From a virus: a stretch of 64,000 nt of DNA. A program made the position numbers and the translations under genes. Positions within the stretch are counted from its first letter, which is position 1, and every line of letters begins with the position of its first letter. Location of the stretch: the IMG/VR virus record IMGVR_UViG_3300023063_000001, positions 19,572-83,571 of that record. The stretch is one strand, 5' to 3'. Below are positions 1-64,000 of the stretch, piece by piece. Below the pieces are notes generated by a model that was not told the origin of the DNA, made no database searches, and was given only the letters and a program-made list of their open reading frames with translations.

Positions 1-1
1 G

Positions 2-610
2 GTGACGTGGTGGGAAGATCTGACCAAACTCCAGATGGAAGGCGATTCATATAGTCAAATGTTTATTCGTGACGTGAATAATTACACCAGCATTACAGAG
101 TCCGGAAAAATCAAGCTTAAAGGAGCTTATGAATATATGGACTTTGATAAGCTTGGTTGGCACAAGAACCATTCAGCAATGGTAGTTCCTATGGCTGTGA
201 AAGCTCAACTGATTGATGGTGTAGATCACGAAGAGTTTATTCGTTTGCATGAGAACAAGTTTGACTTTATGCTGAGGACGAAAGTACCAAGGAGTAGTAG
301 TCTTGCGCTGGTAGTTGATGGTGAGGATATTCAACAACAGAATATCTGCCGTTATTATCCAGCAAAAGAAGGTGGTGGTAAGTTGATTAAGCTTATGCCT
401 CCTTTGGTAGAAGGAGGAGAAGTGCGTAGGTTGGGTATTGATACGGATTGGAATGTTAAGACGTGTAACAACATTCATGACTTCTCTTGGGGAGTTGACT
501 ATAAATATTACATTGATCAGGCAGCTAAACTTATTGAAGCAGTGTCCGAGGATGTAACTGATAAGCAAGGTAAAAATTGTGAAAGAAGTGTGGAAACCAG
601 TATTGATTAA
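2..610 (+). CDS. DNA polymerase, family B-like, C-terminal part (5' end outside window)
   Basis: The open frame enters from the left edge, so the start lies outside the window. The visible 202 residues resemble the thumb/C-terminal part of phage family B replicative polymerases: a run with WHKNHSAMVVPMAVKA, then a region mentioning NKFDFMLRTKVPRSSS, then YYPAKEGGGKLIKLMPP. These are typical of the end of the polymerase, after the catalytic palm motifs, which are not visible here. It would copy the phage genome together with the SSB and exonuclease downstream. The last dozen residues overlap the start of the following HNH gene, so the natural C-terminus may have been altered by that insertion. 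Family assignment is from memory of phage polymerases. Confidence 0.72.
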   Translation: MTWWEDLTKLQMEGDSYSQMFIRDVNNYTSITESGKIKLKGAYEYMDFDKLGWHKNHSAMVVPMAVKAQLIDGVDHEEFIRLHENKFDFMLRTKVPRSSSLALVVDGEDIQQQNICRYYPAKEGGGKLIKLMPPLVEGGEVRRLGIDTDWNVKTCNNIHDFSWGVDYKYYIDQAAKLIEAVSEDVTDKQGKNCERSVETSID

Positions 611-1145
611 AGATGTACATGCACATTATGCTGTAAGTAATCACGGACGTGTGTATGATTTGAAGCTAAATAAATACTCAAATTGGGGTGATAATGGAGC
701 GGGATACAAAACCGTCTCATTGAAAACAGATAATTACTCACAACCAAGAAAAGTATTTTATGTTCATCGACTTGTCGGATTGATTTTCATTGAGAACCCG
801 AGTAAACTTCCTCAAGTCGGACACAGGGACCACAACAGAGAGAATAATCGACAAGATAATTTGTACTGGACAACACCTAAACAGAATACTGCGGATGGTA
901 TTCGTGATGGTAAAATCAATGCAAAGAAACGTCCTAATACAAAAAAACTGAACAAGGCACAGATCTGTGAAATTGCTTTACTTTCTAGCCAAGGGAAAGG
1001 TATAAACGAGATTGCAATTATGTTAGGCTTTCCCCGTACAACAATTTCTAGTGTATTTAACGGTCGTAGCAATTTTGAATTGTTTGATTTTGCTAGGAAA
1101 GAAATTCAAAATAATCCCTTGACCCACCCACACAACCATGTATAA
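579..1145 (+). CDS. HNH homing endonuclease (NUMOD4 + HNH + HTH)
   Basis: 188 residues from a GTG start that overlaps the 3' end of the DNA polymerase. Residues 1-25 form a NUMOD4-type module (W-KPV then YAVSNHGRVYDL). The HNH core is around residues 78-102 (GHRDHNR, then NR-DNLYWTT). A C-terminal helix-turn-helix (about 125-165, ending TTISSVFNGRS) probably gives sequence recognition. Such free-standing enzymes cut cognate DNA lacking the insertion and spread by recombination. The 32-nt overlap with the polymerase gene suggests it arrived by insertion at the 3' end. A strong promoter follows immediately, restarting transcription downstream. Confidence 0.88.
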   Translation: MKEVWKPVLIKDVHAHYAVSNHGRVYDLKLNKYSNWGDNGAGYKTVSLKTDNYSQPRKVFYVHRLVGLIFIENPSKLPQVGHRDHNRENNRQDNLYWTTPKQNTADGIRDGKINAKKRPNTKKLNKAQICEIALLSSQGKGINEIAIMLGFPRTTISSVFNGRSNFELFDFARKEIQNNPLTHPHNHV

Positions 1146-1146
1146 T
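1119..1146 (+). promoter_or_regulatory. sigma70-type promoter
   Basis: TTGACC at 1119-1124 and a perfect TATAAT at 1141-1146 with a 16-bp spacer. It overlaps the end of the HNH gene and would start transcription near 1153, just ahead of the small genes and the SSB. A very similar box (CCTTGACC, 16-bp spacer) occurs at 56850. Confidence 0.85.
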
Positions 1147-1189
1147 AGATCTACGTTGAATTTCTCAGCGAAAAAGGAGAAGAAATTAA

Positions 1190-1345
1190 ATGAGCAAATT
1201 AGAAGCACTGCAAGCTATCAAAGCAGTTCTTGAAGACAGCTTGGATTACTTTGAGTATTTCGATACAAGCGGTGATGAGGATGAGCATGCCGATTTATAT
1301 TGGGGTATTAAAGATATAATTTCTACTGTTGAAAAACGTATTTAA
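1190..1345 (+). CDS. small acidic protein of unknown function (51 aa)
   Basis: ATG preceded by a strong ribosome site (AAAGGAGA). The 51-residue product is acidic and probably helical, with a central GDEDEHAD stretch. It is the first gene after the 1119 promoter. No family recognised. Confidence 0.7.
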   Translation: MSKLEALQAIKAVLEDSLDYFEYFDTSGDEDEHADLYWGIKDIISTVEKRI

Positions 1346-1359
1346 ACTTGGAGAATAAA

Positions 1360-1539
1360 ATGAGCAATAACGTAAAACTCGAATACACCCTGATCGACCG
1401 TGAAAATGGTAAAGTGTTGAATGTACATTCTTCTCGTGAAGACGCAAGAGATGAGAAACGTGATTGGAAAGCTGAGGGGTTTCAAGTGGATATTATTCAA
1501 TCTCGTTTCCAGCATGTTATCTCTAAAATTATTCGGTGA
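1360..1539 (+). CDS. hypothetical protein (59 aa)
   Basis: The ATG at 1360 follows TTGGAGAATAAA and is preferred to an in-frame ATG 12 nt upstream that overlaps this ribosome site. The product starts MSNNVKLEYTLID and has a charged middle section (SSREDARDEKRDWK). It is co-directional with its neighbours. Function unknown. Confidence 0.65.
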   Translation: MSNNVKLEYTLIDRENGKVLNVHSSREDARDEKRDWKAEGFQVDIIQSRFQHVISKIIR

Positions 1540-1545
1540 AATATC

Positions 1546-1791
1546 ATGGGTAAAGTAGTCTACAAAGATTCCCACACAAATGCTAATGGTTGCTCAATCG
1601 TTGAATATCAATTTGATAGTGTTGAGGATTTAATTAAATTTGAAAATCATAAGCAACAAAGCTTGATTGATAGTTTCAAAGGCGTAGGATTGTTTGCATT
1701 GGATACAGAGGATTTTGATGAGGAAGATCATGAAATGAAACAAGCAAATGTAGTTGACATTGAAGTGAATAAGAAAACTACGAAACATTGA
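1546..1791 (+). CDS. hypothetical acidic protein (81 aa)
   Basis: ATG preceded by GGTGAAATATC, seven bases after the previous stop. The C-terminal half is acidic (DTEDFDEEDHE). No recognised domain. Its position between promoter 1119 and the SSB suggests early expression. Confidence 0.62.
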   Translation: MGKVVYKDSHTNANGCSIVEYQFDSVEDLIKFENHKQQSLIDSFKGVGLFALDTEDFDEEDHEMKQANVVDIEVNKKTTKH

Positions 1792-1869
1792 AAGAATTTA
1801 TTGTAAGACAAATAGCTGTAAATGCTCAAAAATAAGTGACTAAATAATACACACAAATAGAGAAATAAT

Positions 1870-2547
1870 ATGACTAGTGTTATCGTAAAGCAACTCCCTA
1901 AGTCTGGTACGTTGGAAACCTTCAACGTGTACATCTTGAACACACCGGTGTTCTATCCTGTCGTGCATGAAGTAAAGACCAAGTATCAATCACAGGACCG
2001 TGAATTCAGTATTCAGCCTTTTGTTGATGAAGCTACTAAAGACAAACTTCTAGACGAAGTGATGCTGAACAAAACGTTTGCTGAAGTAGGCGTAACTAAA
2101 ACTAGCAAAGCACCCAGGCGCATCAAGTTTCCCCTATCTTCACAAGTAGAAGAGGGCAAGACCAATTACGATGTTGTTAAAGGTATGCATGGTTTTACTG
2201 TAGCCAAGCCTGAGTTTTCAAAGAAAGGCAATAAGATGACAGTGAATGTCATTGATAAAGAAGGTAATGCGTTTACAGACAACATTGGTAATGGCAGTAT
2301 CTGCACTCTTAAATTGTTTGGATATAAGAACGTAGAAGGCCAACTAACTGTTACACTTGATACTGTTCAAGTGCTGGAGCACGTTCCTTATGAGGGTAAG
2401 GGCTCATCTGATGAAGTTGTGGATGATGTACTGGGCAGCTACAAAGTTAAGAAGGTTGAGCCTAAAGCTACTGAAGTTGAAACACCTAAAGCTAAACCAG
2501 ATCCGCTTGAGCTAGACGAAGACGAAGAGAGTTTGCTCCCCTTCTGA
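1870..2547 (+). CDS. ssb: single-stranded DNA-binding protein, T7 gp2.5-like
   Basis: 225 residues. The N-terminal two thirds look like an OB-fold (strands around VYILNTPVFYPVVHE and NGSICTLKLFGYKN, then VTLDTVQVLEHVPYEG). A flexible linker rich in K, E and P follows. The end is strongly acidic and terminates in phenylalanine (DEDEESLLPF), the hallmark tail by which phage and bacterial SSBs recruit polymerase and other replication proteins. It coats single-stranded DNA at the fork and fits beside the polymerase and exonuclease genes. The family call rests on architecture and the tail, so a distant relative is possible. Confidence 0.78.
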   Translation: MTSVIVKQLPKSGTLETFNVYILNTPVFYPVVHEVKTKYQSQDREFSIQPFVDEATKDKLLDEVMLNKTFAEVGVTKTSKAPRRIKFPLSSQVEEGKTNYDVVKGMHGFTVAKPEFSKKGNKMTVNVIDKEGNAFTDNIGNGSICTLKLFGYKNVEGQLTVTLDTVQVLEHVPYEGKGSSDEVVDDVLGSYKVKKVEPKATEVETPKAKPDPLELDEDEESLLPF

Positions 2548-2558
2548 TACACTCCATA

Positions 2559-2574
2559 AGCGCAAGGATGCGCT
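2559..2574 (+). promoter_or_regulatory. hairpin motif shared with the 7449 site
   Basis: AGCGC-AAGGAT-GCGCT can form a 5-bp hairpin just after the SSB stop. The surrounding bases (TACACTCCATA before, TATTCAT after) match the promoter region at 7439-7467, where an equivalent hairpin sits between the -35 and -10 boxes. It may be a weaker copy of the same promoter/operator. Confidence 0.45.
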
Positions 2575-2594
2575 ATTCATTCAAGGACAAACCA

Positions 2595-2846
2595 ATGAAC
2601 TACAACATGTTAAACCTTTCCCTTACATACACTGAAGTGGTGGCAATACAAGCCCTTCTAGGCTATGTACAGCTACATACAAGCGAAGATCTTAGTAGTG
2701 TATCCATGAAACTTGAAGAGTTTTGCGATCCTGATGAAGTAGATTGTAGTCAAGTGAAGTTTATTAAGCTTAGTAAAAATCATATGGATGAAGTGAAGAC
2801 GTACAAGAATTCTAATTTTGCTATTAAATTTGTGGAGAGTAAGTAA
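2595..2846 (+). CDS. hypothetical protein (83 aa)
   Basis: ATG at 2595 follows AAGGACAAACCA. An upstream in-frame ATG at 2568 lies inside the hairpin motif and is less likely. The product is helical with an acidic centre (CDPDEVDCSQ). No family recognised. The next gene starts directly after its stop. Confidence 0.62.
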   Translation: MNYNMLNLSLTYTEVVAIQALLGYVQLHTSEDLSSVSMKLEEFCDPDEVDCSQVKFIKLSKNHMDEVKTYKNSNFAIKFVESK

Positions 2847-3092
2847 GTGTTATTCTCTGAGTTACAAAACTCTATTATTTTAAAAGTACAAGATCACATG
2901 AAGTATGCGAGTATCTCAGACGGCTTTATTGCAGAGGTTACACCAAACTATTATTATGATCTGCTTAGGACATATCCTGATTTCAAGCCTTCACAGATGC
3001 TATACATAAACGTTGTTTTAAATGTAGACATCTCAACGGCTTATGCTTATCGTGATAATATTAAAATAGTAAGTTCCGTAGTTAAAATTTAA
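2847..3092 (+). CDS. hypothetical protein (81 aa)
   Basis: GTG start adjoining the stop of the previous gene, with GGAG nine bases upstream, so probably translationally coupled. The sequence is mixed alpha/beta with aromatic clusters (YYYDLLRTYPDF). Function unknown. Confidence 0.6.
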   Translation: MLFSELQNSIILKVQDHMKYASISDGFIAEVTPNYYYDLLRTYPDFKPSQMLYINVVLNVDISTAYAYRDNIKIVSSVVKI

Positions 3093-3102
3093 GGAGAACA
3101 AA

Positions 3103-3375
3103 ATGACTGAACAAACGATCTACACCGAAGAAGCTCTATTCCAACGTCTGACTAAACTAAAGACTGACCTTCAAATCACTAAAGATGACATCAAAGCCAT
3201 CAAAGCAGACTTCACTTACGATGTTGACGTAAACAGTAAAGGCCTACACAAAGATGTGATTAAACTTGTTGATAAAGCAGCCTCTCTTTATGTGGCTGCT
3301 AAGTTTGAGGAAGTGGAGCAAGAAGCTCTTGAAGTGTTTGAGAAGTATAAAACTTTAACTTCATATGAAGGTTAA
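3103..3375 (+). CDS. hypothetical protein, possibly T4 DsbA-like dsDNA-binding
   Basis: 90 residues after a clear AAGGAGAACAAA ribosome site. All-helical and charged. The layout (short N-terminal helix, IKAIKADF, then KGLHKDVIKLVDKAASLY, then an acidic helix) recalls the small phage double-strand DNA-binding protein DsbA, but the similarity was judged by eye and is weak. If right it would bind phage DNA in transcription or replication. Confidence 0.55.
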   Translation: MTEQTIYTEEALFQRLTKLKTDLQITKDDIKAIKADFTYDVDVNSKGLHKDVIKLVDKAASLYVAAKFEEVEQEALEVFEKYKTLTSYEG

Positions 3376-3381
3376 CTATTA

Positions 3382-3576
3382 ATGTCCAGTTTAATGGTGA
3401 GTATTAAAGAAAAAGTTGGGGAATGCTCTATTAACTTTGAACTAGATGTAGAGTTTGACGTCGTGTATATCACTGAGAAAGTGGGAAAGCTTGTACAGAC
3501 AGAAGTAACCACTTTAAATAGTGGTAAAATTCCAGCAGGTATCCTACAATATTTTCAGAAGTACATTAAAGAATAA
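3382..3576 (+). CDS. hypothetical protein (64 aa)
   Basis: ATG six bases after the preceding stop. Short and acidic in the first half, with alternating hydrophobic residues suggesting beta strands. No recognised motif. Kept because it fits the tight co-directional gene array. Confidence 0.55.
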   Translation: MSSLMVSIKEKVGECSINFELDVEFDVVYITEKVGKLVQTEVTTLNSGKIPAGILQYFQKYIKE

Positions 3577-3589
3577 TTAAGAGGTGAAC

Positions 3590-3904
3590 GTGACTGATAA
3601 TCCTGATGCACAGGAACCAAAGAAAAAGAAATGGCATAAGGCCGTTGGGCGTGTTGCTTGGTCTTTAGCAAAAGGCCTATCCATTCCAATCCTTGCAGGT
3701 GCTTTGGCTTGGTGTGTGTCCTATCCCCTAGGTATGTATCAATGCCGTAATTACACGCTAGGACTGCACCTAGACGGCTGGAATTATACATGGTTCACTT
3801 GCTTTCTTAATGAAGATGGTAAGTGGTATACAAAAGAACAGTATGAAGCTAGTGCTGTAGGTGTACGACTTATTATTAGCCCTGATGTGAAGTTTCCAAA
3901 ATGA
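3590..3904 (+). CDS. membrane protein of unknown function (104 aa)
   Basis: GTG at 3590 is spaced correctly from GAGGTG. An in-frame GTG at 3584 is part of that ribosome site. A lysine-rich segment (PKKKKWHK) precedes one hydrophobic helix (about SIPILAGALAWCVSYPLG), so it is probably inserted in the inner membrane with a positive-inside N-terminus. The remaining C-terminal domain is rich in Trp and Tyr. Its stop overlaps the next start. Confidence 0.65.
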   Translation: MTDNPDAQEPKKKKWHKAVGRVAWSLAKGLSIPILAGALAWCVSYPLGMYQCRNYTLGLHLDGWNYTWFTCFLNEDGKWYTKEQYEASAVGVRLIISPDVKFPK

Positions 3905-4035
3905 CAATAATATTTCTTACAGTTTTCTTCTTCTGCTGCTGGGAAGCAATCATTACAGATGAGAATATGTTGGCAGCTAGATATGAAGCTATTTGGTTGA
4001 AGTTTTTAGAAGATACAGGGTTGGAGATTGATTAA
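3901..4035 (+). CDS. small membrane-associated protein (44 aa)
   Basis: The ATG overlaps the stop of the previous gene (AAATGA), indicating coupling. The N-terminus is very hydrophobic (TIIFLTVFFFCCW) and is followed by an acidic helix. It ends just before a terminator. Unknown function. Confidence 0.5.
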   Translation: MTIIFLTVFFFCCWEAIITDENMLAARYEAIWLKFLEDTGLEID

Positions 4036-4036
4036 T

Positions 4037-4057
4037 GGGGCCGTAAGGCCCTCCTTT
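4037..4057 (+). terminator. rho-independent terminator
   Basis: GGGCC-GTAA-GGCCC hairpin followed by TCC and a run of five T. It closes the small-gene group from promoter 1119, though read-through into the exonuclease gene is possible because no separate promoter was recognised. Confidence 0.8.
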
Positions 4058-4078
4058 TTGAATAGGAGTTGGATATGG

Positions 4079-5074
4079 ATGAGTAAGCTTACTGCGGTCA
4101 TAGACCTAGACTACGTTAAGTACAGTGCTGCATCTGTTGGAGAAACACGTTCTATCACTGTTGTACATAAAGCATCGGGAAGGGAAAAAGAGTTTCCTAC
4201 ACGTACAGACTTTTATGGCCGAGACAAACTTAAATCAGGTGGATGGCTTGGAGAACTGAACGCTAAACGAGAAAGTCCTTTTCTTCTTGATGAATTTAGT
4301 ATAATCGATGTACAAACTCCCGAGCCTATTGATCACGTATTACAGATTGCAAAGACACAAGTAGAGAATGATCTTAAGAAACTTGGGACAAATAAATACA
4401 AAGCTTTCTTAGGGAAAGGTGAAAGCTTTCGTGTTGAACTGTCTACACTTCAAAAGTACAAGGCAAATCGAAAAGATATGCTTCGCCCTCTTCATATGGA
4501 TGCTGTGACAGAATACCTTGAACGTAAATTCAAAGCTGAGGTTGTTACATCAATTGAAGCCGATGATGCTTGTGTAATTGAGTGCTATGAAAACCCTAAC
4601 AATGTTATCCAAGGGTTAGATAAAGATTACTACTCCAGCCCTAATAAATTCTTTAATGTGAATAGGCCAGATGAAGGCATTATTGATGCTGATTGTTTTG
4701 GTAAGCTATGGCTAGATGATAAGGGAGATGTTCGTGGTGTTGGCAGAATGCATCTGTATTGGCAGATGTGTAGCAATGACACCAGTGACAACTATGCTGC
4801 CAACTGTTTCTCTGACCTTCGTTGGGCGGGAAAGTCAGCCTATAAATCCCTTGTAGAGTGTGGGTCTGACAAGGAGGCGTGGGACAAGATGAAAGAGGTT
4901 TTCACCCTACTTTATCCCGAGGAAAAGACTGTTTTAGGGTGGAGAAATGATCCTATCAGCGTAACATGGGATTACGTACTGAATGAGATGTTCATGATGG
5001 CTAGGATGTTAACTAAACGTGATGAACATCTAAACGCTTATGATATGATGGATGAAATGGGGGTGAGTTATTAG
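4079..5074 (+). CDS. 5'-3' exonuclease (PIN/FEN family)
   Basis: 331 residues from the ATG at 4079 (GGAG upstream); the longer upstream frame runs through the terminator and is rejected. It starts SKLTAVIDLDYVKY, with an early aspartate typical of PIN-type nucleases. A central motif SIEADDACVIECY matches the metal-binding EADD signature of phage 5'-3' exonucleases (T7 gp6/T5 D15 relatives), followed by GLDKDYYS. It would remove RNA primers or resect host and phage DNA. The 3' end has an unusual junction with the HNH gene (see next entry). Family membership is confident, exact subfamily is not. Confidence 0.8.
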   Translation: MSKLTAVIDLDYVKYSAASVGETRSITVVHKASGREKEFPTRTDFYGRDKLKSGGWLGELNAKRESPFLLDEFSIIDVQTPEPIDHVLQIAKTQVENDLKKLGTNKYKAFLGKGESFRVELSTLQKYKANRKDMLRPLHMDAVTEYLERKFKAEVVTSIEADDACVIECYENPNNVIQGLDKDYYSSPNKFFNVNRPDEGIIDADCFGKLWLDDKGDVRGVGRMHLYWQMCSNDTSDNYAANCFSDLRWAGKSAYKSLVECGSDKEAWDKMKEVFTLLYPEEKTVLGWRNDPISVTWDYVLNEMFMMARMLTKRDEHLNAYDMMDEMGVSY

Positions 5075-5609
5075 TAGTAAGGAGCCTTGGCTATCCCACC
5101 CTGAGATCTGGAAGAATTCAGTTTCTTGGTTTACATACCTGAGGGGGTGTCTGAGAAAGGCTTGGTCGTCATCCCCGGTAAAGCATAATTTAATTAAAAA
5201 GAAACGTAAACAAATACCAAACCCGAATCCTAAAGGGAAAAAAGAAACAGTGTTTGGTTTTACTTGTGAAATGTGTAACACTGACCATGTTATTGCTAGT
5301 GGTCAAGTGGACCATATAATTCCAGCAGGGAGTTTAAGGAAGACAGAAGATATTCAAGGGTTTGTTGAAAGGTTGCTTTATGTGGCTGAGGAAGACCTTA
5401 GATTGATCTGCAAAGGGTGCAACTCAGCTTTAGCGTATGCGGACAAACAAGGAGTTACATATGAACAGGCGATTAAGGAGAAAATGCTTATTGAAATTTG
5501 TAAGTCAAAGAAAGATATACAGTTTCTTAAAGACAGAGGAATTATTCCAGCCTCAAATGCAGTTAAACGTAAAGAACAAATTAGAGAGTTTTTAAACAAT
5601 GAAAATTGA
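5070..5609 (+). CDS. HNH nuclease; start uncertain, possibly a frameshift fusion to the exonuclease
   Basis: A zinc-dependent HNH domain is clear from about 5250: CEMC, then VDHIIPAG, then CKGCN. The same frame stays open back to 5067 and encodes a convincing N-terminal region (KEPWLSHPEIW, WFTYLRGCLRKAWS, then a basic stretch) typical of these phage HNH proteins. Yet it contains no ATG, GTG or TTG between 5067 and the GTG at 5250. Either translation begins at ATT 5070, or ribosomes shift +1 from the end of the exonuclease at TAT-TAG, where a GGGGGTGAG stretch lies just upstream, or only the shorter GTG form is made. The coordinates given assume ATT. Confidence 0.7.
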   Translation: MSSKEPWLSHPEIWKNSVSWFTYLRGCLRKAWSSSPVKHNLIKKKRKQIPNPNPKGKKETVFGFTCEMCNTDHVIASGQVDHIIPAGSLRKTEDIQGFVERLLYVAEEDLRLICKGCNSALAYADKQGVTYEQAIKEKMLIEICKSKKDIQFLKDRGIIPASNAVKRKEQIREFLNNEN

Positions 5610-5691
5610 TTACTGGCAATCCGTACAGGCAACACAACTAATTCAATACGCAACATTCTTCTACACATTCCTAAATCAAATAGGTCTTTGA
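5599..5691 (+). CDS. small hypothetical protein (30 aa)
   Basis: An ATG overlapping the end of the HNH gene opens a 30-codon frame ending at TGATATG, where the next gene starts one base later. The peptide is aromatic (MKIDYWQSV, then YATFFYTFLN). The tight coupling supports it, but no homologue is known. Confidence 0.4.
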   Translation: MKIDYWQSVQATQLIQYATFFYTFLNQIGL

Positions 5692-5692
5692 T

Positions 5693-5989
5693 ATGTCAGT
5701 AGTGGAGCTATTTCCTAAGAAGCTTTCAGCTATTCCAGAAGGTGAGACTATGGAACAAACAGTTGTACGTTTCCATGAAAAGCTTGATATTGCTTTATCT
5801 GAATTTGGAACAATGTCTGTCATGGAGAAATGGGAGTTGTTTGAAACTGTTGTAGGGATGAACAAGAATATTTTTAAGCTCTATATGGATGTTAAGAAAC
5901 AAAGGGACTTTGATATTAAATGGTATGCTGATTTGAGTGATAAGTTGGCTAGGGCTATTGAGAAGAATGAGGAGATGGGAATTGAGTGA
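5693..5989 (+). CDS. hypothetical protein (98 aa)
   Basis: Starts at ATG immediately after the previous stop. Predominantly helical and charged, with a repeated Lys/Glu pattern in the second half (VKKQRDFDIKWYADLSDKLARAIEKNEE). It may be a small coiled-coil adaptor. Its 3' end overlaps the TTG start of the phosphoesterase gene. Confidence 0.62.
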   Translation: MSVVELFPKKLSAIPEGETMEQTVVRFHEKLDIALSEFGTMSVMEKWELFETVVGMNKNIFKLYMDVKKQRDFDIKWYADLSDKLARAIEKNEEMGIE

Positions 5990-6875
5990 TTTGGATTGGA
6001 AAGACAAGGCAATTGAACTTGCTAAAACGGGTAAAAGCTGGCGTAAGATTTCAGAGTTACTTGGGGTTGCTAGGTCTACTGTAAGTGATTATTTACGTAA
6101 AGAATTCAGTCAAGTGGTTCTAGATAATCGTAAATCATCTGAAACGTACTCTGTTCGTAAGAAAGATGGACCAGAGCATGATAATAGTAGGATTCTTTTG
6201 ATTAGCGATCTTCATATACCATTTCACCATCAAGATGCAATTGCTTTCTTACTGCATCTTAAAGAGAAATACAAACCTACACGAGTTATTTGTTTAGGTG
6301 ATGAAGTTGACGGAGCAGCGCTTAGTTTTCATGACCATGACCCGGATCTGCCAAGTGCTGGCGATGAAATTCGCCAAGCTTTGCCTGTAATTGCCGAACT
6401 ATTTAAAATATTTCCCAAGATGGATATTCTTGAAAGTAATCATGGAAGTCTAATTTGGCGGAAGGCTAAAGTATTTGGTATCCCTAAGCACTACATAAAA
6501 TCTTACAATGAGGTTCTTGGTGTTGACGATGGTTGGAAATGGAGCTTTGACTTAACAGTAGACCTGCCTAATGGTCAGAAGTGTTATATGCATCACGGTA
6601 AGACAAGTAATATTATTCAGCTTAGTCAGCAAATGGGCTCAGCGGCGGCTCAGGGCCACTACCATGAATCTTTTAAAATTGATTACTGGGGCAATAGTAC
6701 GGGTTTGTACTGGGGAATGCAGTGCGGCTGTTTGATTGATGATAACAAACTGGCATTTAACTATAATAATGTAAATATTAAACGTCCAATTATCGGTACG
6801 GGTTTGATTATTAATTCACTACCTATCTTAGAACCAATGGTTCTTTTGAAGAATGGGCGGTGGGAAGGTGTTTGA
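5982..6875 (+). CDS. metallophosphoesterase with N-terminal helix-turn-helix
   Basis: 297 residues from a TTG start (5982) with GGAGATGGGAA upstream. It overlaps the preceding stop as TTGAGTGA. Residues about 1-40 form a resolvase/terminase-like HTH (ELAKTGKSWRKISELLGVARSTVSDYL). The rest is a calcineurin-like phosphoesterase: DLHIPFHH (metal ligands D and H), GDEVDG, SNHGS and QGHYHE. Such enzymes cleave phosphodiesters. The fused HTH suggests a DNA or RNA substrate, by analogy with SbcD-like nucleases, but this is inference. It lies between two HNH genes in the replication block. Confidence 0.82.
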   Translation: MSDLDWKDKAIELAKTGKSWRKISELLGVARSTVSDYLRKEFSQVVLDNRKSSETYSVRKKDGPEHDNSRILLISDLHIPFHHQDAIAFLLHLKEKYKPTRVICLGDEVDGAALSFHDHDPDLPSAGDEIRQALPVIAELFKIFPKMDILESNHGSLIWRKAKVFGIPKHYIKSYNEVLGVDDGWKWSFDLTVDLPNGQKCYMHHGKTSNIIQLSQQMGSAAAQGHYHESFKIDYWGNSTGLYWGMQCGCLIDDNKLAFNYNNVNIKRPIIGTGLIINSLPILEPMVLLKNGRWEGV

Positions 6876-7434
6876 ACTAACACAAGTGATTCTTCATGAA
6901 GCTTTAGACTACAATAAAGACACCGGAGTTTTCACATGGAAAAGTAACAGACCTCTAAGCCACTTTAAAAATGCCCATGCACTCTGTGCATACCAAGGTA
7001 AATTTTCTGGTAAGGTTGCTGGGTATGCTTCAAAATATGGAGAGAAAGATTTATACTATCTTCAGATTAGAATTAAAGGCACTCTGTTTTTGGGGCATCG
7101 TCTAGCGTGGTTTTATGTAGAAGGGGTTTGGCCAGAAAAGCTTATTGATCACGAAGATGGAAATGGGTTAAACAATAAATGGGAGAATCTCAGAGAAGCA
7201 ACCCCTATAAGTAATGGTCGTAATTGTGGTTTGTCTTCCAATAATAAATCCGGTGTCAACGGTGTTTATTGGAATAAAGCAAACAGTAAATGGATTGCCG
7301 AGGGTCACTATACGGAAGATGGAGTGCATAAAAAGATTAACCTTGGTTCTCACTTAAGTCTTGAAGACGCTGAAAAAGCTAGATTAAAATGGCAATCTGA
7401 GCAAGGTGGGTTCACAGAACGACACGGAAAATAA
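6868..7434 (+). CDS. HNH endonuclease with AP2-like DNA-binding domain
   Basis: GTG at 6868 gives the usual family N-terminus (LTQVILHEALDYNKDTGVFTW); an ATG at 6853 is an alternative. The HNH_3 core is around GHRLAWFYVEGVWP, then LIDHEDGNGLNNKWENLREAT. The C-terminus (SGVNGVYWNKANSKWIAEGHY) is the AP2-type beta-sheet DNA-binding fold found in homing enzymes. The gene overlaps the end of the phosphoesterase, consistent with insertion of a selfish element. A promoter follows its stop. Confidence 0.88.
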   Translation: MFELTQVILHEALDYNKDTGVFTWKSNRPLSHFKNAHALCAYQGKFSGKVAGYASKYGEKDLYYLQIRIKGTLFLGHRLAWFYVEGVWPEKLIDHEDGNGLNNKWENLREATPISNGRNCGLSSNNKSGVNGVYWNKANSKWIAEGHYTEDGVHKKINLGSHLSLEDAEKARLKWQSEQGGFTERHGK

Positions 7435-7438
7435 GCCC

Positions 7439-7467
7439 TTTACACCACATAGCAAGGATGCTATTAT
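7439..7467 (+). promoter_or_regulatory. sigma70-type promoter with internal hairpin
   Basis: TTTACA at 7439-7444 and TATTAT at 7462-7467 with a 17-bp spacer. The spacer contains ATAGCA-AGGA-TGCTAT, a 6-bp inverted repeat (7449-7464). The block resembles the 2549-2580 region. It would drive the nucleotide-metabolism genes. Confidence 0.75.
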
Positions 7468-7495
7468 TGTTCTACGAAATTAATTTAGGAGAGGA

Positions 7496-7924
7496 ATGAT
7501 GAATAAGTTTAAAGTTTCAGTAGGGAAAGAAAAGAACTTAGAATACATCTATGATGTTGTGTTTAATGGACTGACTTATAGTCTTCGGTGGTATGATGAA
7601 GACGGCCTGAATGAGTGCGTGTATACTAAGGAAAAGGGAGAGGAGTTTATTAAAAACAAAGCTTGGGTTGTTTTAGAGGGAAAACAAGAGCCTACAGGTG
7701 CTATTAAATCAGCAAGTGCCCTAGACAAACAAATTAGTGGCAACCATTACAAAGATTGCAAGATTCAACCCATTGAGTATATTCAAGCTAATGGCTTATC
7801 CTACTTAGAAGGGAATGTTATTAAATACACCACCCGTCACAGTAAGAAAAATGGAAAGGCAGACATTGAAAAAGCTATTCATTACCTTGAATTGATTTTG
7901 GAAATGGAGTACAAAGACAAGTGA
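7496..7924 (+). CDS. DUF3310 protein
   Basis: 142 residues behind AGGAGAGGA. The C-terminal 65 residues match DUF3310 (ALDKQISGNHYKDCKIQPIEYI, then GNVIKYTTRHSKKNGKADIEKAIHYLE), a domain common in phages near nucleotide-metabolism genes and sometimes labelled nucleotide kinase-like without biochemical proof. The N-terminal half is a separate small beta-rich region. The next gene starts on its last codon. Confidence 0.82.
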   Translation: MMNKFKVSVGKEKNLEYIYDVVFNGLTYSLRWYDEDGLNECVYTKEKGEEFIKNKAWVVLEGKQEPTGAIKSASALDKQISGNHYKDCKIQPIEYIQANGLSYLEGNVIKYTTRHSKKNGKADIEKAIHYLELILEMEYKDK

Positions 7925-8247
7925 TATACCTAGCCAGTCCCTACAGCTACAAAGCAGACAAAGAACTGATGCACACACGCTACCTTCAAGCTCTAGCTAA
8001 GGCAGCTGAGCTTACAAAAGAAGGATTGGCTGTGTTCTCGCCGATAGTTTCATCGCATCAGCTTTCCTTGTTTCACGATATGCCAACCACTTGGGATTTC
8101 TGGAGCAATATTGATTATAAATTTCTAGATGCCTCTAGTGAACTGTTTATACTTATGTTAGAATCCTGGGACAAGTCAGTAGGCGTAGCGGCTGAAATTA
8201 AGTATGCTGAACAGATTGGTATCCCTGTAACATTTATTTATCCTTAA
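7921..8247 (+). CDS. DUF1937 / nucleoside 2-deoxyribosyltransferase-like protein
   Basis: 108 residues from a GTG that overlaps the previous stop (GTGA). Starts MIYLASPYSY and contains EGLAVFSPIVSSHQL and a C-terminal segment SVGVAAEIKYAEQIGIPVTFI, a Rossmann-like pattern shared by DUF1937 and nucleoside deoxyribosyltransferases. A role in base or nucleotide salvage fits the location before MazG-like, ThyX and RNR genes. Activity is not established. Confidence 0.75.
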   Translation: MIYLASPYSYKADKELMHTRYLQALAKAAELTKEGLAVFSPIVSSHQLSLFHDMPTTWDFWSNIDYKFLDASSELFILMLESWDKSVGVAAEIKYAEQIGIPVTFIYP

Positions 8248-8256
8248 GGAAAGAAC

Positions 8257-8742
8257 GTGAAAAACTTGCAAGACTACTACAACCAAATTATTGATTGGAA
8301 CAAGAAAGCCGGGGTTAAGGATTTCACCTACGGCACCTTGGATTGGGAACGTGCTGTAGAACTCCAATCAAAGTTGTTGGTAGAGGAGAGCAGCGAAACG
8401 ATTGAGTCTATTACTCACGGTAATATGGTAGAGTTGCTAGGCGGGGCTGTTGACACGTTTGTAATTCTAGCAAAGCTTATGGATATGCTAGAGAAAGCTG
8501 GTTTTGATGTTGAAGGCGGTATTCAACAAATTATTGATAATAATCAAAACAAGATTTTCAATTCTTTTTACGAAGCTTGTGAAGCTAAAGAAAAGCTTGA
8601 AGTTCGTGACAAGAAAGAATACTATATTGAAACATCAGTATTGAATGGCTTATCTTTTTACACTTGTCGACGTGAAGATGGGAAGATTGCTAAACCTGTA
8701 GGGTTTGTTGCTGTAGAACTAAAGGAGTTCGTACCTAAATGA
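8257..8742 (+). CDS. MazG-like nucleotide pyrophosphohydrolase
   Basis: GTG start after AAGGAAAGAAC. The metal-binding pattern of the all-alpha NTP pyrophosphohydrolases is visible as LLVEESSETIES followed about 20 residues later by GGAVDTFVI (EExxE plus D). A helical C-terminal extension follows. These enzymes hydrolyse NTPs or dNTPs, or alarmones in some phages. Here it probably adjusts nucleotide pools with ThyX, whose start overlaps its stop. Confidence 0.8.
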   Translation: MKNLQDYYNQIIDWNKKAGVKDFTYGTLDWERAVELQSKLLVEESSETIESITHGNMVELLGGAVDTFVILAKLMDMLEKAGFDVEGGIQQIIDNNQNKIFNSFYEACEAKEKLEVRDKKEYYIETSVLNGLSFYTCRREDGKIAKPVGFVAVELKEFVPK

Positions 8743-9509
8743 CGCAGATTACTGTAGAGTATATTGATCATTGTGGCTCTGATTTAAGTGTAGCCAATGC
8801 CGCAAGAGTTTCTTTTGATAAGAAAAGTGAGTGGGAGCTTCCGATTGACGTCAAAGAGTTTATGGATCTTCCGCAAGCATTGGTGAGTGGGTGGCCGGAA
8901 AAGAATGGGTTTAAATTGGTAAATGGTTTATTCCAACGACTTAAAGCATCCGACACAAAACTCATTAACTACCTAGCTAAACACAAGCATTTTTCACCAT
9001 TCAATCACAGCTTCATTAGTGTTCGTGTAAAGGCTCCTATATTTGTGTGCAGGCAACTTGTGAAGCATAAATTCATGCCTTACAATGAAGTGAGTAGGCG
9101 TTATGTGACAGACAAACCTGAATTCTACACACCTGATTCATGGCGACAAGCTGCTGAGAATGTAAAGCAAGGCAGTAGTGATGTAGAAGTAGACATCAGT
9201 CCTTTGCTTGAGATGGAGACATTAGATGGTAATGCTGTGATGCTACCTGATGAGGTTAACACTATTGCTCTACAAACCTATGAAGCTCTATTAAAGCAAG
9301 GGGTGTGTGCTGAAGAGGCCAGGATGGTGCTGCCACAGTCAATGATGTCTACATTCATTTGGTCTGGTACGCTGGGGGCTTTCTGTGATATGCTTGTCTT
9401 ACGGCTTGATCCTCATACACAATATGAGAGTCGTTTGGTAGCGCAGCAAGTAGCAGAAATTGTTAAAGGGTTGTTTCCAGTTTCTTATAAAGCTTTGGTG
9501 GAGAAGTAA
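8739..9509 (+). CDS. thyX: flavin-dependent thymidylate synthase
   Basis: 256 residues; the ATG overlaps the previous stop (ATGA). The ThyX signature is seen as RQLVKHK followed by YNEVSRRYV, with flanking FSPFNHSFISVRVKAPIFVCR upstream. The C-terminal part has EEARMVLPQSMMSTFIWSGTLGAFCDML. The enzyme methylates dUMP to dTMP using methylenetetrahydrofolate and FAD/NADPH. The substrate dUMP could come from the dCMP deaminase at 58287. Length is in the usual 210-290 range. Confidence 0.93.
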   Translation: MTQITVEYIDHCGSDLSVANAARVSFDKKSEWELPIDVKEFMDLPQALVSGWPEKNGFKLVNGLFQRLKASDTKLINYLAKHKHFSPFNHSFISVRVKAPIFVCRQLVKHKFMPYNEVSRRYVTDKPEFYTPDSWRQAAENVKQGSSDVEVDISPLLEMETLDGNAVMLPDEVNTIALQTYEALLKQGVCAEEARMVLPQSMMSTFIWSGTLGAFCDMLVLRLDPHTQYESRLVAQQVAEIVKGLFPVSYKALVEK

Positions 9510-9510
9510 A

Positions 9511-9702
9511 ATGATTATTGAACGGCAAGATTATAGCGCTTCAGCTTGGCTTGCAGATCTTACGAATATTATCAAAAAACGTGGATTTCTTGATAAGAAA
9601 GAAAATGCTTGGCTTGTAATTGAGGAGAATATTGTAGAGTTGATTGAATTGTACGAGGGTGGTAGTTCACCAAATGAAGCATTTTTGGAGTTTTCAGAAT
9701 GA
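9511..9702 (+). CDS. hypothetical protein (63 aa)
   Basis: ATG one base after the ThyX stop, with GGAGAAGTAAA as ribosome site; a longer in-frame start inside thyX is rejected. Helical and acidic, rich in Leu/Ile and Glu. Its stop overlaps the next ATG, so it is part of the thyX-RNR operon. Function unknown. Confidence 0.6.
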   Translation: MIIERQDYSASAWLADLTNIIKKRGFLDKKENAWLVIEENIVELIELYEGGSSPNEAFLEFSE

Positions 9703-10064
9703 CAATCGGCCACACACTTTCAGTTTCAGACCTACTCCTAATCGATGATTTCAAAACTGCTTTTGGTAGTGATGATAAGAAAGCAATTGAAAAGATCCTG
9801 TTTGAAAATGGTATGGATATTAACGAACCAGTAAGCCTAGAGTTCTCCAAACATCGTAATCTACGAGGTAATATCGTAAGTTGTGAGCGTTATGTAGGGG
9901 AGGAGAGGCAGGACCTTAGTTGGAGGCAATCAGGTGCTGCATCATGGGATTGTATCGTTGCATCCTGTGATCTTGATTTGCGTATCCAATTAAAGGTTAT
10001 GGGGAAGAATTACAGTAATGCTGAACATATTTGTTCTGAACTAGAACGACACGCTACTAAATAA
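9699..10064 (+). CDS. hypothetical protein (121 aa)
   Basis: Overlaps the preceding gene by four bases (ATGA). No motif recognised. It has a mixed helix/strand pattern with a central Arg- and Trp-containing stretch (ERQDLSWRQSGAASWDC). It lies directly before the RNR gene and is probably co-transcribed. Confidence 0.6.
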   Translation: MTIGHTLSVSDLLLIDDFKTAFGSDDKKAIEKILFENGMDINEPVSLEFSKHRNLRGNIVSCERYVGEERQDLSWRQSGAASWDCIVASCDLDLRIQLKVMGKNYSNAEHICSELERHATK

Positions 10065-10084
10065 ATTATAACTAAGGAGCAACA

Positions 10085-11066
10085 ATGAGTAACGCTGGTA
10101 AAGAAATGATGAGTCAATCAAAGTTTTATATGGGTTATTCCCGCTGGGATGAAATCAAGGGCGGTTATGAAACATGGGAACAATCAGTTTCCCGTGTAAT
10201 GGATATGCACCGACAAAAGTATTCTTCTGTAATGACACCACAGCTTGAAGAGTATATTGCTTTTGCAGAACAAGCTTACAAAGATAAAGTTGTACTCGGC
10301 GCCCAACGAGCATTGCAATTTGGTGGTGAACAATTATTCAAACACGAAACTCGTATGTACAACTGCTCAGTATCCCATTGTGATCGAGCCACTTTCTTTC
10401 AAGAGTGTATGTATCTTCTGCTGTGTGGTTGTGGTGTAGGCTTCTCAGTACAGTCACACCACATTGCAAAGCTACCCAAAGTTCATAAGCGATATGAAAA
10501 GAAAGTAAAAGTATTTCAGGTGCCTGATACAATTGAAGGATGGGCTGATGCTTTTGGTGTTCTGTTCAGTAGCTACTTTGTAGATGGTGGTAGCTTTCCT
10601 GAATATAAGGGTTGCCAAGTTCACTTTGATTTCAATAAGATTCGCCCTAAAGGTGCTTTGATTTCAGGGGGTTTTAAGGCACCCGGACCAGATGGCTTGC
10701 GTAGTGCATTAGTTAAGTGTGAAGCTTTGCTAGAAGCACTAGTTGAGGGTAAGACAGAGGCTGTAAGTGTACCTACCATCACAGCTTACGACTTTGTAAT
10801 GCATATGTCTGATGCTGTATTAAGCGGCGGTGTTCGTCGCTCAGCTACAATTTGTATGTTTGATAAAGATGATGATTTGATGTTGAAGGCCAAGACTGGG
10901 GATTGGTTTGTTGATAACCCTCAACGCGGTCGTAGTAACAACAGCGTTATGCTAGTTCGTGATGAACTAAGCCGTGAAGAGTGGGCTAACATCATGAAGT
11001 CTGTTAAGGACTTTGGTGAACCCGGTTTCATCTTCACAGAGAATAAAGAGTTCTGCTTCAATCCGT
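10085..11066 (+). CDS. class II (B12-dependent) ribonucleotide reductase, exon 1
   Basis: ATG after AAGGAGCAACA. This exon encodes the N-terminal 327 residues plus the first base of the next codon. It includes the MYNCS motif (redox cysteine) and CGCGVGFSVQSHH, typical of adenosylcobalamin-dependent ribonucleoside triphosphate reductases. It ends FNP followed by T. Joined to exon 2 it restores the NPC-x-E motif and gives 2220 nt, 739 residues, the same length as the Lactobacillus leichmannii enzyme as I recall it. The enzyme makes dNTPs for phage DNA synthesis. Without splicing, translation would stop at the TAA just after the junction. Confidence 0.9.
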
Positions 11067-11236
11067 AAAATTACATGCGGATTTAAAACCTTCTCTGATT
11101 GACTTGGAAGCCAAATATAAGGCGACAGGGCGCAAGGGTAATGCCAGCGTGAGAGACTAAGTGAGAGGGGCACTAAATAGTGTATGCGATAGTCCAGCGC
11201 ACAGTCAGAACTATATTTGATTACTGACAGTGTGAG
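11067..11236 (+). ncRNA. group I self-splicing intron (170 nt, no ORF)
   Basis: The exon ends in T and the intron ends in G, as group I rules require. The last seven exon bases (AATCCGT, 11060-11066) pair with GCGGATT at 11077-11083, giving a P1 helix with the conserved U-G wobble at the splice site. Candidate P7 is GACTA (11155-11159) with TAGTC (11190-11194). P8 is GCACT-AAAT-AGTGT (11170-11183). A P9-like hairpin GTCAG/CTGAC follows near the 3' end. Excision joins the frames exactly. It carries no endonuclease gene. Subgroup cannot be fixed by eye. Confidence 0.92.
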
Positions 11237-12474
11237 GTGTAGAAATTGGTATGCTTCCAATTGCAGAAAATGGAGACTCTGGTTTTCAATTCTGTAATTT
11301 GACAGAACTTAATGGTAGCAAATGTGTGGATAAAGAATCTTTCTTTAGGGCTTGTAAAGCCGGAGCTATTCTTGGGACCCTTCAGGCAGGTTACTCAAAC
11401 TTTAAATACTTGTCAGATGCAACACGTCGCATTACAGAGAAAGAGGCATTGCTTGGGGTTAGTATTACCGGTTGGATGAACAACCCCGATGTGCTATTTG
11501 ACCCACAGAATATGATTGATGGGGCCACAGTTGTAAAAGATATTAACTCTGTTGTTGCTATTTTATTGGGTATCAATCAAGCTGCACGGACAACAGCAGT
11601 AAAACCCTCTGGTAATGCTTCTGTAGTACTAGGCACAGCTTCAGGTATCCATGGAGAACATAGCCCTAAGTATCTTCGTAATGTACAGATGAACGTAGGA
11701 GATGAGGTTACACGCATTATTACAAAGACCAACCCTAAAATGGTTGAATCAAGTGTTTGGAGTAGTAATGGAACAGATGTTGTAGTTAGCTTCCCTGTTG
11801 AAAGTAAAGAGGGATCTATCTATAAATCTGATTTGATGGGCGTGAAGCAGCTTGAGTATGTAAAGACAGCACAGCAATATTGGATTGAACACGGTACAAA
11901 CTATGAGCTTTGTGTTGACCCTGATCTTCGTCATAACGTAAGTAATACCATCACAGTTGATGATTGGGATGAGGTTGAGGAGTATATCTACAACAACCGT
12001 AAATGGTTTGCTGGTATATCCCTTCTCAGCTCTATGGGGGATCGCGCATATGCTCAAGCTCCATTCACAGAAGTATTCACTGCACAACAGATTGTTGATA
12101 TGTATGGTGATAGTTCAATGTTTGCATCTGGTTTGATTGTAGGTGCATTACAAGCTTTTGGTAACAATTTGTGGATGGCTTGCGATACTGCATTGGGATA
12201 TGGACTTAAACTTGACCCTGAAGATTCATCAGACCTTTTAAAGCGTGATTGGGTACGACGTATCAAGAAGTTTGCTGAACGAAACTTTGAAGGTGATACT
12301 ATGAAGCTTACGTTTATGCTTAAAGATTGTCATAATCTTCATAAGTGGGTGGGAATCAATAATAACTTTATTAATGTGGATTTCTCACAAGATTTGTCTC
12401 AGCAAAGCTATACAGAAGTTGATACAATGGGTAGCCAAGCCTGCGCAGGGGGTGTCTGCGAGATAAGCTTTTAA
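11237..12474 (+). CDS. class II (B12-dependent) ribonucleotide reductase, exon 2
   Basis: Begins with the last two bases of a TGT codon, restoring C-VEIGM after NP. In this family the NPC cysteine is the thiyl-radical residue and the following Glu is also catalytic. Further on are QFCNLTE (second redox cysteine), GNASVVLGTASGIHGEHSP, and a C-terminal ACAGGVC motif (CxxxxC) that re-reduces the active site. The ATG at 11251 is an internal methionine, not a true start. An acquired extra stretch between the NPC motif and FCNL is longer than in the textbook enzyme. Confidence 0.9.
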
Positions 12475-12483
12475 GAGAAAATA

Positions 12484-12675
12484 ATGGACTACAAAGAGCT
12501 AATGAAATCTGTGGGTGTACAATCATGTGTCACCCACTCGTGTCCTCAGTGTCAACAGCCGGTTAAATGCGAGGTTTCTCAAGGTAAAACCTTTTGTTGG
12601 TGCTTCAACGTACAGAGTAAAGGGTTGGATATGAATGACGTTTGCATGTGTAAAAAGTGCCTTAAAGAGGCTTGA
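12484..12675 (+). CDS. cysteine-rich CWC-type protein
   Basis: 63 residues with SCPQCQQPVKC, then FCWCFN, then CMCKKCL. This spacing matches the small Cysteine-rich CWC family, which probably binds zinc. It follows RNR by nine bases, so it may be co-expressed with it; a redox or metal-handling role with RNR is only a guess. Confidence 0.75.
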   Translation: MDYKELMKSVGVQSCVTHSCPQCQQPVKCEVSQGKTFCWCFNVQSKGLDMNDVCMCKKCLKEA

Positions 12676-12700
12676 CACCACCCACAATTTCCACCATACT
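12672..12700 (+). promoter_or_regulatory. sigma70-type promoter overlapping a terminator
   Basis: Perfect TTGACA at 12672-12677, 17-bp spacer, CATACT at 12695-12700. Transcription would start around 12707, inside the 5' arm of the terminator that follows, so transcripts made here would escape it while upstream RNA would be terminated. Confidence 0.7.
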
Positions 12701-12739
12701 AGCCTCAAGAGCAGAAATGCTTTTAGAGGCTTTTCTTTT
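12701..12739 (+). terminator. rho-independent terminator after the RNR operon
   Basis: AGCCTC pairs with GAGGCT, with an inner AAGAGCA/TGCTTTT extension around a GAAA loop, followed by TTTTCTTTT. It ends the thyX-RNR operon. Confidence 0.85.
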
Positions 12740-12756
12740 ATCTAGGATAAACAAAC

Positions 12757-12978
12757 ATGACTACACTAGAAATCCTGTCCCTCATCCGCCTGGGACTTTG
12801 TCACATTTCCTCAAGCGTGACAAAAGAGACAATGGCTAGGAATGCTGGACATTCTCAAGGGCAAGCATCCATGGCCATCAAGATGGGGGTTATCACTATG
12901 GATGATTTCAATTCTATTTTTAAAGATGTGGAAAAAGAAATACTTACTTGGTATGCTAAAAACACCAATATCTTTTAA
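12757..12978 (+). CDS. hypothetical protein (73 aa)
   Basis: First gene after the 12672 promoter. Helical; contains AGHSQGQASMAIKMGVIT, which has the feel of a small helix-turn-helix but is not diagnostic. Possibly a small regulator. No clear purine-rich ribosome site other than AGGATAAACAAAC. Confidence 0.6.
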   Translation: MTTLEILSLIRLGLCHISSSVTKETMARNAGHSQGQASMAIKMGVITMDDFNSIFKDVEKEILTWYAKNTNIF

Positions 12979-12994
12979 ATAGGAGAAATTAATT

Positions 12995-13129
12995 ATGAAA
13001 GTAATTGAAATTTATTCTTTTCAAACATTGATGAACATGCTAACATCTGATGCTTGGGAAGTGGAGAGTGAAGATGATGGGAATTTTATCTTCACACAAA
13101 ATATTTATCTTAATGGGAGAAAGAAATAA
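12995..13129 (+). CDS. small hypothetical protein (44 aa)
   Basis: ATG behind AGGAGAAATTAATT. The short frame has an acidic middle (EVESEDDGNF) and a basic end. Its stop TAATG overlaps the next start. Confidence 0.55.
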   Translation: MKVIEIYSFQTLMNMLTSDAWEVESEDDGNFIFTQNIYLNGRKK

Positions 13130-13185
13130 TGAGTGAATTTAAAGCCTTCCTTTCAGGTGAAGACGATGCACCTAAAAAGTCTTGA
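13129..13185 (+). CDS. very short ORF (18 aa), possibly a leader or start region
   Basis: Begins at the TAATG overlap and reads MSEFKAFLSGEDDAPKKS. Such N-termini (SEFKAFLSGED) are typical of longer phage proteins, so it may be the remnant of a gene interrupted by a frameshift into the zinc-ribbon frame that follows. Low confidence as a functional gene. Confidence 0.35.
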   Translation: MSEFKAFLSGEDDAPKKS

Positions 13186-13381
13186 GCCCGAAGCAATGCC
13201 GGTTGATGAACGCCCAACGCACGAGCCGTATCAACGTGAATACCGGTGTCCTACTTGCCAGCAATGGCGGCCGATGATTCGACGTGGCGAGAAGCCGCCT
13301 TGTGGGCAGACAGCACAATGCAATGAACAAGAAAAATCCCAGCCCGCTGAGCCACTAAAAGAATGGTCCGGCAAATACTGA
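13166..13381 (+). CDS. putative zinc-ribbon protein (71 aa)
   Basis: ATG at 13166 preceded by AGGTGAAGACG. It contains CPTCQQWRP and, 20 residues on, CGQTAQC, a possible four-cysteine zinc site. Rich in Pro, Glu and Arg, and noticeably more GC-rich than neighbouring genes, suggesting separate acquisition. Overlaps the 18-codon ORF in another frame. Confidence 0.6.
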   Translation: MHLKSLEPEAMPVDERPTHEPYQREYRCPTCQQWRPMIRRGEKPPCGQTAQCNEQEKSQPAEPLKEWSGKY

Positions 13382-13390
13382 GGTACTGCG

Positions 13391-13567
13391 ATGAAATGGG
13401 TTGATGGATTGGTTATTCTTATCACTCTCCTAATTTTCTTAATTGGGGGTGGAATATGGATAAATATGAAAGCTGAAGAAGTATCTGTAAACGGAGTTTA
13501 TGATTTAAGGAATCATAACACAAGTACTCCAAGGACATTTGAATATATGGTAAAACACACAGACTAA
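13391..13567 (+). CDS. small membrane protein (58 aa)
   Basis: ATG nine bases after the previous stop. One transmembrane helix near the N-terminus (LVILITLLIFLIGGGIWI) followed by a polar tail. Last gene of the plus-strand block. Unknown function. Confidence 0.6.
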   Translation: MKWVDGLVILITLLIFLIGGGIWINMKAEEVSVNGVYDLRNHNTSTPRTFEYMVKHTD

Positions 13568-13584
13568 ATTATGGACATAAAAAT

Positions 13585-13612
13585 GCCCCGGCATCCTTCA
13601 CAGGACCGGGGC
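13585..13612. terminator. bidirectional terminator between converging operons
   Basis: GCCCCGG and CCGGGGC flank a 14-nt loop, with T-rich sequence on the plus side (TTAGTTTT) and A-rich sequence on the other. It separates the plus-strand early genes from the minus-strand late block. Confidence 0.88.
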
Positions 13613-13675
13613 TTAGTTTTGAGATAGGCTATGGCGGGCCTATGTCCGTAGAACGGTTCTTATTGTTATCTTTTA

Positions 13676-14224
13676 TTATTTACGGGTTGTCACTGTTTGC
13701 GTGTTTAGATTGTTTTGTATTACCCGAACACCACTCTTGTTAGAGGATTGAATGTTATAAAGCTTTTGTTCAATAACCTCTAGACGAGATGTTGTTTTAC
13801 TGTTTGTGGTGTCCACTTTCTCATCAATACGATTGATTTTATTTTCTATATATTCCATGTTACTTTCAACAGGAGGGGTTACTTCAGGGATCGTCTTATT
13901 GTCAGTGGGAGTATTTTCAATAATAGGAGAAGGGTCTTTTTGGTAAAGTTCATACAAATCATCAATTCGTTTAGAATAGAGCTTGGATCTATCTTCACGA
14001 AGTTGAATGTATCTGTTAACGTTGTCTTGCTGTGTCAAGATCTTTTGGTTAAGATCTGATACATCATTATTAATTCTAGTAGTAAGTTCTTTCTCTACAC
14101 TGTCAATACGGCTTTCGTAGGCATGGCGAGAGCTAAATTGATAAACGAGGAAGAGGGCTAATATGATTATAAGAAGGTTGGCTGAAGGGCCTATTATTTT
14201 TGTTATCCACATATCTAGCCTCAA
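13676..14224 (-). CDS. membrane-anchored coiled-coil protein (182 aa)
   Basis: Last gene of the late block. An N-terminal transmembrane helix (about SANLLIIILALFLVYQF) is followed by a long heptad-rich region with many charged residues and a Pro-rich break in the middle (about 95-120). It would face the periplasm or cytoplasm as an elongated rod. Its position beside the spanin-like genes suggests a lysis or superinfection-exclusion role, but no family was recognised. Confidence 0.62.
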   Translation of the reverse strand: MRLDMWITKIIGPSANLLIIILALFLVYQFSSRHAYESRIDSVEKELTTRINNDVSDLNQKILTQQDNVNRYIQLREDRSKLYSKRIDDLYELYQKDPSPIIENTPTDNKTIPEVTPPVESNMEYIENKINRIDEKVDTTNSKTTSRLEVIEQKLYNIQSSNKSGVRVIQNNLNTQTVTTRK

Positions 14225-14236
14225 CTGCTGAAACGG

Positions 14237-14518
14237 CTATCTTGAGCTTTTATCTGATTGTTGCAAAAGGCGAACAACCATATCAAGCCTTGAATTCATT
14301 TCTGAAAACTTAGTCTCCATACTACGATTCAATCTATCCTCCATCAACTGACCTGCACTCTGTGTCATGGTGGTTGTAGAGATATTGAACACCCGGTCTT
14401 CCAAGTGTTGAAAGGAATTGAATTGCCATCCAATCAATACAAACAGCAACCCAATCAATGCGCTTTTTACAGTTTCAAAGTTTCTATCTTTTTGCGCATT
14501 TAATTCTGAGTTAGGCAT
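14237..14518 (-). CDS. membrane protein with coiled coil (93 aa)
   Basis: A polar N-terminus is followed by one transmembrane segment (SALIGLLFVLIGWQFNSF) and an amphipathic helical C-terminus. It starts directly at the stop of the lipoprotein gene. Possibly an antiholin or accessory lysis protein. Not assigned. Confidence 0.58.
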   Translation of the reverse strand: MPNSELNAQKDRNFETVKSALIGLLFVLIGWQFNSFQHLEDRVFNISTTTMTQSAGQLMEDRLNRSMETKFSEMNSRLDMVVRLLQQSDKSSR

Positions 14519-14779
14519 TTAATTCTCCATCCTCTTTAAAGTGTTGATTTTCCATACTTGAAGCGTTTTAACCTTCTGGCTACACTTTCCAAGATTATTT
14601 GTTTGTAAGCTCCAAGCACTAGCAAGAAGAAGCTTATCTTTCTCAGTGTTACCTGACAATGTAGGGGGAGGGGAGATGATGCAATCTGATAAGAGCGCAT
14701 CCGATGGAAGTGGTGGGGTGGGGTTATTAGAAGAGCAGGCAGCAATGCTAAAACATATGCAAAGAATAATAATCCTCAC
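14519..14779 (-). CDS. o-spanin-like outer-membrane lipoprotein (Rz1-type)
   Basis: 86 residues with a signal peptide ending in a lipobox (FSIAAC-S), so the mature protein would be lipid-anchored at that cysteine. The mature part is Pro-rich near its start, has two more cysteines and ends with a helical region containing W, a layout typical of Rz1. Its start overlaps the stop of the membrane protein upstream, the usual arrangement for a spanin pair. Confidence 0.68.
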   Translation of the reverse strand: MRIIILCICFSIAACSSNNPTPPLPSDALLSDCIISPPPTLSGNTEKDKLLLASAWSLQTNNLGKCSQKVKTLQVWKINTLKRMEN

Positions 14780-15264
14780 TCTTTACACTCCTTAGCTGAA
14801 GGAACCGTGGCACAATAAGAATCTTTCATCATTGTGTTAAGCTCTTTATTAACAACAGTTTTTACCTCTACGGTTGTAGTGACTGTTTCAGTTTTAACTT
14901 TAGTAGGTTGATTAAGGGCTTTATCAATAATAATGTCTTGTACTTTAGAAATCTTATCATTAACTTTAGTGGCTGTCTTATCTACACCTTCATGCGCTGG
15001 TGTTATTACAGGAAGCATAAATTGATTTCTTTGTTTTTCGTTTTCAGCCCTAAGATCCATAATCTGTGTATGACTATTGACCAAGTCTATTTGTAGAAGT
15101 GCTATTTGGTCTTTCATTCTTAGGGACATATTAGCTTCCCGTTCGATTATAAATACCATCACAAATAAGGCTATGAAAGAAACAACACCATACCATATAT
15201 GTAGGTCATTCTCTACATACCACCCTTCTAAACGTCTAAACAAAGACTCTTCATCATCTTCCAT
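14776..15264 (-). CDS. i-spanin-like inner-membrane protein
   Basis: 162 residues. A short cytoplasmic acidic N-terminus, one transmembrane helix (about IWYGVVSFIALFVMVFII), then a long coiled-coil periplasmic region with T/V-rich stretches. It overlaps the downstream lipoprotein gene by four bases. With that lipoprotein it would make an envelope-spanning complex that fuses inner and outer membranes at lysis. Unlike the second pair, the two genes are not embedded. Confidence 0.58.
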   Translation of the reverse strand: MEDDEESLFRRLEGWYVENDLHIWYGVVSFIALFVMVFIIEREANMSLRMKDQIALLQIDLVNSHTQIMDLRAENEKQRNQFMLPVITPAHEGVDKTATKVNDKISKVQDIIIDKALNQPTKVKTETVTTTVEVKTVVNKELNTMMKDSYCATVPSAKECKE

Positions 15265-15275
15265 ACTAAATAACC

Positions 15276-15557
15276 TTACTTAGTTTTATAAATGAGTAAC
15301 TGAGAGGCTGTCCACTTACGTTGACTGTCAATCAACAACTGATATTGTTGTATACAACTATTGTTCTGTACATATGCCTTGGCAAGCAATCGAACAGTGT
15401 CTCCAGCATCAACAGACGTACAAGGAGTGACCATCAAACTACTTGGCATCACCACCAACACTTCCTTGGACTGCACTACTTGATTGCTGCAAGATTGTAA
15501 GCAAAGAAGAGGGAAGCTTGCCATCAATATCAACAACATCTGTTTCATCTTGTACAT
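15276..15557 (-). CDS. o-spanin lipoprotein (Rz1), overlapping Rz
   Basis: 93 residues from ATG 15557 (or ATG 15548). It has a signal peptide and lipobox (LCLQSC-S). The mature sequence (MPSSLMVTPC, GDTVRLLAKAYVQNNSCIQQYQLLIDSQRKW) follows the conserved Rz1 pattern of spaced cysteines and terminal tryptophan. Its 5' third is embedded out of frame in the 3' end of the i-spanin gene, the classic Rz/Rz1 architecture. Confidence 0.83.
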   Translation of the reverse strand: MYKMKQMLLILMASFPLLCLQSCSNQVVQSKEVLVVMPSSLMVTPCTSVDAGDTVRLLAKAYVQNNSCIQQYQLLIDSQRKWTASQLLIYKTK

Positions 15558-15891
15558 TCGTATTAGCCTGTTGTGTTGTAGCCTTTACAGGCTTCTTGGG
15601 AAGGGCATCAATAGCATTAAGCTTCTTGTCTTTCACATCAACAATCGTGGCTGTAGCTGTTTGGTATGCAGCTAATGCTTTATCTGTTACATCACAAGAA
15701 GCTGTCTTATCTATCAAGGATTTATCAAGAGTTTTGTTAGCATCTTGTGCCACCTGTACCTGAGCTTCAAACTTGTCAGCTTGAGTCTTGGAGTACCAGA
15801 AAAGCCCGCCGAATAGGAGAGTTGATGCCACTAATGCAGCTATGATGTAGAGCAGAATAGAACTTGAGATTGATGTAAACCAACTAAGCAT
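15439..15891 (-). CDS. i-spanin (Rz-type)
   Basis: 150 residues with an N-terminal signal-anchor (ILLYIIAALVASTLLFGGLFW) and a periplasmic coiled coil (DKFEAQVQVAQDANKTLDKSL). It partners the overlapping lipoprotein to disrupt the outer membrane after peptidoglycan is cut. Its ATG overlaps the stop of the holin gene, placing it in a standard holin-endolysin-spanin order. Confidence 0.82.
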   Translation of the reverse strand: MLSWFTSISSSILLYIIAALVASTLLFGGLFWYSKTQADKFEAQVQVAQDANKTLDKSLIDKTASCDVTDKALAAYQTATATIVDVKDKKLNAIDALPKKPVKATTQQANTNVQDETDVVDIDGKLPSSLLTILQQSSSAVQGSVGGDAK

Positions 15892-16193
15892 TATTTAGTC
15901 TCCGTTGAAGCAACAGGATCAGTGACAGTCTCAACATGGGCATTAACAGCAATGTTCACTTGAGTGTCGGGAGGAGACTCATCTGTCTTCAAAGATTCTT
16001 GTGGGATGTACCGAAGAATACCAATAAGAGTGCCTAGTGTGAATGTAACCCACGCAAACACTTGAGGAGTGACTACAGCAGCTAACATAGGGACATTGAG
16101 TTGAACAATAGACAAGACAGCAAGAAGAAAAGACAACTTAACAGTATGTGATTTCCACAGTTTGCGATAGTTTGGCACGAGGTTAATCTTCAT
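15891..16193 (-). CDS. holin (two transmembrane segments)
   Basis: 100 residues, with two hydrophobic helices (about 19-40 and 45-63) separated by a short turn, and a polar, acidic C-terminal tail. This is the topology of two-segment phage holins, which form pores that release the endolysin. It lies directly downstream of the endolysin. Identification is by topology and position. Confidence 0.78.
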   Translation of the reverse strand: MKINLVPNYRKLWKSHTVKLSFLLAVLSIVQLNVPMLAAVVTPQVFAWVTFTLGTLIGILRYIPQESLKTDESPPDTQVNIAVNAHVETVTDPVASTETK

Positions 16194-16208
16194 CTTGCAT
16201 CATCTTCT

Positions 16209-16637
16209 TTATGAAAGGAATAAAGCTTTTTCTGCTGCCCTACGTTTTACTAACCCCGGTAAGATAACTCCTCCGGCATGTGTCCACTTAGGAAACTCAA
16301 GACTCGCCCCAGCATAATCACCAAGATTAAGTTTTTTGAGTAGTGTTGATCCACCAAGACTTCCTAGCCCTAAGTTGAAGCTAAAGCAAACAAGAGCATC
16401 AAATTGATTTTGGTTAAGAAATACTTTTACAAGCTTACTAACACCAATCTCAAACCTAGACAAATCTACAGTAAGTAGAAGTTCAGCTTCAGCAGCAGTT
16501 ATTTTCTGCCCCATTTGTACGTGTGACCCAGTCGAACCATATCCTATAGTTGTAACACCAACAGAATCTTTGTATGCTTCAAGTCTAAGCCCTTCTGAGG
16601 CTTTAATCAGGTCAATACCTTTCTGACTTGTTTTCAT
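16209..16637 (-). CDS. endolysin, GH24 lysozyme (T4/P22-type muramidase)
   Basis: 142 residues. The catalytic triad of GH24 lysozymes is visible near the N-terminus: Glu in ASEGLRLEAY, Asp in YKDSVGV, Thr in TTIGYGSTG. Later CFSFNLGLGSL and the C-terminal GLVKRRAAEKALF match the family. It cuts the glycan chain of peptidoglycan. No signal-anchor sequence is visible, so it probably needs the holin to reach its target. Confidence 0.94.
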   Translation of the reverse strand: MKTSQKGIDLIKASEGLRLEAYKDSVGVTTIGYGSTGSHVQMGQKITAAEAELLLTVDLSRFEIGVSKLVKVFLNQNQFDALVCFSFNLGLGSLGGSTLLKKLNLGDYAGASLEFPKWTHAGGVILPGLVKRRAAEKALFLS

Positions 16638-16679
16638 ATCTACCTCTTACAAAATAGACACATCCTTGTGTCACTAAAT

Positions 16680-18599
16680 TTAAATACCCGTCGATACAAT
16701 CTTACACGTCACTAAGTTTGCTGTACCTGACCCTGTTTTACTCATCTGCCATACATGCCCCGGACTGATAATAAAGCTAAGACTTTGAGTTACAGTGTGT
16801 GGGGTTGTCTGTGCAGATACAGCAATGCCTGTACGGGCAGAGAGTACGCTAGCATTCTTGCCTGTATAGATAGTGATGGTTGAATCACTTGAGGTAGTAG
16901 GGGTTAGGCTATAAGCTAACGAGATTTCTACAGGCACCCCATAAGTGTTGGTGTAGTTTGTACCGGATACAGGAGTAGGAGATGCCGGAAGTGTTCCTGG
17001 ATTTGGGTGGCCAATACGCCATTGGTTCAAACAACCAGCAGCACTAAGATCTGATACAGTGACGCCCGGATTACCAACAACAAGTTTATTAGCGTCAGCA
17101 TTACCACCAAAGATAAAGAAACAATCAGGGGTCGATGCATATGTCACTTTAAAGTCATTGTACAAACCATAGATTTCAACACCAATCTTATCAGGAGAAG
17201 TACAACGCTCCATGGCGATAATATCAAATACTAAGTCATTACTATTGTTATCCGTACCGTCTGGATTACCAATAATCATGTGCTTGAAGTTGGTGACAAA
17301 GTTTTTTATCTTGAATCGGTTAACTTGTGTAGCGCCTACAGAAGCACTTATAGATTTAACAAAAATACCAATACCATTGTAGCCAAGGATTCCAAAGTTG
17401 AAATCGTTGTCTTGCATGTGTTGGCCAGAATAGATATTGTTTGTGGAGTTGAAATAATATCCAGCAAAAGTGAAAGCTAAAGCTGCTTTACATTTAAAGT
17501 CACTAAACTGTACATTGCGATATTCAATACCAATACTACCAGATGTGTTGTATCCGGTTGGGTCAGCCGAGTTACCATTAATAGCCCGCAACCCTTCAAG
17601 CTCTACATCAAAGTCTGTACGACTAATAGTTGGGGCTACACTCCCTGCAATGATTGCTGCACCCGTTGTAGGGGTGTATTGAATAAAGCTTTTAAATCTT
17701 GCATAAATAGGTGTGTCAAACACCAAACTACTTGCAATAACCAAAGGCATTCCGGGAGGTGATGTCAAACCACCACGCACACCTTCGGATGTTCCTGTGA
17801 TACTGCCAGCCCAATTGATTGCAGCTTGAATCTTTGCTGCTTGGTCAGTACCGTTATTTACAACACCCCATTGACGTAAATCAGTTATGTTGTTGTGTAT
17901 AAGCTTAATGCGTACACCATTAGCAACCCACACCGTACCATTATTAGCAACACTTGTGGTATCCGAAGCATCAATATAGTAGTCTCCCTGACCACCATCA
18001 CCGATAGTATTATAGCCCATGGTTGAGAAGCGTTTCACACGCCCTGTATCCAAAGCTGCGATCTGTTGTGCTGTGTCTAATACAACACGCCCCAACTGAC
18101 CAAATGCTTGGTTTAGTGTGTCTACGTTTACAGCAATGGTGCTAGGAGTTTTAAAGGTTGATGTGGTTGGTACAGCCACTGTCCCTGAAAAAGTAGGTGA
18201 TGCAATATTAGCTTTAGTGGCTAAAGATGTGGTTACATCAGAGCTATTAGCCTTTGTAGCAATGGCTGAGGATAGATCTGAAAGAGCAGGTTGAAGCTGT
18301 GGAAGAGTACCATCAAAGACGTACAATGCACCCGAGGATTTAATCTTAAATTCAAACCACTGAGGAAGTGGAGTAGAATAATAAGCACCCTCTACGACAT
18401 AATAAATACGCTTATCAGTTTTAAGGTAGTAGGCATTTCCGTTAACGGCTGTAGGAAGTGTATCTACTAAACCAATAACTGTTGAGTCAAAGAGGTAGGA
18501 GAATTTTAGAAGGTCTTCATCAACCCCAGTATTCCATTGACTCTCTCCATAACTCCAACCATACTTGGCTTCAATAAAAGGGCTTGTTTTTTGTGGCAT
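16680..18599 (-). CDS. tailspike with pectate-lyase-like beta-helix domain
   Basis: 639 residues from ATG 18599, which follows the preceding stop as TAATATG. The N-terminal ~190 residues form an attachment region with short repeats. From about residue 195 the typical start of phage beta-helix spikes appears (DTGRVKRFSTMGYN, then LRQWGVVNNGTDQAAKIQAAINWA). A long right-handed helix region follows, and then a C-terminal Ser/Thr-rich beta domain. Such spikes bind and often cleave capsule or O-antigen. No catalytic residues can be assigned by eye. Confidence 0.83.
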   Translation of the reverse strand: MPQKTSPFIEAKYGWSYGESQWNTGVDEDLLKFSYLFDSTVIGLVDTLPTAVNGNAYYLKTDKRIYYVVEGAYYSTPLPQWFEFKIKSSGALYVFDGTLPQLQPALSDLSSAIATKANSSDVTTSLATKANIASPTFSGTVAVPTTSTFKTPSTIAVNVDTLNQAFGQLGRVVLDTAQQIAALDTGRVKRFSTMGYNTIGDGGQGDYYIDASDTTSVANNGTVWVANGVRIKLIHNNITDLRQWGVVNNGTDQAAKIQAAINWAGSITGTSEGVRGGLTSPPGMPLVIASSLVFDTPIYARFKSFIQYTPTTGAAIIAGSVAPTISRTDFDVELEGLRAINGNSADPTGYNTSGSIGIEYRNVQFSDFKCKAALAFTFAGYYFNSTNNIYSGQHMQDNDFNFGILGYNGIGIFVKSISASVGATQVNRFKIKNFVTNFKHMIIGNPDGTDNNSNDLVFDIIAMERCTSPDKIGVEIYGLYNDFKVTYASTPDCFFIFGGNADANKLVVGNPGVTVSDLSAAGCLNQWRIGHPNPGTLPASPTPVSGTNYTNTYGVPVEISLAYSLTPTTSSDSTITIYTGKNASVLSARTGIAVSAQTTPHTVTQSLSFIISPGHVWQMSKTGSGTANLVTCKIVSTGI

Positions 18600-18600
18600 A

Positions 18601-19314
18601 TTAAACCCCAATAGCTAAGTAGTTTACGGTTATGACCACTGGATTAGGATTCCAAACAGTGAAACCTGTAGTGGTGCGAGTGGCCTGACCTACTGCATAC
18701 TGATTACCTGCTGTAAGTTGAGGCGTCAATAGCAGTTGAAATACAGCACTAGTGAAGGCAACATCAAAGTTTAGTGCAGTAGTGGTGCTACCAACAGCGC
18801 TCACTTGACCCCACTTCAATTGTATACCGCCGGGTAGGATTTGCTTACCGTTAGAATTAGATACTTGCTGACTGCCTGTAAAAGCGTTAGCAAGCTGCAA
18901 AGGACTGATGAAAACAGTGTTATCAGTCATTGCCCTTGATTGAGCGGCAGTTGCAACATTAGGACCTAGAGCACTTGTACTATCAACAAAAGCTACCCGC
19001 CAGCTTGATGTTGTGTCTCCGACAGGATTGATGTTTGTGTTAGTGATCAAGCATTTGTAGACAACACCATCGCTACCCTGTGTGTAACTGGAGTTTGCTT
19101 GATAGCTTGTAATAGAATCCCAAAGAGCAACACCGTATTGGTTAATGTGTGCAATAGCTTGATCTTGTCGTCCATCAATATAATTGAAGTACTGCCTTGG
19201 TGGAATGGTGTTAGCTGACCAACCATTTGCTATATAGGAGTCAGGCGGGGCAAGTACATCGCCTGAAGCTGCCCATATTTTGTTAATATCTGCTGGTTTT
19301 GTGATCGCAGCCAA
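18601..19314 (-). CDS. tail fibre protein with gp53-like C-terminal domain
   Basis: 237 residues from a TTG start with AAGGA ten bases upstream. The N-terminal region resembles baseplate-proximal fibre parts. The C-terminus (PGGIQLKWGQVSAVG onward to FDVAFTSAVFQLLLTPQ) matches the gp53-like fibre tip domain seen in several myoviruses. It sits between the baseplate genes and the tailspike, so may link the two or serve as a short fibre. Confidence 0.76.
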   Translation of the reverse strand: MAAITKPADINKIWAASGDVLAPPDSYIANGWSANTIPPRQYFNYIDGRQDQAIAHINQYGVALWDSITSYQANSSYTQGSDGVVYKCLITNTNINPVGDTTSSWRVAFVDSTSALGPNVATAAQSRAMTDNTVFISPLQLANAFTGSQQVSNSNGKQILPGGIQLKWGQVSAVGSTTTALNFDVAFTSAVFQLLLTPQLTAGNQYAVGQATRTTTGFTVWNPNPVVITVNYLAIGV

Positions 19315-19335
19315 TTGAATATTCCTTCTTAAAAT

Positions 19336-20136
19336 TTAATATAGCGTTGCGAACACACCGCCGTTCTTATTACTATAATCTGAATCGCCGTAGTTAAGAC
19401 CCCAACCAAGCCCGTACCCATAAGTCCCGTTAATATCACCGAAACCAAGGGCACCCGGACTGCCATCAAATCCAAAATACTCCCCGGCTTGGTATTCCCC
19501 ATACTTAACCCCTACACCAACTGTCTTAGGAATTAACCTAGAAGGGTAGCCATCTGTGGAGTTAATATAAGCTAACAAGCCTTTTTCATAGTCGCTAAGC
19601 TGTCTACCAAAGAGGACAGTGACGTTAGCATTACCATCTTCTGTAAGGGATGTACCTGTTGTACCAAAGATTAGATTGACTACTTCAAGAAATTCTTCTG
19701 GTGTAGAGGCTGTGGTGTTCTTATAAATCTTAGCTCTGATAAAAAGACGATAGGTGTCATCATCTAAGGCAATATTACCGCCTGTAGGAGCACCGTAGTC
19801 TAGAAACTTACCACCATATAAATTACTACCGTACTCTCCAAAACTTGCTGCTTTAGGTGCTCCGACAAAGCCAAAGAAGGTGTAGAGGTCAGCATTCAGT
19901 AGAACACGGTCTTGACCTACAATACGTCCTATGACATCAAGCTGAGCACCTGTAGCGTTATCAATATCACGAAGCTGAAGAAGATCTTTAAACACTTCCT
20001 GGATATTGGTTTGAGCATCTACTAGAAGTTGCAAATACTTGTCAAACACCGGAGCATATTCTTGTTTAAATTGTTCAGTTGTTCGACTTCTTGCCGTTGC
20101 TAAAAAATCCTCTTCATTAAACACAGGAGTTGTCAT
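19336..20136 (-). CDS. baseplate protein, DUF2612-like (gpI position)
   Basis: 266 residues. The N-terminal half contains a helical segment ending in LRDIDNATGAQLDVIGRIVGQDR, a signature of DUF2612 and gpI-type baseplate proteins that follow the J-like protein. The C-terminal part is Gly/Tyr-rich with a repeated G-Y-G pattern (YGEYQAGEYFGFDG, YGYGLGWGLNYG). It probably connects the wedge to fibres. Confidence 0.78.
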   Translation of the reverse strand: MTTPVFNEEDFLATARSRTTEQFKQEYAPVFDKYLQLLVDAQTNIQEVFKDLLQLRDIDNATGAQLDVIGRIVGQDRVLLNADLYTFFGFVGAPKAASFGEYGSNLYGGKFLDYGAPTGGNIALDDDTYRLFIRAKIYKNTTASTPEEFLEVVNLIFGTTGTSLTEDGNANVTVLFGRQLSDYEKGLLAYINSTDGYPSRLIPKTVGVGVKYGEYQAGEYFGFDGSPGALGFGDINGTYGYGLGWGLNYGDSDYSNKNGGVFATLY

Positions 20137-20148
20137 ATTTAAACTCCC

Positions 20149-21618
20149 TTATGTGTTAATGACTATATTGACTGAGGAAATTGAAGCTATCTGATTAAAA
20201 GCAATTGGGATAGTTGGTCCTGTGCCTGTTGGGCTTGGTGATGTGCCAACAAACAAACTGTCTACTTGAAAACCCGCAACAGAATTTATTGGAGTGTAGA
20301 GACGGCTGTAAATAACATCATCACCAATACCAAGAGTTCCAATGTAAGCAACCAAGGCCGAAGCAATATCATCTTTACCCGTTGCTGGAAAGTTGCTATC
20401 TGTTTCAAGGGTCATTGTAATGTATAGGGGTACAGGATCTGGTCTTTCAAAACCAATATTGTGTGCAAACCCTTGACCACCATCAACACCTTGATTATCA
20501 TAAATAACTACAACCGTGTCACCATAGCTTCGTATACCCATTGGTTTGTTTTCCCAAATGGATTCTGCAATATCGCTAGACAATCCACCTAGAACAATAG
20601 GCATGAAGCTGTGGGCAGGAACACCTAAAGAATCTGTCGTATCTGTATCATTCTCATAGATTCTAACCTCTTGCACGCCATCAAGGCTAATCAAAGAGGA
20701 ATAAAGAGCTTCAAGAATATTACTCGCACGTTCAAACTTTGTTTCTCGAAAGCGAAGACGAAGTTCATCATCTGTTTCAAGGTTTCTTCCGGGAGACGCA
20801 GCCGTTGGATTATAAACACTATCCCAACCAAGTTGTGGAGTTAGAATCTTGCTTAAACTATTAACTTCAGCATCCACAGGACCGCTGACAGTTGACTGCA
20901 CTTCACCAATCTTTTGTACTTTAGTGATACCAAGATTACTTGTGGTAGTAAAGCTAACTACTGCAAATTCATCTACACGAACTAATGTAACAACACTGCC
21001 AACAACTGTAGCTGTAAGAGTGGGGTGGCTTGTACCAACCAATGCTGCAATACCCGCAACAATAGTAGCTGCTGTAGCACCTGTTCCGCTTGTGTAATTA
21101 ATGCTATTGCTTGTAGAGATAGAAGAATAAGTGATGGTATATAAGGTGTTGTCAGCTACAACCAAAGGAGAGAATGTAGCACCTGTTGCAGATGTAGGAG
21201 ATAAGGCAACAGGGGAGAGGAGTGTCCATTGTGAGCTATCAACAGTACTACCAATAGTTAAGCCTGAAGCTACAAGAGTACCGTTATCACCAGCCAGAAT
21301 CACTTGTGCTGTGGAGAAAGAGGAGCCTAAACGTGTGATACCGCCCAAGGCTACTAGGTTATCAAGGGAGATTCCTGTGGCTGTATTAGGGTCAAATGCC
21401 CCGTATAAATCCTGCATTTGTTCCCATAGAAGAGATTCACCAGCAGCATCTAGAGCAATCAATCTACCAAGAATACTGGAGTCACTTGTGTCCACCACAT
21501 CGCCAACAGCTGTCTGATCTTGAAACAGTTGTACAGCTTTAGCTCTCTTTTCTGTTAAGATGTCAGAGAGTCTTTTATTTATAAATCCTAGTGACGTAAG
21601 ACCGTATGCAGTTGCCAT
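20149..21618 (-). CDS. baseplate wedge protein, J-like
   Basis: 489 residues, matching the Baseplate J family. The N-terminus has DLTEKRAKAVQLFQDQ-type sequence and IDTSDSSILGRLIALDAAGESLLWEQMQD. The C-terminal core includes ETDDELRLRFRE and LYSSLISLDGVQEVRIYENDTD. It forms wedges around the central hub and holds the fibres. The gene order gp25-like, J-like, DUF2612 is conserved among myoviruses. Confidence 0.93.
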   Translation of the reverse strand: MATAYGLTSLGFINKRLSDILTEKRAKAVQLFQDQTAVGDVVDTSDSSILGRLIALDAAGESLLWEQMQDLYGAFDPNTATGISLDNLVALGGITRLGSSFSTAQVILAGDNGTLVASGLTIGSTVDSSQWTLLSPVALSPTSATGATFSPLVVADNTLYTITYSSISTSNSINYTSGTGATAATIVAGIAALVGTSHPTLTATVVGSVVTLVRVDEFAVVSFTTTSNLGITKVQKIGEVQSTVSGPVDAEVNSLSKILTPQLGWDSVYNPTAASPGRNLETDDELRLRFRETKFERASNILEALYSSLISLDGVQEVRIYENDTDTTDSLGVPAHSFMPIVLGGLSSDIAESIWENKPMGIRSYGDTVVVIYDNQGVDGGQGFAHNIGFERPDPVPLYITMTLETDSNFPATGKDDIASALVAYIGTLGIGDDVIYSRLYTPINSVAGFQVDSLFVGTSPSPTGTGPTIPIAFNQIASISSVNIVINT

Positions 21619-21637
21619 ATATTTTTCTCTTTTTAAA

Positions 21638-21997
21638 TTAAACTGATACGGTCACAGAGGCACTGCCTTCTTTAGTCAGAACGGTAAATGAGCAACTGTA
21701 AAGTCTTGTGTAAGCATCAAAAGTAGATGTGAAAGATTGGATTTCTAATACACCAGATTCAGCAAGGATTTGTTCACGAAAAATGTTATCTACTGTTGTC
21801 TTGGAAACATTCTTCTTCAATATTTGCTCAAAGTAGGGCATACCATAAGTTGTGTTAATGAACCAATCACCTAAAAAACTACGAAGCCTAATAGTTAATC
21901 GTTGAGCAACAACATCTTGAGCAGATTGGGTAATACCAGCTAAAGTAAGTGGACCATTGATAAACACGGCATCACCATCAGTAAGTCTAATATCCAT
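21638..21997 (-). CDS. baseplate wedge subunit, gp25-like
   Basis: 119 residues with the short alpha/beta pattern of gp25/DUF2634 proteins, including VAQRLTIRLRSFLGDWFINTTYGMPYFEQIL (read in two halves). gp25 homologues nucleate sheath assembly on the baseplate. Position between spike and J-like genes fits. Confidence 0.85.
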   Translation of the reverse strand: MDIRLTDGDAVFINGPLTLAGITQSAQDVVAQRLTIRLRSFLGDWFINTTYGMPYFEQILKKNVSKTTVDNIFREQILAESGVLEIQSFTSTFDAYTRLYSCSFTVLTKEGSASVTVSV

Positions 21998-22006
21998 ACT
22001 TCCCTC

Positions 22007-22744
22007 TTAGTTACTTGGTGGTGGTGAAGAACCGTGTTTATGGGTGCTGAAAATTACTCCGTTGAAGGTTTGAACACCGACAGATGTAAAGTTTCCAGTG
22101 TGTTGTATGTTACCCACCCAAGTGGTATTAACACTATCTACAACCAAGTTCTGAGCATTCAAATTAATAGAGTTGTTAGCATTGACTGTAACATCTGAAG
22201 CATTGATGGTTACAGGACAATTGCTCGTATTAATCTCAATTGATCCGTCTTGTTTAAGGCGTATTTCAGCCTCTACAGAGCCTAGCCCTGCAAACAACAC
22301 TGTATCCTTGGGGTCATGCGTTAAGACGTGTTTGGTAGGGTTATTTACCGATACTCCGGGGGGTTGAATCCCTGCAATAGCGATAGCATCCTTATAATCC
22401 AACATCCTGAAATCAGTAGGGGTGACAGGGTAACCATTGCCAGCTTTCCAAGAATCTAAACCTCTCTCTGAGAAGATAAGAAGAACTGTATCGCCCTTAT
22501 CGACTGGGAATGTCATACCTGCTGTTTTAGAGACAGGAAATTGAAGAGGGACATTTAGAATAGTAGGACGTTCTACAGCACCACTCCCATCGAACATTTT
22601 AAGGTTGAGAGAAGGTTGAACGTCCACTTGCATATTAGCAAGGTCTGCCCTTACAACTATAGCTGGAATGCTGAAATGAAAGTTTTCAAAATGATGTTCA
22701 ATAGCGGAGTTTAGTGTTTCTTGAAGCGAAGATTCTCTTGCCAT
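22007..22744 (-). CDS. baseplate spike, Gp138-like N-terminal domain
   Basis: 245 residues. The N-terminal OB-fold (IPAIVVRADLANMQVDVQPS, then FPVDKGDTVLLIFSERGLDSW) matches the Gp138/gpV-type spike domain. The middle is a run of short beta repeats (INTSNCPVTINASDVTVNANNS) expected of a trimeric beta-helix. The C-terminus carries a THKHG motif; HxH in this place coordinates an iron ion in phage spike tips. It pierces the outer membrane on contraction. Confidence 0.88.
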   Translation of the reverse strand: MARESSLQETLNSAIEHHFENFHFSIPAIVVRADLANMQVDVQPSLNLKMFDGSGAVERPTILNVPLQFPVSKTAGMTFPVDKGDTVLLIFSERGLDSWKAGNGYPVTPTDFRMLDYKDAIAIAGIQPPGVSVNNPTKHVLTHDPKDTVLFAGLGSVEAEIRLKQDGSIEINTSNCPVTINASDVTVNANNSINLNAQNLVVDSVNTTWVGNIQHTGNFTSVGVQTFNGVIFSTHKHGSSPPPSN

Positions 22745-22747
22745 AAT

Positions 22748-23641
22748 TTAACTCGCTAATCTTTGACTGCAACGACATTCACTTACCCACTGCCCACCAC
22801 GCCAGCTACCTGTGTGCCTGACAGATTCAATTTTGTAAAACCCATCGAGACTGTTACCCTGATCAAGCTTTATGATTGACCCTGCATAAAAATCAGCATT
22901 TAAGTTTGCTTGAAATTGAATGCCTGCCACTTTTGCAGGGTCAGGTTTCTTAACAATACCTTGACCACTAACTTTATAAGCTAAGTCAATCAAACCCGTC
23001 TCAGGAGACACAACGATAGCTTGGTCGGTGGTTGATTGATAACTTTGTCCCCTATCCATAAGGTATAGAGTATTGTTATCAATTGTGTATTCCATTTCAC
23101 CATCATGACACAGCTTATCTAAAGCAGCTTTAGGGGTGCCAGTCAACGGATACCCTGAGATAACAGGGTTATTACAATTAACCCCCGAGTACAAGCCTTT
23201 GTTAATACCTGTGATCTTCTTTCTAATAGCTTCAACCACTTCTTTCTTCTTAGCTCCAGGGGGTAGAATACCTGAAAGCTGAGTAAAGTTTAAAGCAGAA
23301 TACCCCGCTCCCATTAGAATTTGAGTGATCAAATCTTGACCTGATTGCCTTGTTGTTACTTGGGCAATTTCACCAGCAAACAACCTCTTTATATGTGTGT
23401 TGTAATACCCTGCATTAAATTCAGCAGCTACGAACTCTTTATCAAGCAAAGCGAGCGTATTGTCATCCACATTATAGATTTCAATAGTGCAAGAATTTGT
23501 CTTGTCTTTATTACTACTACTTTTACTCACTTCGAAAGTAATCTGAAGATTATCAATCAATATGGCATTGTTAGGGTCATTTTTATAATCCCCTATTGTG
23601 AGTGAATACCCCCTATTAACATAGGTATTTTCCAACGCCAT
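22748..23641 (-). CDS. baseplate hub protein (gp27-like)
   Basis: 297 residues. Contains TFEVSKSSSNKDKTNSCTIEIYN and ends GSWRGGQWVSECRC, patterns found in phage baseplate hub proteins. Gene order tape measure, distal tail, plug, hub, spike matches known myoviruses. It would form the trimeric ring between tail tube and spike. Confidence 0.8.
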   Translation of the reverse strand: MALENTYVNRGYSLTIGDYKNDPNNAILIDNLQITFEVSKSSSNKDKTNSCTIEIYNVDDNTLALLDKEFVAAEFNAGYYNTHIKRLFAGEIAQVTTRQSGQDLITQILMGAGYSALNFTQLSGILPPGAKKKEVVEAIRKKITGINKGLYSGVNCNNPVISGYPLTGTPKAALDKLCHDGEMEYTIDNNTLYLMDRGQSYQSTTDQAIVVSPETGLIDLAYKVSGQGIVKKPDPAKVAGIQFQANLNADFYAGSIIKLDQGNSLDGFYKIESVRHTGSWRGGQWVSECRCSQRLAS

Positions 23642-23654
23642 GTTTTATTTCCTT

Positions 23655-23996
23655 TTAAGTGAGAGAGGGTATGTATTCAAATGTGTAATATTGACTCAAC
23701 GCTTCAGGGACTTCTTTATACTTTTCAGAAGTTATCGAGGGTATAGGATATAGCCAAAAGAAGCCTGTAAGATTGGGAAGGATATAATCAATAGCAATAG
23801 GATATTTAGGCAGTAAAGCCAATCCGGCTATAATTAAAGACCTATCTTCTGTATACAATGACATAAACCATTTTTTAGAGTAGTCATTGTATTGTATTTC
23901 AATAATGTATACATCATTATCATCTTGCAAACTTATAGAATATTCATAAAAGTAATCAGAAAAGAGGGGTAGATTAACTGAAGTGTATGTTGTCAT
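23655..23996 (-). CDS. baseplate plug-like protein (Pam3 gp18-like)
   Basis: 113 residues beginning with a beta-rich segment (FYEYSISLQDDNDVYIIEIQYNDYSKKWFMSLYT read in parts) and ending in a hydrophobic region rich in Tyr and Pro. Pattern and position recall the small plug protein described in cyanophage Pam3. Assignment is by eye. Confidence 0.6.
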   Translation of the reverse strand: MTTYTSVNLPLFSDYFYEYSISLQDDNDVYIIEIQYNDYSKKWFMSLYTEDRSLIIAGLALLPKYPIAIDYILPNLTGFFWLYPIPSITSEKYKEVPEALSQYYTFEYIPSLT

Positions 23997-24757
23997 TGTG
24001 GCAACCCTTCTAAGTCATCTGATTGATCTTTTTCTTCATCAACTTTAGGTATATTACCTTTCTTAGATTTTGGGGACGCCCTACTTTTTAAAGCCTTGAC
24101 AACATCGGGTGTTAAAGCTGTAGTCTGAAGCGTTACAAAACTAACTTGTTCAAATTGAAGATCACAGAATAATGCATCACCACTGTCCACTGTTTCTTTT
24201 ATGTCAAGAGTTACTAAACACAAATCATCATAAGTCTTAGTTAAGGCTGAGCCTTCAAACTCAAATAATTTGATTGGTCTAATTCTTGTTTCTGTCTTTC
24301 CGGTTGTTGTGTTGTAGAAGCTGCCAGACATAAGTTTGGTGAGACAAGTTTCTACATACGTCTTGTAATTTGTTCGTATAGGAGAGACAGTGATGGTATT
24401 GGAAGAAGGTTTTAAGAATTGACCAATAGACTCAGGTAAAAAATTTAGTAATGAGTTTGAACTACTTTGGATAGTAGCAGCATCTGGCTGGTCAATAGCA
24501 TTATTAGCTAAATTATCCTCATCATCTCTAATCAAAGCATATACAGAGGATATATCAGCAAAGCTAACGACTCCTGTGAATCCAAAAGTAGGATTTTCAG
24601 CAGTATAGTTATCTGTTGATGATCTTCCACGGGCTGTAGGGTTCTTTGTAACCTGCCCTCGTTGGTTACGAGAGTAGAGAGTTACACTATCAAAGTACAA
24701 CCAAAACCCGGAATCCGACTTATCTGTTGAAGGTGGAAGCTTTATACCTAAACTCAT
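23993..24757 (-). CDS. tail/baseplate protein, distal-tail (Dit)-like
   Basis: 254 residues overlapping the plug gene by four bases. The N-terminal domain has beta-rich sequence with FWLYFDSVTLYSR and FGFTGVVSFADISS. A charged, probably disordered C-terminus (about 225-254, rich in K, E, D) ends in LPQ. Its place directly after the tape measure gene is where Dit-like or hub-adaptor proteins are coded. Confidence 0.62.
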   Translation of the reverse strand: MSLGIKLPPSTDKSDSGFWLYFDSVTLYSRNQRGQVTKNPTARGRSSTDNYTAENPTFGFTGVVSFADISSVYALIRDDEDNLANNAIDQPDAATIQSSSNSLLNFLPESIGQFLKPSSNTITVSPIRTNYKTYVETCLTKLMSGSFYNTTTGKTETRIRPIKLFEFEGSALTKTYDDLCLVTLDIKETVDSGDALFCDLQFEQVSFVTLQTTALTPDVVKALKSRASPKSKKGNIPKVDEEKDQSDDLEGLPQ

Positions 24758-24766
24758 AAAGCCTCC

Positions 24767-26467
24767 TTATCGGGCACTTTTTGCATAATTCAATTGGGCA
24801 TTAGCCCATACAGTTTCCATTGCAGGGGCTAGCTGAGCTTTGAAATCATCCATCATACCAGAGGCATTAGTAGCGGATGTATTCACTATGATGTCCCCAA
24901 CAGTCACTGTGGTAGTTTGCGTAGTGGCTTTAGGTGTGGACATACTGTTAGATAAAATAGGGATGTCTTCATTACGACCAAGAGGATTGACGTTAACATC
25001 GGGCAGTGTATGTGTACCTGTAGCATCAACCTTTTTCTTCCAATCGTCTTTGGTCATATACCCAGCTTTCTCAGAAAAACTATCAACCATCATGCTGAAC
25101 TTTTCTGAAGGGCTCATATTCGGAGAATCCCAAATCATCCCTAAAACACTACCACTACCAATATTATTATTACCAATGTTACCAAGCTTTGTTGCTGCGG
25201 CAGGAATGTCTTTTCCACCAAACTGTACAGCCCAACGAATAGCTGAAGCTGAATAGTTCATAGTAGCAACTTCAGCAGCATTCATGGCTTCTTTTAGGGG
25301 TTTTAATGCTGCCTCTAGTTCACGTTCTGCTGCAATACGATTCTTTGTAGCATCTTCGATTTGCTTGCCGTCACGTTCAAACTGATTCCAAAACTTATCG
25401 TTTGCAAGCCGTTGAGCGTTTGCACGCACCGAGTTTACAGCCTCATCAAGCTCTTTTGTATATTTTGTTGAACTTATCTGATATGCTGAAATCAAATCCC
25501 CGGATGTAACCTGCCCTTTCTTCTGTGCAGTTTGGTAATCACCCGATAGGTTTTCCCCAGCGTAGTTGGTTCGTTTAGCCCAAGCTTTTTGAACAAGAGT
25601 TTTAATCTCCGGGTCACCACCACCCTCCACCAAGGCGTTCATATCTTGTTGGCCAACTTTCTGCTTACCTAGAATCTGTGTGATTTGACGCATAGCAGCT
25701 TTTTGTTGATCTGAGCTAAGGTGTCTTACAGCAAAACGTTGGGAAAACAAATCGTAGTTACTGAGTGCTTGGCGAGTACTAATACCATTACCACGTTGAA
25801 GAGCAATAGCGGTGTTAAAGTCTGTCACGCCCTCTTCAGCGCTATTACCATACTTATTGCTATTCCTTTTGTACCAAGCAATGGCATTTGCCTTTCGGGT
25901 ATCACTACCACCTACAGATTGACCAAGAAGGATACGTTTAGTATCGTTACCAATCACACGTTCTTGTACTTCATCTAGTCGCCGGTTTACAGCATAGCCG
26001 GCTGCAACAGTAGCCCCTATTCCTAGACCAGCTAAACCAAGACGACCACCCACAAGATTGGCCAAACCAAAGCCTGTGTGCTCAGCAAATCTAGGACTAA
26101 ATAATCTTTCGGATCGAAACTGGTGGGAGTCTGCAACAGAGCTTGATATTTGCTGTACTCTTGCCCTTCGTCCACCTTGTGCATTAAGATTTACCGGAAG
26201 GTTAACACCCCTGGATGCTCTGAGTAAACTAGCTTGAAGGTTACGTTCATTTACAACAAACTTAGATATTTGAAATGTAACTTTTCCAGTTGCAAGATCT
26301 AGGGCATCGCCCAAAACTTTTGTGAGATTTTTCTGATTAACAGAGAAGCTTTTAAGTCTATTTTCAATTTGAGTGAATAGACTATCTACTTTATGAATAC
26401 TTGTTGCGTCTACTTTAACACCGAGAGAGGCCCAAAACTTGGCTACTTCTTGACTATTATTTTCCAT
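24767..26467 (-). CDS. tail tape measure protein
   Basis: 566 residues; its ATG overlaps the end of the chaperone frameshift ORF. Largely helical, with a hydrophobic segment around residues 140-165 (LVGGRLGLAGLGIGATVAAGY) and a charged, Gln-rich middle. Length would set the tail length and predicts a rather short tail. It crosses the cell envelope during infection. Assigned from position after the G-GT chaperone pair and composition. Confidence 0.83.
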   Translation of the reverse strand: MENNSQEVAKFWASLGVKVDATSIHKVDSLFTQIENRLKSFSVNQKNLTKVLGDALDLATGKVTFQISKFVVNERNLQASLLRASRGVNLPVNLNAQGGRRARVQQISSSVADSHQFRSERLFSPRFAEHTGFGLANLVGGRLGLAGLGIGATVAAGYAVNRRLDEVQERVIGNDTKRILLGQSVGGSDTRKANAIAWYKRNSNKYGNSAEEGVTDFNTAIALQRGNGISTRQALSNYDLFSQRFAVRHLSSDQQKAAMRQITQILGKQKVGQQDMNALVEGGGDPEIKTLVQKAWAKRTNYAGENLSGDYQTAQKKGQVTSGDLISAYQISSTKYTKELDEAVNSVRANAQRLANDKFWNQFERDGKQIEDATKNRIAAERELEAALKPLKEAMNAAEVATMNYSASAIRWAVQFGGKDIPAAATKLGNIGNNNIGSGSVLGMIWDSPNMSPSEKFSMMVDSFSEKAGYMTKDDWKKKVDATGTHTLPDVNVNPLGRNEDIPILSNSMSTPKATTQTTTVTVGDIIVNTSATNASGMMDDFKAQLAPAMETVWANAQLNYAKSAR

Positions 26468-27046
26468 TTAATTTAAAAGCCTCTTCTTTTCTTCGGTGGT
26501 TATCTATCTCAGCTTTTGTTTTAATTTCTTTTGATTCCTCAAAAGCTTCAAGCACTTCAATATCTTCTGCAAAATCTAGAAGATCTGAAAGTGTGTAGAC
26601 GCTAGCTAACTCAGCCTTGGTACATTTTATTCTTGGATGGGTGGTGACTTTCAGAATAAGCCAGTTTTGAGAGTATCCGTCTGTAATCTCTTTATCAAGA
26701 CTGGATGGTGCAGAGGAGGCTTTTACTCTCCTACTGAACCTTGATCGGGAAAATTTTCATCAAAGTTAAACTCAAGGACAGAGTTGTAAACATCCATCAA
26801 GTGTGTATACCGACCAGAAAAGTATTCATCAAACTTATCACTTGAAATTCGAACGCTACCAATTGCAACAGATGAACATACTACATCTTTAATAAAAGCT
26901 GGAGTCACCATATCATCACGAAGCTTGAACTGTACATCCAAACCTTTGATAGCTGAAAGCTTAGTGAATACATACTCCACGGGGGCTACATTGCCATCTT
27001 TACTTTTGTAACCTTCAATGGTAAAAAATTTAGTTTCGAGTGCCAT
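26457..27046 (-). CDS. tail assembly chaperone, G-T fusion made by -1 frameshift
   Basis: A second reading frame with no start codon runs from the chaperone gene to TAA at 26457-26459 (about 97 codons; it begins near SRSRFSRRVKASS). It is entered if ribosomes slip -1 at A-AAU-UUU (26750-26756). The combination of a long and a short protein ahead of the tape measure is the hallmark of gpG/gpGT chaperones, which coat the tape measure during tail assembly. The fused C-terminal part is helical and acidic. Confidence 0.75.
26723..27046 (-). CDS. tail assembly chaperone, short form (gpG-like)
   Basis: 107 residues from ATG 27046 (GAGAAATAAC upstream); the longer start in the tube gene is rejected. 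It reads MALETKFFTIEGY and ends DENFPDQGSVGE. Sequence between tube genes and tape measure, plus the slippery heptamer in its last 15 codons, identify it. It acts in the cytoplasm and is not in the virion. Confidence 0.78.
   Translation of the reverse strand: MALETKFFTIEGYKSKDGNVAPVEYVFTKLSAIKGLDVQFKLRDDMVTPAFIKDVVCSSVAIGSVRISSDKFDEYFSGRYTHLMDVYNSVLEFNFDENFPDQGSVGE
26750..26756 (-). promoter_or_regulatory. programmed -1 frameshift slippery site
   Basis: Read on the minus strand the codons are GAA-AAT-TTT-CCC, giving the canonical heptamer A-AAT-TTT. The -1 frame is open from here to 26459. No search for a stimulatory stem-loop or pseudoknot downstream was possible beyond eye inspection. Confidence 0.75.
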
Positions 27047-27059
27047 GTTATTTCTCAAT

Positions 27060-27533
27060 TTAAAACAAGGATGAAACTCCGGAGGAGATTGCATCTAAAA
27101 GTGAACCAGAAGGTGTGGTAGTGTTACCAACATTGTAAACGTCTGTACTTAGGCATTGTATTGTCCAAGCCCTTTCAGATAAGGAAGCGTCAAATACAAC
27201 GTCAGCAAAGTTAACCACAAAAGCTTCTGAGGATTTAAATAAGCTTGTCCCACCTGTGTCTTTTAATAACAACTCAAGACGTGATGTCCCAGAGGTTAAG
27301 TCAGCAGTTAGTAAACTAGAGAATATACTATTCCATTCGCTACCGGCTGGTAACGTAAGTCTAACCGTCGCACTTGTGTCATAGCTTAATACTCGCGTGT
27401 GCTTACCACGAATACCCTTAATCGTCAGGATAGGGTAGCTGTCTCTTGTAATAGAAATTACATTCCAACCTACTAAGATTTGTTCGCCAATAACTAGATA
27501 TATTGCTTCAGGATCATAAGTTGTTATTGTCAT
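27060..27533 (-). CDS. tail tube-like paralogue 3
   Basis: 157 residues. Shares with the two upstream proteins an N-terminal YDP motif, a central KDTGGTSLF motif and a C-terminal W-I strand (RAWTIQCL). It is the most divergent of the three. It could be a tube initiator or terminator ring that joins the tube to the baseplate. Confidence 0.62.
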   Translation of the reverse strand: MTITTYDPEAIYLVIGEQILVGWNVISITRDSYPILTIKGIRGKHTRVLSYDTSATVRLTLPAGSEWNSIFSSLLTADLTSGTSRLELLLKDTGGTSLFKSSEAFVVNFADVVFDASLSERAWTIQCLSTDVYNVGNTTTPSGSLLDAISSGVSSLF

Positions 27534-28030
27534 GAAATCAAACCTGCAAGACTTGGAATCTCAGCCACCAAAGTATTAATAATATCTTCAGCTATAGAGG
27601 ATGCACCATAGCTATCACCAAAGCTAACAACACCTTCACTCGCCCTGATAATCCAAGTGCGAGGTACTACACTATCACCAAAGATTAAATCAGGTTGTGC
27701 TTCAATCCAGCATGTAGTAGAGAAAAACAAACTTGATCCCGATGTATCTTTAATAAATAAAGGAAATTTAGCAACGGTTGTAGTTTGATCTGCAATCAGA
27801 AAGTATTGAAGTATTTTACTTGTCTTGCTGACAGATGATAGAGTTAATTCTATAGTGTAAGACTTACTGGAATTCCTGCGCCTGTATTGAACACCATCTG
27901 TTGAAACACTGCTTGAAAAAGTTTGTGCGTCTTTACTAACCCTAACAAATGTTCCTGATTCAACATCTTCTACAATAATACCAAGGATGTTAATAGTTAC
28001 ACTGGTTGGATCATACATTGAAAAAGGCAT
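27530..28030 (-). CDS. tail tube-like paralogue 2
   Basis: 166 residues overlapping paralogue 3 by four bases. Has MYDPTSVTINI at the start, KDTSGSSLFFST centrally and RTWIIRAS near the end, matching the tube protein at 28082. Likely arose by tandem duplication and now forms a specialised ring. Confidence 0.66.
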   Translation of the reverse strand: MPFSMYDPTSVTINILGIIVEDVESGTFVRVSKDAQTFSSSVSTDGVQYRRRNSSKSYTIELTLSSVSKTSKILQYFLIADQTTTVAKFPLFIKDTSGSSLFFSTTCWIEAQPDLIFGDSVVPRTWIIRASEGVVSFGDSYGASSIAEDIINTLVAEIPSLAGLIS

Positions 28031-28037
28031 ATTCTCT

Positions 28038-28072
28038 CCTTATCTGGAGAGGGGCAATAAAGCCCCATCCCT
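28038..28072 (-). terminator. hairpin between tube paralogues
   Basis: On the minus strand GGGGC-TTTATT-GCCCC, flanked by GAGGGAT/CTCTCC. There is no U-run, so it may be an attenuator or an mRNA stabiliser that gives more tube protein than downstream products. Confidence 0.6.
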
Positions 28073-28081
28073 CTTCTTTAT

Positions 28082-28615
28082 TTAGCTAATCCATTTGGCT
28101 GGAATAGTTACACCTAAGCTAGCAGCTTCGTCAACCAAAGCACCATCAACTTTACTGTTACCACCAAGAATATCTTCAAGCTTGTTAACACGTACCACCC
28201 ACTCACGGGTTTCCATTGTGTTACCATACATTGCATTTGGTTTAACAGCTACATAAGCTTGATAACCATAGTGTAGCGAACGGCCAGATGTGTCTTTAAC
28301 AGTAATAGAGAACAAGTTATCGCTTGACTTACCACGAATGTCACGAGCAAACAAAGCATCAAGAATATCATTGGTATCTGAAGTCATCTGTAGTGGGATG
28401 GTAATGTTAGCTTTATCCCAAACAGCATTATAGATACGAGTTGTATTGCCGTAAGCCCCAACTGATTCAGACCAAGCGTCTGAACGCTCGATTCTCACGA
28501 TCTCTGATTCGCTCACACCGTCAACAATATGTGAACGAGGGGCACCATTATTATCTTCCCAATCAAGAATTATATAAACTTGCGTGGGATCATAACTACT
28601 AAGCATACCACTCAT
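28082..28615 (-). CDS. tail tube protein (DUF3277-like)
   Basis: 177 residues, immediately downstream of the sheath gene, as in contractile-tail phages with DUF3383 sheaths. SSYDPTQVYIILDW at the start, KDTSGRSLHYGYQAYV in the centre and TREWVVRVN near the end. It polymerises into the inner tube through which DNA passes. A hairpin after its stop separates it from the two weaker paralogues. Confidence 0.82.
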   Translation of the reverse strand: MSGMLSSYDPTQVYIILDWEDNNGAPRSHIVDGVSESEIVRIERSDAWSESVGAYGNTTRIYNAVWDKANITIPLQMTSDTNDILDALFARDIRGKSSDNLFSITVKDTSGRSLHYGYQAYVAVKPNAMYGNTMETREWVVRVNKLEDILGGNSKVDGALVDEAASLGVTIPAKWIS

Positions 28616-28642
28616 AGTAAATTCTCCTTATCAATCAGTTGG

Positions 28643-29665
28643 TTACACATGCACGGTTCCTTTTATAATTACTTTTTCGACGGCCCCTTGTAGGGTTGCA
28701 TCAAATAAGAAGTCACCGGCAATACGTTGCAGACGTTGGTTCTCCGGGATGTCACTCACTCTTGGGACCGTGATTGTGTAGGTACTATAAGCACCATTGG
28801 TCACACCAAGAGCTAGTACAGAACGCATCTGAGCTTCAACCAAAGCAAATCCTGCATCGGTGTACGGAACTTTAGGCTTGCGAACCAACATACCAAATAC
28901 TGACTCTTGCATACGGGCAATCGTCCAAAACACAATGATCTGTTGATCAATTTTTGTGCCATCTGCCATCATATTATGCCGAGTGATGTTTACCCCTGCA
29001 ATAGTGATATAGTAGGACATGTTCTTACTTTCTAGGTTAGTGCGAGCAGTCTTCGAAAGATTGTCTGCTGGGACACCTTCAAGAGTCTTAAATTCCCAAG
29101 TGTTAGCACCCGGAGTATAAGTCAACTGGCTGCCTACCCATGCAGCTTCTGGATAATATGTATCTGCTGCTGTGTGGAAAGTGGTGCTTGTTTGGTCATA
29201 ACCCAAGGCTTTAAGCTGGGCACCAATATCTGTTGTAGTCACTGCAAGGGCTGTAGCATCTTGGGTAGATGTGAAATATACTTTGTTAACCGTTGCAATA
29301 TAACCAGCCATGGCCAGAACATCAGCAGGAACGTGTGTACCAGCAACCAAAGCAAACCAAGTACTGTTTTCAGCATCTACGGCTGTCAAGGCTTGTAGCC
29401 AAGTTTCTGTAGTTGGTACTTTACGCCCAATCACTACAGTATTAGGAGATTGATCCTGACCAAAAATTGCTTCTGCCATTGTTAGAACAAGAGGAGCATT
29501 GAAGTCTTCAACAACCTCAGCGTAAGAGGAATAGGTACGAGTACGTGAATCAGTCCAATCCGTAAATTCGGCTAGAATTAGGGGGATCGTAAATGAAGCC
29601 GTGGTGATAGTTTCTGTCTGAGCACTGATGCTGACAGAAACTACATCATCTAGCATATTAGCCAT
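28643..29665 (-). CDS. contractile tail sheath (DUF3383)
   Basis: 340 residues. Matches the DUF3383 sheath family: VSVSISAQTETITTASFTIPLILAE near the start, FEQ-free central domain with IGAQLKALGYDQTSTTFH, and the C-terminal DIPENQRLQRIAGDFLFDATLQGAVEKVIIKGTV. It forms the outer contractile cylinder. This is the main evidence for myovirus morphology. Confidence 0.9.
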   Translation of the reverse strand: MANMLDDVVSVSISAQTETITTASFTIPLILAEFTDWTDSRTRTYSSYAEVVEDFNAPLVLTMAEAIFGQDQSPNTVVIGRKVPTTETWLQALTAVDAENSTWFALVAGTHVPADVLAMAGYIATVNKVYFTSTQDATALAVTTTDIGAQLKALGYDQTSTTFHTAADTYYPEAAWVGSQLTYTPGANTWEFKTLEGVPADNLSKTARTNLESKNMSYYITIAGVNITRHNMMADGTKIDQQIIVFWTIARMQESVFGMLVRKPKVPYTDAGFALVEAQMRSVLALGVTNGAYSTYTITVPRVSDIPENQRLQRIAGDFLFDATLQGAVEKVIIKGTVHV

Positions 29666-29673
29666 TTATTATT

Positions 29674-30207
29674 TTATCCTATGCTTTCTGGGATTTCATA
29701 ACGATCACCCGTGTTTTGATTTACGATTTTTACTTGTTTAATGTAATCCACAGATTGCTGCGTTATATACGCATAACTGAAAGTTACATCTTGAATAAAA
29801 GTTTGTATATATTTTGTATCACGAACTTGAGGAGCATTCCTGATAGATGATGTTCTCATCTTACCTAGATTATTCTCATTCATTCGTTCCCTATATATAG
29901 GGCTATTAAATCTTTGGGCAAAGTCATGAGCAAGATCACCTGCTGTACTTCCCTTGAAAGTAAACTGTACTTGAGCTTCATAGTTAGCAATAATATTTAA
30001 AAAGAAACTGTCACTATCTAGAGCAGTTTCAGAAGCTAGACTACTAACTTGCTCTCTCCCTATCTGATCAATACTAAGAATATGCATTCCTACATAAGGA
30101 TCTGTAGGCTCTGTTCCACCACCATACATCCAAATAACTTGTGATGTTGGGAACATAAAAGAAATAGTGTTATAAAGAGCACTTCTTAACTCTGTGTATG
30201 CAGCCAT
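29674..30207 (-). CDS. neck / tail terminator protein (LIC12616-like)
   Basis: 177 residues. The motif IWMYGGGTEPTDPYVGMHILS and the C-terminal aromatic-rich strand (VTFSYAYITQQSVDYIKQVKI) fit the LIC_12616 family of neck proteins found just upstream of DUF3383 sheath genes. It probably caps the tail or joins it to the head. Confidence 0.76.
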   Translation of the reverse strand: MAAYTELRSALYNTISFMFPTSQVIWMYGGGTEPTDPYVGMHILSIDQIGREQVSSLASETALDSDSFFLNIIANYEAQVQFTFKGSTAGDLAHDFAQRFNSPIYRERMNENNLGKMRTSSIRNAPQVRDTKYIQTFIQDVTFSYAYITQQSVDYIKQVKIVNQNTGDRYEIPESIG

Positions 30208-30230
30208 TGGTGCTCCTTACTGGTTATTCA

Positions 30231-30716
30231 TCAAGACTTTCCTACCTCAAAAGACACGTTGTCTATGAGTTCGTGTGTTTTTACTAGGGGATTATTAAAA
30301 CCTTTTAACTGTATAGTTATACGGGAGTTGGGCGGTGTATCCCAAGCATCCATAGTACTCTGTAAGGCTTTTACAAAGGCAGGACCAAGCATGTTGTATG
30401 CTTTTAAAGCTGTGTCACCACTCACAACAGCATTGATAAGAGCTTTAAAGTTGGTAGCCGCTTTATCAGTCTTCATGTAGTCTCTAAACCCTACACGCAT
30501 GAAAGGTCTAGGTGGTGTATAAGTTCCGGGGAAAGCAGCACCTGCACCGTTAACATGCCCATCTTCATTGAGGCTGGCCACAAATGCATGTGGGAGGTTA
30601 TCGTTGTCTGGCCCATAATGGGTATTGAACCAACCTATACGAAGCTCTGTACTCTCTAAAGTGAGTAGCTGTTTCTTTAGTTTATCCCAACCACTTTTAT
30701 CAACTGTATAGTCCAT
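30231..30716 (-). CDS. head-tail joining / tail completion protein (gp10-like)
   Basis: 161 residues. Begins DYTVDKSGWDKLKKQLLTLE and contains RPFMRVGFRDY, features of HK97 gp10-type or neck proteins that are minor virion components. It lies between head closure and neck genes in the conserved connector block. Confidence 0.68.
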   Translation of the reverse strand: MDYTVDKSGWDKLKKQLLTLESTELRIGWFNTHYGPDNDNLPHAFVASLNEDGHVNGAGAAFPGTYTPPRPFMRVGFRDYMKTDKAATNFKALINAVVSGDTALKAYNMLGPAFVKALQSTMDAWDTPPNSRITIQLKGFNNPLVKTHELIDNVSFEVGKS

Positions 30717-30724
30717 AAAACACC

Positions 30725-31087
30725 TCAGTTGGGAGAAAGTTCTACTCTTGCAGCACGGCCTTCATAGTGATCACGGATTTGCATAGTCCAAACACTAGTT
30801 GCCATAATCTCGTAAAGATCACCATTCCATGAGAATCTATCGGCCCCGTATTGCCCTTCTTTCTTTGATCTAATCAGATCAGATGTAAACACCCACATCC
30901 AACTTTTAGTTCTATCAGCTTCAGGAAGGAGCATCACTTGATAATCAGAGAAGGGGTGGATATTGGCATTGATAGTTACATCTTGCTCTACTCCTTCCAC
31001 CCAATTACCATTTACATAACTACCTAAAGCATGACGTTGAATAGTGACAGGGACGTTATTAACCAAAGAAAAACTTGCAGTAGTCAT
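30725..31087 (-). CDS. head closure-like connector protein
   Basis: 120 residues from ATG 31087, overlapping the preceding stop (ATGA). Rich in beta strands with Trp residues (KSWMWVFTSDLIRSKKEGQYGADRFSWNG read in parts). Position matches gpFII/head-closure proteins. No stronger match by eye. Confidence 0.6.
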   Translation of the reverse strand: MTTASFSLVNNVPVTIQRHALGSYVNGNWVEGVEQDVTINANIHPFSDYQVMLLPEADRTKSWMWVFTSDLIRSKKEGQYGADRFSWNGDLYEIMATSVWTMQIRDHYEGRAARVELSPN

Positions 31088-31557
31088 CGTATGTACCACA
31101 ACGGCAAGTCAGGAACACCATAACGAAAGCGATCTAGCCAACCATAAGGAGAGCAACCATCCATCTCTACTTGTTGAGTTGTGTTGACGAGATTACCTTG
31201 ATAACCACTGCGATCATATTGATTAGAACGAACATCTTCTCTATCAATACCAGCAGCATAAGGCATTAAACTACCAAGCCCCAATGTAGGGTTTGATGTA
31301 ATATTAGAAAGAAGAAGTTTATACCACTCAATGGCATTGCTCCAAACTTCATAATGTCCTGCTGTTTCACGGATGATAGACTTATTCTTAGCAAGGTCAG
31401 CAAGCAAAGCATACAAGGCAAATATAGTTGCTTGCCTTACACTCTGACCACCCATATCCAAGAAGTATTGGATTTCATCATCAATGAATGTGAAAGGGGC
31501 TGTGCTATCACCTATAAAAATTCTAACACCCTGTATTGGAGTCAACATGGATGCCAT
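31084..31557 (-). CDS. head-tail connector adaptor protein
   Basis: 157 residues. An N-terminal helical domain (IDDEIQYFLDMGGQSVRQATIFALYALLADLAKN) recalls gp6-like adaptor proteins of the connector. The C-terminus is polar with many Tyr and Gly. It lies in the conserved block between capsid and tail genes. Confidence 0.64.
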   Translation of the reverse strand: MASMLTPIQGVRIFIGDSTAPFTFIDDEIQYFLDMGGQSVRQATIFALYALLADLAKNKSIIRETAGHYEVWSNAIEWYKLLLSNITSNPTLGLGSLMPYAAGIDREDVRSNQYDRSGYQGNLVNTTQQVEMDGCSPYGWLDRFRYGVPDLPLWYIR

Positions 31558-31566
31558 TTCAAATCC

Positions 31567-31863
31567 TTACGCTTTAATAGCGCGAATAATTTCATTGAGC
31601 TTATCAGCGATTGCAACGCTTGATGTTGAGCTTGTATCTTCAAACTCTTCAATACTAATCAAAGCTGCATACTTAACCCAAACAGCTTTCTTAACTTCTT
31701 CTTGCACTTTAGCTTTAACCCAGTCATAGTCAACTGAATCATCTGGAACATCTACAGTGTTGTTAATAGTTGTATCATTGATCACGATTTCAAGTTGGTC
31801 AATAAGGTCATTAACAGCAGAAGTAGGGCCAGCAAAACGACTTGGTTTAGTAAACCGTGGCAT
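31567..31863 (-). CDS. hypothetical head-associated protein (98 aa)
   Basis: Follows the major capsid gene. N-terminal Pro/Arg-rich stretch, then acidic helices (DDSVDYDWVKAKVQEEVKKAVW). May be an adaptor or minor head component. Function unknown. Confidence 0.58.
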   Translation of the reverse strand: MPRFTKPSRFAGPTSAVNDLIDQLEIVINDTTINNTVDVPDDSVDYDWVKAKVQEEVKKAVWVKYAALISIEEFEDTSSTSSVAIADKLNEIIRAIKA

Positions 31864-31888
31864 ATCTATTCCTCACATTTAGAGAATA

Positions 31889-31908
31889 AGGGGTCAGTTA
31901 AGACCCCT
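31889..31908 (-). terminator. hairpin after the major capsid gene
   Basis: AGGGGTC and GACCCCT flank a 6-nt loop, just after the capsid stop on the minus strand. The tail (TATTC) is weak, so partial termination or 3'-end protection would lower expression of the connector genes. Confidence 0.68.
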
Positions 31909-31924
31909 ATAAAACTCACTTATA

Positions 31925-32998
31925 TTAAGCGAGGTACAGACGTACTATGGCTTGTGGTCTAAGTACTGCGTTCAGCATGTTGGACTCAGACATGATTTCG
32001 ATCTTGTCCATCTTGTCGCCCATGTACTCAGCGTAGTACTGAGACTGACCAACAGTGTTAACTGAAGGGAAAGTCAGAGCAGGAGCGTAGTAGGTCTGGA
32101 ACATATCAGTCACACCCAATGGGAATGCATAAGCATCGCCAGCAGGAATGAAAGGCTGTACAGCACCGTTTTGGTCGGTGTAAGTACCACGATATTCAAC
32201 GAAGGTGATACCACCAAAGGTGAACACTTGATAACGAGCGTCAAGACCCATTGCACCAGTAGCCAGACGGTTAACCAAAGGATCTTGGTCACGGCGGAAG
32301 TACTTGTATACTTCGGTGATGTAAGGGTTGGTGATTAGAGCTTGGAACCAAGTTGGGGAACACAGAACAACAAAGTTTTCAACTACTTGACCATTCAACA
32401 GACCATCTTGTACAGCGGAGATGATTTGGTTGGTATAGGTCAGGGGATCGGTGTTAACGTTGGTGAGAGTGGTTGGAATCTCAGTACGGGTAACGCCAAA
32501 CTCGGTGTAGTAGTTGATGGTGTTGCCGTAGGTGGTGGCCATAGTACCACTTGGAGCATATACGCTACCTGAAGTGATAATCTGCATACGCGCTACTTCT
32601 GCAAGGTTGGCATAGCGCTGACGCAGGTTAGCCATCTTACGAAGACGTACAGTAGCTTGGGTTTCCAGTTCCAGACCTTGGGCAAAGTTAGTCCAAGAGA
32701 TGATACCTTGAAGGTCACGCGGGGTGATTTCAGTATCAAGTGGGAAGTGAGGAATCTTGAAAGGCATAACACCACGCTTTGAAGGCTTCAGAGCGGAGTT
32801 ACGTTCATCCCAGTTGCGGTCAACAGGCAAGCCATCAACTTCAGTGAGGGCACTAACCAAAACGGTGTCTTGGGTAACGCCTTGCTCATTGAACAGGCCC
32901 ATGGTGTTGAGAAGACCCCAGTGGTTTGGGATGTTCAGAAGTTGTTGTGTTAGTTCGGCAACCCGACCAGTGTTGTTGGGTAGAAAAGCAATAGCCAT
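31925..32998 (-). CDS. major capsid protein (lambda gpE family)
   Basis: 357 residues with the phage_cap_E pattern: LLNIPNHWGLLNTMGLF, PFKIPHFPLDTEITPRDLQG and the C-terminal FPLGVTDMFQTYYAPA then MSESNMLNAVLRPQAIVRL. It has an HK97-type fold and forms the shell together with the decoration protein coded just upstream. More GC-rich than early genes, as is usual for highly expressed head genes. Confidence 0.93.
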   Translation of the reverse strand: MAIAFLPNNTGRVAELTQQLLNIPNHWGLLNTMGLFNEQGVTQDTVLVSALTEVDGLPVDRNWDERNSALKPSKRGVMPFKIPHFPLDTEITPRDLQGIISWTNFAQGLELETQATVRLRKMANLRQRYANLAEVARMQIITSGSVYAPSGTMATTYGNTINYYTEFGVTRTEIPTTLTNVNTDPLTYTNQIISAVQDGLLNGQVVENFVVLCSPTWFQALITNPYITEVYKYFRRDQDPLVNRLATGAMGLDARYQVFTFGGITFVEYRGTYTDQNGAVQPFIPAGDAYAFPLGVTDMFQTYYAPALTFPSVNTVGQSQYYAEYMGDKMDKIEIMSESNMLNAVLRPQAIVRLYLA

Positions 32999-33026
32999 AG
33001 TATTTAGACTCTCTGATTAATTGTTA

Positions 33027-33446
33027 TTAGTAAGCAGTTTCAACAAGCACACCCTGAAGTTCCAGCAGACCACGAAGGGTCACAATCTGAGGGGCAGTGA
33101 GTTGAGTGTTGTTAGCTTTAATCAGGAAGTCAGAAAGAATGACTCCGCCACGAACGAAAGCAACAGCAGGGGTAGCGGTGGCAGCAACAATGTTCCAAGT
33201 GGAACGGAAGCTATAACGATCACCAAACACTACAGCGAAACGAGCACCGGTAGCAGTGAGGTCAGCAGCAACTACCAAGTGGTAGGAAACACCAGCATCG
33301 GTGGAAGCAACAACAGTACCCAGCGGGATAGCTTGTGCAGCAACAAAGTTAAGGCTGATAACTTTGCGAGCATAGCCAATGCTTGGTTCGTGTTCGTGTT
33401 GTACTAGGTCGCCAAGGACATAGAAGGTTTGATCTAGAAATGCCAT
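33027..33446 (-). CDS. head decoration protein (lambda gpD-like)
   Basis: 139 residues; VLGDLVQHEHEPSIGYARKVISL and a C-terminal region ending LRGLLELQGVLVETAY. Gene order protease, decoration, capsid matches lambda-like head modules. It would trimerise on the expanded shell. Confidence 0.83.
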   Translation of the reverse strand: MAFLDQTFYVLGDLVQHEHEPSIGYARKVISLNFVAAQAIPLGTVVASTDAGVSYHLVVAADLTATGARFAVVFGDRYSFRSTWNIVAATATPAVAFVRGGVILSDFLIKANNTQLTAPQIVTLRGLLELQGVLVETAY

Positions 33447-33463
33447 TAGGAAGATTCCTCGTC

Positions 33464-34855
33464 TTATTTAGTTTTTGTTTTAAATTGTTCAGCGATCAAC
33501 TTTGCGAGATGATCTTCCATTGCTGGTGTAACAGCAGTGTCTACAACAGTGTCAGCACCCATTTCTTTAAACAGAGATGAATCACCAATCACTTTATTGC
33601 TCATTTCATGGCTAGCTACAACAGCGTCCATCTGAGCATCTGACAAACCATCAAGAGAGGCGAGCAGGGTTTTAGCTGCTTCATCACCAAGGACGGCTGA
33701 AAGTTTAGCGGTGCGAGCTTCTACAATAACAACTTTAGCAGCTAGTTCAGCAGTTTCTTTTTCTGCTTTGAACTGAGCTACAAATTCATTTGCTTCAGCA
33801 AGTTTAGCTTGAAGATCTACAACACCAGAAAGGGCTAGTTGCATTTCTTGTTCTTTAGTTTGAAAAGCTAGCTGAAGTGCGGACAATTCCGACTTAGCGA
33901 GTTCTAGTTCGTTCATGTCGAAACTCTCCAGAGACACTGATGTGTCTACGTTCTTGGTCATTTTAAATAGTTTGTCTTTTAGCATTGAAGAATCATTTCC
34001 TTTATTGCTTTGGGCTGTATCTGCTAAGTATTCGTAAAAATCCTCGATGGACATTACCTTATCTGCTAGACCAAGCTTCAAAGCGTCTCCGGAGAGAAAC
34101 GTCTTTGCTTCTGTGGCTCTAACTGCTTCTACAGAAATGCTGCGATTCTCAGCAACAAACTCTGTAAAACTGTCGTAGAGAATATCTACTTTTGATTGAA
34201 TATCTTCTAAGAATGCAGGTTTGAAAGATCCGTCATTTGCAAATGGGGTCTTGGATGCACCTGCCGTAATAAAGGTACGTTCATAACCTTCTTTCTCAAG
34301 AGCTTTACTATCATTAATTAACTGAACAACTACACCAATACTGCCTATATCACTTTGAACATTAGTAATAATTTGATCAGAAATAGCTGTAAGAGCATAG
34401 GCGGCGCTGGCACTTAAACCATCTACATAGCTTAATATCGTGACATCGTTGGCTTGTGCATAAGCTTTGATATAGTTAGCTGCATCAAACAAACCGTAAG
34501 CTGAGCCTCCACCACTATCAACCATGAATGCAATAGTCTTTGCACCATTATCAACTAGATAAGTAAAGTCAGCTTTAAGGTTCTGATAGCTAGTACCACC
34601 ACAATCCATTCCCATCATTGTAACGGGTTTATCTGTAAGTGGGCCTTGGATGTCCATAACGGCTACACCAAGATCAGAGTTAAATGAATAGCGGTTTGTA
34701 ACTTTGTTTGAAGGGCTGTCTTCATCGTCATCTAGTTTAAAATCACTAGCTTCACGACTGTCTAGATAATCCAAGACTGTTTCAAAGGATTGAAGATGCA
34801 TCAAATGAGGAGTGTTAGACAGCTTCTCTTTAATACGTAAAAGTTGATGAGCCAT
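33464..34855 (-). CDS. prohead protease (S49/ClpP-like) with C-terminal scaffold
   Basis: 463 residues. The N-terminal half is an SppA/S49 peptidase: MDSGGGSAYGLFDAANYI, then the nucleophile region DGLSASAAYALTA and a later lysine in ITAGASKTPFAND that would form the Ser-Lys dyad. From about residue 300 the sequence becomes a long charged coiled coil (FQTKEQEMQLALSG, FKAEKETAELAAKV), the scaffolding part, in the manner of lambda gpC/Nu3. It directs shell assembly and removes itself by proteolysis. Confidence 0.88.
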   Translation of the reverse strand: MAHQLLRIKEKLSNTPHLMHLQSFETVLDYLDSREASDFKLDDDEDSPSNKVTNRYSFNSDLGVAVMDIQGPLTDKPVTMMGMDCGGTSYQNLKADFTYLVDNGAKTIAFMVDSGGGSAYGLFDAANYIKAYAQANDVTILSYVDGLSASAAYALTAISDQIITNVQSDIGSIGVVVQLINDSKALEKEGYERTFITAGASKTPFANDGSFKPAFLEDIQSKVDILYDSFTEFVAENRSISVEAVRATEAKTFLSGDALKLGLADKVMSIEDFYEYLADTAQSNKGNDSSMLKDKLFKMTKNVDTSVSLESFDMNELELAKSELSALQLAFQTKEQEMQLALSGVVDLQAKLAEANEFVAQFKAEKETAELAAKVVIVEARTAKLSAVLGDEAAKTLLASLDGLSDAQMDAVVASHEMSNKVIGDSSLFKEMGADTVVDTAVTPAMEDHLAKLIAEQFKTKTK

Positions 34856-36376
34856 TTAATTTTCCTTATTTGAAGTAGATGAGTCTCCAGAGCTACCCGT
34901 TGCACTACCCGTACCTGAGGGAAGACCAGCCGCCAACCCTTCACCACTGGAACTGTCTGCTGGACCTAGAAGCTCATTAAGATCATCCTGACTCATATCC
35001 TCATCCACACGATCTGGAAGACCAATAATCTCAGCAATGTAGTTAATGTTCTTAGGGGTAGGGGCTACAAGACCGACAGCTTTAGTTCGTTGCAAAGCGC
35101 TAGAGAGTGCGTCAATATCCGTGGCGTCCACTTCACCATAGCAAAGCTTAGGCATATCTACAGGATTCCAACCATTAAGCTGTGCAAGCTGTTTAATCAC
35201 ATCATTATTGAATACATCTTGAATTTCCATCAAGGCTGTTTCAACTCGTGTGGCTACAATGCTTGTCTTGTTATCAGCAAGGCTAAAAGAACCTGTATTG
35301 TTCTGACCCATCTTCAACACATCAGCAAAGAATGACATTAGAATTTCTGTTGAATACCTGTCAATGACAGCACCAACATCAAAGCTTTTAGCTCCCGTAA
35401 CACCAGCCAACTCAAAGTTGAACATCTTGTTACCAGACTCATCATAGATGGTTGGAAGAATCAAACCCTCTTGTTCTTCACGATGTAAATTACGCATCAC
35501 TTTCTTTAGGTATTCGTAGGTGGCTTTATCAGAGTCAGAAGCACCTTCCACCATATATTGAACAGGGATAGAAAGAACTGGAAGCCCTCTCATATCCTTG
35601 CTTATACCAACAGCTTCAGCTTCTTCTAACGCCTTCTTGAACTTCCACGATTCCCAACAATAGATAAGAGGACTTTCACCTGTTGGGCTATTCTTACGAG
35701 CGTTGGTTCTAAACAACATAAACTTTTCACGGGGGATAAGAACTCCAGGTGAAATCTGTGTTGATTGAACAAACTGTGTAGTTGTTGGGTTATCTATGCC
35801 TGTGTTATTTACTTGCCACTGGCGAACACCTGTTACATTACGATTGTTAGCATCCATTTCCCAACGAGCAATAGTTTCTTGACCACGACAATAAATACCT
35901 TTAAGACCAATCAACCCATCGTTGTAATAAGAGCCATTAATCTTTAATCTTTTTCTAAAAACCTTTTCACAGAGCGAAAATCCGTAAGTGTTAAAAGAAA
36001 TAATCTCTTTAATTGTTTGAAAGAAACTTGTATCTAAGTCTTCAAAAAATACTTCTTCTAGAAACTTCTTTTTAGCTTTCTGATCTGGTGTGGCATTGTG
36101 AGGAACATCAAAGCTCCACTTAGTCTTGCTAATCATTGTTTCAACAAGCTGAATAGCAGAACTTACTGTTGCATCTTTACGCATCTGTTTAAATGTGTAA
36201 ATGCATTGTGGCCATTGCAATTCTTGTCTGTAGCCATCTAGGATATTGTTTCCTAGTTCTACACCCGGTTGACCAGATTCAGTGAACTTGAGACGTGGGA
36301 TTGTAGAATCCGTTCCCGTTGTTAATGTCGGCAACTCTGTAGTTGCCCCCACAGGAGCCTTTTTTGTTGCTGCCAT
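34856..36376 (-). CDS. portal protein
   Basis: 506 residues. Resembles DUF935/Mu gp29-like portals: MRKDATVSSAIQLVETMISKTKW near the start, IKEIISFNTYGFSLCEKVFR, and a central segment SIPVQYMVEG to ILPTIYDESGNKMF. It forms the dodecameric ring at the capsid vertex, the DNA entry/exit channel. C-terminal tail is Gly/Ser-rich. A separate gene at 49765 encodes a paralogue of residues about 246-330. Confidence 0.87.
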   Translation of the reverse strand: MAATKKAPVGATTELPTLTTGTDSTIPRLKFTESGQPGVELGNNILDGYRQELQWPQCIYTFKQMRKDATVSSAIQLVETMISKTKWSFDVPHNATPDQKAKKKFLEEVFFEDLDTSFFQTIKEIISFNTYGFSLCEKVFRKRLKINGSYYNDGLIGLKGIYCRGQETIARWEMDANNRNVTGVRQWQVNNTGIDNPTTTQFVQSTQISPGVLIPREKFMLFRTNARKNSPTGESPLIYCWESWKFKKALEEAEAVGISKDMRGLPVLSIPVQYMVEGASDSDKATYEYLKKVMRNLHREEQEGLILPTIYDESGNKMFNFELAGVTGAKSFDVGAVIDRYSTEILMSFFADVLKMGQNNTGSFSLADNKTSIVATRVETALMEIQDVFNNDVIKQLAQLNGWNPVDMPKLCYGEVDATDIDALSSALQRTKAVGLVAPTPKNINYIAEIIGLPDRVDEDMSQDDLNELLGPADSSSGEGLAAGLPSGTGSATGSSGDSSTSNKEN

Positions 36377-36388
36377 TTTGGCTCCTAA

Positions 36389-37975
36389 TTAACGGATGTT
36401 GTTGAGAGGGTTACTGGTTCTTTCGAAACCAAAAGATTGCATGCCGGAGAGGAAGTTTGGTACAGTGCGTTTGGATGCTACAGCTTCGAAGGCATCCGAG
36501 CACGCATCACATAAATCATCGTGACCTGCCTCGCCACTACGACGGGTTCCATCAAACACCTCCACTTGATTGTAAAAAAAGGATAAATCATTGGTTACCC
36601 CGTTTTCAAAATCAGTAGCACAATTCTTTAGAATCTTCATACCACCGTTCATTACAATAGATGCAAAAGGCTTAAACCTATCAGCTTTTTTACCTTGTGC
36701 CCTTAACTGTCTGCACATAAAACCGGCTGATGAAATATCCCTAGATAAGACACTGTTTGTAAACTTAGCCCCAGGGCCTGGGTCCAAAGGGATAATTATA
36801 TCTGTCCTTTTCCCATCTTGATAAGCAGCTTCAAGGATAAAAGGTAGCCACTCTCCCGGAAGAATACGAGTCTGCTTGATGTCATGAATAAAATAAGTAC
36901 CATCTTTGAGGCGACTCATTTTCACTGAAACTGTATAGTCCGGAGAACTGTTCTTTTCACTTTTCTTGGAAAAGGCAAAATCATAAGCGCGGACTGTGCA
37001 ATCAATGTCTGTCCAAGCGGGTTCTTGACTTTCTTCAATGAACCACTCGCGGCGCACCATGCCTGAACCTTCTTCGCGGGCCTCCCACGAGCCATAAAGA
37101 AGAATTTCTTTTTGTACGCGTGGCAATCCTTCAAGGAATGCTATATAATTATCTTCAATGTATGGGTTGTCATAAACAGATGCTGAAATCCAAGCAAACG
37201 AAAGAGGTTTAATTTGCTTCTTATCCGTATCCGGCAACAAGTCGCCAAAGGAATCTCTTCGTCCATGTTTCTCAAACATCTGATCCCGAGATTCAGCCCA
37301 AATCATGTTGTTGCCGTCACGGATAAACCAGCGCACAACACCTTGTTTAGCTGGGTCAGGCCTGCCAAAGAACTCACTTCCCTCTGGATATAAGTACCAC
37401 CCAACCCACTTCTTCACCCAGCTATCAGGCGAGGGGTTCATGGTAGCCCTCATCACCGGTTTCATTTCTGCTTTTGTACGAAGGCGGGACAAAATATAAA
37501 GAAATTGACTTTCTTCAAACTGACAAAGTTCGTCTAGGACCGCTGAACTAATTTGTGCCCCTTGAAAATTGCCCGTATCATCAACACTTTCAAAGTGCGT
37601 AAAGGACACTTCAGCTTTCTTTTCTAAACCCTGCACCGGTCCAAAGTTAATCTTCATGTCCTTGATTCGAACACGAGCATTTTCATCAAAATCTTTATAT
37701 AGGCTTTTAGCTTCGTCCCAAATTGCTCCGGGTTTAGTAAGCATGGGGGTTGTTCGGCGAATCACAATACCCTTATAATTAGGTAAGTGAATATATTTCA
37801 TGTGATGAATAAGCGCGGCAAAAGTCTTCCCTCCGCCAGCTTGCCCCCCATAGAAGATTATATCAACTTCTTCACCTTCTTCTGTCGCATACTTACTACG
37901 TTTTCCTGTACCATCTCTTAGATTTAAGAAGAGGGCTTGAGGTCGGCTTGCGGGGGCAATAATTTGTCCTGACAT
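36389..37975 (-). CDS. terL: terminase large subunit
   Basis: 528 residues from ATG 37975 with GAGGAG upstream. Walker A is YGGQAGGGKTF near residue 43; Walker B is SSAVLDELCQFEE near 140; a C-motif-like TMNPSPDSW follows. The nuclease domain has VRAYDFAFS, then IIPLDPGPGAKF, and a late GEAGHDDLCDACSDAFEA, providing the acidic metal ligands. It packages DNA through the portal. An HNH gene overlaps its first 52 bases. Confidence 0.95.
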   Translation of the reverse strand: MSGQIIAPASRPQALFLNLRDGTGKRSKYATEEGEEVDIIFYGGQAGGGKTFAALIHHMKYIHLPNYKGIVIRRTTPMLTKPGAIWDEAKSLYKDFDENARVRIKDMKINFGPVQGLEKKAEVSFTHFESVDDTGNFQGAQISSAVLDELCQFEESQFLYILSRLRTKAEMKPVMRATMNPSPDSWVKKWVGWYLYPEGSEFFGRPDPAKQGVVRWFIRDGNNMIWAESRDQMFEKHGRRDSFGDLLPDTDKKQIKPLSFAWISASVYDNPYIEDNYIAFLEGLPRVQKEILLYGSWEAREEGSGMVRREWFIEESQEPAWTDIDCTVRAYDFAFSKKSEKNSSPDYTVSVKMSRLKDGTYFIHDIKQTRILPGEWLPFILEAAYQDGKRTDIIIPLDPGPGAKFTNSVLSRDISSAGFMCRQLRAQGKKADRFKPFASIVMNGGMKILKNCATDFENGVTNDLSFFYNQVEVFDGTRRSGEAGHDDLCDACSDAFEAVASKRTVPNFLSGMQSFGFERTSNPLNNIR

Positions 37976-38529
37976 TCAAACTCCTCAAGACTAAACCTTT
38001 TAAAAACAGACTCTATACAAGTTGAAGAAACATTATATTTAGCTGCAAAATCTTTTTGTAAAACACCTTCAACCCTTTTCTTGCAATTCGTAAGAATATC
38101 TATAACAGCTTCCTTGTCTAATTTAGCTAACTTACTTTCTAATTTAGAGGCTGTTACTTTAGTCAAACCCGTTGCAAGAGCATGTGATTTATTTTCAGCG
38201 TAGGTATTCCACTCAAGATTCTCTACTTGGTTGTTAGTCTTATTTCCATCAATATGGTTTATTGTAATCTTAGTTTCAGGATTAGGTATAAAAGATTTAG
38301 CAACTAGCCGATGGATCATACAAGTTTCCCTAACACCCTCTAAAGAATAAAAGTGTAGGGTTGGGTAGCCTGATGTACCAACTGAAAATTTAAGAATCTT
38401 TTCTTTATATGGGTAAACACGCCCATCTTTATAAATTATAGTTTTAGCTAAAGCTTTAACCCTACCTAAAGAACTAACTTGATATAAACCTTCATACCCT
38501 TGTATATCTTTCCAAACTTCTTCATTCAT
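37924..38529 (-). CDS. HNH homing endonuclease (NUMOD4 + HNH) beside terL
   Basis: 201 residues from ATG 38529 (the longer frame to 38580 has no better start). NUMOD4 is at the N-terminus (MNEEVWKDIQGYEGLYQVSSLGRVKAL); the HNH core is KITINHIDGNKTNNQVENLEWNT; the C-terminal HTH resembles a sequence reader. It ends inside the first codons of terL in a different frame, so it inserted at the terL start. Similar in plan to the 579 gene. Confidence 0.86.
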   Translation of the reverse strand: MNEEVWKDIQGYEGLYQVSSLGRVKALAKTIIYKDGRVYPYKEKILKFSVGTSGYPTLHFYSLEGVRETCMIHRLVAKSFIPNPETKITINHIDGNKTNNQVENLEWNTYAENKSHALATGLTKVTASKLESKLAKLDKEAVIDILTNCKKRVEGVLQKDFAAKYNVSSTCIESVFKRFSLEEFECQDKLLPPQADLKPSS

Positions 38530-38542
38530 GTAATTTAGTCTC

Positions 38543-38659
38543 TTAATAAAAAGAAAACTGTGTGCCTCCCGGCAAGACATGAGTATAGGAGCGTTTCACA
38601 ACGAGTCCTGAATAGGTGAGGGCGTCATCCCGACGAGCCTCGGTGTTGCTTTTATACAA
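38543..38659 (-). CDS. short ORF (38 aa), possible gene remnant
   Basis: TTG start five bases after the upstream stop, reading YKSNTEARRDDALTYSGLVVKRSY and ending at the HNH gene. It is more GC-rich than the HNH gene and reads like a normal coding fragment, so it may be what is left of a gene disrupted by the HNH insertion. Confidence 0.4.
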   Translation of the reverse strand: MYKSNTEARRDDALTYSGLVVKRSYTHVLPGGTQFSFY

Positions 38660-38663
38660 CTCT

Positions 38664-39032
38664 TTACTCTTCACCACTCACATCATCAACACCGTCTTCA
38701 ACGGCCTTCAGATATTTCACCTGCATAACCGAGCGCTGGCGCCCCTTGACGCCTCGACTCTGAACTGCATCTTTGAAATCTTCCCACTCCATAGCCTCTA
38801 GATCTTCTGCTGTAAACACAGAGTCCTTCAAAGGAACAGGAATAGTATGAATCCCCGGTTCCATCCGTAGAGTCTTATCTGTCTCAATCACAAGACTTGC
38901 TGTCAACGGGAAACCTTTAAGACGTGGGAATGTATTGTCTTTCAATACAAACCCTTGCTTACCAAGCTCAAGAATCTTCTTTACAAAATCAACAGGGCTA
39001 CCCATTGATAAATTAACTGTTTGTTCTGCCAC
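38664..39032 (-). CDS. hypothetical protein at the head of the terminase operon (122 aa)
   Basis: GTG at 39032 with AGGAGAATAAAC upstream is preferred to ATG 39116, which would lie above the promoter. The protein has a basic C-terminus (RGVKGRQRSVMQVKYLK). It may be the small terminase or a head accessory protein, but the sequence does not show this. Confidence 0.66.
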   Translation of the reverse strand: MAEQTVNLSMGSPVDFVKKILELGKQGFVLKDNTFPRLKGFPLTASLVIETDKTLRMEPGIHTIPVPLKDSVFTAEDLEAMEWEDFKDAVQSRGVKGRQRSVMQVKYLKAVEDGVDDVSGEE

Positions 39033-39064
39033 GTTTATTCTCCTTTGTTCTAGCTTGTGGGGAG

Positions 39065-39094
39065 AGTTTAACATTGATTTTACATCCCTGTCAA
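39065..39094 (-). promoter_or_regulatory. sigma70-type promoter for the terminase/head operon
   Basis: On the minus strand TTGACA (39094-39089), 18-bp spacer, TAAACT (39070-39065). The -35 is perfect; the -10 matches at four of six positions, counting TAAACT against TATAAT. It would drive transcription toward terL and the capsid genes. Confidence 0.65.
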
Positions 39095-39180
39095 TAGTCT
39101 GAGTGTTTATTTTCAACTATTTTAATAGATTTATTAAATAACACCCATCCTTAGATGTTATCTATAAAGCTACTTTACTG

Positions 39181-41217
39181 TTATAACAAGACTTCTTGTG
39201 CTGACATAAATGTAAATGTAGGTGTTTGTGTTACGTTCACTGTCCTAAGACGCACAAATTTACCTAGTGGAATAACACCAGATAGATTTGCTGTACCAAG
39301 ACTTGTGATACTAAGTACACCACCTGTACTGTTCCCTGATGATGTGACAGTAGTTACGCCTGTCGTAAATCCAACCTCGTTTGCATACTCTAAATAAACT
39401 CTACCACTTGCTCCTGCAATCAATACAGCAGACACTGTAATATCTACAGCATAACTTACTATAGCATCTTGTGTTGTGCTGATTTGAAATGCAGTGTTTA
39501 AAGTACGTGTGGGGTTGGCAAACGTCCTTGTAGGAATGGGAAGAGTTGCTAATGATCCATCACCACGGACATATTGAGATACTGTACCTGTTGGAGTATT
39601 AAACTTAGTTGACAATCCGCTTGTCAATGCACTTGTTGTAGCATAAGTGGATAGTGTGGTTGTAAGGCTAGTTGTTGTTACACCATCTGTAATTCCATAA
39701 CCACTTAATGTTGTAGGCTTACCTGTGATCGTGCTGTATGGAATATTAGCACCTACACTAATCTTCCCATCAAGACTTGTCTGTAAGCCTGTCACATCAC
39801 TAATAACATGTGTATGGTTTGTAGCTGCTGCTCCAACATCCAAATTGGTTAAGACTACAGCCCCTGTCTTTGTGTTAACAGACGTGACAGGGTAGGTAAC
39901 AGTAGTAAGATAGCCACTGTCGTTTGTAAGCTGTGATGTCTTTGTTACAACTGTTGGAACACCTGTTAATGTACTATAAGGAATACTAGCCCCTGTAGCA
40001 ATAGCTCCTACATCCGAAGCTGAAAGAACAACAGTTCCTGTTTTACTATTGACACTTATGACAGGATAGTTTACAACAGGGATAGTTGGCTTATTAAGAA
40101 TAAAAGCCACACCAGATGTTGCATTCCAATCTGAATTCACTTGTGCAGCAGGAATTACAGGCGTTCCTGTAAGCTGTAAATAGGGGATTGCTGTACTTGT
40201 CCCAATCTTGCTATCCAGCGCGTTTTGTAGCCCTGTAACGTCTGCTATAACGTGAGTGTGTGGGGTAGGAACGAATGCAGCAGGAACGTTGCTTAGGCTC
40301 GTATATTTCCCGTCAAATAGGGCAGGTTTGTTCAATATCTGGCTAACACCAGCAACACTATTCCAATCACTGTTAACTTGTGTAGGAGATGCTGGTATTG
40401 TCACTGCACCAGTTTGTCCATTTACAGATGTTACACTTGTTGCGGGGATCATTGCTTTTACAGCATTAAGATCATTGGTATCAACAAGACCAATATAATA
40501 GCCTTCTTGAATGATTGCTGAAATCTTTGGAATTCCTGTAGAGCTATTTCCTAGGAGTGCATAGTTGTCAGCAACAATATCAAATATTAAAGTTGTACCT
40601 GAAGTCAAGATAAGAGAGGTATCTTGATAATCAATAATATTATCACCTGTTGAAAGGTTGGTGCCATTACTACCAGACACCCAAGCTGACTTACTAGGGA
40701 AATACTTTACTGCAATATTGCTTGTCTTGTCTCTAATTCTAAGCCTTACATTTGTCATTGCCGATGATGCTGTGAATATCAAAGCATTTGATCTAGCTGT
40801 AAGGGTTGTTGTGTATTCAAAAGAAATAGGAGATGTTAAAACATCGCTTCCTGATGTAGCTGAGAACGTCCGTTCGGCTTCTTTCAAATAAAAATAGTAG
40901 GGTTTTGATGAAGCTGCATTTCTTGGAACTGAGTAGTCTACTAATTGGTACCTATTAAGGGACACCATATCTTGAATGGCAAGAAAACTTGCTGATTCAG
41001 ATAGCCTTAAGACATCACCAAAATCCACTGATCCTGATTCTACAGCAAACCCTATTGGAGCTAGTAGGGCTCCTGAGGAAAGCATCATAAGGCCTGAGCC
41101 TTGCAGAGTTCCATCTTCTGCTTTATAAGGAACTTCGTTAACACCTAAATTATCTAGGTTAACTCCGCTATCCCCTTCAATGATTGTTGTATTGTTTCTA
41201 TTAGGAATAATACTCAT
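39181..41217 (-). CDS. tail fibre protein with internal repeats (678 aa)
   Basis: The middle is made of repeats such as SVNGQTGAVTI, SVNSKTGTVVLSASDVGA and SVNTKTGAVVLTNLDVGA, alternating with GLQNALDSKI/GLQTSLDGKI. This is typical of long phage fibres. The C-terminus (FANPTRTLNTAFQISTTQDAIVSYAVDITVS) is a beta-rich tip. It is the last gene of the fibre cluster. Confidence 0.8.
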   Translation of the reverse strand: MSIIPNRNNTTIIEGDSGVNLDNLGVNEVPYKAEDGTLQGSGLMMLSSGALLAPIGFAVESGSVDFGDVLRLSESASFLAIQDMVSLNRYQLVDYSVPRNAASSKPYYFYLKEAERTFSATSGSDVLTSPISFEYTTTLTARSNALIFTASSAMTNVRLRIRDKTSNIAVKYFPSKSAWVSGSNGTNLSTGDNIIDYQDTSLILTSGTTLIFDIVADNYALLGNSSTGIPKISAIIQEGYYIGLVDTNDLNAVKAMIPATSVTSVNGQTGAVTIPASPTQVNSDWNSVAGVSQILNKPALFDGKYTSLSNVPAAFVPTPHTHVIADVTGLQNALDSKIGTSTAIPYLQLTGTPVIPAAQVNSDWNATSGVAFILNKPTIPVVNYPVISVNSKTGTVVLSASDVGAIATGASIPYSTLTGVPTVVTKTSQLTNDSGYLTTVTYPVTSVNTKTGAVVLTNLDVGAAATNHTHVISDVTGLQTSLDGKISVGANIPYSTITGKPTTLSGYGITDGVTTTSLTTTLSTYATTSALTSGLSTKFNTPTGTVSQYVRGDGSLATLPIPTRTFANPTRTLNTAFQISTTQDAIVSYAVDITVSAVLIAGASGRVYLEYANEVGFTTGVTTVTSSGNSTGGVLSITSLGTANLSGVIPLGKFVRLRTVNVTQTPTFTFMSAQEVLL

Positions 41218-41227
41218 TGTCTACTCC

Positions 41228-41515
41228 TCAATCAAGCGTCTGAATAGAAACTTTACCAGCATTAGTTCCCTTCAGCCAAACTCTACTTCCTGTAGGTACA
41301 TCTGTAACTGTCGTCCATCGTTCCCCTGTCGTAGATCCTAAATCCCACCCATCAGTTGAAGCTACAGGAGGGGCTACAGCATTGATGTTAATATAAATAA
41401 CGGCTGAAGCTTTGTTTCTAATGATCAGGGATGTACCGGGGCTTATGCCTGTAAGATCGTAAGCATCAATCCATGTGTTAGTGACTAGCTGTACATCATT
41501 AAGTGTATTACTCAT
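41228..41515 (-). CDS. hypothetical fibre-associated protein (95 aa)
   Basis: ATG 41515. A small beta-rich protein (TSLIIRNKASAVIYININAVAP, then GSRVWLKGTNAGKVSIQ) between two fibre genes, perhaps a chaperone or attachment domain. Function unknown. Confidence 0.6.
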   Translation of the reverse strand: MSNTLNDVQLVTNTWIDAYDLTGISPGTSLIIRNKASAVIYININAVAPPVASTDGWDLGSTTGERWTTVTDVPTGSRVWLKGTNAGKVSIQTLD

Positions 41516-41622
41516 ATTAAACACCTCTTATTGTTATTCTAGGTGCCTTTCCAAGAGGTCTTTATAGCCACTGACAGACAAACAACGGCTTTTGTATGAC
41601 ACAGCCTCTTTCTGCTTAAACT

Positions 41623-41640
41623 AGGGGCCTTACGGCCCCT
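41623..41640 (-). terminator. hairpin after the SGNH fibre gene
   Basis: AGGGGCC-GTAA-GGCCCCT on the minus strand, the same GGCC-GTAA-GGCC core as the terminator at 4037. No U-run, so a processing or attenuation role is possible. Confidence 0.6.
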
Positions 41641-41648
41641 CACACATT

Positions 41649-42977
41649 TTAAAGTGCAGCTACGGTTGGTTGTACAACTGCTTGTAGCGCAACATAACCA
41701 GCGTTGCTGAAGTGTACGTTGTCACTTGAAGCCATACCTGATGCAATCTGAATTTGACCTGAACCATCATCAGCACCAGCAACAGCAGCTTGATAACCTG
41801 GCACTACTGCAACTCCACCGTAGTTATTGGTAAGAAGTGCAGCCTCACTATTCATAAACCGACGAACAGTTGTGTCATATGCACCAAGAGCACGGTATGC
41901 TGTGTTGGTTGGAGCACCTTCCAAGAAATACAGAGCAGGTGGAGCAGTCTTTAAGCTCACTGTTGAGAGTACACGGCTAAGGGCTGTGTAATCTTCTTGC
42001 AGAATAGCTGTTACGGTGCTGCTTGTATAAGTGTTGTTAATTGAATAGGGAGCATAGAACAATGCAGTAGGATTCACTTTATCCAAGTGGTTACTTACCA
42101 TCTGTGAATAAGTGGCGGGGGTCTGTGCATGTAAAGCCGCATTAAACCACTCAACAGGCGCTGTCGGCGAGGAAAGAGCAGCACAAGCACGTTGTACAGC
42201 ACCAAACGCACGAATATCACCACCAATCCCTTCTACAGTACTGTCGCCATTCACCATAACTAGTTTACCAGCACGAGGGCTGAAATAACGGATAGCTGGG
42301 TGAAATACACTGTCATAACTAACAGTGGTGGTGGTGTAGTTGGCAGGAGTTGTAATACCGGCTACAGCTTGGTATGAACCTTTAAGGATAGGCTGAGCCT
42401 GACCTGAAGTAGCCCAGTAGTAGGTGTTATTCGCCGGAATCATTGGAGAAATGGTGGTTGGGAATTGAATGCGTACACAAACAATAGCCTTGGTTCCGCT
42501 ATCGGTGCGTGCCAAACTGCGAAGTGGACTTACATCAAGAATGGTGTAAGAAGGAACTTCGTTTGCAATTTGGGCTGCAATGTTAATAGTGGTGGAACCG
42601 TTCAAAGTGGCGTTAGTCCACGTACCACCTGTAGGGGTGATAGGTACAACGTTATCAGCACCAATCGCACTGGCTACACAAACCTGAACAGTACAGCCGG
42701 CAATTGCTGGACCGTTGTTAGGAAGTATAACTTGAAAACCATAAAAACTATCAGCCATGACTTCTTGGATTGAAGTGTGGGTTTCAATAGTTGTTGAGGC
42801 AGTTCGTGGAATGTAACGCCCAAACCTAGACACAGTAAAGGTGTTGGTTAGTGGGCGTGTACGAACCTTAGCGGTGGTCAAGGCTGCTGGTAGGGTTGAT
42901 GGTAAAGATGAAGGAAGAGCAGTTGTGATAGCAGCAGGAAGCAATGCCGCCAGCGGTACTGAAATATCTGTGGTCAT
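41649..42977 (-). CDS. SGNH-hydrolase-type tail protein (442 aa)
   Basis: A low-complexity N-terminus rich in Ala, Leu, Pro precedes a beta-rich linker. The esterase domain begins near residue 235 with LVMVNGDSTVEGIGGD (GDS nucleophile) and ends with SSDNVHFSNAGYVAL, the D-x-x-H catalytic pair. Such domains on fibres remove acyl groups from surface polysaccharide. Its ATG lies three bases from the stop of the GH5-like protein. Confidence 0.78.
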   Translation of the reverse strand: MTTDISVPLAALLPAAITTALPSSLPSTLPAALTTAKVRTRPLTNTFTVSRFGRYIPRTASTTIETHTSIQEVMADSFYGFQVILPNNGPAIAGCTVQVCVASAIGADNVVPITPTGGTWTNATLNGSTTINIAAQIANEVPSYTILDVSPLRSLARTDSGTKAIVCVRIQFPTTISPMIPANNTYYWATSGQAQPILKGSYQAVAGITTPANYTTTTVSYDSVFHPAIRYFSPRAGKLVMVNGDSTVEGIGGDIRAFGAVQRACAALSSPTAPVEWFNAALHAQTPATYSQMVSNHLDKVNPTALFYAPYSINNTYTSSTVTAILQEDYTALSRVLSTVSLKTAPPALYFLEGAPTNTAYRALGAYDTTVRRFMNSEAALLTNNYGGVAVVPGYQAAVAGADDGSGQIQIASGMASSDNVHFSNAGYVALQAVVQPTVAAL

Positions 42978-42980
42978 GTA

Positions 42981-45900
42981 TTAACTTCCGTAAGTGACGT
43001 AATCGCCATTATAAGTAACTGGACTACCATTATAAGTAACAGCATTCGAAGGTGTTGTTGAGGCAGTTTGTGGAGGGTGAGCAACAATAATTGGCAATAC
43101 AACTGTATTATCAGCGCCACTAACCGGACCAACTGCTGTGATAGAGCTAAAGCCATCACCAGCCGCCCAATACGTACCACTCCATTTGTAAGTGTCATAG
43201 AGGGTTAGGGATGCTGCAAAGTCTGTACGGTAGTTTGCAGAACTGGTGCTTGAATCACTTGGTACACCATATTCACCCATAAACACTTTGACAGTTTTCG
43301 CATCTGTCCACCTACCCACTGCGTTAACATACAGAGGCATACGGTCACGAACATCTTGAGTCCATGCAGTTGTATATGCACCGCTGTAGTCAAGGTAGTG
43401 GTGAAGGGATAGTTGTGTCTTGTTGAGTGGGTCAATCCAAGGGACATCAGGCCACCAACCATAACAAGAACCGAATGCCATCAAACCTGAAGCTTGATCA
43501 CCCTCCCACAAGCAATAACCCGTATAACCTGCGTTACGAACAGCAGCAATTGCAGTGTTTGTGGCGGTTGTTATACTTGCTGTAGGAGAACCATCATAAG
43601 ACCAAGTAACATATGGCTGTAGAGTCGACCCTTCAGTAATGTTAAAGTCTTCTACATAACCCATACCTACAAAGCCTTGCATGTTGAAGTTGTAGTACAG
43701 TAGGGTTTGACCAGAAGGCATTGTGAAAGTCAAGCTAACACGGCTACGACTTGTGGTAGCAACTAATGGTATGTTACCGAGTGCAACACCGCTAGCTGAA
43801 GCATACCCACCTGCTGCAAAGTACAGGATGTGAGTACCACCAGTGGCAGTTGACTCGTAGGAGAAGCTAATTGTGTAAGTACTTCCCGCTACTAGCGTAT
43901 CACCACCATCACTGCCATTAATCCTATGGCGAATAGCGTCTTTATACTGGGCTGTTGTAGCTGCCCATGAAAGACGACCTTGACCAGTTGTACCACCAAA
44001 TGAAACGTTAGTGTAAGGTGCAGTTGTAAACCAGTTACTTGTTGTCACTGGATTACGGTTGGTAGGATCGGTCATCAACTGCTTGTAAGGTCTAGCCGTT
44101 GGGTAGTAGTTGAACGCTGTAGAGGCAATTGGTAGACCGGCTGGCTCGTTTACAAAGTCAATACCGTAAAACGCTGTCTTACCTTGAATATAGGTAGCTA
44201 CGTTTGCCCAATCACTTGCCCAAGATGCAACGCTATAGCTGCTTGAACCAAGTTGTACTTGTGCTCCACCCACATAACGTTTGGCGTAGTCGTGACCATC
44301 TAGGATAATTTGCATACCCGTTTGATCAGCATACCCTTGAACCAAATCAATCTGAGACTTACCAGTAGCATTTAATGCAGCGCCTGGGGTATCAAACCAG
44401 CGAGCCAAAAGAATTGGCAAGCGAATGATGTTAAAACCTTTAGCTTTCCAATACTGGAAGTTTGCCAAGGTTGGGAGGAAATAGTTTTGACCTGGGGTGC
44501 CTGGAATAGTACTTTCACTATATTCCATACCACTTAGGTTAACACCACGCACGTAATAAGTTCCTGGGTCAGTACTTACAATAACTGTAGGATCATCCAC
44601 ACGACGCCAATTAGTCCCATCTGAATAAATATTATAGGCATAACCACTTGCTGGAACAAACATTGCTGTACGATATTTATACGTTGCAGCAAGGGCTGTA
44701 GTAGTTAGTTGAGTGATACCCAATACTAGAGGTTGACTTGAGGCTGCTGCTAAAAGAGCAAGAATCTTATCAATCGAGTATGTTACGTTTGAGCCACTTG
44801 TAGCCGCATCATTAACCGAGGGTTTTACTGATATGGCTGAAGCGAGTGCTGCTGGTTGTACGGCTGTACCTGCCAATGTACCTTGGGCTGAAGTAGCTGC
44901 TCCAACGTCTGTGGCGGCTAATGTAATAGTTGTACCAGTCTTACCATTTACTGTCTGAACAGCAGTGTCGGCTTTAGCACCTTGAGCGCTGCTTGCTGCA
45001 CTTAAATCTGTTGCAGTTAGAGTGACAGTAGGGCCAGCTTTACCATTTACCGTAGTGACTTTAGCATCAAGGGCAGATTGCAAACCACTCACTGTAGAAA
45101 TTGCTTGCACACCTGTGTGCGTAGTACGATCCCTTAAGAGAGCATCTGTACTGTTTGCTGTAGCACCCGTAGCAACACTAGCAACCTTGGATTGATCGGC
45201 TGTGGTGTAATCATTGGTGGATAAACCTTTACCAGTAACTGTTGCTTGTTTAGCGTCAAGTGCTGGCTGCAACCCCGTAACAGTGCTGATAGCCTGAACA
45301 CCCGTGTGGGTGGATCGATCACGCAAAGATGCATCACTACTGTTTGCTGTAGCGGCTGTTGCAATACCAGAAAGTTTTGTCTGTTCTGCTGTAGTGTAAT
45401 CATTTGTTGAAAGCTGTTTACCTGAAACAATAGCAACTTTTGCATCTAAAGCAGGTTGTAAGCCATCTACAGTACTAATAGATTGAGTACCAGTCTGGTT
45501 AGCCCGATTCAGAAGGGTCGCATCAGGACTGTTTGCTGTAGCTGCTGTTGCAATGCCTGCAAGCTTTGCTTTATCCGCATCTACATAAGCATTGGTGTTA
45601 GCGTTTGACTCATATGAAGTCTTTACTTGTGCAGGAGTTAGGGCAGGAGAACTGCTGCTAGTACCCAACTGCCAAGTATTATCACTTGTACGCCAGATGT
45701 AGAATAAGGCAGGCGTACCAGAGTTATCTACGAAAGCATAGTCACCAGCACGAGGATTTGTAACACCTGATGTTAGTGCTGCAAGGCTTACAAAGCTACC
45801 ACGAAAAGAGGCTGTATCAAGAGTACCAAGCTTAGTCTTTTCAGCAGTGGTGTAGTCGTTTGTAGAAAGACCCTTACCAGAGATGAAATTAACTTTGGAG

Positions 45901-46595
45901 TCAATAGCTGTCTGCAAACCATCAACTGTTGCAATAGCTTGAGTGCCAGTCTGATTTGAACGGTTTAGTAGAAAAGCATCGGCACTGTTTACAGTGGCAC
46001 CTTGAGCAATGGTGGCTAGCTTTGATTGTTCTGCTGTGGTGTAGTCATTGCTTGACAAAACTTTACCAACAACAATATCCACTTTAGCTGTAAGGCTAGA
46101 TTGAAGGTTGTTGATAGTAGAAATATCTTGTGTGCCTGTATGATTGGCACGGTTTTTAAGGTTTACATCTGTATCGTTGAGTGTAGCGCCTTGCTGTATA
46201 GTGCCGAGCTTGGTTTTGTCTACAATCGTGTAGTCGTTGCTACTAAGAACTTTGCCTGCAATCTGCTGTACAGCAGTGGTAGCTAGCAAACCTTGAGCGG
46301 CTGTGGCAGCACCAACATCATCTGCCTCAAGAACAACAACACCAATCTGACCGTTTACAGAGTCTACAAGACCGTCACCACCGCTACCATTGCCATCAGC
46401 ACCAGCTTTAGCTAGGATATTCCAGTAGGCTAAATCACTGACAGATACGCCTTGAGATATTTGAATAGCAACATAACTGCTACCTGCAAAGCCTACAGCA
46501 TCATTTAATGCATAAGACTTAGTTGAATCATATTGACCCCGCCATACTAGGCCCGGATCACCTTTTACATAATTGCCTAGAATAGGTGGTAGCAT
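42981..46595 (-). CDS. giant tail fibre with GH5-like glycosidase domain (1204 aa)
   Basis: Residues 1-100 form an attachment domain. About 100-640 are repeats of the type ISTVDGLQPALDAK, GKQLSTNDYTTAEQTKL, ATANSSDASLRDRS. From about 690 to the end is a GH5 (cellulase-like) barrel: GVNLSGMEYSE, FNIIRLPI, ILDGHDYAKR, acid/base Glu in DFVNEPAG near 818, nucleophile Glu in FMGEYGVP near 1110. About 165 residues between 840 and 1005 look like an inserted beta-sandwich binding module (SGSTYTISFSYES, MPSGQTLLYYNFN). Probable capsule or exopolysaccharide depolymerase. Confidence 0.82.
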   Translation of the reverse strand: MLPPILGNYVKGDPGLVWRGQYDSTKSYALNDAVGFAGSSYVAIQISQGVSVSDLAYWNILAKAGADGNGSGGDGLVDSVNGQIGVVVLEADDVGAATAAQGLLATTAVQQIAGKVLSSNDYTIVDKTKLGTIQQGATLNDTDVNLKNRANHTGTQDISTINNLQSSLTAKVDIVVGKVLSSNDYTTAEQSKLATIAQGATVNSADAFLLNRSNQTGTQAIATVDGLQTAIDSKVNFISGKGLSTNDYTTAEKTKLGTLDTASFRGSFVSLAALTSGVTNPRAGDYAFVDNSGTPALFYIWRTSDNTWQLGTSSSSPALTPAQVKTSYESNANTNAYVDADKAKLAGIATAATANSPDATLLNRANQTGTQSISTVDGLQPALDAKVAIVSGKQLSTNDYTTAEQTKLSGIATAATANSSDASLRDRSTHTGVQAISTVTGLQPALDAKQATVTGKGLSTNDYTTADQSKVASVATGATANSTDALLRDRTTHTGVQAISTVSGLQSALDAKVTTVNGKAGPTVTLTATDLSAASSAQGAKADTAVQTVNGKTGTTITLAATDVGAATSAQGTLAGTAVQPAALASAISVKPSVNDAATSGSNVTYSIDKILALLAAASSQPLVLGITQLTTTALAATYKYRTAMFVPASGYAYNIYSDGTNWRRVDDPTVIVSTDPGTYYVRGVNLSGMEYSESTIPGTPGQNYFLPTLANFQYWKAKGFNIIRLPILLARWFDTPGAALNATGKSQIDLVQGYADQTGMQIILDGHDYAKRYVGGAQVQLGSSSYSVASWASDWANVATYIQGKTAFYGIDFVNEPAGLPIASTAFNYYPTARPYKQLMTDPTNRNPVTTSNWFTTAPYTNVSFGGTTGQGRLSWAATTAQYKDAIRHRINGSDGGDTLVAGSTYTISFSYESTATGGTHILYFAAGGYASASGVALGNIPLVATTSRSRVSLTFTMPSGQTLLYYNFNMQGFVGMGYVEDFNITEGSTLQPYVTWSYDGSPTASITTATNTAIAAVRNAGYTGYCLWEGDQASGLMAFGSCYGWWPDVPWIDPLNKTQLSLHHYLDYSGAYTTAWTQDVRDRMPLYVNAVGRWTDAKTVKVFMGEYGVPSDSSTSSANYRTDFAASLTLYDTYKWSGTYWAAGDGFSSITAVGPVSGADNTVVLPIIVAHPPQTASTTPSNAVTYNGSPVTYNGDYVTYGS

Positions 46596-46925
46596 TTATA
46601 AGCTCTCTGAAGTTATATCTTTAACAATTGTAAAAGGTATTGCCGATGAACTAAAAACATATCCATCAATATCTCTTACAAACTGAACATCCACAGTTGC
46701 ATCCCCTAAAGGCCAAGCTGTGGTGTCTATGCAAAAGAGACGGAGATATTTAGTAGTATCGGGGTCAACCCATGAGCACACAAGGTCTGAGATAAACTTG
46801 TTATATTTACCTGTTCTTATTTGTGATTTAACAGTAACCCCAGTGACAAAAGAACCGGGCGAGAAAGCATCACCAATTGGCGCTATTTGGTCAAAAGAGT
46901 CACCATGGATAATGATTTCTGCCAT
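46596..46925 (-). CDS. hypothetical fibre/baseplate adaptor (109 aa)
   Basis: Starts MAEIIIHGDSFDQIAP, with GAGGAATAAGAA as ribosome site. Beta-rich, ends at the first codon of the giant fibre. Resembles small immunoglobulin-like BppU N-terminal adaptors in pattern, but the match is weak. Confidence 0.58.
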   Translation of the reverse strand: MAEIIIHGDSFDQIAPIGDAFSPGSFVTGVTVKSQIRTGKYNKFISDLVCSWVDPDTTKYLRLFCIDTTAWPLGDATVDVQFVRDIDGYVFSSSAIPFTIVKDITSESL

Positions 46926-46946
46926 TTCTTATTCCTCTTGTTTATC

Positions 46947-48683
46947 TTATGCCCAAGCTGTTTGTAGAACACTGTTGTAAGTGCTTGCAAGAAGAGGAGC
47001 ACCGTTAACACCGCCACTAGGATGTGTACCATCACCAGTTTGTGAGTTGGCAGTTCCGTTAACAATCCACTTACTTACATCTGTACCTCGTACAGCATCA
47101 TTAACAACAACAGAGTCATATTTAGTAGTGGTGATCAAAGCATTGAACTGTGCAACCACTTGGCCTGGGTTCCAGTTTGCATTGATTGTTTGGTTAGCTT
47201 CAGTTACGAAACTATCTGTGGATGTGGTACGCGGCAACAGACGTGAAATGGAAGCCTTAACACCAGCCTTAACACCTGTAGCACCTTTATATCGAGCAAC
47301 GAATGCGTCGATATTAGAAATAATAGATGCTGCTGTTGGCGGTGTGCTGATACCAAAATCGTTAGTACCCACCATCACATGCAAACCGTCTGGTACGTAT
47401 TTGAAATAAGCCAAAATACGAGCATCAGTTATTAGAGATGTTGACAGAGCGCCTGAGATACCAAAGTTAATGGACGCAGCAGGCGTTGGAAACAATGCCA
47501 ATGCACGTTGGAAGAATCCACCACCAAGGTATCCTGGGTTCAAGTCGTTATAGCCAGATTCAATTGAGTCGCCCCAAGCGGCATAAGACTTGATGGTAGC
47601 ATCTTTGAAAATACCAATTAGAATTGGTGCATAAAGATTACCCGCACTAACCGGAGCAGTGCCTGTATAGCCTGTCGTAGAGTTAGCCAACGAATCTACA
47701 CTTGGGACTGTTGTTTGTGTTGAATCGTAAAACCAACCTGACAAGTTAGACTGCCCGTACAAGTTACGTGGGCTTGTTGGGATACTTCCATTTGTTGGAA
47801 CTGTTGCTTTCATTTTGAAGAACAACACTGTTCCAACAGGAATTACACCACCTGTAAAACCCAAGGCCGTTGGTGTGATCATGTCACTAATCAGGTTGCT
47901 ACCATTGGTCACAACACCTGTACGATTGCCTGAAAAGGTTACAGGAGCAGAAGTGGTAGTTGTTTGAAGGCTAGCCTCTATGATATTAATATCATTACCA
48001 AGGTTTGTGCCCGTACCTGTGTTAGTGTTGGGTGTGTACCATGCCGGAAGGTTTAAAGCAACACCTGTAGCATCACCCGATCCTGTAATCATTTTCACAG
48101 GAACGTAGTATGTGGTTAGGGTGGAGGATGTGGTGGCAATACCATCATTCATCGGATTCCAACGACCCAACGCTTTAACTGTAGCGCTTGCAGCAACCAC
48201 GTTACCAGATACAGAAGTAGTGACACCGCCTGTAGTAGTTGTGATGTCAATAGTGGGTGTACCAATAGCAACACCTGCAACAACACCTGAACTGTTAACA
48301 GTGGCGATAGTTGGGTTGCGAGAGGAGTAGGTGACTGATTGACTAGCGCCTGTAGGACCAACCACGGGGGTAAGTTGTACAGTACTACCAACCGCTACAG
48401 CGAAGGGATTAGGCGTTACAGAGATAGATGTTGGCAAGATAGGAGGGGTATAGATTGTCCCATCCATTTTACGCCAGTTAATCGCATCACTCAAAGCAAG
48501 GAACGGAGGATTACCATCTGTTACAACCACAAGCTCGTTAGCATGATTGGCTGCAAGGTATGTGGTGCCTAATGAAGCACCCGTTTGTGTGGTAATACCT
48601 GAATCGTATGCACCCGCAAGAGCAGCCCTTACAGGACCAACACGAGTGATTAAAGCGGCTTTATCATTACTAGATAGGGACAT
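46947..48683 (-). CDS. tail protein with Big_2 domain and SGNH hydrolase
   Basis: 578 residues from ATG 48683 (GTG 48692 also possible). N-terminal part contains a bacterial Ig-like Big_2 domain (ISVTPNPFAVAVGSTVQLTPV to SGVVAGVAIGT). The C-terminal esterase has AAWGDSIESGY (GDS), VMVGTNDFGI (NxxD-like block) and GDGTHPSGG (DxxH). It probably deacetylates or de-esterifies surface glycan. First gene of the fibre cluster after a structured leader. Confidence 0.8.
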   Translation of the reverse strand: MSLSSNDKAALITRVGPVRAALAGAYDSGITTQTGASLGTTYLAANHANELVVVTDGNPPFLALSDAINWRKMDGTIYTPPILPTSISVTPNPFAVAVGSTVQLTPVVGPTGASQSVTYSSRNPTIATVNSSGVVAGVAIGTPTIDITTTTGGVTTSVSGNVVAASATVKALGRWNPMNDGIATTSSTLTTYYVPVKMITGSGDATGVALNLPAWYTPNTNTGTGTNLGNDINIIEASLQTTTTSAPVTFSGNRTGVVTNGSNLISDMITPTALGFTGGVIPVGTVLFFKMKATVPTNGSIPTSPRNLYGQSNLSGWFYDSTQTTVPSVDSLANSTTGYTGTAPVSAGNLYAPILIGIFKDATIKSYAAWGDSIESGYNDLNPGYLGGGFFQRALALFPTPAASINFGISGALSTSLITDARILAYFKYVPDGLHVMVGTNDFGISTPPTAASIISNIDAFVARYKGATGVKAGVKASISRLLPRTTSTDSFVTEANQTINANWNPGQVVAQFNALITTTKYDSVVVNDAVRGTDVSKWIVNGTANSQTGDGTHPSGGVNGAPLLASTYNSVLQTAWA

Positions 48684-48706
48684 ACATATCACTCGTGTTT
48701 ATTCTT

Positions 48707-48860
48707 ATTATAAAATAGGTGGTAGCCGCCACTCTTACCTGCTGCACTACCGTGGAGACACAAAAGGCTTGTCTCCCTCACCACACTTACGCTAACCGCC
48801 AGATTAGCTTTCTTCAAAGGAACTAGGACTTACCTTGAAGACACCAAGCCGAAGCTTGAT
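48707..48860 (-). promoter_or_regulatory. structured leader / possible regulatory RNA ahead of the fibre cluster
   Basis: The minus strand carries several stable hairpins in 150 nt: CAAGC-TTCG-GCTTG (48845-48858, a UUCG tetraloop), CCTTGAAG with CTTCAA(A)GG, GGAGACA with TGTCTCC, and a GGTAG/CTACC stem. A TATAAT sequence (48712-48707) follows but has no convincing -35. It may be an upstream terminator, a 5' leader or a small RNA. Confidence 0.45.
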
Positions 48861-48915
48861 TCATTTCCTACGCTTATACATTTCTATAAGGCAGATAATT
48901 TTTAAAACTCTTAAT

Positions 48916-49083
48916 TTAAAACCAAAAAGTACGATTGCCACTAACAAGATTCAAAATCAAGCCAACAATAAATACTACTAGAAGAATTTTCAATAGCAAA
49001 CCAACAGTACCGGCGATTACGAACACACCGAACAGTGGTAGTACAAGAGCTAGAATCAATAGTACAAGAATTAGATTAACCAT
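48916..49083 (-). CDS. small hydrophobic membrane protein (55 aa)
   Basis: ATG 49083 with AAGAGGAAATAA upstream. Two nearly continuous hydrophobic helices (LILVLLILALVLPLFGVF and LLLKILLVVFIVGLIL) ending NRTFWF. Composition resembles small DUF3309-type membrane proteins. Function unknown; too short to appear in usual ORF lists. Confidence 0.66.
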   Translation of the reverse strand: MVNLILVLLILALVLPLFGVFVIAGTVGLLLKILLVVFIVGLILNLVSGNRTFWF

Positions 49084-49095
49084 TTTTATTTCCTC

Positions 49096-49515
49096 TTATT
49101 CGTTTTCTTCATACCCAACTTCACCGAGTTTAGGGGTGTAGTTAAGATTCAATCTAGTGACAGGAACAAGCTTTAGGATTTCCGCAGCGTCTTCTTCCTC
49201 TTCATCGCGTTTGCCTTCAAGACGTAGTTTAGTGAGAGTGGACTCTTCCTGAGAAGCAGCACGGTCTAAGGAAATGATACTAGTTATCACCCACTGACTT
49301 GTTGAAAGTTGTTTAGCATCAACATCCCTACCTTCAACACTATCTTTAATGTTCTCTAGAGCTTTAGGCTCAATTTCACGCAGCTTGGCCGCTGTATCAC
49401 GCAGCTTAGACTTCTGTATGCGAATTTTACTATTTGATTTAGTGTTACGGTTACTACGCTCCCCATCAAACTGTGTTGAGCGTTGTGCTGGACTAGGTGT
49501 CTTTTTGTTAGCCAT
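49096..49515 (-). CDS. hypothetical charged protein (139 aa)
   Basis: N-terminus is basic and Ser/Asn-rich (KTPSPAQRS then RSNRNTKSNSK), middle is helical, and the C-terminal third is acidic (GKRDEEEEDAAEIL). Could be a DNA-binding or packaging accessory protein (small-terminase-like), but no motif proves it. Confidence 0.6.
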   Translation of the reverse strand: MANKKTPSPAQRSTQFDGERSNRNTKSNSKIRIQKSKLRDTAAKLREIEPKALENIKDSVEGRDVDAKQLSTSQWVITSIISLDRAASQEESTLTKLRLEGKRDEEEEDAAEILKLVPVTRLNLNYTPKLGEVGYEENE

Positions 49516-49536
49516 TTTAATTACCTATAATTGTTC

Positions 49537-49750
49537 ATATTTTTAAGGAAGCTCGTAGACAATACGTCTTACAATATTCAATAGAAGGAGAATCCTTAAA
49601 AATATAACTTCCAAAAGAGGAGGGCAATCAGAAGTTATAGGAGGCAAACACGCAGGAGGGAACGTGCGCCTTTAACACAAGACTAGAGGAGAAGGGAGGA
49701 TAGTCTTGTGGATGAAGACAGAGCTTTATGGAGGATTTACTTCTTAGCGC
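49537..49750. ncRNA. multi-hairpin element with GGAGG (plus) / CCUCC (minus) loops
   Basis: About 215 nt without a substantial gene. A perfect 13-bp inverted repeat (49537-49549 and 49593-49605) is followed by ATAACTTC/GAAGTTAT (loop with GAGGAGGG), CGCA/TGCG (loop GGAGGGAACG) and a 9-bp stem 49677-49685/49701-49709 whose 15-nt loop is GAGGAGAAGGGAGGA. About a dozen GGA triplets fall on the plus strand. A TATAAT at 49526-49531 would place a plus-strand start near 49538, though its -35 is poor. The plus strand resembles CsrA/RsmA-sequestering RNAs; the minus strand would show anti-Shine-Dalgarno CCUCC loops. Confidence 0.5.
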
Positions 49751-49791
49751 TCATGCCGGTGAATCTATTGCTTTGGTCCGACGTATTCTAA
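49708..49791 (+). CDS. possible micro-ORF (27 aa), antisense to the portal fragment end
   Basis: GTG start eight bases after GGAGG, encoding a Trp/Leu-rich peptide (DEDRALWRIYFLALMPVN). It overlaps the hairpin element and the 3' end of the minus-strand portal-like gene. Could be fortuitous. Confidence 0.25.
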   Translation: MDEDRALWRIYFLALMPVNLLLWSDVF

Positions 49792-50139
49792 AGTAAACAT
49801 ACGATTTCCCATCTCATCAGTAATGGCAGGCAAAATCATTCCTTCACTCTCACCATTATTAATTTTTCTAAGCTGTTCTTTTAGAAGTTTGTAAATAGCC
49901 AGATCTTTTTCTTTTGCTGATTCTTGCATATATTGAATAGGTACATGAAGAACATATGCACCATTACAGTCTTTAAAATCAGTAACAGCTACAGCTTCTT
50001 GTTCTTCATATAACTTAAGTTTTTCATAAAGCTCAATAGCCATACTACGATACATAGGGCCATCATTATGCTGACGAGGGCCTGCGTAGTGTGCAGAAAG
50101 ATGGGCAGCAACAATAGAATGTTTTTCAAAATCAGACAT
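49765..50139 (-). CDS. stand-alone portal-protein fragment (124 aa)
   Basis: Residues about 45-124 align with residues about 246-330 of the phage's own portal. Shared features: EEQEAV/EEAEAV, VLHVPIQYM/VLSIPVQYM, a helix with D-A-Y/D-A-Y spacing and LK, EGMILPAITDEMGNRMF/EGLILPTIYDESGNKMF. It stops at YVGPKQ where the portal continues. The first 45 residues are unrelated (MSDFEKHSIVAAHL, HYAGPRQHNDGP). It has its own ribosome site (GAGGAATAAAA) and intact frame, so it looks maintained rather than a pseudogene. Confidence 0.75.
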   Translation of the reverse strand: MSDFEKHSIVAAHLSAHYAGPRQHNDGPMYRSMAIELYEKLKLYEEQEAVAVTDFKDCNGAYVLHVPIQYMQESAKEKDLAIYKLLKEQLRKINNGESEGMILPAITDEMGNRMFTLEYVGPKQ

Positions 50140-50149
50140 TTTTATTCCT

Positions 50150-50379
50150 CAAAATTAAAATAAGTAAAACAAGAAATCCGGTTTTAGACACACTCCGGCA
50201 AGTGGTTTACAGAGGAAGGCGTACGCATCTATTAGCTAACGAATTTAATCGCTACATCTCTAGAGGAGAACCTTTGCAGGTTCAGCCACTTCCTGATAGA
50301 GAGTGTATTCCTCTATCCGTCTACAGGGTGGAGGGGCCTAATACACAACCAGTCTCCAAATCGTCTTACGCTGTAAAGA
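50150..50379 (-). promoter_or_regulatory. hairpin-rich leader between tRNAs and portal fragment
   Basis: 230 nt with no convincing gene. On the minus strand GTGTATT can pair with AATACAC, while the overlapping GATAGAG/CTCTATC hairpin traps AATACAC in its loop, so the two are mutually exclusive. A third hairpin is GAACC-TGCAAA-GGTTC. This could be a switch-like leader of the portal-fragment gene or tRNA processing spacer. Confidence 0.4.
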
Positions 50380-50455
50380 TGGTGCCGTCACTAAGATTTG
50401 AACTCAGGACCTACGCATTACAAGTGCGTTGCTCTACCTACTGAGCTATAACGGC
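50380..50455 (-). tRNA. tRNA-Thr (anticodon UGU), CCA encoded
   Basis: 76 nt with a 7-bp acceptor stem (GCCGTTA/TGACGGC), discriminator A and encoded CCA. The anticodon loop is CTTGTAA within ACGCA/TGCGT. D- and T-arms (GAGTTCAAATC) are standard. Confidence 0.94.
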
Positions 50456-50460
50456 ATATT

Positions 50461-50546
50461 TGGTGGGTGTTGATGGATTCGAACCACCGATGTATCAATG
50501 TACGGATTTACAGTCCGCTGTCTTCGCCACTAGACTAAAAACACCC
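50461..50546 (-). tRNA. tRNA-Tyr (anticodon GUA), CCA encoded
   Basis: 86 nt with a long variable arm, acceptor GGGTGTT/AACACCC, anticodon loop CTGTAAA within CGGA/TCCG, T-loop GGTTCGAATCC and encoded CCA. Confidence 0.94.
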
Positions 50547-50551
50547 AAGGA

Positions 50552-50628
50552 TGGCTGGTAGTAGTGGACTCGAACCACTCATCTGTAGATTAACAGTCTA
50601 CGACCCACGCCCGGTGAGATCACTACCA
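50552..50628 (-). tRNA. tRNA-Asn (anticodon GUU), CCA encoded
   Basis: 77 nt, acceptor TGGTAGT/ACTACCA, discriminator G and CCA. Anticodon loop CTGTTAA within GTAGA/TCTAC. U at position 1 and G73 agree with bacterial tRNA-Asn. The D-arm is slightly irregular. Confidence 0.9.
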
Positions 50629-50722
50629 ATAATTTGAATTAAATACAATACATTTGTTTCTTATTCTATTGATATGCATTCCATACAATACATAAAAGCT
50701 ACTTTTATTTCGCAGTCATACT

Positions 50723-50752
50723 ATTATAGACACATTATTCTAATACTGTCAA
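50723..50752 (-). promoter_or_regulatory. consensus sigma70 promoter for the tRNA cluster
   Basis: On the minus strand TTGACA (50752-50747), 18-bp spacer, TATAAT (50728-50723). Both hexamers are perfect. It would transcribe the Asn, Tyr and Thr tRNAs and probably the portal-fragment gene. Confidence 0.9.
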
Positions 50753-50764
50753 CCATTATTTCAA

Positions 50765-50974
50765 TTAGTTATCATAATCATCTGAATAGATTGTCCAGAA
50801 CTGTGTTTTACCCCTTTCAGTAAGAGATTCAAATGCCCTTTCCCACACAAAGCTTCTACAGCCTTCTTCCAATATCAATACATCTGGAAACTGCTGGTCT
50901 TCTATCAACACTTTCAAACTTTTAAGATCACCTTCAAAAAGAGGTAATACAGAAGTATCTTCGTCCTCTTTCAT
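50765..50974 (-). CDS. hypothetical acidic protein (69 aa)
   Basis: ATG 50974, preceded by AAGGAAAAACCTC. Acidic ends (MKEDEDTS and SDDYDN), central hydrophobic core with GDLKSLKVLIEDQQFPD. Function unknown. Its stop sits just above the tRNA promoter. Confidence 0.62.
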   Translation of the reverse strand: MKEDEDTSVLPLFEGDLKSLKVLIEDQQFPDVLILEEGCRSFVWERAFESLTERGKTQFWTIYSDDYDN

Positions 50975-51009
50975 GAGGTTTTTCCTTATTTGGTTTCAAT
51001 GCACATATA

Positions 51010-51036
51010 ATTACATATACATCTATCAGATGTCAA
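51010..51036 (-). promoter_or_regulatory. probable sigma70-type promoter
   Basis: On the minus strand TTGACA (51036-51031) with TGTAAT (51015-51010), 15-bp spacer. Spacer is short, but both boxes are good. Drives the 50765-50974 gene. Confidence 0.55.
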
Positions 51037-51059
51037 GTGTTAATAGAAAATAATTATAA

Positions 51060-51317
51060 CTAACCAATATTACCCCACCTAGACCTCTTTAAGGCACATG
51101 CGTAATTCCCTTTACTGTCTACAACCAACTCACCAAACGCTTGTGTACAGTTTGTCCAAGCTTTGAGGAAATCCAATTGTTTCTTTTGTTCTTGTATTTG
51201 TGTACGCCACATGTCTAAATCAGCTTGTGTAATTCTAGGCTTTAAAGGCTCTTTTACTATGTAGACAGCGGCACCAATACCAATTACAGCAATAGCTAAT
51301 ATTGTAAATACATTCAT
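51060..51317 (-). CDS. membrane protein of unknown function (85 aa)
   Basis: N-terminal helix (MNVFTILAIAVIGIGAAVYIV) then a Gln/Lys-rich amphipathic helix (DMWRTQIQEQKKQLDFLKAW) and two cysteines. Single-pass membrane anchor. It follows the next gene upstream by two bases and is probably in the same operon. Could be a small exclusion or lysis factor. Confidence 0.62.
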   Translation of the reverse strand: MNVFTILAIAVIGIGAAVYIVKEPLKPRITQADLDMWRTQIQEQKKQLDFLKAWTNCTQAFGELVVDSKGNYACALKRSRWGNIG

Positions 51318-51319
51318 AA

Positions 51320-51535
51320 TTATTTCCTAATGTTGTTTACACGATTAATATAATCCTTAAGACCATCTTGTATCTGTTTGTCAAGCATGTTTGAACAGTC
51401 AGAGCGAAGCTTAAGGTTTTCATCTTTTAGCTGACTATACGCCACCCAATGCTCTTGATTGGGATTGTCTTGTCCCCATTTGTAGAACATCACCATGCCA
51501 GCGATGATTAGGGCTGTGTAGATAATTGGTTTCAT
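51320..51535 (-). CDS. membrane protein of unknown function (71 aa)
   Basis: Signal-anchor (IIYTALIIAGMVMFYKWG) followed by a helical domain with one cysteine. First larger gene after the 51560 promoter. Similar in plan to the gene at 51060 and to i-spanin-like proteins, but too short to assign. Confidence 0.62.
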   Translation of the reverse strand: MKPIIYTALIIAGMVMFYKWGQDNPNQEHWVAYSQLKDENLKLRSDCSNMLDKQIQDGLKDYINRVNNIRK

Positions 51536-51559
51536 GTGGTTCTCCTATTGTGTGGTTTG

Positions 51560-51588
51560 ATTCTAGCTTAGGAGAGTGCGGGTGTCAA
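51560..51588 (-). promoter_or_regulatory. sigma70-type promoter
   Basis: On the minus strand TTGACA (51588-51583), 17-bp spacer, TAGAAT (51565-51560). It lies at the end of the 27-codon ORF and drives the two membrane-protein genes. Confidence 0.82.
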
Positions 51589-51668
51589 GGGTTTATTTTT
51601 AACTCTTGATTGTTAATTTGTTTTCTGATCTTTTGTGCTTTAATCACATCTTCTATGTCTAAATTCAT
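51585..51668 (-). CDS. small basic ORF (27 aa)
   Basis: ATG 51668 with AGGAGATAAGAT upstream, a strong ribosome site. Encodes a Lys/Asn-rich helix (MNLDIEDVIKAQKIRKQ). It ends inside the promoter of the next genes. Probably translated, function unknown. Confidence 0.5.
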   Translation of the reverse strand: MNLDIEDVIKAQKIRKQINNQELKINP

Positions 51669-51711
51669 ATCTTATCTCCTGTGTTATTACTTATCCTTAG
51701 TATCTTATATA

Positions 51712-51960
51712 CTCATTCTGATAGATCTGTGGTAGGAAGGATAGAGAAGTCCCAAGGAATCGCCATACAGAACAAGTCTGCCTAAGACGAAACCTTGGCT
51801 CTATCCTTCACTAAATCAAGCTCATTCTGATGAGTCTGAGGTTAGGCTGCTAGGTTAGCAGAATGGACGGTTCTCATTCCATGCTTTACAGCATGTAGTC
51901 TCTGACGCTATAAGAACCTACGAGATCAGCTTGGGCGAGTCAGATAACCTCTTCATACCC
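51712..51960. ncRNA. two tandem structured units (candidate non-coding RNA)
   Basis: Both units open with CTCATTCTGAT (51712 and 51821) followed by related bases, then fold differently. Unit 1: GGATAGAG with CTCTATCC, CCAAGG with CCTTGG, inner GTCT/AGAC hairpin. Unit 2: GAGGTTA with TAACCTC enclosing CTGCT-AGGTT-AGCAG and GGTTCT/AGAACC, which contains CATGCT-TTAC-AGCATG. It lies in the divergent gap between operons, with no gene in it. Confidence 0.5.
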
Positions 51961-52082
51961 TTTAAGACACAGCCGGTGAGTGAATGCTTTCGCTGACATA
52001 TCTCTCTGTGTCCGTACACCTAATGTCTTTACAGTTAGAAGGTGAAGATCAAGTATGGCAGATTAAATTTAATAAGTCAACC

Positions 52083-52151
52083 AAAAATAAATCTAAATCA
52101 AAAATAAATCTAAATAACTGCTTGCATACCCTACCCACATACTGCTATCAT
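52083..52151 (+). promoter_or_regulatory. early promoter with tandem A/T-rich upstream repeats
   Basis: TTGCAT at 52122-52127 and TATCAT at 52146-52151, 18-bp spacer. Two direct copies of AAAAATAAATCTAAAT (52083-52098, 52100-52115) lie upstream, resembling an UP element. It drives the 52-62 kb operon. Confidence 0.75.
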
Positions 52152-52190
52152 TCCCTCACTGAATCAAAACACACAAACAGGAGATACACC

Positions 52191-52376
52191 ATGTCAGGCT
52201 TTGCTCACTTCATCTGCTTCATCCTTACCTGTATCACTGGAGGCTTTTTCCTTCCGCTGTGGGTGTTGTTCGCCTTGATCGCAGGTAGCAGCAATCGAAA
52301 GAAAGAGATTCGTAAACGTGACCAAGAACTCAGCTTACTTCGGGAATTGGTGAAAAACACCAAGGGGAATAAATGA
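52191..52376 (+). CDS. membrane protein (61 aa), first early gene
   Basis: ATG at 52191 preceded by AGGAGATACACC. Two hydrophobic stretches (FAHFICFILTCITGGFFLPLWVLFALIAG) then a basic helix with KKEIRKRDQEL. Similar in form to superinfection immunity-type (DUF3302-like) proteins, but unassigned. Overlaps the next gene by four bases. Confidence 0.62.
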   Translation: MSGFAHFICFILTCITGGFFLPLWVLFALIAGSSNRKKEIRKRDQELSLLRELVKNTKGNK

Positions 52377-52660
52377 CATACCTAGCCTACTGGATTATCC
52401 TATCCATATGCACCTATTTACTGACCAAAAACACCCTAGAAAAGCTTTTGAAGCCTATAGGTGGTGTGGTAGCATGGTTGGACAAAGGAGCACGTTTAGA
52501 CGGTGATAAATCCCTTGAATTAGTGCCTGATCAATTTAAGATTGCAGTGTGTTGGACATACTTTCTTATCTTGTCTTTGTTTCTATGGCCTGTTGTGCTT
52601 TCGTTCACAGTCTATTACACTTGGTTTCCAGAAAGATTTATACGGAGGGTTGAAGAATGA
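52373..52660 (+). CDS. membrane protein (95 aa)
   Basis: Two or three predicted helices (LAYWIILSICTYLLTKN and IAVCWTYFLILSLFLWPVVLSF). Starts on the stop of the previous gene (ATGA). Could act at the host membrane early in infection. No family recognised. Confidence 0.6.
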   Translation: MTYLAYWIILSICTYLLTKNTLEKLLKPIGGVVAWLDKGARLDGDKSLELVPDQFKIAVCWTYFLILSLFLWPVVLSFTVYYTWFPERFIRRVEE

Positions 52661-52893
52661 GTGATCAAATGGATCAAGCCATAATCCGAATGCCAATACT
52701 CTTGGCAATGGAGAATAATTTATCTAAGATACAGTTTTACAACCGAGCGCAAGCTATTTTGACTGAGCGTGATGAACAAAGAGAAACTATTGAGTTGCTT
52801 CGTTACACCCTAGAACGTGCTCGTAACAAACTCTCAGAAGAGAGGTGTGATCGTATGGCAGATGATATTGACAAGGTGTTGGAAAAGCTATGA
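52657..52893 (+). CDS. hypothetical helical protein (78 aa)
   Basis: ATG overlaps the previous stop. Charged, all-helical, with heptad-like repeats (ERDEQRETIELLRYTLERARNKLSEE), suggesting a coiled coil. Function unknown. Confidence 0.6.
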   Translation: MSDQMDQAIIRMPILLAMENNLSKIQFYNRAQAILTERDEQRETIELLRYTLERARNKLSEERCDRMADDIDKVLEKL

Positions 52894-53114
52894 ATATAGG
52901 GAGAACAGTTACTTTTGAAAATGATTCTATAAATATCAATGGATTTGTAGATGGTGGGAAAGTGATTGTTCTTTCTAAACACAGAAAAGACAAGAAGTTT
53001 ATTATTGAATACTTGAAACCTTTTCCTGAAAATATTACAATAGCCAAGAAGTATTTAGAAGCTTACAACAAAGTTTTCATGTTCTCAGAGGATTGGGAGA
53101 GCTACAATGAGTAA
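52890..53114 (+). CDS. hypothetical protein (74 aa)
   Basis: Overlaps the previous gene by four bases. Beta-rich beginning (TVTFENDSININGFVDGGKVIVL) followed by a helical end. Unassigned. Confidence 0.58.
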   Translation: MNIGRTVTFENDSININGFVDGGKVIVLSKHRKDKKFIIEYLKPFPENITIAKKYLEAYNKVFMFSEDWESYNE

Positions 53115-53349
53115 AATTATTCAACTACCGGGAGCACCCACCCTACAAGGGGAAGCTGTCCAATCCATTGTCTACATGCTTGAACAGCTATTGGATCAAG
53201 CCAGAGATGGAAAGATACGTTCATTAGCTGTAGCCTTTGTGGATGATAAGGCTGATGTTAAAACCAATTGGGAGAATGAAGAGAATTTCTTTAAATTGAT
53301 GGGTGCTGTGGCATACCTCAGTCATCGTATGTACAAGGAGGCTAAATGA
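53107..53349 (+). CDS. hypothetical protein (80 aa)
   Basis: Begins MSKIIQLPGAPTLQGEAVQS and has a region of Leu-rich helices. GAGAGCTACA upstream. Resembles small phage regulators in size, but no motif is clear. Confidence 0.58.
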   Translation: MSKIIQLPGAPTLQGEAVQSIVYMLEQLLDQARDGKIRSLAVAFVDDKADVKTNWENEENFFKLMGAVAYLSHRMYKEAK

Positions 53350-53555
53350 TTAAACTCTCTTTGTTTATGCTTGATCCTGTAAAAGCTCATGCACTATACG
53401 TTAAAGAACGTGAGACAATGGAGTATGAGATGTTTGAGCCTTATGTAAAAGAAATAGCTCGTTTGACAAAGCTTTATGAGAAGGCTACAAAGAAGAGGAA
53501 TAAATTAGATAATGAAGTCAAACAACTGAATAACAAATTGAAGGAGACTAAATGA
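53346..53555 (+). CDS. hypothetical coiled-coil protein (69 aa)
   Basis: Overlaps by four bases. Ends with a heptad-rich basic helix (LTKLYEKATKKRNKLDNEVKQLNNKLKE). Probably forms a coiled coil. Function unknown. Confidence 0.58.
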   Translation: MIKLSLFMLDPVKAHALYVKERETMEYEMFEPYVKEIARLTKLYEKATKKRNKLDNEVKQLNNKLKETK

Positions 53556-53827
53556 AACACTTAACTTACGCTTATGCTGCATGGTTTGCACAAGATTTAA
53601 TGGATGCTGTTATTGCCCTTGATTCATTTAAAGACAATAAGAATAATTCTCCTTTTACATGGGAATTGAAACGTTGGAGCTATACGGATTATTCTGAACA
53701 TAGATTCTACAGGAAAACTATCCTGATTGAAGAAGAAGGGAAACAACCTATCCTAAAAGAGTGGTATCACAGAGAAGGGTTGGAATCAATCATTGCTGAA
53801 TTGATTTATGATAATGAGGAGATTTGA
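53552..53827 (+). CDS. hypothetical protein (91 aa)
   Basis: Overlaps by four bases. Rich in Trp, Tyr and Phe; contains WELKRWSYTDYSEHRFYRKT. Function unknown. Confidence 0.58.
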   Translation: MKHLTYAYAAWFAQDLMDAVIALDSFKDNKNNSPFTWELKRWSYTDYSEHRFYRKTILIEEEGKQPILKEWYHREGLESIIAELIYDNEEI

Positions 53828-54067
53828 ATGAAAAAGTCTTTAGCTGATTTGGCGGTTGGATTAAGAGGCAAAACTTTTGATGCTATTTGGAATCCTTATA
53901 AAAATGAACCGCATTTAGGTATTTCTAATTTATGGTATTTCACTATTGAAAGAAACAGAGACAGAGAGCACACGTTCTTTCTGAACATCCCGTTTGAAGA
54001 TGGTAGCTCTGTGCAGTGGAAAATAGATAGCATGACATTTAATAACACTTGGCAGAGGATTTCTTAA
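53828..54067 (+). CDS. hypothetical protein (79 aa)
   Basis: ATG directly after the previous stop, GAGGAGATTTGA upstream. Contains aromatic beta segments (LWYFTIERNRDREHTFFLNIPF). Function unknown. Confidence 0.58.
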   Translation: MKKSLADLAVGLRGKTFDAIWNPYKNEPHLGISNLWYFTIERNRDREHTFFLNIPFEDGSSVQWKIDSMTFNNTWQRIS

Positions 54068-54466
54068 TTGGATACAACAGAAGATTTCCAAACGCTACAA
54101 ACACAAGTAAGCGAGCTATCAGATATAGCTGAAGCTATTAGAACAGCTTTAGGTAATGTCACAGAAACAACAGATGTTACGTCAGCAGAACAAACGCTTA
54201 CAAATGTAATATCTACATTACAATCTTTTGTGACAACAAACTTAAATGCTATTGGAGGGCAAGATGTAGTGGAGGATTTTATTGCTGAATTGAAAGTACT
54301 GCTGGATAAATATACAGCTTCTATTGCTATTACAGATAGTGAAGGAGGGTATGGTGTTGGTTACGGAGAAGGTGGCACACCTAGTATTACGTTTACAGCT
54401 TCTCTTGATGGGGCTACAGGGAGTAAGACATTTAATGTGAGTAGTTTGGTGGGGAATGATTTGTGA
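54068..54466 (+). CDS. hypothetical protein, virion-like C-terminus (132 aa)
   Basis: Starts at TTG right after the previous stop. The N-terminus is helical (TLQTQVSELSDIAEAIRTAL), and the C-terminal part is Gly/Ser-rich (YGVGYGEGGTPSITF). The composition recalls a structural or adhesion protein, odd for this early operon. Overlaps the next gene. Confidence 0.52.
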   Translation: MDTTEDFQTLQTQVSELSDIAEAIRTALGNVTETTDVTSAEQTLTNVISTLQSFVTTNLNAIGGQDVVEDFIAELKVLLDKYTASIAITDSEGGYGVGYGEGGTPSITFTASLDGATGSKTFNVSSLVGNDL

Positions 54467-54828
54467 ATATAGATTGCAGTTTACTGCCGAATCCCTACGA
54501 GATTAACATTTGGAATACTAGGCAACAGCTTACAAAAGATATGGTGACAGAGTGCCTCAAGCGTGGTTTAGTTAAACGCTACCCAATCTTTGATTATGAG
54601 GATCACGAGGACGAGTTGTTACATGCTCAAAGAGTTTGCCACTTCATTATGGATAAGTGGAGTGATCCAGTTGATGCGGATGTACAGTTTACACCAGAAG
54701 GCGAGCCTTATATTTGGAATATTGATGGTTGCCACCGCGTCGCTGCTGCTTTGTACATGGAATGGGAAACAATCACTTGTCTTTATAATGAAGTAGTAGA
54801 GCAATATTTAAGGGAGAGAGACTTATGA
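54463..54828 (+). CDS. ParB-like nuclease-domain protein (121 aa)
   Basis: GTG start overlapping the previous stop. The C-terminal half has IWNIDGCHRVAAALYM, matching the ParB/sulfiredoxin D-G-x-H-R signature (nucleotide-binding fold). The N-terminal part reads NPYEINIWNTRQQLTKDMV. Phages use such proteins in DNA binding or nicking. A complete ParB HTH is absent, so a nuclease or CTPase role is uncertain. Confidence 0.68.
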   Translation: MNIDCSLLPNPYEINIWNTRQQLTKDMVTECLKRGLVKRYPIFDYEDHEDELLHAQRVCHFIMDKWSDPVDADVQFTPEGEPYIWNIDGCHRVAAALYMEWETITCLYNEVVEQYLRERDL

Positions 54829-54983
54829 GCGAAGATGTTATGGCGTACAGCACTGTTGTTGGTGAGCTTGTCAAGATGGTGCGTGAAGAGATTCCTCAAG
54901 TGTTTGTTAAGTGGGAAGATTACTTAGCTCTGAAAAAGAAAGCAGATGAGATGGAATTTGTTTTAGAAGAATTGTATAAATAA
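54825..54983 (+). CDS. small hypothetical protein (52 aa)
   Basis: ATG overlaps the previous stop (ATGA). Helical, acidic end (KKKADEMEFVLEELYK). Missed by length-filtered ORF calls. Function unknown. Confidence 0.55.
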   Translation: MSEDVMAYSTVVGELVKMVREEIPQVFVKWEDYLALKKKADEMEFVLEELYK

Positions 54984-55057
54984 GATTGTAAATTTAAAGG
55001 AAGTGTGTCATATTGATCTTGTTGTACTTTTATTAATTGGTAGCAAGTGAGGTGTAC

Positions 55058-55882
55058 ATGGGAAGTCGCGAAAGAGCATTTGTAGTACAAGTTGACGGAC
55101 AAGATGTTGCCGTTCCTCGTAAGCGTGTTCGTAAAGACAAGGTTGGTAAACCTGCTGTCAATCACAAGTATGATGAAGAAAAAGAATTCAACTCAATGCA
55201 CTTCAAGCCAATTGGTGATGCCCAAATACTAGGCGCTCAGTATTTGCAAGAGGGTAGGAAAATTGTAGCACTGCAAGGTCCAGCAGGTGGTGGTAAGAGT
55301 ATTCTTGCTGCTTGGCACGCTGCAAACTTGTTGAAAACTAAATCCATCAGTAAACTATTTCTTGTTCGGCCTTATGAATCTTGCGGACGTACAATAGGTG
55401 CAGTTCCAGGCACGGAAAACGAAAAACTGGCTGTGATATTCACTAGTATTCTTGAACATCTTGCAAAGTTTCTTGGACGTACGCAATTATCCTATCTTCT
55501 TGAAAAGAAAGTAATAGAATTCAAAAGTGTTGAATGGATGCGTGGATATAGTTTTGAAGATGGTTGTTTTGTCTTGTGTGAGGAGTCACAAGGGTTTGAT
55601 ACAGAGCTTATGCAGATGCTTACCACCCGTGTCGGTGATGGTGCTCAGCTTTGTATGACAGGTGACTGGCGGCAAAAAGACATTCGTAAAGAAACAGGTC
55701 TTCGTTATCTGGATGAGTTGGTAACAGCAGTTAATGGAAATCCCCCACCATTCTTGGACGCAGAAGATATTAGGGAAATTCGCGATAACATTGGTTTTGT
55801 GAACTTTACGTTTGAAGACAGCGGGCGTCGTAGTAAGCTAACTAAGGCACTTGTTAAAATGTTTTACTACGAGAAGGGGTAA
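55058..55882 (+). CDS. PhoH-like ATPase
   Basis: ATG 55058 with GTGAGGTGT upstream; the longer TTG frame is not needed. 274 residues. Walker A is LQGPAGGGKSILA near residue 74, sensor-like VRPYESCGRTIGAVPG, Walker B FVLCEESQG near 170, and a TRVGDGAQLCMTGDWRQKDIR motif. PhoH proteins are ATP-dependent RNA/DNA-unwinding or nuclease-associated enzymes induced by phosphate starvation and common in phages; their role here is unknown. It adjoins the ClpP-like gene. Confidence 0.9.
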   Translation: MGSRERAFVVQVDGQDVAVPRKRVRKDKVGKPAVNHKYDEEKEFNSMHFKPIGDAQILGAQYLQEGRKIVALQGPAGGGKSILAAWHAANLLKTKSISKLFLVRPYESCGRTIGAVPGTENEKLAVIFTSILEHLAKFLGRTQLSYLLEKKVIEFKSVEWMRGYSFEDGCFVLCEESQGFDTELMQMLTTRVGDGAQLCMTGDWRQKDIRKETGLRYLDELVTAVNGNPPPFLDAEDIREIRDNIGFVNFTFEDSGRRSKLTKALVKMFYYEKG

Positions 55883-55885
55883 GTA

Positions 55886-56641
55886 ATGAGTAAAGAAGAT
55901 ATGATTTTCCCGATGATTCAAGATCAATGCCCCGTAATGCATTCCACAATTACAACAAATGTGTTTGATATTATTCTAGATGATAATATTCGTGAGCCCG
56001 CCTACTACCGAGATGCTTTTCAAGTGTTTCGTCAGGCACAACGAGGAGATCGAATCAATTTAATCCTGAATAACTCAGGTGGCCGTCTTGATAGTGCAGT
56101 ATGTTTTGTAAACTTAATGAAAGAAACTGACGCAGAAGTTGTTGCAATCTTGGAAGGCGAGACACATTCAGCCGCATCAATCATAGCACTGAATGCCCAC
56201 GGTATTGAAGTAAAGCCATATGCATCAATGATGATTCATCACGCAAGTTTTGGTTCTGGAGGAACTGTTCAGAATGTAATGGATCATGTGAATTTTACAA
56301 GCAAGCAAACAGAACGTTTGATTCGGGAAACGTATCAATTTTTTCTAACGGAGGCCGAGCTAGACGAAGTGATTCGTAATCGCGAAATCTGGTTGACGGA
56401 CGAGGAGATTGGAGAACGTCTAGATACTATGTTTGAGGCCCGTAAAGAACAAGGCTGTGGTGTAGAGGGTTGTAGTTGCTCGGAGATTACAGAAGAGCTT
56501 GAAGAGGGTGATGGATTTGATCTTGATATGATGATTGAAGAAAAAGTTCAAAAGGCCCTTGAAGTCTACGACAAGAAACAGAAAACTCTTGCAGCCAAAG
56601 CAGCCAAAAAGAAACCTGCGGTGAAATCAGATGAATCCTGA
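55886..56641 (+). CDS. ClpP-like serine protease (early-region)
   Basis: 251 residues. Active-site Ser in GETHSAASIIALNAHG, His in YASMMIHHASFGS, with Asp probably in the later loop. The C-terminus carries a Cys-rich insertion (CGVEGCSCSE) and a Lys/Ala-rich helix. It differs from the prohead protease (S49) at 33464 and lies in the early operon, suggesting degradation of a host protein or a phage regulator. Overlaps the next gene. Confidence 0.85.
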   Translation: MSKEDMIFPMIQDQCPVMHSTITTNVFDIILDDNIREPAYYRDAFQVFRQAQRGDRINLILNNSGGRLDSAVCFVNLMKETDAEVVAILEGETHSAASIIALNAHGIEVKPYASMMIHHASFGSGGTVQNVMDHVNFTSKQTERLIRETYQFFLTEAELDEVIRNREIWLTDEEIGERLDTMFEARKEQGCGVEGCSCSEITEELEEGDGFDLDMMIEEKVQKALEVYDKKQKTLAAKAAKKKPAVKSDES

Positions 56642-56846
56642 AGAGTATCTAAGTAGTGTACTTTTAGAGATTATTAAGGAGAATAAAATTCCACTCACTG
56701 AGAGAGGTCTTGCTTTTCTACAGAAAGAAGTGACTAATCGGTTAATCGATAAAGGTTATGAGATAAATATTCAACCTGTCTCGGAACTATCTGGTGAAGA
56801 TCGCAGACAGAGGGCAACACCTAGGATTGAAATTATCCTTAAATAA
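56631..56846 (+). CDS. hypothetical protein (71 aa)
   Basis: Overlaps the ClpP-like stop region. Helical, with TERGLAFLQKEVTNRLIDKG. Function unknown. Followed by a promoter. Confidence 0.58.
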   Translation: MNPEEYLSSVLLEIIKENKIPLTERGLAFLQKEVTNRLIDKGYEINIQPVSELSGEDRRQRATPRIEIILK

Positions 56847-56849
56847 CCC

Positions 56850-56877
56850 TTGACCTGAATACGTGCCCTCCTATAAA
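56850..56877 (+). promoter_or_regulatory. sigma70-type promoter
   Basis: TTGACC (56850-56855), 16-bp spacer, TATAAA (56872-56877). Same CCTTGACC box and spacing as promoter 1119. Drives genes from 56908. Confidence 0.82.
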
Positions 56878-56907
56878 CTGAGGGCACACAAACTAAAGGA
56901 GATACAA

Positions 56908-57117
56908 ATGAACAGTAAAGCATTGTTAGAAATTAAAGAGATGTTCGATAAATACAATATTTCTATTCAAATAGTTTATAACAATAAATTATCCGTAGGG
57001 AGATGTGAACCAGAGCTTTGTATGTATTTTAAAGATGAAAGTGGCTTAGGTTTAGAACTAGATCATTTTTGGGAAGACAAGATTAAAGCTTATAACTTAA
57101 TTCCATTTGCTGTCTAA
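56908..57117 (+). CDS. hypothetical protein (69 aa)
   Basis: ATG 56908 after AAAGGAGATACAA; the longer frame to 56863 overlaps the promoter and is rejected. Mixed alpha/beta, with acidic end region (GLELDHFWED). Function unknown. Confidence 0.62.
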   Translation: MNSKALLEIKEMFDKYNISIQIVYNNKLSVGRCEPELCMYFKDESGLGLELDHFWEDKIKAYNLIPFAV

Positions 57118-57137
57118 ACTAACTAGAGGAGAATTAA

Positions 57138-57347
57138 ATGTCTAAACGTTATTGGGAACCAAATCTTAACCAAGGTAATCACTTCACAGAACAAGATGTG
57201 ATTATTGGAAATCTTTTGGCTTACATTGCTAAAAAAGAATACAAAGCTGATGAGTTTGGTTGGTTCTTGAAAGAATCATCCCCTTATTGCAAATTTAATC
57301 TTGACACTATGCAGCCTGAAATACTAGAATACAAGCCTACACTTTAA
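57138..57347 (+). CDS. hypothetical protein (69 aa)
   Basis: ATG after GAGGAGAATTAA. Contains FTEQDVIIGNLLAYIAKKEYKADEFGWFLKE. Function unknown. Confidence 0.6.
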   Translation: MSKRYWEPNLNQGNHFTEQDVIIGNLLAYIAKKEYKADEFGWFLKESSPYCKFNLDTMQPEILEYKPTL

Positions 57348-57367
57348 CAACATAATAGGAGAGGATT

Positions 57368-57520
57368 ATGACGTTTTACGAGTTTAAAGAAGAGAATTAT
57401 TCAGAGCAATATCAAGATAACATTGAAACTATCTTGGCTACGCTTGAGGATATACGTTATACACTAGGGGAGGAGCTTACTGCTGCTTTGTCATATGATA
57501 GATTGGATGCTGACTTCTAA
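57368..57520 (+). CDS. small acidic protein (50 aa)
   Basis: ATG behind AGGAGAGGATT. Acidic helix (EENYSEQYQDNIETILATLEDIRY). Stop overlaps the start of the next gene (TAATG). Confidence 0.55.
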   Translation: MTFYEFKEENYSEQYQDNIETILATLEDIRYTLGEELTAALSYDRLDADF

Positions 57521-57663
57521 TGCACATCATCTTTCTAATATTAATGGTTTGTGCTGTTGCAGGGCGTAGACCACGAAGACGATATAGGCATGGAACAGAG
57601 ATTCCTATTTCTTTACAGTTGGTGGGACTATATTTCTTGTTGTGGTTTGCTTTGAAGGGGTAG
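57520..57663 (+). CDS. small membrane-associated protein (47 aa)
   Basis: Starts within the previous stop (TAATG). Hydrophobic ends (MHIIFLILMVCAVAG and SLQLVGLYFLLWFALKG) flank a central Arg-rich stretch (RRPRRRYR). Short but well placed. Confidence 0.5.
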   Translation: MHIIFLILMVCAVAGRRPRRRYRHGTEIPISLQLVGLYFLLWFALKG

Positions 57664-57666
57664 GTT

Positions 57667-57933
57667 ATGACTAAAGAAGTTGAAGTGGTGATTGTTTCTT
57701 TTGCTGAATACACGTCTTATGATTTCATTGATCCTGGAACTTATTTCTCTGTATCTGCTATGCAAAAATATTACTTTTATAAAACAAGTGATCGTAAAGC
57801 TGCTCAAGATAAGTGTGATGAATTATTTGGTGTTGGTCATTATGTGGTTAAAACAAGCAAGACAGTCAAGACTAAGTCCCGCCAAGAATCGGGAAGCTAC
57901 ACATGTACTGGCACAGCGACTAGAAATAAATGA
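57667..57933 (+). CDS. hypothetical protein (88 aa)
   Basis: GGGGTAGGTT upstream. Contains VSFAEYTSYDFIDPGTYFSVSAMQK and a Lys/Thr-rich C-terminus. A competing frame (57692-57952) is judged a shadow. Function unknown. Confidence 0.58.
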   Translation: MTKEVEVVIVSFAEYTSYDFIDPGTYFSVSAMQKYYFYKTSDRKAAQDKCDELFGVGHYVVKTSKTVKTKSRQESGSYTCTGTATRNK

Positions 57934-58040
57934 AATTAATCAACCTAAATGACCTTGAACAACGCATCAAACTGATTACCAAACCTACACCGCAGCAAGT
58001 GGTAGACTTAATCACTAAAATGTACAAGGAGATTAAATGA
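57930..58040 (+). CDS. small basic ORF (36 aa)
   Basis: Overlaps the previous stop (ATGA). Helical, reading LINLNDLEQRIKLITK then PTPQQVVDLITKM. Its stop overlaps the next start. Likely translated by coupling. Confidence 0.45.
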   Translation: MKLINLNDLEQRIKLITKPTPQQVVDLITKMYKEIK

Positions 58041-58297
58041 ATATTGCTAAATTTCTTTTAAGTTGTACATCAGATCAACATAATGGACACTTTCAAACAA
58101 TACTTAAAGGGCTTTCAATTAAAAAGGGTGTAAAGATTTGTAGGAAACTTGAGAGTATTACAAAGAAGGATTATGTTCTTGAAGTTTGGACTTGTGATAG
58201 CTACTGTATTTATGAAAAAGATGCATGGAAAGATGGAGAACATCCTTTGCATCATAAAGATCGGTTGATTGCCTCGGTGGATAAGAGTGAAAGATAA
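58037..58297 (+). CDS. hypothetical protein (86 aa)
   Basis: Overlaps the previous gene. Contains several Cys (LLSCTSDQHNGHF, KICRKLE, WTCDSYCIY). Could bind metal. Ends inside the deaminase start region. Confidence 0.56.
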   Translation: MNIAKFLLSCTSDQHNGHFQTILKGLSIKKGVKICRKLESITKKDYVLEVWTCDSYCIYEKDAWKDGEHPLHHKDRLIASVDKSER

Positions 58298-58691
58298 GCA
58301 CATTAAAGCCTACATGAAGTGTGCAGAAGCTTTTGCTGAATGCTCTGTATCTAAAAGGTTGTCTGTAGGCTCTGTTATTGTTAAAAACAATCGGATTATT
58401 TCTTGTGGTTATAATGCCTTACCTGAGTTCATAGATGGACCACTAGAGGATGAGTTTGGTAAAACCCTACCAGAGACAAGACACGCAGAGAAATCAGCCT
58501 TAATGGGGCTTACTAAGAGCAATGAGAGCGCTGTTGGAGGTGTATTGTTCTGCACGCACGCATGTTGTAAGTTCTGCTCTATTGATATTATTGACAGCGG
58601 TATAACAAAAGTATACTATCGAAATGAATATAGGAGCACAGAGGGTTTAGAGTACCTTCGTGCAAACAACATTGAAGTAATAAAGATTTAG
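58287..58691 (+). CDS. dCMP/deoxycytidylate deaminase-like protein
   Basis: GTG at 58287 is preferred to TTG 58269. Zinc site: HAE in ETRHAEKSALMG, and two cysteines in CTHACCKFCSIDI. 134 residues, as usual for the cytidine/dCMP deaminase family. It converts dCMP to dUMP, the substrate of ThyX, completing a thymidylate route. Allosteric residues cannot be judged. Confidence 0.85.
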   Translation: MKDKHIKAYMKCAEAFAECSVSKRLSVGSVIVKNNRIISCGYNALPEFIDGPLEDEFGKTLPETRHAEKSALMGLTKSNESAVGGVLFCTHACCKFCSIDIIDSGITKVYYRNEYRSTEGLEYLRANNIEVIKI

Positions 58692-58701
58692 GAGAACAAG
58701 A

Positions 58702-59214
58702 ATGAATGACAAAGACTATCTAGAATGGGCAAAGCAATCTTTACTAAAGAGCAGTGTGATGGAATACAAGAATACGTCTTTTGAAGAAAAAGAAGATAAG
58801 ATGCTTCTCCCTGAAGAGATTGTAGACACTAAAGAACTACAACTACACAGCTTAAAAGCCTTCATGTCTGCATTGAATTATGAATGGGCTGTGGTCAGTG
58901 TATTCTTTGACAAAGCGTGCTACTTTGAAAGCTTTACACGCAGTAATAAGGCACGACAGACAATAAGCTTTAACACGGCTGTTCAGTTGTACAATAATCA
59001 CTACTACGACAACCATGATTTCACAAAGCCAAGAGCACCATTTGATTTTGATGCTTATAGCTGGAAGAAAGCTCAGGCTGCAAAGATTGTAAAAGGTGTA
59101 AATCTACAACTCAATAAAAAGACAGGATTTATCAAAGCCTCTAGTAACATCGTAAACTTTGTAAATCCTATTTATTATCAGATGTTTATAACCTCTAAAT
59201 ATTTTCCATTCTAA
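58702..59214 (+). CDS. hypothetical protein (170 aa)
   Basis: ATG after AGGAGAACAAG. Aromatic-rich helical protein (TVQLYNNHYYDNHDF-like stretch and SWKKAQAAKIVKG). No recognised domain. Largest unassigned protein in this operon, probably co-expressed with the deaminase. Confidence 0.62.
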   Translation: MNDKDYLEWAKQSLLKSSVMEYKNTSFEEKEDKMLLPEEIVDTKELQLHSLKAFMSALNYEWAVVSVFFDKACYFESFTRSNKARQTISFNTAVQLYNNHYYDNHDFTKPRAPFDFDAYSWKKAQAAKIVKGVNLQLNKKTGFIKASSNIVNFVNPIYYQMFITSKYFPF

Positions 59215-59223
59215 AGGTGTTTT

Positions 59224-59391
59224 ATGAAAATTATTTTATTAGCCGATGGAAGTTGGGAACACGAGGAAGACGTTTACAAACTAGAACAAGAATATATTAT
59301 CCTTACGATTGCAGAGAACTGGTCAGACAGAGAAATTAGTCAGATGATCAATGACTATTACAAAGAAAATCTTAATAGTATTTTTCAATAA
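59224..59391 (+). CDS. small acidic protein (55 aa)
   Basis: Reads MKIILLADGSWEHEEDVYKLEQEYIIL. The length is short but the frame is closed, has AAAGGTGTTTT upstream and ends right before a terminator hairpin. Function unknown. Confidence 0.52.
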   Translation: MKIILLADGSWEHEEDVYKLEQEYIILTIAENWSDREISQMINDYYKENLNSIFQ

Positions 59392-59398
59392 ATTTAAT

Positions 59399-59432
59399 AG
59401 CCCTGTGAGCTTGTGCTTGCAGGGCTTCTTTG
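59399..59432 (+). terminator. rho-independent terminator
   Basis: AGCCCTG and CAGGGCT (14-nt loop) followed by TCTTTG. It ends the group from promoter 56850. Confidence 0.75.
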
Positions 59433-59450
59433 TTAGAATTAGGGCAGAAA

Positions 59451-59654
59451 ATGAAGCTAACAGCAAAACACATGAAATATTTCCATCTAGGTATGATGCT
59501 TTTATGGCTAGGGCTTACAGTGCCAACACTGGTGTTTTGGTCACAAAGCATCCTTTGGGTTTCTGTGATGAGTATCTATTCAATTATTGTAGGACACATG
59601 GCAGGGTATCAAGGTGCTCGGTCTGAACGTGTACAGGAGAAACGAGATGAATGA
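59451..59654 (+). CDS. membrane protein (67 aa)
   Basis: ATG 59451 (AGGGCAGAAA upstream); the upstream TTG lies in the terminator and is rejected. Two hydrophobic helices (GMMLLWLGLTVPTLVFW and ILWVSVMSIYSIIVG) and a charged C-terminus. Overlaps the next gene. Confidence 0.6.
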   Translation: MKLTAKHMKYFHLGMMLLWLGLTVPTLVFWSQSILWVSVMSIYSIIVGHMAGYQGARSERVQEKRDE

Positions 59655-59841
59655 ACAAATAGAGACAGAACAACCAAATAAAGATATGGTGGGTCCATTG
59701 GACACCCCTGACTTCCGTATCAGGTATTTTCAAACACTTGTAGGTTGTACAGAATATATTAAAAACTTCAACATCAAAGGTGGTGAATGGGGATTTAATA
59801 ACGAAGAGCAATGTTTTATTCTTGTTTATCGGCCACAGTAA
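59647..59841 (+). CDS. hypothetical protein (64 aa)
   Basis: ATG 59647 inside the previous gene's end. Contains DTPDFRIRYFQTLVGCTEYIKN. Function unknown. Confidence 0.55.
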   Translation: MNEQIETEQPNKDMVGPLDTPDFRIRYFQTLVGCTEYIKNFNIKGGEWGFNNEEQCFILVYRPQ

Positions 59842-59852
59842 GGAGAATTTAT

Positions 59853-60203
59853 ATGAATCATCTTAAAGAGTTGACACAAGAAGATCGAGAAGCTATTGCA
59901 CAAGCTAGAGAAGATAAAAAAGATTGGGCTTTAAACAATCTAAAGCTAGAATATGCCGATATGCCTTATTGGGAGAACACAGCCTCAGAGCTTGGTGTAC
60001 GTCTCCCACAATGGATGCATCCGGGGACAGATGTTAAATATCTTAAACGTGTAGCTACAAAGCTTGGATATGACATCAACATCTTCATAGAAGAAACAGG
60101 GTTTTCATCCTTAAAATCCTTTGCACAAGCTAATAACACATACAATGCTCGTGCTCTATGTGGAATACTACTTGAATCATACCTTCAAAATCGTTTAGAA
60201 TAG
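59853..60203 (+). CDS. hypothetical protein (116 aa)
   Basis: ATG 59853 with AAGGAGAATTTAT upstream. Charged N-terminal helix (LTQEDREAIAQAREDKKDWALNN). A later region has WMHPGTDVKYLKRVATKLG, like a small HTH. Possibly a DNA-binding regulator. Confidence 0.58.
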   Translation: MNHLKELTQEDREAIAQAREDKKDWALNNLKLEYADMPYWENTASELGVRLPQWMHPGTDVKYLKRVATKLGYDINIFIEETGFSSLKSFAQANNTYNARALCGILLESYLQNRLE

Positions 60204-60391
60204 GCTATTCATGCGGGGTTTTAGGTATGATTAGACGTGTTAGCTTAAAATCCAAGAGCATGTATGTCTTTACGAGAGATGTATAATTAATATGGGAAAT
60301 ATCCCGATGCTTAAATAATATTCACCACAATAAGCCTTATCCCTTATAAAGTTTACGGGTATTGATATTAAATATGAGGATTATAAATATA
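60204..60391 (+). other. non-coding gap (about 190 bp)
   Basis: AT-rich. It holds a small hairpin GGGA-AATA-TCCC and a TATAAT (with no good -35), but no clear gene. May be a weak promoter for the genes at 60392 onward. Confidence 0.35.
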
Positions 60392-60631
60392 ATGTGGCCA
60401 TTCAAGAAATCAGCAGAAAAGTTATACAAGGAAAAACAAGAAAAGTTAGCATTGGAATCCATCCGCAGAATGGCTGTACTCGTCTCAGATAGGGGTGGAA
60501 TCACACGGATAGGTTGTTCTGAATACGGGGCACGTAAACACCTAGAAGAAGGGACAGAGCCTCATGAGAAGGTGCTTACCTCTGAAGGAGATCTTATTAC
60601 ATGGGAAGAATGGAGGAAAAGAAATGTGTAA
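60392..60631 (+). CDS. hypothetical basic protein (79 aa)
   Basis: ATG 60392 (an ATG at 60374 is alternative, both near GAGGATTATAAA). N-terminus MWPFKKSAEKLYKEKQEK, later SDRGGITRIGCSEYGARK. Function unknown. Overlaps the next gene. Confidence 0.55.
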   Translation: MWPFKKSAEKLYKEKQEKLALESIRRMAVLVSDRGGITRIGCSEYGARKHLEEGTEPHEKVLTSEGDLITWEEWRKRNV

Positions 60632-60905
60632 TAATAAATGCTCTTGCACTAGACGAGACAAAGAGGAGTGTGTTGAGGAGTCTTCCAGTGGGAAGATGTG
60701 TGTGAAGGACATGCCCATTATTGAGGATATTAATTTATCAAATACTAAGCTGTTTGATAGTGGGGATTACACAGCAGACAAGTTAGAATATACCTGCATG
60801 AAATGCCTATACAAAGGCAGCCCTAAGCGTTATTGGAAAGGTGGTAACTATATGATTTGGTATCAAGGTTGTGCTGAATGTGGTAGTGGAGTATTTATAC
60901 AATGA
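60624..60905 (+). CDS. zinc-ribbon-like protein (93 aa)
   Basis: ATG 60624 with GGAGGAAAAGAA upstream. An N-terminal Cys cluster (MCNNKCSCTRRDKEEC) and a CMKC...CAEC pair (YTCMKCLYKG, then YQGCAECGSG) suggest zinc binding, like a transcription or DNA accessory factor. Confidence 0.62.
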   Translation: MCNNKCSCTRRDKEECVEESSSGKMCVKDMPIIEDINLSNTKLFDSGDYTADKLEYTCMKCLYKGSPKRYWKGGNYMIWYQGCAECGSGVFIQ

Positions 60906-61471
60906 AATATTATACAGGGATTGGTTCACGAGAAACACCAAAAGATATTCTAGAGCTTATGCATGAGATTGCATTTACATTAGCTGATCAAGATTACGTC
61001 TTGCGTTCAGGCGGTGCTCAGGGTGCGGATACTGCTTTTGAGGAAGGTGCTAAAGAGTGGAGTTTAGATACAGCCACAAGCTTTAGCGACATACCTGTGA
61101 TGGGTAATATTTATATCCCTTGGAGTGGGTTTGGTAATTACACAGAGCAGTTTAAAGATTGGTATAAAGTGTTGGATCAAATGAGTACTAAGGTCTCAGC
61201 TTTCAAGCTTGCAGAGAATACACACCCAGCTTGGGATAAGTGCTCTATAGCTGCTAAGAAACTCCATGCACGTAATACTTATCAGATACTGGGGCCACTA
61301 TTAAATAACCCATCAAGCTTTCTCATCTGTTGGGCTAAGCTTGATAAGCATGGAAATATTAAGGGTGGTACGGCAACAGCATGGAATTTAGCCAAGAAGT
61401 ATAACGTCCCTTGTTTTAATTTATATAACGAAGATGAGAAACAACGATTAATTAAGTTTGTGGAGGGTTGA
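60902..61471 (+). CDS. SLOG-domain (DprA-like) protein
   Basis: 189 residues overlapping the previous gene. Begins YYTGIGSRETPKDILELMHE and contains RSGGAQGADTAFEEGA, the Rossmann-like SLOG/DprA nucleotide-binding signature, then FLICWAKLDKHGNIKGGTATAWNLA. Phage SLOG proteins may bind a nucleotide signal or protect DNA intermediates. The natural ligand cannot be told. Confidence 0.8.
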   Translation: MKYYTGIGSRETPKDILELMHEIAFTLADQDYVLRSGGAQGADTAFEEGAKEWSLDTATSFSDIPVMGNIYIPWSGFGNYTEQFKDWYKVLDQMSTKVSAFKLAENTHPAWDKCSIAAKKLHARNTYQILGPLLNNPSSFLICWAKLDKHGNIKGGTATAWNLAKKYNVPCFNLYNEDEKQRLIKFVEG

Positions 61472-61476
61472 TAAAA

Positions 61477-61773
61477 ATGATTCCTTACAAACACAACACT
61501 TTGCTATTAAAAACACAAGGCTTACATCTTGAATACGGCTATGCAAGACAAGCTGAAATATTGAGCTTCGTTGGTATTGAAAACATACCTACCAATCCAG
61601 ATACAATGGTAGGAGAGCTACGCTGCAATCCCCTAGAGCCCTGTGCTAGATACAAAGAAGTACTTGCACTAAAATCTAAATATAGAACACAATATGGAGA
61701 CAATCAATTAGAACAAGACTACAAGAATATGCTTGAAAAGCTAAGGGGATACAATGAGTATAAAAACCTTTGA
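61477..61773 (+). CDS. hypothetical protein (98 aa)
   Basis: ATG 61477 nine bases after GGAGGG; TTG 61468 is the alternative. Helical second half (CARYKEVLALKSKYRTQYGDNQLEQDYKNML read in parts). Overlaps the RepL-like gene by 20 bases. Function unknown. Confidence 0.57.
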   Translation: MIPYKHNTLLLKTQGLHLEYGYARQAEILSFVGIENIPTNPDTMVGELRCNPLEPCARYKEVLALKSKYRTQYGDNQLEQDYKNMLEKLRGYNEYKNL

Positions 61774-62302
61774 CTCCAAGCATGAAGGATTGATCCTAGT
61801 AGATGATGATACAGGGGAGATTGTTTACCACAAGAAACCAAAGCATGTGAAACGTGGTAGCTTTGATAAGTATGTAGGGGTTGATGTCAGGTATGCGGAT
61901 GACTGCACAACGAAAGAAAGCCTTATTGAAACCTTGTCTGTAGTAGACGGCTACCTTAAGGACAAGGTATATCTTACATCTCACAACCTATTAGATGCTT
62001 TAAACCAAAATCTATTATCTCCTCTTGAGTTGAAACTAATTACACACATAGTCTTAAACCTGACAGCATGGAATATCTACATCGGAAGTGTAAAAGATCT
62101 ACTGGCTTGTGGTGTGTCTGAATCCAATCTAGCTAGGCTCCTAAAAGGATTGAGTCCTAATGTACTTAGGGTCACTCATAAGAATAAACCTTTAAGGGGA
62201 GATATTGTTATTCAAGTGTCCCCTATCTACGGATGGAAAGGAGATGTTAGGTATCGAGAAACAAGAACAAACAGTTGGTATGGTGTAGGGTCATCTGAAT
62301 AA
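61754..62302 (+). CDS. RepL-like replication initiator / winged-helix protein
   Basis: 182 residues. A central region has an HTH-like block (SVKDLLACGVSESNLARLLKGLS). The end resembles plasmid RepL: QVSPIYGWKGDVRYRETRTNSWY (conserved GD-x-x-YR-x-x-x). RepL proteins bind an origin near their gene. Here the gene is followed by an 830-bp non-coding, repeat-rich stretch. Similarity was judged by eye, so other winged-helix roles remain open. Confidence 0.6.
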   Translation: MSIKTFDSKHEGLILVDDDTGEIVYHKKPKHVKRGSFDKYVGVDVRYADDCTTKESLIETLSVVDGYLKDKVYLTSHNLLDALNQNLLSPLELKLITHIVLNLTAWNIYIGSVKDLLACGVSESNLARLLKGLSPNVLRVTHKNKPLRGDIVIQVSPIYGWKGDVRYRETRTNSWYGVGSSE

Positions 62303-63130
62303 CGAACTCTTCATGGGTGACGAGTTGGTAGCCCTACAACCCTTATAAACCGTAGTGTGCTAAATCTCACTACTTATTATATATCCCAACTAGAAATATC
62401 TTTACGCCCCTCTGGAAAGACCCTTAGCTAATTCTAGTAGGGGTCTATTTCTTTGTCTGTAAATATCCTCAAAGACTTGTAGATACAGGTCTGTAGGTCG
62501 GTGGGTTATTGGATAGTTGTATTGGGTGTTTAACGTACTACGCCCTTAGCTTTTGATTTGCTCTAGATCGCTTCAAATATGCTCACTCTATCACCACCCT
62601 CTACCTAATAGATACTACCTATACTCTATTGATCACCTTACTCTAATAGAGACTGACATAGACTCCTATGGGCGCTGTCAGTCCTTTACAGGCGTATTCC
62701 AAATGGTATTCCAAGACGCTACTTGATACACACAATCTCCTTTAATAACATACACTTAGGCTCTCTGTTCAGCTTCCCATTGAACAGTTGAATCGAGCTA
62801 TTGTATGTCTGATGTAGGCAAAGCTTGTATACTAATAGAATTAGCTAATTGATTGTAAGATGTTGATAGATAATGGTTAATTATAAGGTATCCCTGTATG
62901 TGGGATGTAAGGATACTGTGATAATGTACAGGATTGTACAGGTTGACAAAAGAGTAATTTAGATGCGCTTAACCTAGCGGTTAATCTCCTCCATACTTGT
63001 AGACATTCATTTAGTGACTAAACACTCTTTACAGTCGCATTACAGACCTTGCAGTTCAAGGCTTAGGCTAGGTTTGATAATTATTCATTTAGTGACTAGA
63101 ATTGTCTTTTTAGTCATATTTTAGATAGCA
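62303..63130. other. non-coding repeat-rich region, candidate origin or regulatory hub
   Basis: About 830 bp without a gene between converging operons. It contains the 16-bp direct repeat ATTCATTTAGTGACTA (63005-63020 and 63083-63098), GTATTCCAA twice with a 12-nt period (62694-62702, 62706-62714), a hairpin CTGTTCA/TGAACAG (62765-62787), an inverted CTGACA/TGTCAG pair near 62653, and GTAGTG/CACTAC near 62352. A TTGACA at about 62943 has no matching -10. It lies next to the RepL-like gene. Confidence 0.45.
62418..62455 (+). terminator. rho-independent terminator of the 52-62 kb operon
   Basis: AGACCC and GGGTCT flank a 17-nt loop with a TAGCTAATTCTAG inner pairing, followed by ATTTCTTTG. Located 115 bases after the RepL-like stop. 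Confidence 0.7.
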
Positions 63131-63132
63131 TA

Positions 63133-63154
63133 AAGCCCACTACACAGTGGGCTT
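63133..63154 (-). terminator. terminator of the right-end minus-strand operon
   Basis: On the minus strand AAGCCCACT-GTGT-AGTGGGCTT, perfect 9-bp stem, with a TTTATG tail. It lies just past the stop of the 63181 gene and also faces the plus-strand operon. Confidence 0.85.
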
Positions 63155-63180
63155 AGAGTTTCCTGCTAGGATTAATCTAA

Positions 63181-63450
63181 TCAGAATTTCCAGTTCTCTA
63201 CACACCACGCCAGGAGAGGGTGAGAGTTTTTAACTATACCTGTCTCTTTCTTAGCCTTTACAAGAAACTCTGCCTTGCCATTAGAGTTACGTTTAACTTG
63301 CATCAGTGCAGCACGCATTGAATTATTAGCTCTATCCCAGGCATTCATATTACCATGTTCAATGATGCTTTGAGCAATGTTACCGAAGGTCTTCACAGCT
63401 TCACTGCTAAGGTTGCCTTTGTAGCCTGGAACATTATTGAGGGCTTTCAT
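63181..63450 (-). CDS. hypothetical basic protein (89 aa)
   Basis: Starts MKALNNVPGYKGNLSSEAVKTFG and contains AALMQVKRNSNGKAEFLVKAK. TAGGAGAAACAAA upstream is an ideal ribosome site. Promoter at 63496. Function unknown. Confidence 0.66.
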   Translation of the reverse strand: MKALNNVPGYKGNLSSEAVKTFGNIAQSIIEHGNMNAWDRANNSMRAALMQVKRNSNGKAEFLVKAKKETGIVKNSHPLLAWCVENWKF

Positions 63451-63495
63451 TTTGTTTCTCCTAGAATCTTAGAGCTTTTCTCTAAGGGATGACCC

Positions 63496-63524
63496 ATTGT
63501 AAACAGATACACGTCCTTGTGCAA
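63496..63524 (-). promoter_or_regulatory. sigma70-type promoter
   Basis: On the minus strand TTGCAC (63524-63519), 17-bp spacer, TACAAT (63501-63496). Drives the 63181-63450 gene. Confidence 0.72.
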
Positions 63525-63547
63525 TAGGTATCCTCAGAATTCTTTGA

Positions 63548-63712
63548 TTATTCGTAATCTCTGATTACATCTGCCTTTGCTTTGTGCTTTCTAGAAATAC
63601 GGATAATCTCTTTCTCAATGCTAGCCAAGGATTCATCGAACAGTTTGTACTCTTTGAAGCCTGGAACAGTGAGGACGTATTCGCTGTCTTGTTTGGAGAT
63701 GATGAATTTCAT
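63548..63712 (-). CDS. small protein (54 aa)
   Basis: ATG 63712. Reads MKFIISKQDSEYVLTVPGFKEYKLF then a Lys-rich helix. The N-terminal beta pattern is followed by a helix. Missed by length filters. It lies below a strong promoter. Confidence 0.6.
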   Translation of the reverse strand: MKFIISKQDSEYVLTVPGFKEYKLFDESLASIEKEIIRISRKHKAKADVIRDYE

Positions 63713-63757
63713 GTCTTTATACCTTTTGGTAAGTAGGTTTTATGTTTCAGTCCCCAC

Positions 63758-63786
63758 ACTATAGCTCTCCTGGTGGAGTACGTCAA
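63758..63786 (-). promoter_or_regulatory. sigma70-type promoter
   Basis: On the minus strand TTGACG (63786-63781), 17-bp spacer, TATAGT (63763-63758). Drives the 54-residue protein gene. Confidence 0.8.
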
Positions 63787-63819
63787 CCACTTATTTTACA
63801 TTTATTTCAGGCAAGACAA

Positions 63820-63837
63820 AGGGCGCTTATGCGCCCT
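63820..63837 (-). terminator. terminator
   Basis: On the minus strand AGGGCGC-ATAA-GCGCCCT followed by TTGTCTTG. It ends the gene at 63850. Confidence 0.8.
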
Positions 63838-63849
63838 AGAAAGATTCTT

Positions 63850-63996
63850 TTAAGCAAGTCTGATAGAGGTGACTACTAAACGGCTTCCGTATGCCTGGAA
63901 CATCGTCTCAATCCACCATGCAAGGTCTTCCTGAGACTTACTATTGTACTCTTTAGAGTTGTCTGTAGAGTCAATGCAGTAGTTGATAAGGTACAT
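63850..63996 (-). CDS. small protein (48 aa), may continue past the window
   Basis: ATG 63996 just inside the right edge opens a frame reading MYLINYCIDSTDNSKEYNSK and ending SRLVVTSIRLA. The upstream sequence is outside the window, so an earlier start cannot be excluded. Trp-rich helix in the middle (LAWWIETMFQ). Confidence 0.55.
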   Translation of the reverse strand: MYLINYCIDSTDNSKEYNSKSQEDLAWWIETMFQAYGSRLVVTSIRLA

Positions 63997-64000
63997 TAGT

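What the first reader, a model, noticed from the sequence alone, without database searches (positions are those of the whole stretch)
49537..49750. Multi-hairpin element with GGAGG loops: candidate phage-encoded CsrA/RsmA sponge (plus) or anti-Shine-Dalgarno RNA (minus)
A stretch of about 215 nt with no substantial gene folds, by eye, into several stem-loops: a perfect 13-bp inverted repeat, ATAACTTC/GAAGTTAT, CGCA/TGCG and a 9-bp stem. Nearly every loop contains GGA or GGAGG; about a dozen GGA triplets occur on the plus strand, well above what 40% GC would predict. CsrB/RsmZ RNAs sequester CsrA with exactly such loops. Read on the minus strand (the direction of the neighbouring genes), the same loops show CCUCC, matching the 16S anti-Shine-Dalgarno. 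A plus-strand TATAAT lies at 49526 with a poor -35. Either reading would be a translation-control decoy, which I have not seen described for phages of this type. Known: CsrB-type sponges exist in gamma-proteobacteria. Inference: its function here.
Basis: partly seen in the sequence, partly recalled or inferred. Interest (0 to 1): 0.82.

Follow-up and report, generated by a model that had tools for sequence, protein, structure and literature searches.

The report
Phage RNA with SD-matching hairpin loops
Next to their tRNA genes, a group of uncultured phages (~90 kb) encodes a conserved five-domain RNA whose hairpin loops nearly all display CUCC, the sequence that ribosomes use to find start sites; it may act as a phage-made block or decoy for translation starts, but no experiment has shown this.

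Summary
The element is real and part of a conserved RNA family. Relatives found through neighbouring genes carry it on the gene strand (minus in the window), within 3.5 kb upstream of the same 139-aa gene. All 23 aligned members fold into five domains. Stems covary: 14 of 18 testable pairs show two-sided changes, 0 of 500 shuffles as high. H3/H4 stem sequences are almost unrelated between members (32-34% identity), yet 67 of 69 H2-H4 loops hold CUCC.

The strand question is settled. Wobble pairs fit the minus-strand RNA (20 helices against 2), and it folds better in 23 of 23 members. The only perfect sigma-70 promoter in the window drives that strand through the tRNA cluster. The CsrA/RsmA-sponge reading is therefore not supported. 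The loops read CUCUCCU, complementary to Shine-Dalgarno sequences. In silico one such loop pairs with 47-62% of bacterial start regions against 2% of control windows.

The closest known design is the alphaproteobacterial sRNA family ar14/NfeR1: three hairpins, different stems, identical anti-SD loops. Rfam's ar14 model matches the window only far below threshold, so this is a look-alike, not a member. Action by SD pairing is inference. Against it: loops favour CUCUCC over the rRNA's CCUCC, and phage genes use GGAG SDs too. A protein-binding decoy remains possible.

The parts
49538..49763 (-). the structured RNA as delimited by the family covariance model (5' end at 49763)
   Evidence: R1 match 107.3 bits, full length 1-229 (the window was one of 23 sequences used to build R1); five-domain fold
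49717..49757 (-). domain H1, preceded by the conserved UUCACC; in the window it also holds a CCUCC (49730-49734)
49676..49710 (-). hairpin H2, 10-bp stem, loop UCCUCCCUUCUCCUC
   Evidence: covariation of H2 in the family
49642..49671 (-). hairpin H3, loop UCCCUCCU
49603..49639 (-). hairpin H4, loop UUGCCCUCCUCUU
49540..49602 (-). domain H5, long A/U-rich arm with inner hairpins
   Evidence: 9 of 12 pairs of its outer stem with two-sided changes
50723..50752 (-). perfect sigma-70-type promoter TTGACA-18-TATAAT upstream of the tRNAs and the RNA
   Evidence: the only perfect one in 64 kb, both strands
50380..50625 (-). tRNA-Asn(GTT), tRNA-Tyr(GTA), tRNA-Thr(TGT), same strand, upstream of the RNA
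49765..50139 (-). 124-aa ORF between tRNAs and RNA in this phage; no clear family (weak phrog_12381, E 0.00046)
49096..49515 (-). 139-aa gene linked to the RNA in the relatives found; homologue of phiPMW gp123 (DUF5681); possible small terminase subunit

Best explanation
A phage-encoded, trans-acting small RNA of about 226 nt, transcribed by host RNA polymerase from a sigma-70 promoter together with the phage tRNAs and carrying three to five rigid hairpins whose loops hold out CUCUCCU-type sequences. The loops pair with GGAG-type Shine-Dalgarno sequences and block ribosome binding on several mRNAs at once, as the loops of the rhizobial sRNA NfeR1 (ar14 family) do. Shown here: the RNA structure, its strand, loop conservation, stem covariation, genetic linkage and a perfect upstream promoter. 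Inferred: that it is a free RNA, that it is made early, that it acts by SD pairing, and that host mRNAs are the main target.
For: Relatives found through two neighbouring genes carry it. All 23 aligned members have five domains. Covariation 14/18 pairs, 0/500 shuffles. H3/H4 stem identity 32-34% while 67/69 H2-H4 loops hold CUCC; over 42 members 123/134 loops of 7 nt or more hold CUCC. CUCC is unpaired with probability 0.93 against 0.40 background. Strand by wobble and fold. Perfect promoter upstream in the window and in eight relatives. In 12 of 31 members checked the RNA begins directly after a CCA (CCA|GUUUCACC), the 3' end of an annotated tRNA in several, which suggests processing from a tRNA precursor. 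The element can sit up to about 3.5 kb from the 139-aa gene, before other genes, so it is not simply that gene's leader. Loop CCUCUCCU pairs at -6 kcal/mol or better with 47% of E. coli and 62% of pWW0 start regions against 2% of intragenic windows, as well as the 16S tail does; real loops beat shuffled ones in 41/42 and 39/42 cases. NfeR1 has the same design and silences mRNAs through its three redundant aSD loops (PMC10746234).
Against: The favoured loop motif is CUCUCC (C at position -2 in 72%), not the rRNA's CCUCC, and 6-11 of 56 permutations of the octamer separate start regions from coding sequence better. Phage genes themselves use AGGAG/GGAGA SDs; major capsid genes of relatives use GGAG, so no clear self-avoidance was found. 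No transcript data. No terminator after the RNA, so a free 3' end must come from processing. The host is unknown (no bacterial contig with the 139-aa gene).
Confidence: 0.5

Rival explanations
1. A multivalent protein-binding decoy: a host or phage protein recognises the CUCUCCU loops (for instance a pyrimidine-binding protein such as Rho, a KH or cold-shock protein, or the linked 139-aa protein with its basic conserved N-terminus), and the RNA titrates it or forms an RNP with it.
For: Several near-identical exposed loops on unrelated stems is also how protein sponges look. The motif is wider than the SD core (CUCUCC in 51 of 68 loops). The 139-aa gene is tightly linked; its N-terminal R/K/S/N-rich stretch is among its best conserved parts.
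Against: Homologues of the 139-aa protein occur in phiPMW and Felix O1-like phages without a detected RNA of this kind. No known partner prefers CUCUCCU to my knowledge. The core CUCC(U) coincides with the complement of the SD core.
Confidence: 0.27
2. A cis element: a leader, processing spacer or packaging-related site upstream of the (possible small-terminase) 139-aa gene, acting on its own operon transcript or on the DNA.
For: Present within 3.5 kb upstream of the 139-aa gene in the loci found. That gene resembles DUF5681 proteins, which I know as neighbours of large terminase genes.
Against: In L017, L025, L026, L028, L029, L031, L032, L040, L042, L046 and L052 the RNA lies about 1.2 to 3.5 kb upstream of that gene; where the intervening genes were read, it precedes other genes. 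Wobble pairs show selection as RNA, not DNA.
Confidence: 0.15
3. A plus-strand CsrA/RsmA sponge, as first proposed.
For: GGA-rich loops on the plus strand; CsrB-type RNAs look alike.
Against: Wrong strand by wobble pairs, folding energy and promoter. Plus-strand loops would read AGGAGAG, which differs from the CsrA consensus A(N)GGAU as I know it.
Confidence: 0.03

Closest known systems
ar14 / NfeR1 sRNA family (Rfam RF02344; alphaproteobacterial, 'cuckoo'-type anti-SD RNAs)
   Same: Several hairpins in a row, each with the same pyrimidine anti-SD motif in its loop while stems differ greatly; predicted SD pairing. Full-length sub-threshold model match in the window (26.1 bits, E 0.011) and in one of three relatives searched singly (L056, 18.3 bits).
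   Different: Far below the gathering score of 58.8; loop motif CUCUCCU, not CCUCCUCCC; extra domains H1 and H5; encoded in phages beside tRNAs; no evidence of common descent.
Staphylococcus aureus C-rich sRNAs such as RsaA
   Same: C-rich motif thought to regulate mRNAs; RsaA pairs with an SD and a loop of its target mRNA (PMC3961350, abstract only).
   Different: No array of equal loops on unrelated stems as far as I know; chromosomal; Gram-positive.
CsrB/RsmY/RsmZ CsrA sponges
   Same: Multiple hairpins with repeated loop motifs.
   Different: GGA loops on the transcribed strand; here the transcribed strand has CUCC.
Phage T4 stable RNAs C and D of the tRNA operon (from memory)
   Same: Stable non-tRNA RNAs made with phage tRNAs, function unknown.
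   Different: No known sequence or loop similarity; not compared here.

Membership tests
ar14 / NfeR1 (RF02344) | Rfam covariance model at or above gathering score 58.8 | tested here: not met
   26.1 bits in the window, 18.3 in L056, none in L028 or L044
ar14 / NfeR1 (RF02344) | several hairpins, each with an anti-SD motif unpaired, stems differing highly | tested here: met
   definition from PMC10746234
ar14 / NfeR1 (RF02344) | identical ultraconserved CCUCCUCCC | tested here: not met
   consensus CUCUCCU; CCUCC in 11 of 68 loops
ar14 / NfeR1 (RF02344) | silences mRNAs by pairing at the ribosome-binding site | not testable with these tools
   only predicted pairing
CsrB/RsmZ sponge | A(N)GGA motifs in loops of the transcribed RNA | tested here: not met
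   sense strand fixed as minus; no GGAG in 5284 nt of the 23 aligned members
16S anti-SD mimic | loops hold the rRNA core CCUCC | tested here: inconclusive
   shared core CUCC(U); full CCUCC only in a minority of loops
small terminase (linked 139-aa protein) | significant match to a known small terminase | tested here: inconclusive
   homologous to DUF5681 protein phiPMW gp123; fold search not significant

The most novel reading that the evidence does not exclude
A lytic-phage RNA that acts as a multivalent anti-Shine-Dalgarno decoy: made by host RNA polymerase with the phage tRNAs from the start of infection, it occupies SD sequences of many host mRNAs at once and tilts translation towards the phage.
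Probability: 0.3. Interest if true: 0.88.

Novelty: new variant of a known kind. Interest (0 to 1): 0.73.

Why it matters
It is a structured RNA family with strong covariation, without an Rfam match above threshold, carried by about forty uncultured phages, with a design known so far (to me) only from bacterial chromosomal sRNAs. If it works by SD pairing, it would be a phage way of acting on translation initiation as a whole with RNA, and the layout (independent stems with exchangeable loops) makes it directly testable with reporters in laboratory strains. It also shows that phage tRNA clusters hide conserved non-tRNA RNAs.

Tried and rejected
Plus-strand CsrA sponge (rejected by the wobble and fold tests, and by the promoter). 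Leader of the 139-aa gene only (weakened: displaced copies). Phage self-avoidance of GGAG: GGAGG SDs are rarer in RNA-bearing phages (3-5%) than in M1 and phiPMW (13-15%), and GGAG SDs rarer in late than early genes of the pooled loci (21% vs 44%), but M1 without the RNA leans the same way and capsid genes use GGAG; not decisive. AGGAGAG as a special target in the phage genome: no clear excess in the pooled loci once the element itself is discounted. First H2 columns given to the count of structure pairs were off by one, corrected. DNA similarity of the element to phage records found nothing. A pattern scan for members outside the clade returned only known ones. Felix O1-like phages, phiPMW and SYP carry the gene family but no detected RNA; M1 has one lone CUCC hairpin. 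Host by bacterial contigs: none. The CUCC-hairpin cluster screen is not strongly specific as a count: some control motifs also gave clusters; the case rests on the covariation, strand and loop data instead.

Full report
What was checked. The window is part of an 83.6-kb IMG/VR phage record. Its terminase is about 40% identical to that of Pseudomonas phage vB_PsaM_M1, its PhoH 78%. The region 49537-49763 has no substantial gene and folds far better than shuffled sequence on both strands.

Relatives. The neighbouring PhoH gene brought in 12 contigs. Five of those that reach the region (L002, L007, L010, L011, L013) carry a homologue of the 139-aa gene 49096-49515 and, upstream of it on its own strand, a run of hairpins with different stems but the same kind of loop. 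No such cluster was detected in L006, L008, L009 or M1, where no 139-aa homologue was found either. An alignment of the 139-aa proteins brought in 46 loci. A covariance model (R1) finds the RNA on the gene strand in 39 of these 46 at E below 0.01. The 23 sequences used to build the model (22 of these loci and the window) match by construction; the others (for example L025, L026, L029, L031, L035, L042, L045, L052) are independent finds. Distant forms in L027, L057, L059, L060 and L061 show by hairpin scan and by eye. L037 starts at the gene itself; L058 is unclear.

Structure. All 23 aligned members fold into exactly five domains with short linkers. On the plain sequence alignment, 14 of 18 pairs of H2 and H5 show two-sided changes with pairing kept, which none of 500 shuffles reaches, and sliding the partner destroys the signal. 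The H3 and H4 arms next to the loop have 32-34% pairwise identity, H2 51%, while 67 of 69 H2-H4 loops hold CUCC. Over 42 members, 123 of 134 loops of 7 nt or more hold CUCC, with U before it in 82% and after it in 93%. CUCC sites are unpaired with probability 0.93.

Strand. Inside Watson-Crick helices, G-U on the gene strand occurs in 20 distinct helices and A-C (wobble for the other strand) in 2. The gene strand has the lower z-score in 23 of 23 members (mean -7.5 against -3.5). The only perfect sigma-70 promoter of the window points the same way, at 50752-50723, upstream of the three tRNAs; eight relatives have perfect ones 230-2900 nt upstream of the RNA. In 12 of 31 members checked the RNA starts right after CCA, in several the end of an annotated tRNA. 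So the RNA is most likely cut from a tRNA-RNA precursor; that step is inference. The CsrA-sponge reading fails.

Function. The loop consensus CUCUCCU contains the complement of AGGAG. The commonest loop, CCUCUCCU, pairs at -6 kcal/mol or better with 47% of 47 E. coli and 62% of 53 pWW0 start regions against 2% of windows inside genes, as the 16S tail does (43-47%). Real loops discriminate better than shuffled loops in 41/42 and 39/42 cases. This shows capacity, not use; other pyrimidine orders do as well or better. The rhizobial sRNA NfeR1 has three hairpins with anti-SD loops on unlike stems and silences mRNAs through them (PMC10746234). Rfam's ar14 model, to which it belongs, matches the window over its full length only at 26 of the required 58.8 bits, L056 at 18.3 and two other relatives not at all. 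I read this as the same design reached independently.

Limits. Members come wholly from uncultured phages, the host is unknown, and no transcript data were available. The linked gene belongs with DUF5681 proteins and may be the small terminase subunit, but its structure prediction is weak (mean pLDDT 69) and the fold search found nothing significant in the PDB. Whether the RNA acts on host or phage mRNAs, or on a protein, is open. A review of phage sRNAs searched by keyword named no such RNA in the passages read (PMC12197685).

Noticed in passing
window 48690-48920 (-): A second non-coding stretch downstream of the 139-aa and 55-aa genes shares 70-90% identical pieces with ten relatives, most of them just downstream of the 139-aa gene; it folds only mildly better than chance (z -2.1).
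   Followed up: partly
window 50207-50376 (-): Non-coding stretch between tRNA-Thr and the 124-aa ORF, 75% identical over 175 nt to L061 5589-5759, where it lies between a tRNA and the same RNA element.
   Followed up: partly
L010 3187-3292 and L011, L018, L045, L047, L050, L053, L054: A ~104-nt module 90-95% identical between otherwise divergent phages, in the same tRNA region: another candidate phage RNA.
   Followed up: no
window 10085-11068 and 11251-12474 (+): Two adjacent ORFs match the first and second halves of one ribonucleotide reductase family (phrog_367 positions 42-387 and 397-666): a split or interrupted gene.
   Followed up: no
L057 11308-11550; L060 11199-11429: Group I intron match in L057 (81 bits) and a sub-threshold one in L060, downstream of the 139-aa gene.
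   Followed up: no
window 37924-38580 (-): NUMOD4/HNH homing endonuclease directly upstream of the large terminase gene.
   Followed up: no
L017, L046, L055: A diverged branch of the RNA family with extra 5' hairpins and a longer H5; H4-type hairpins recur in a few unrelated stem types across the family, as if exchanged as modules.
   Followed up: partly
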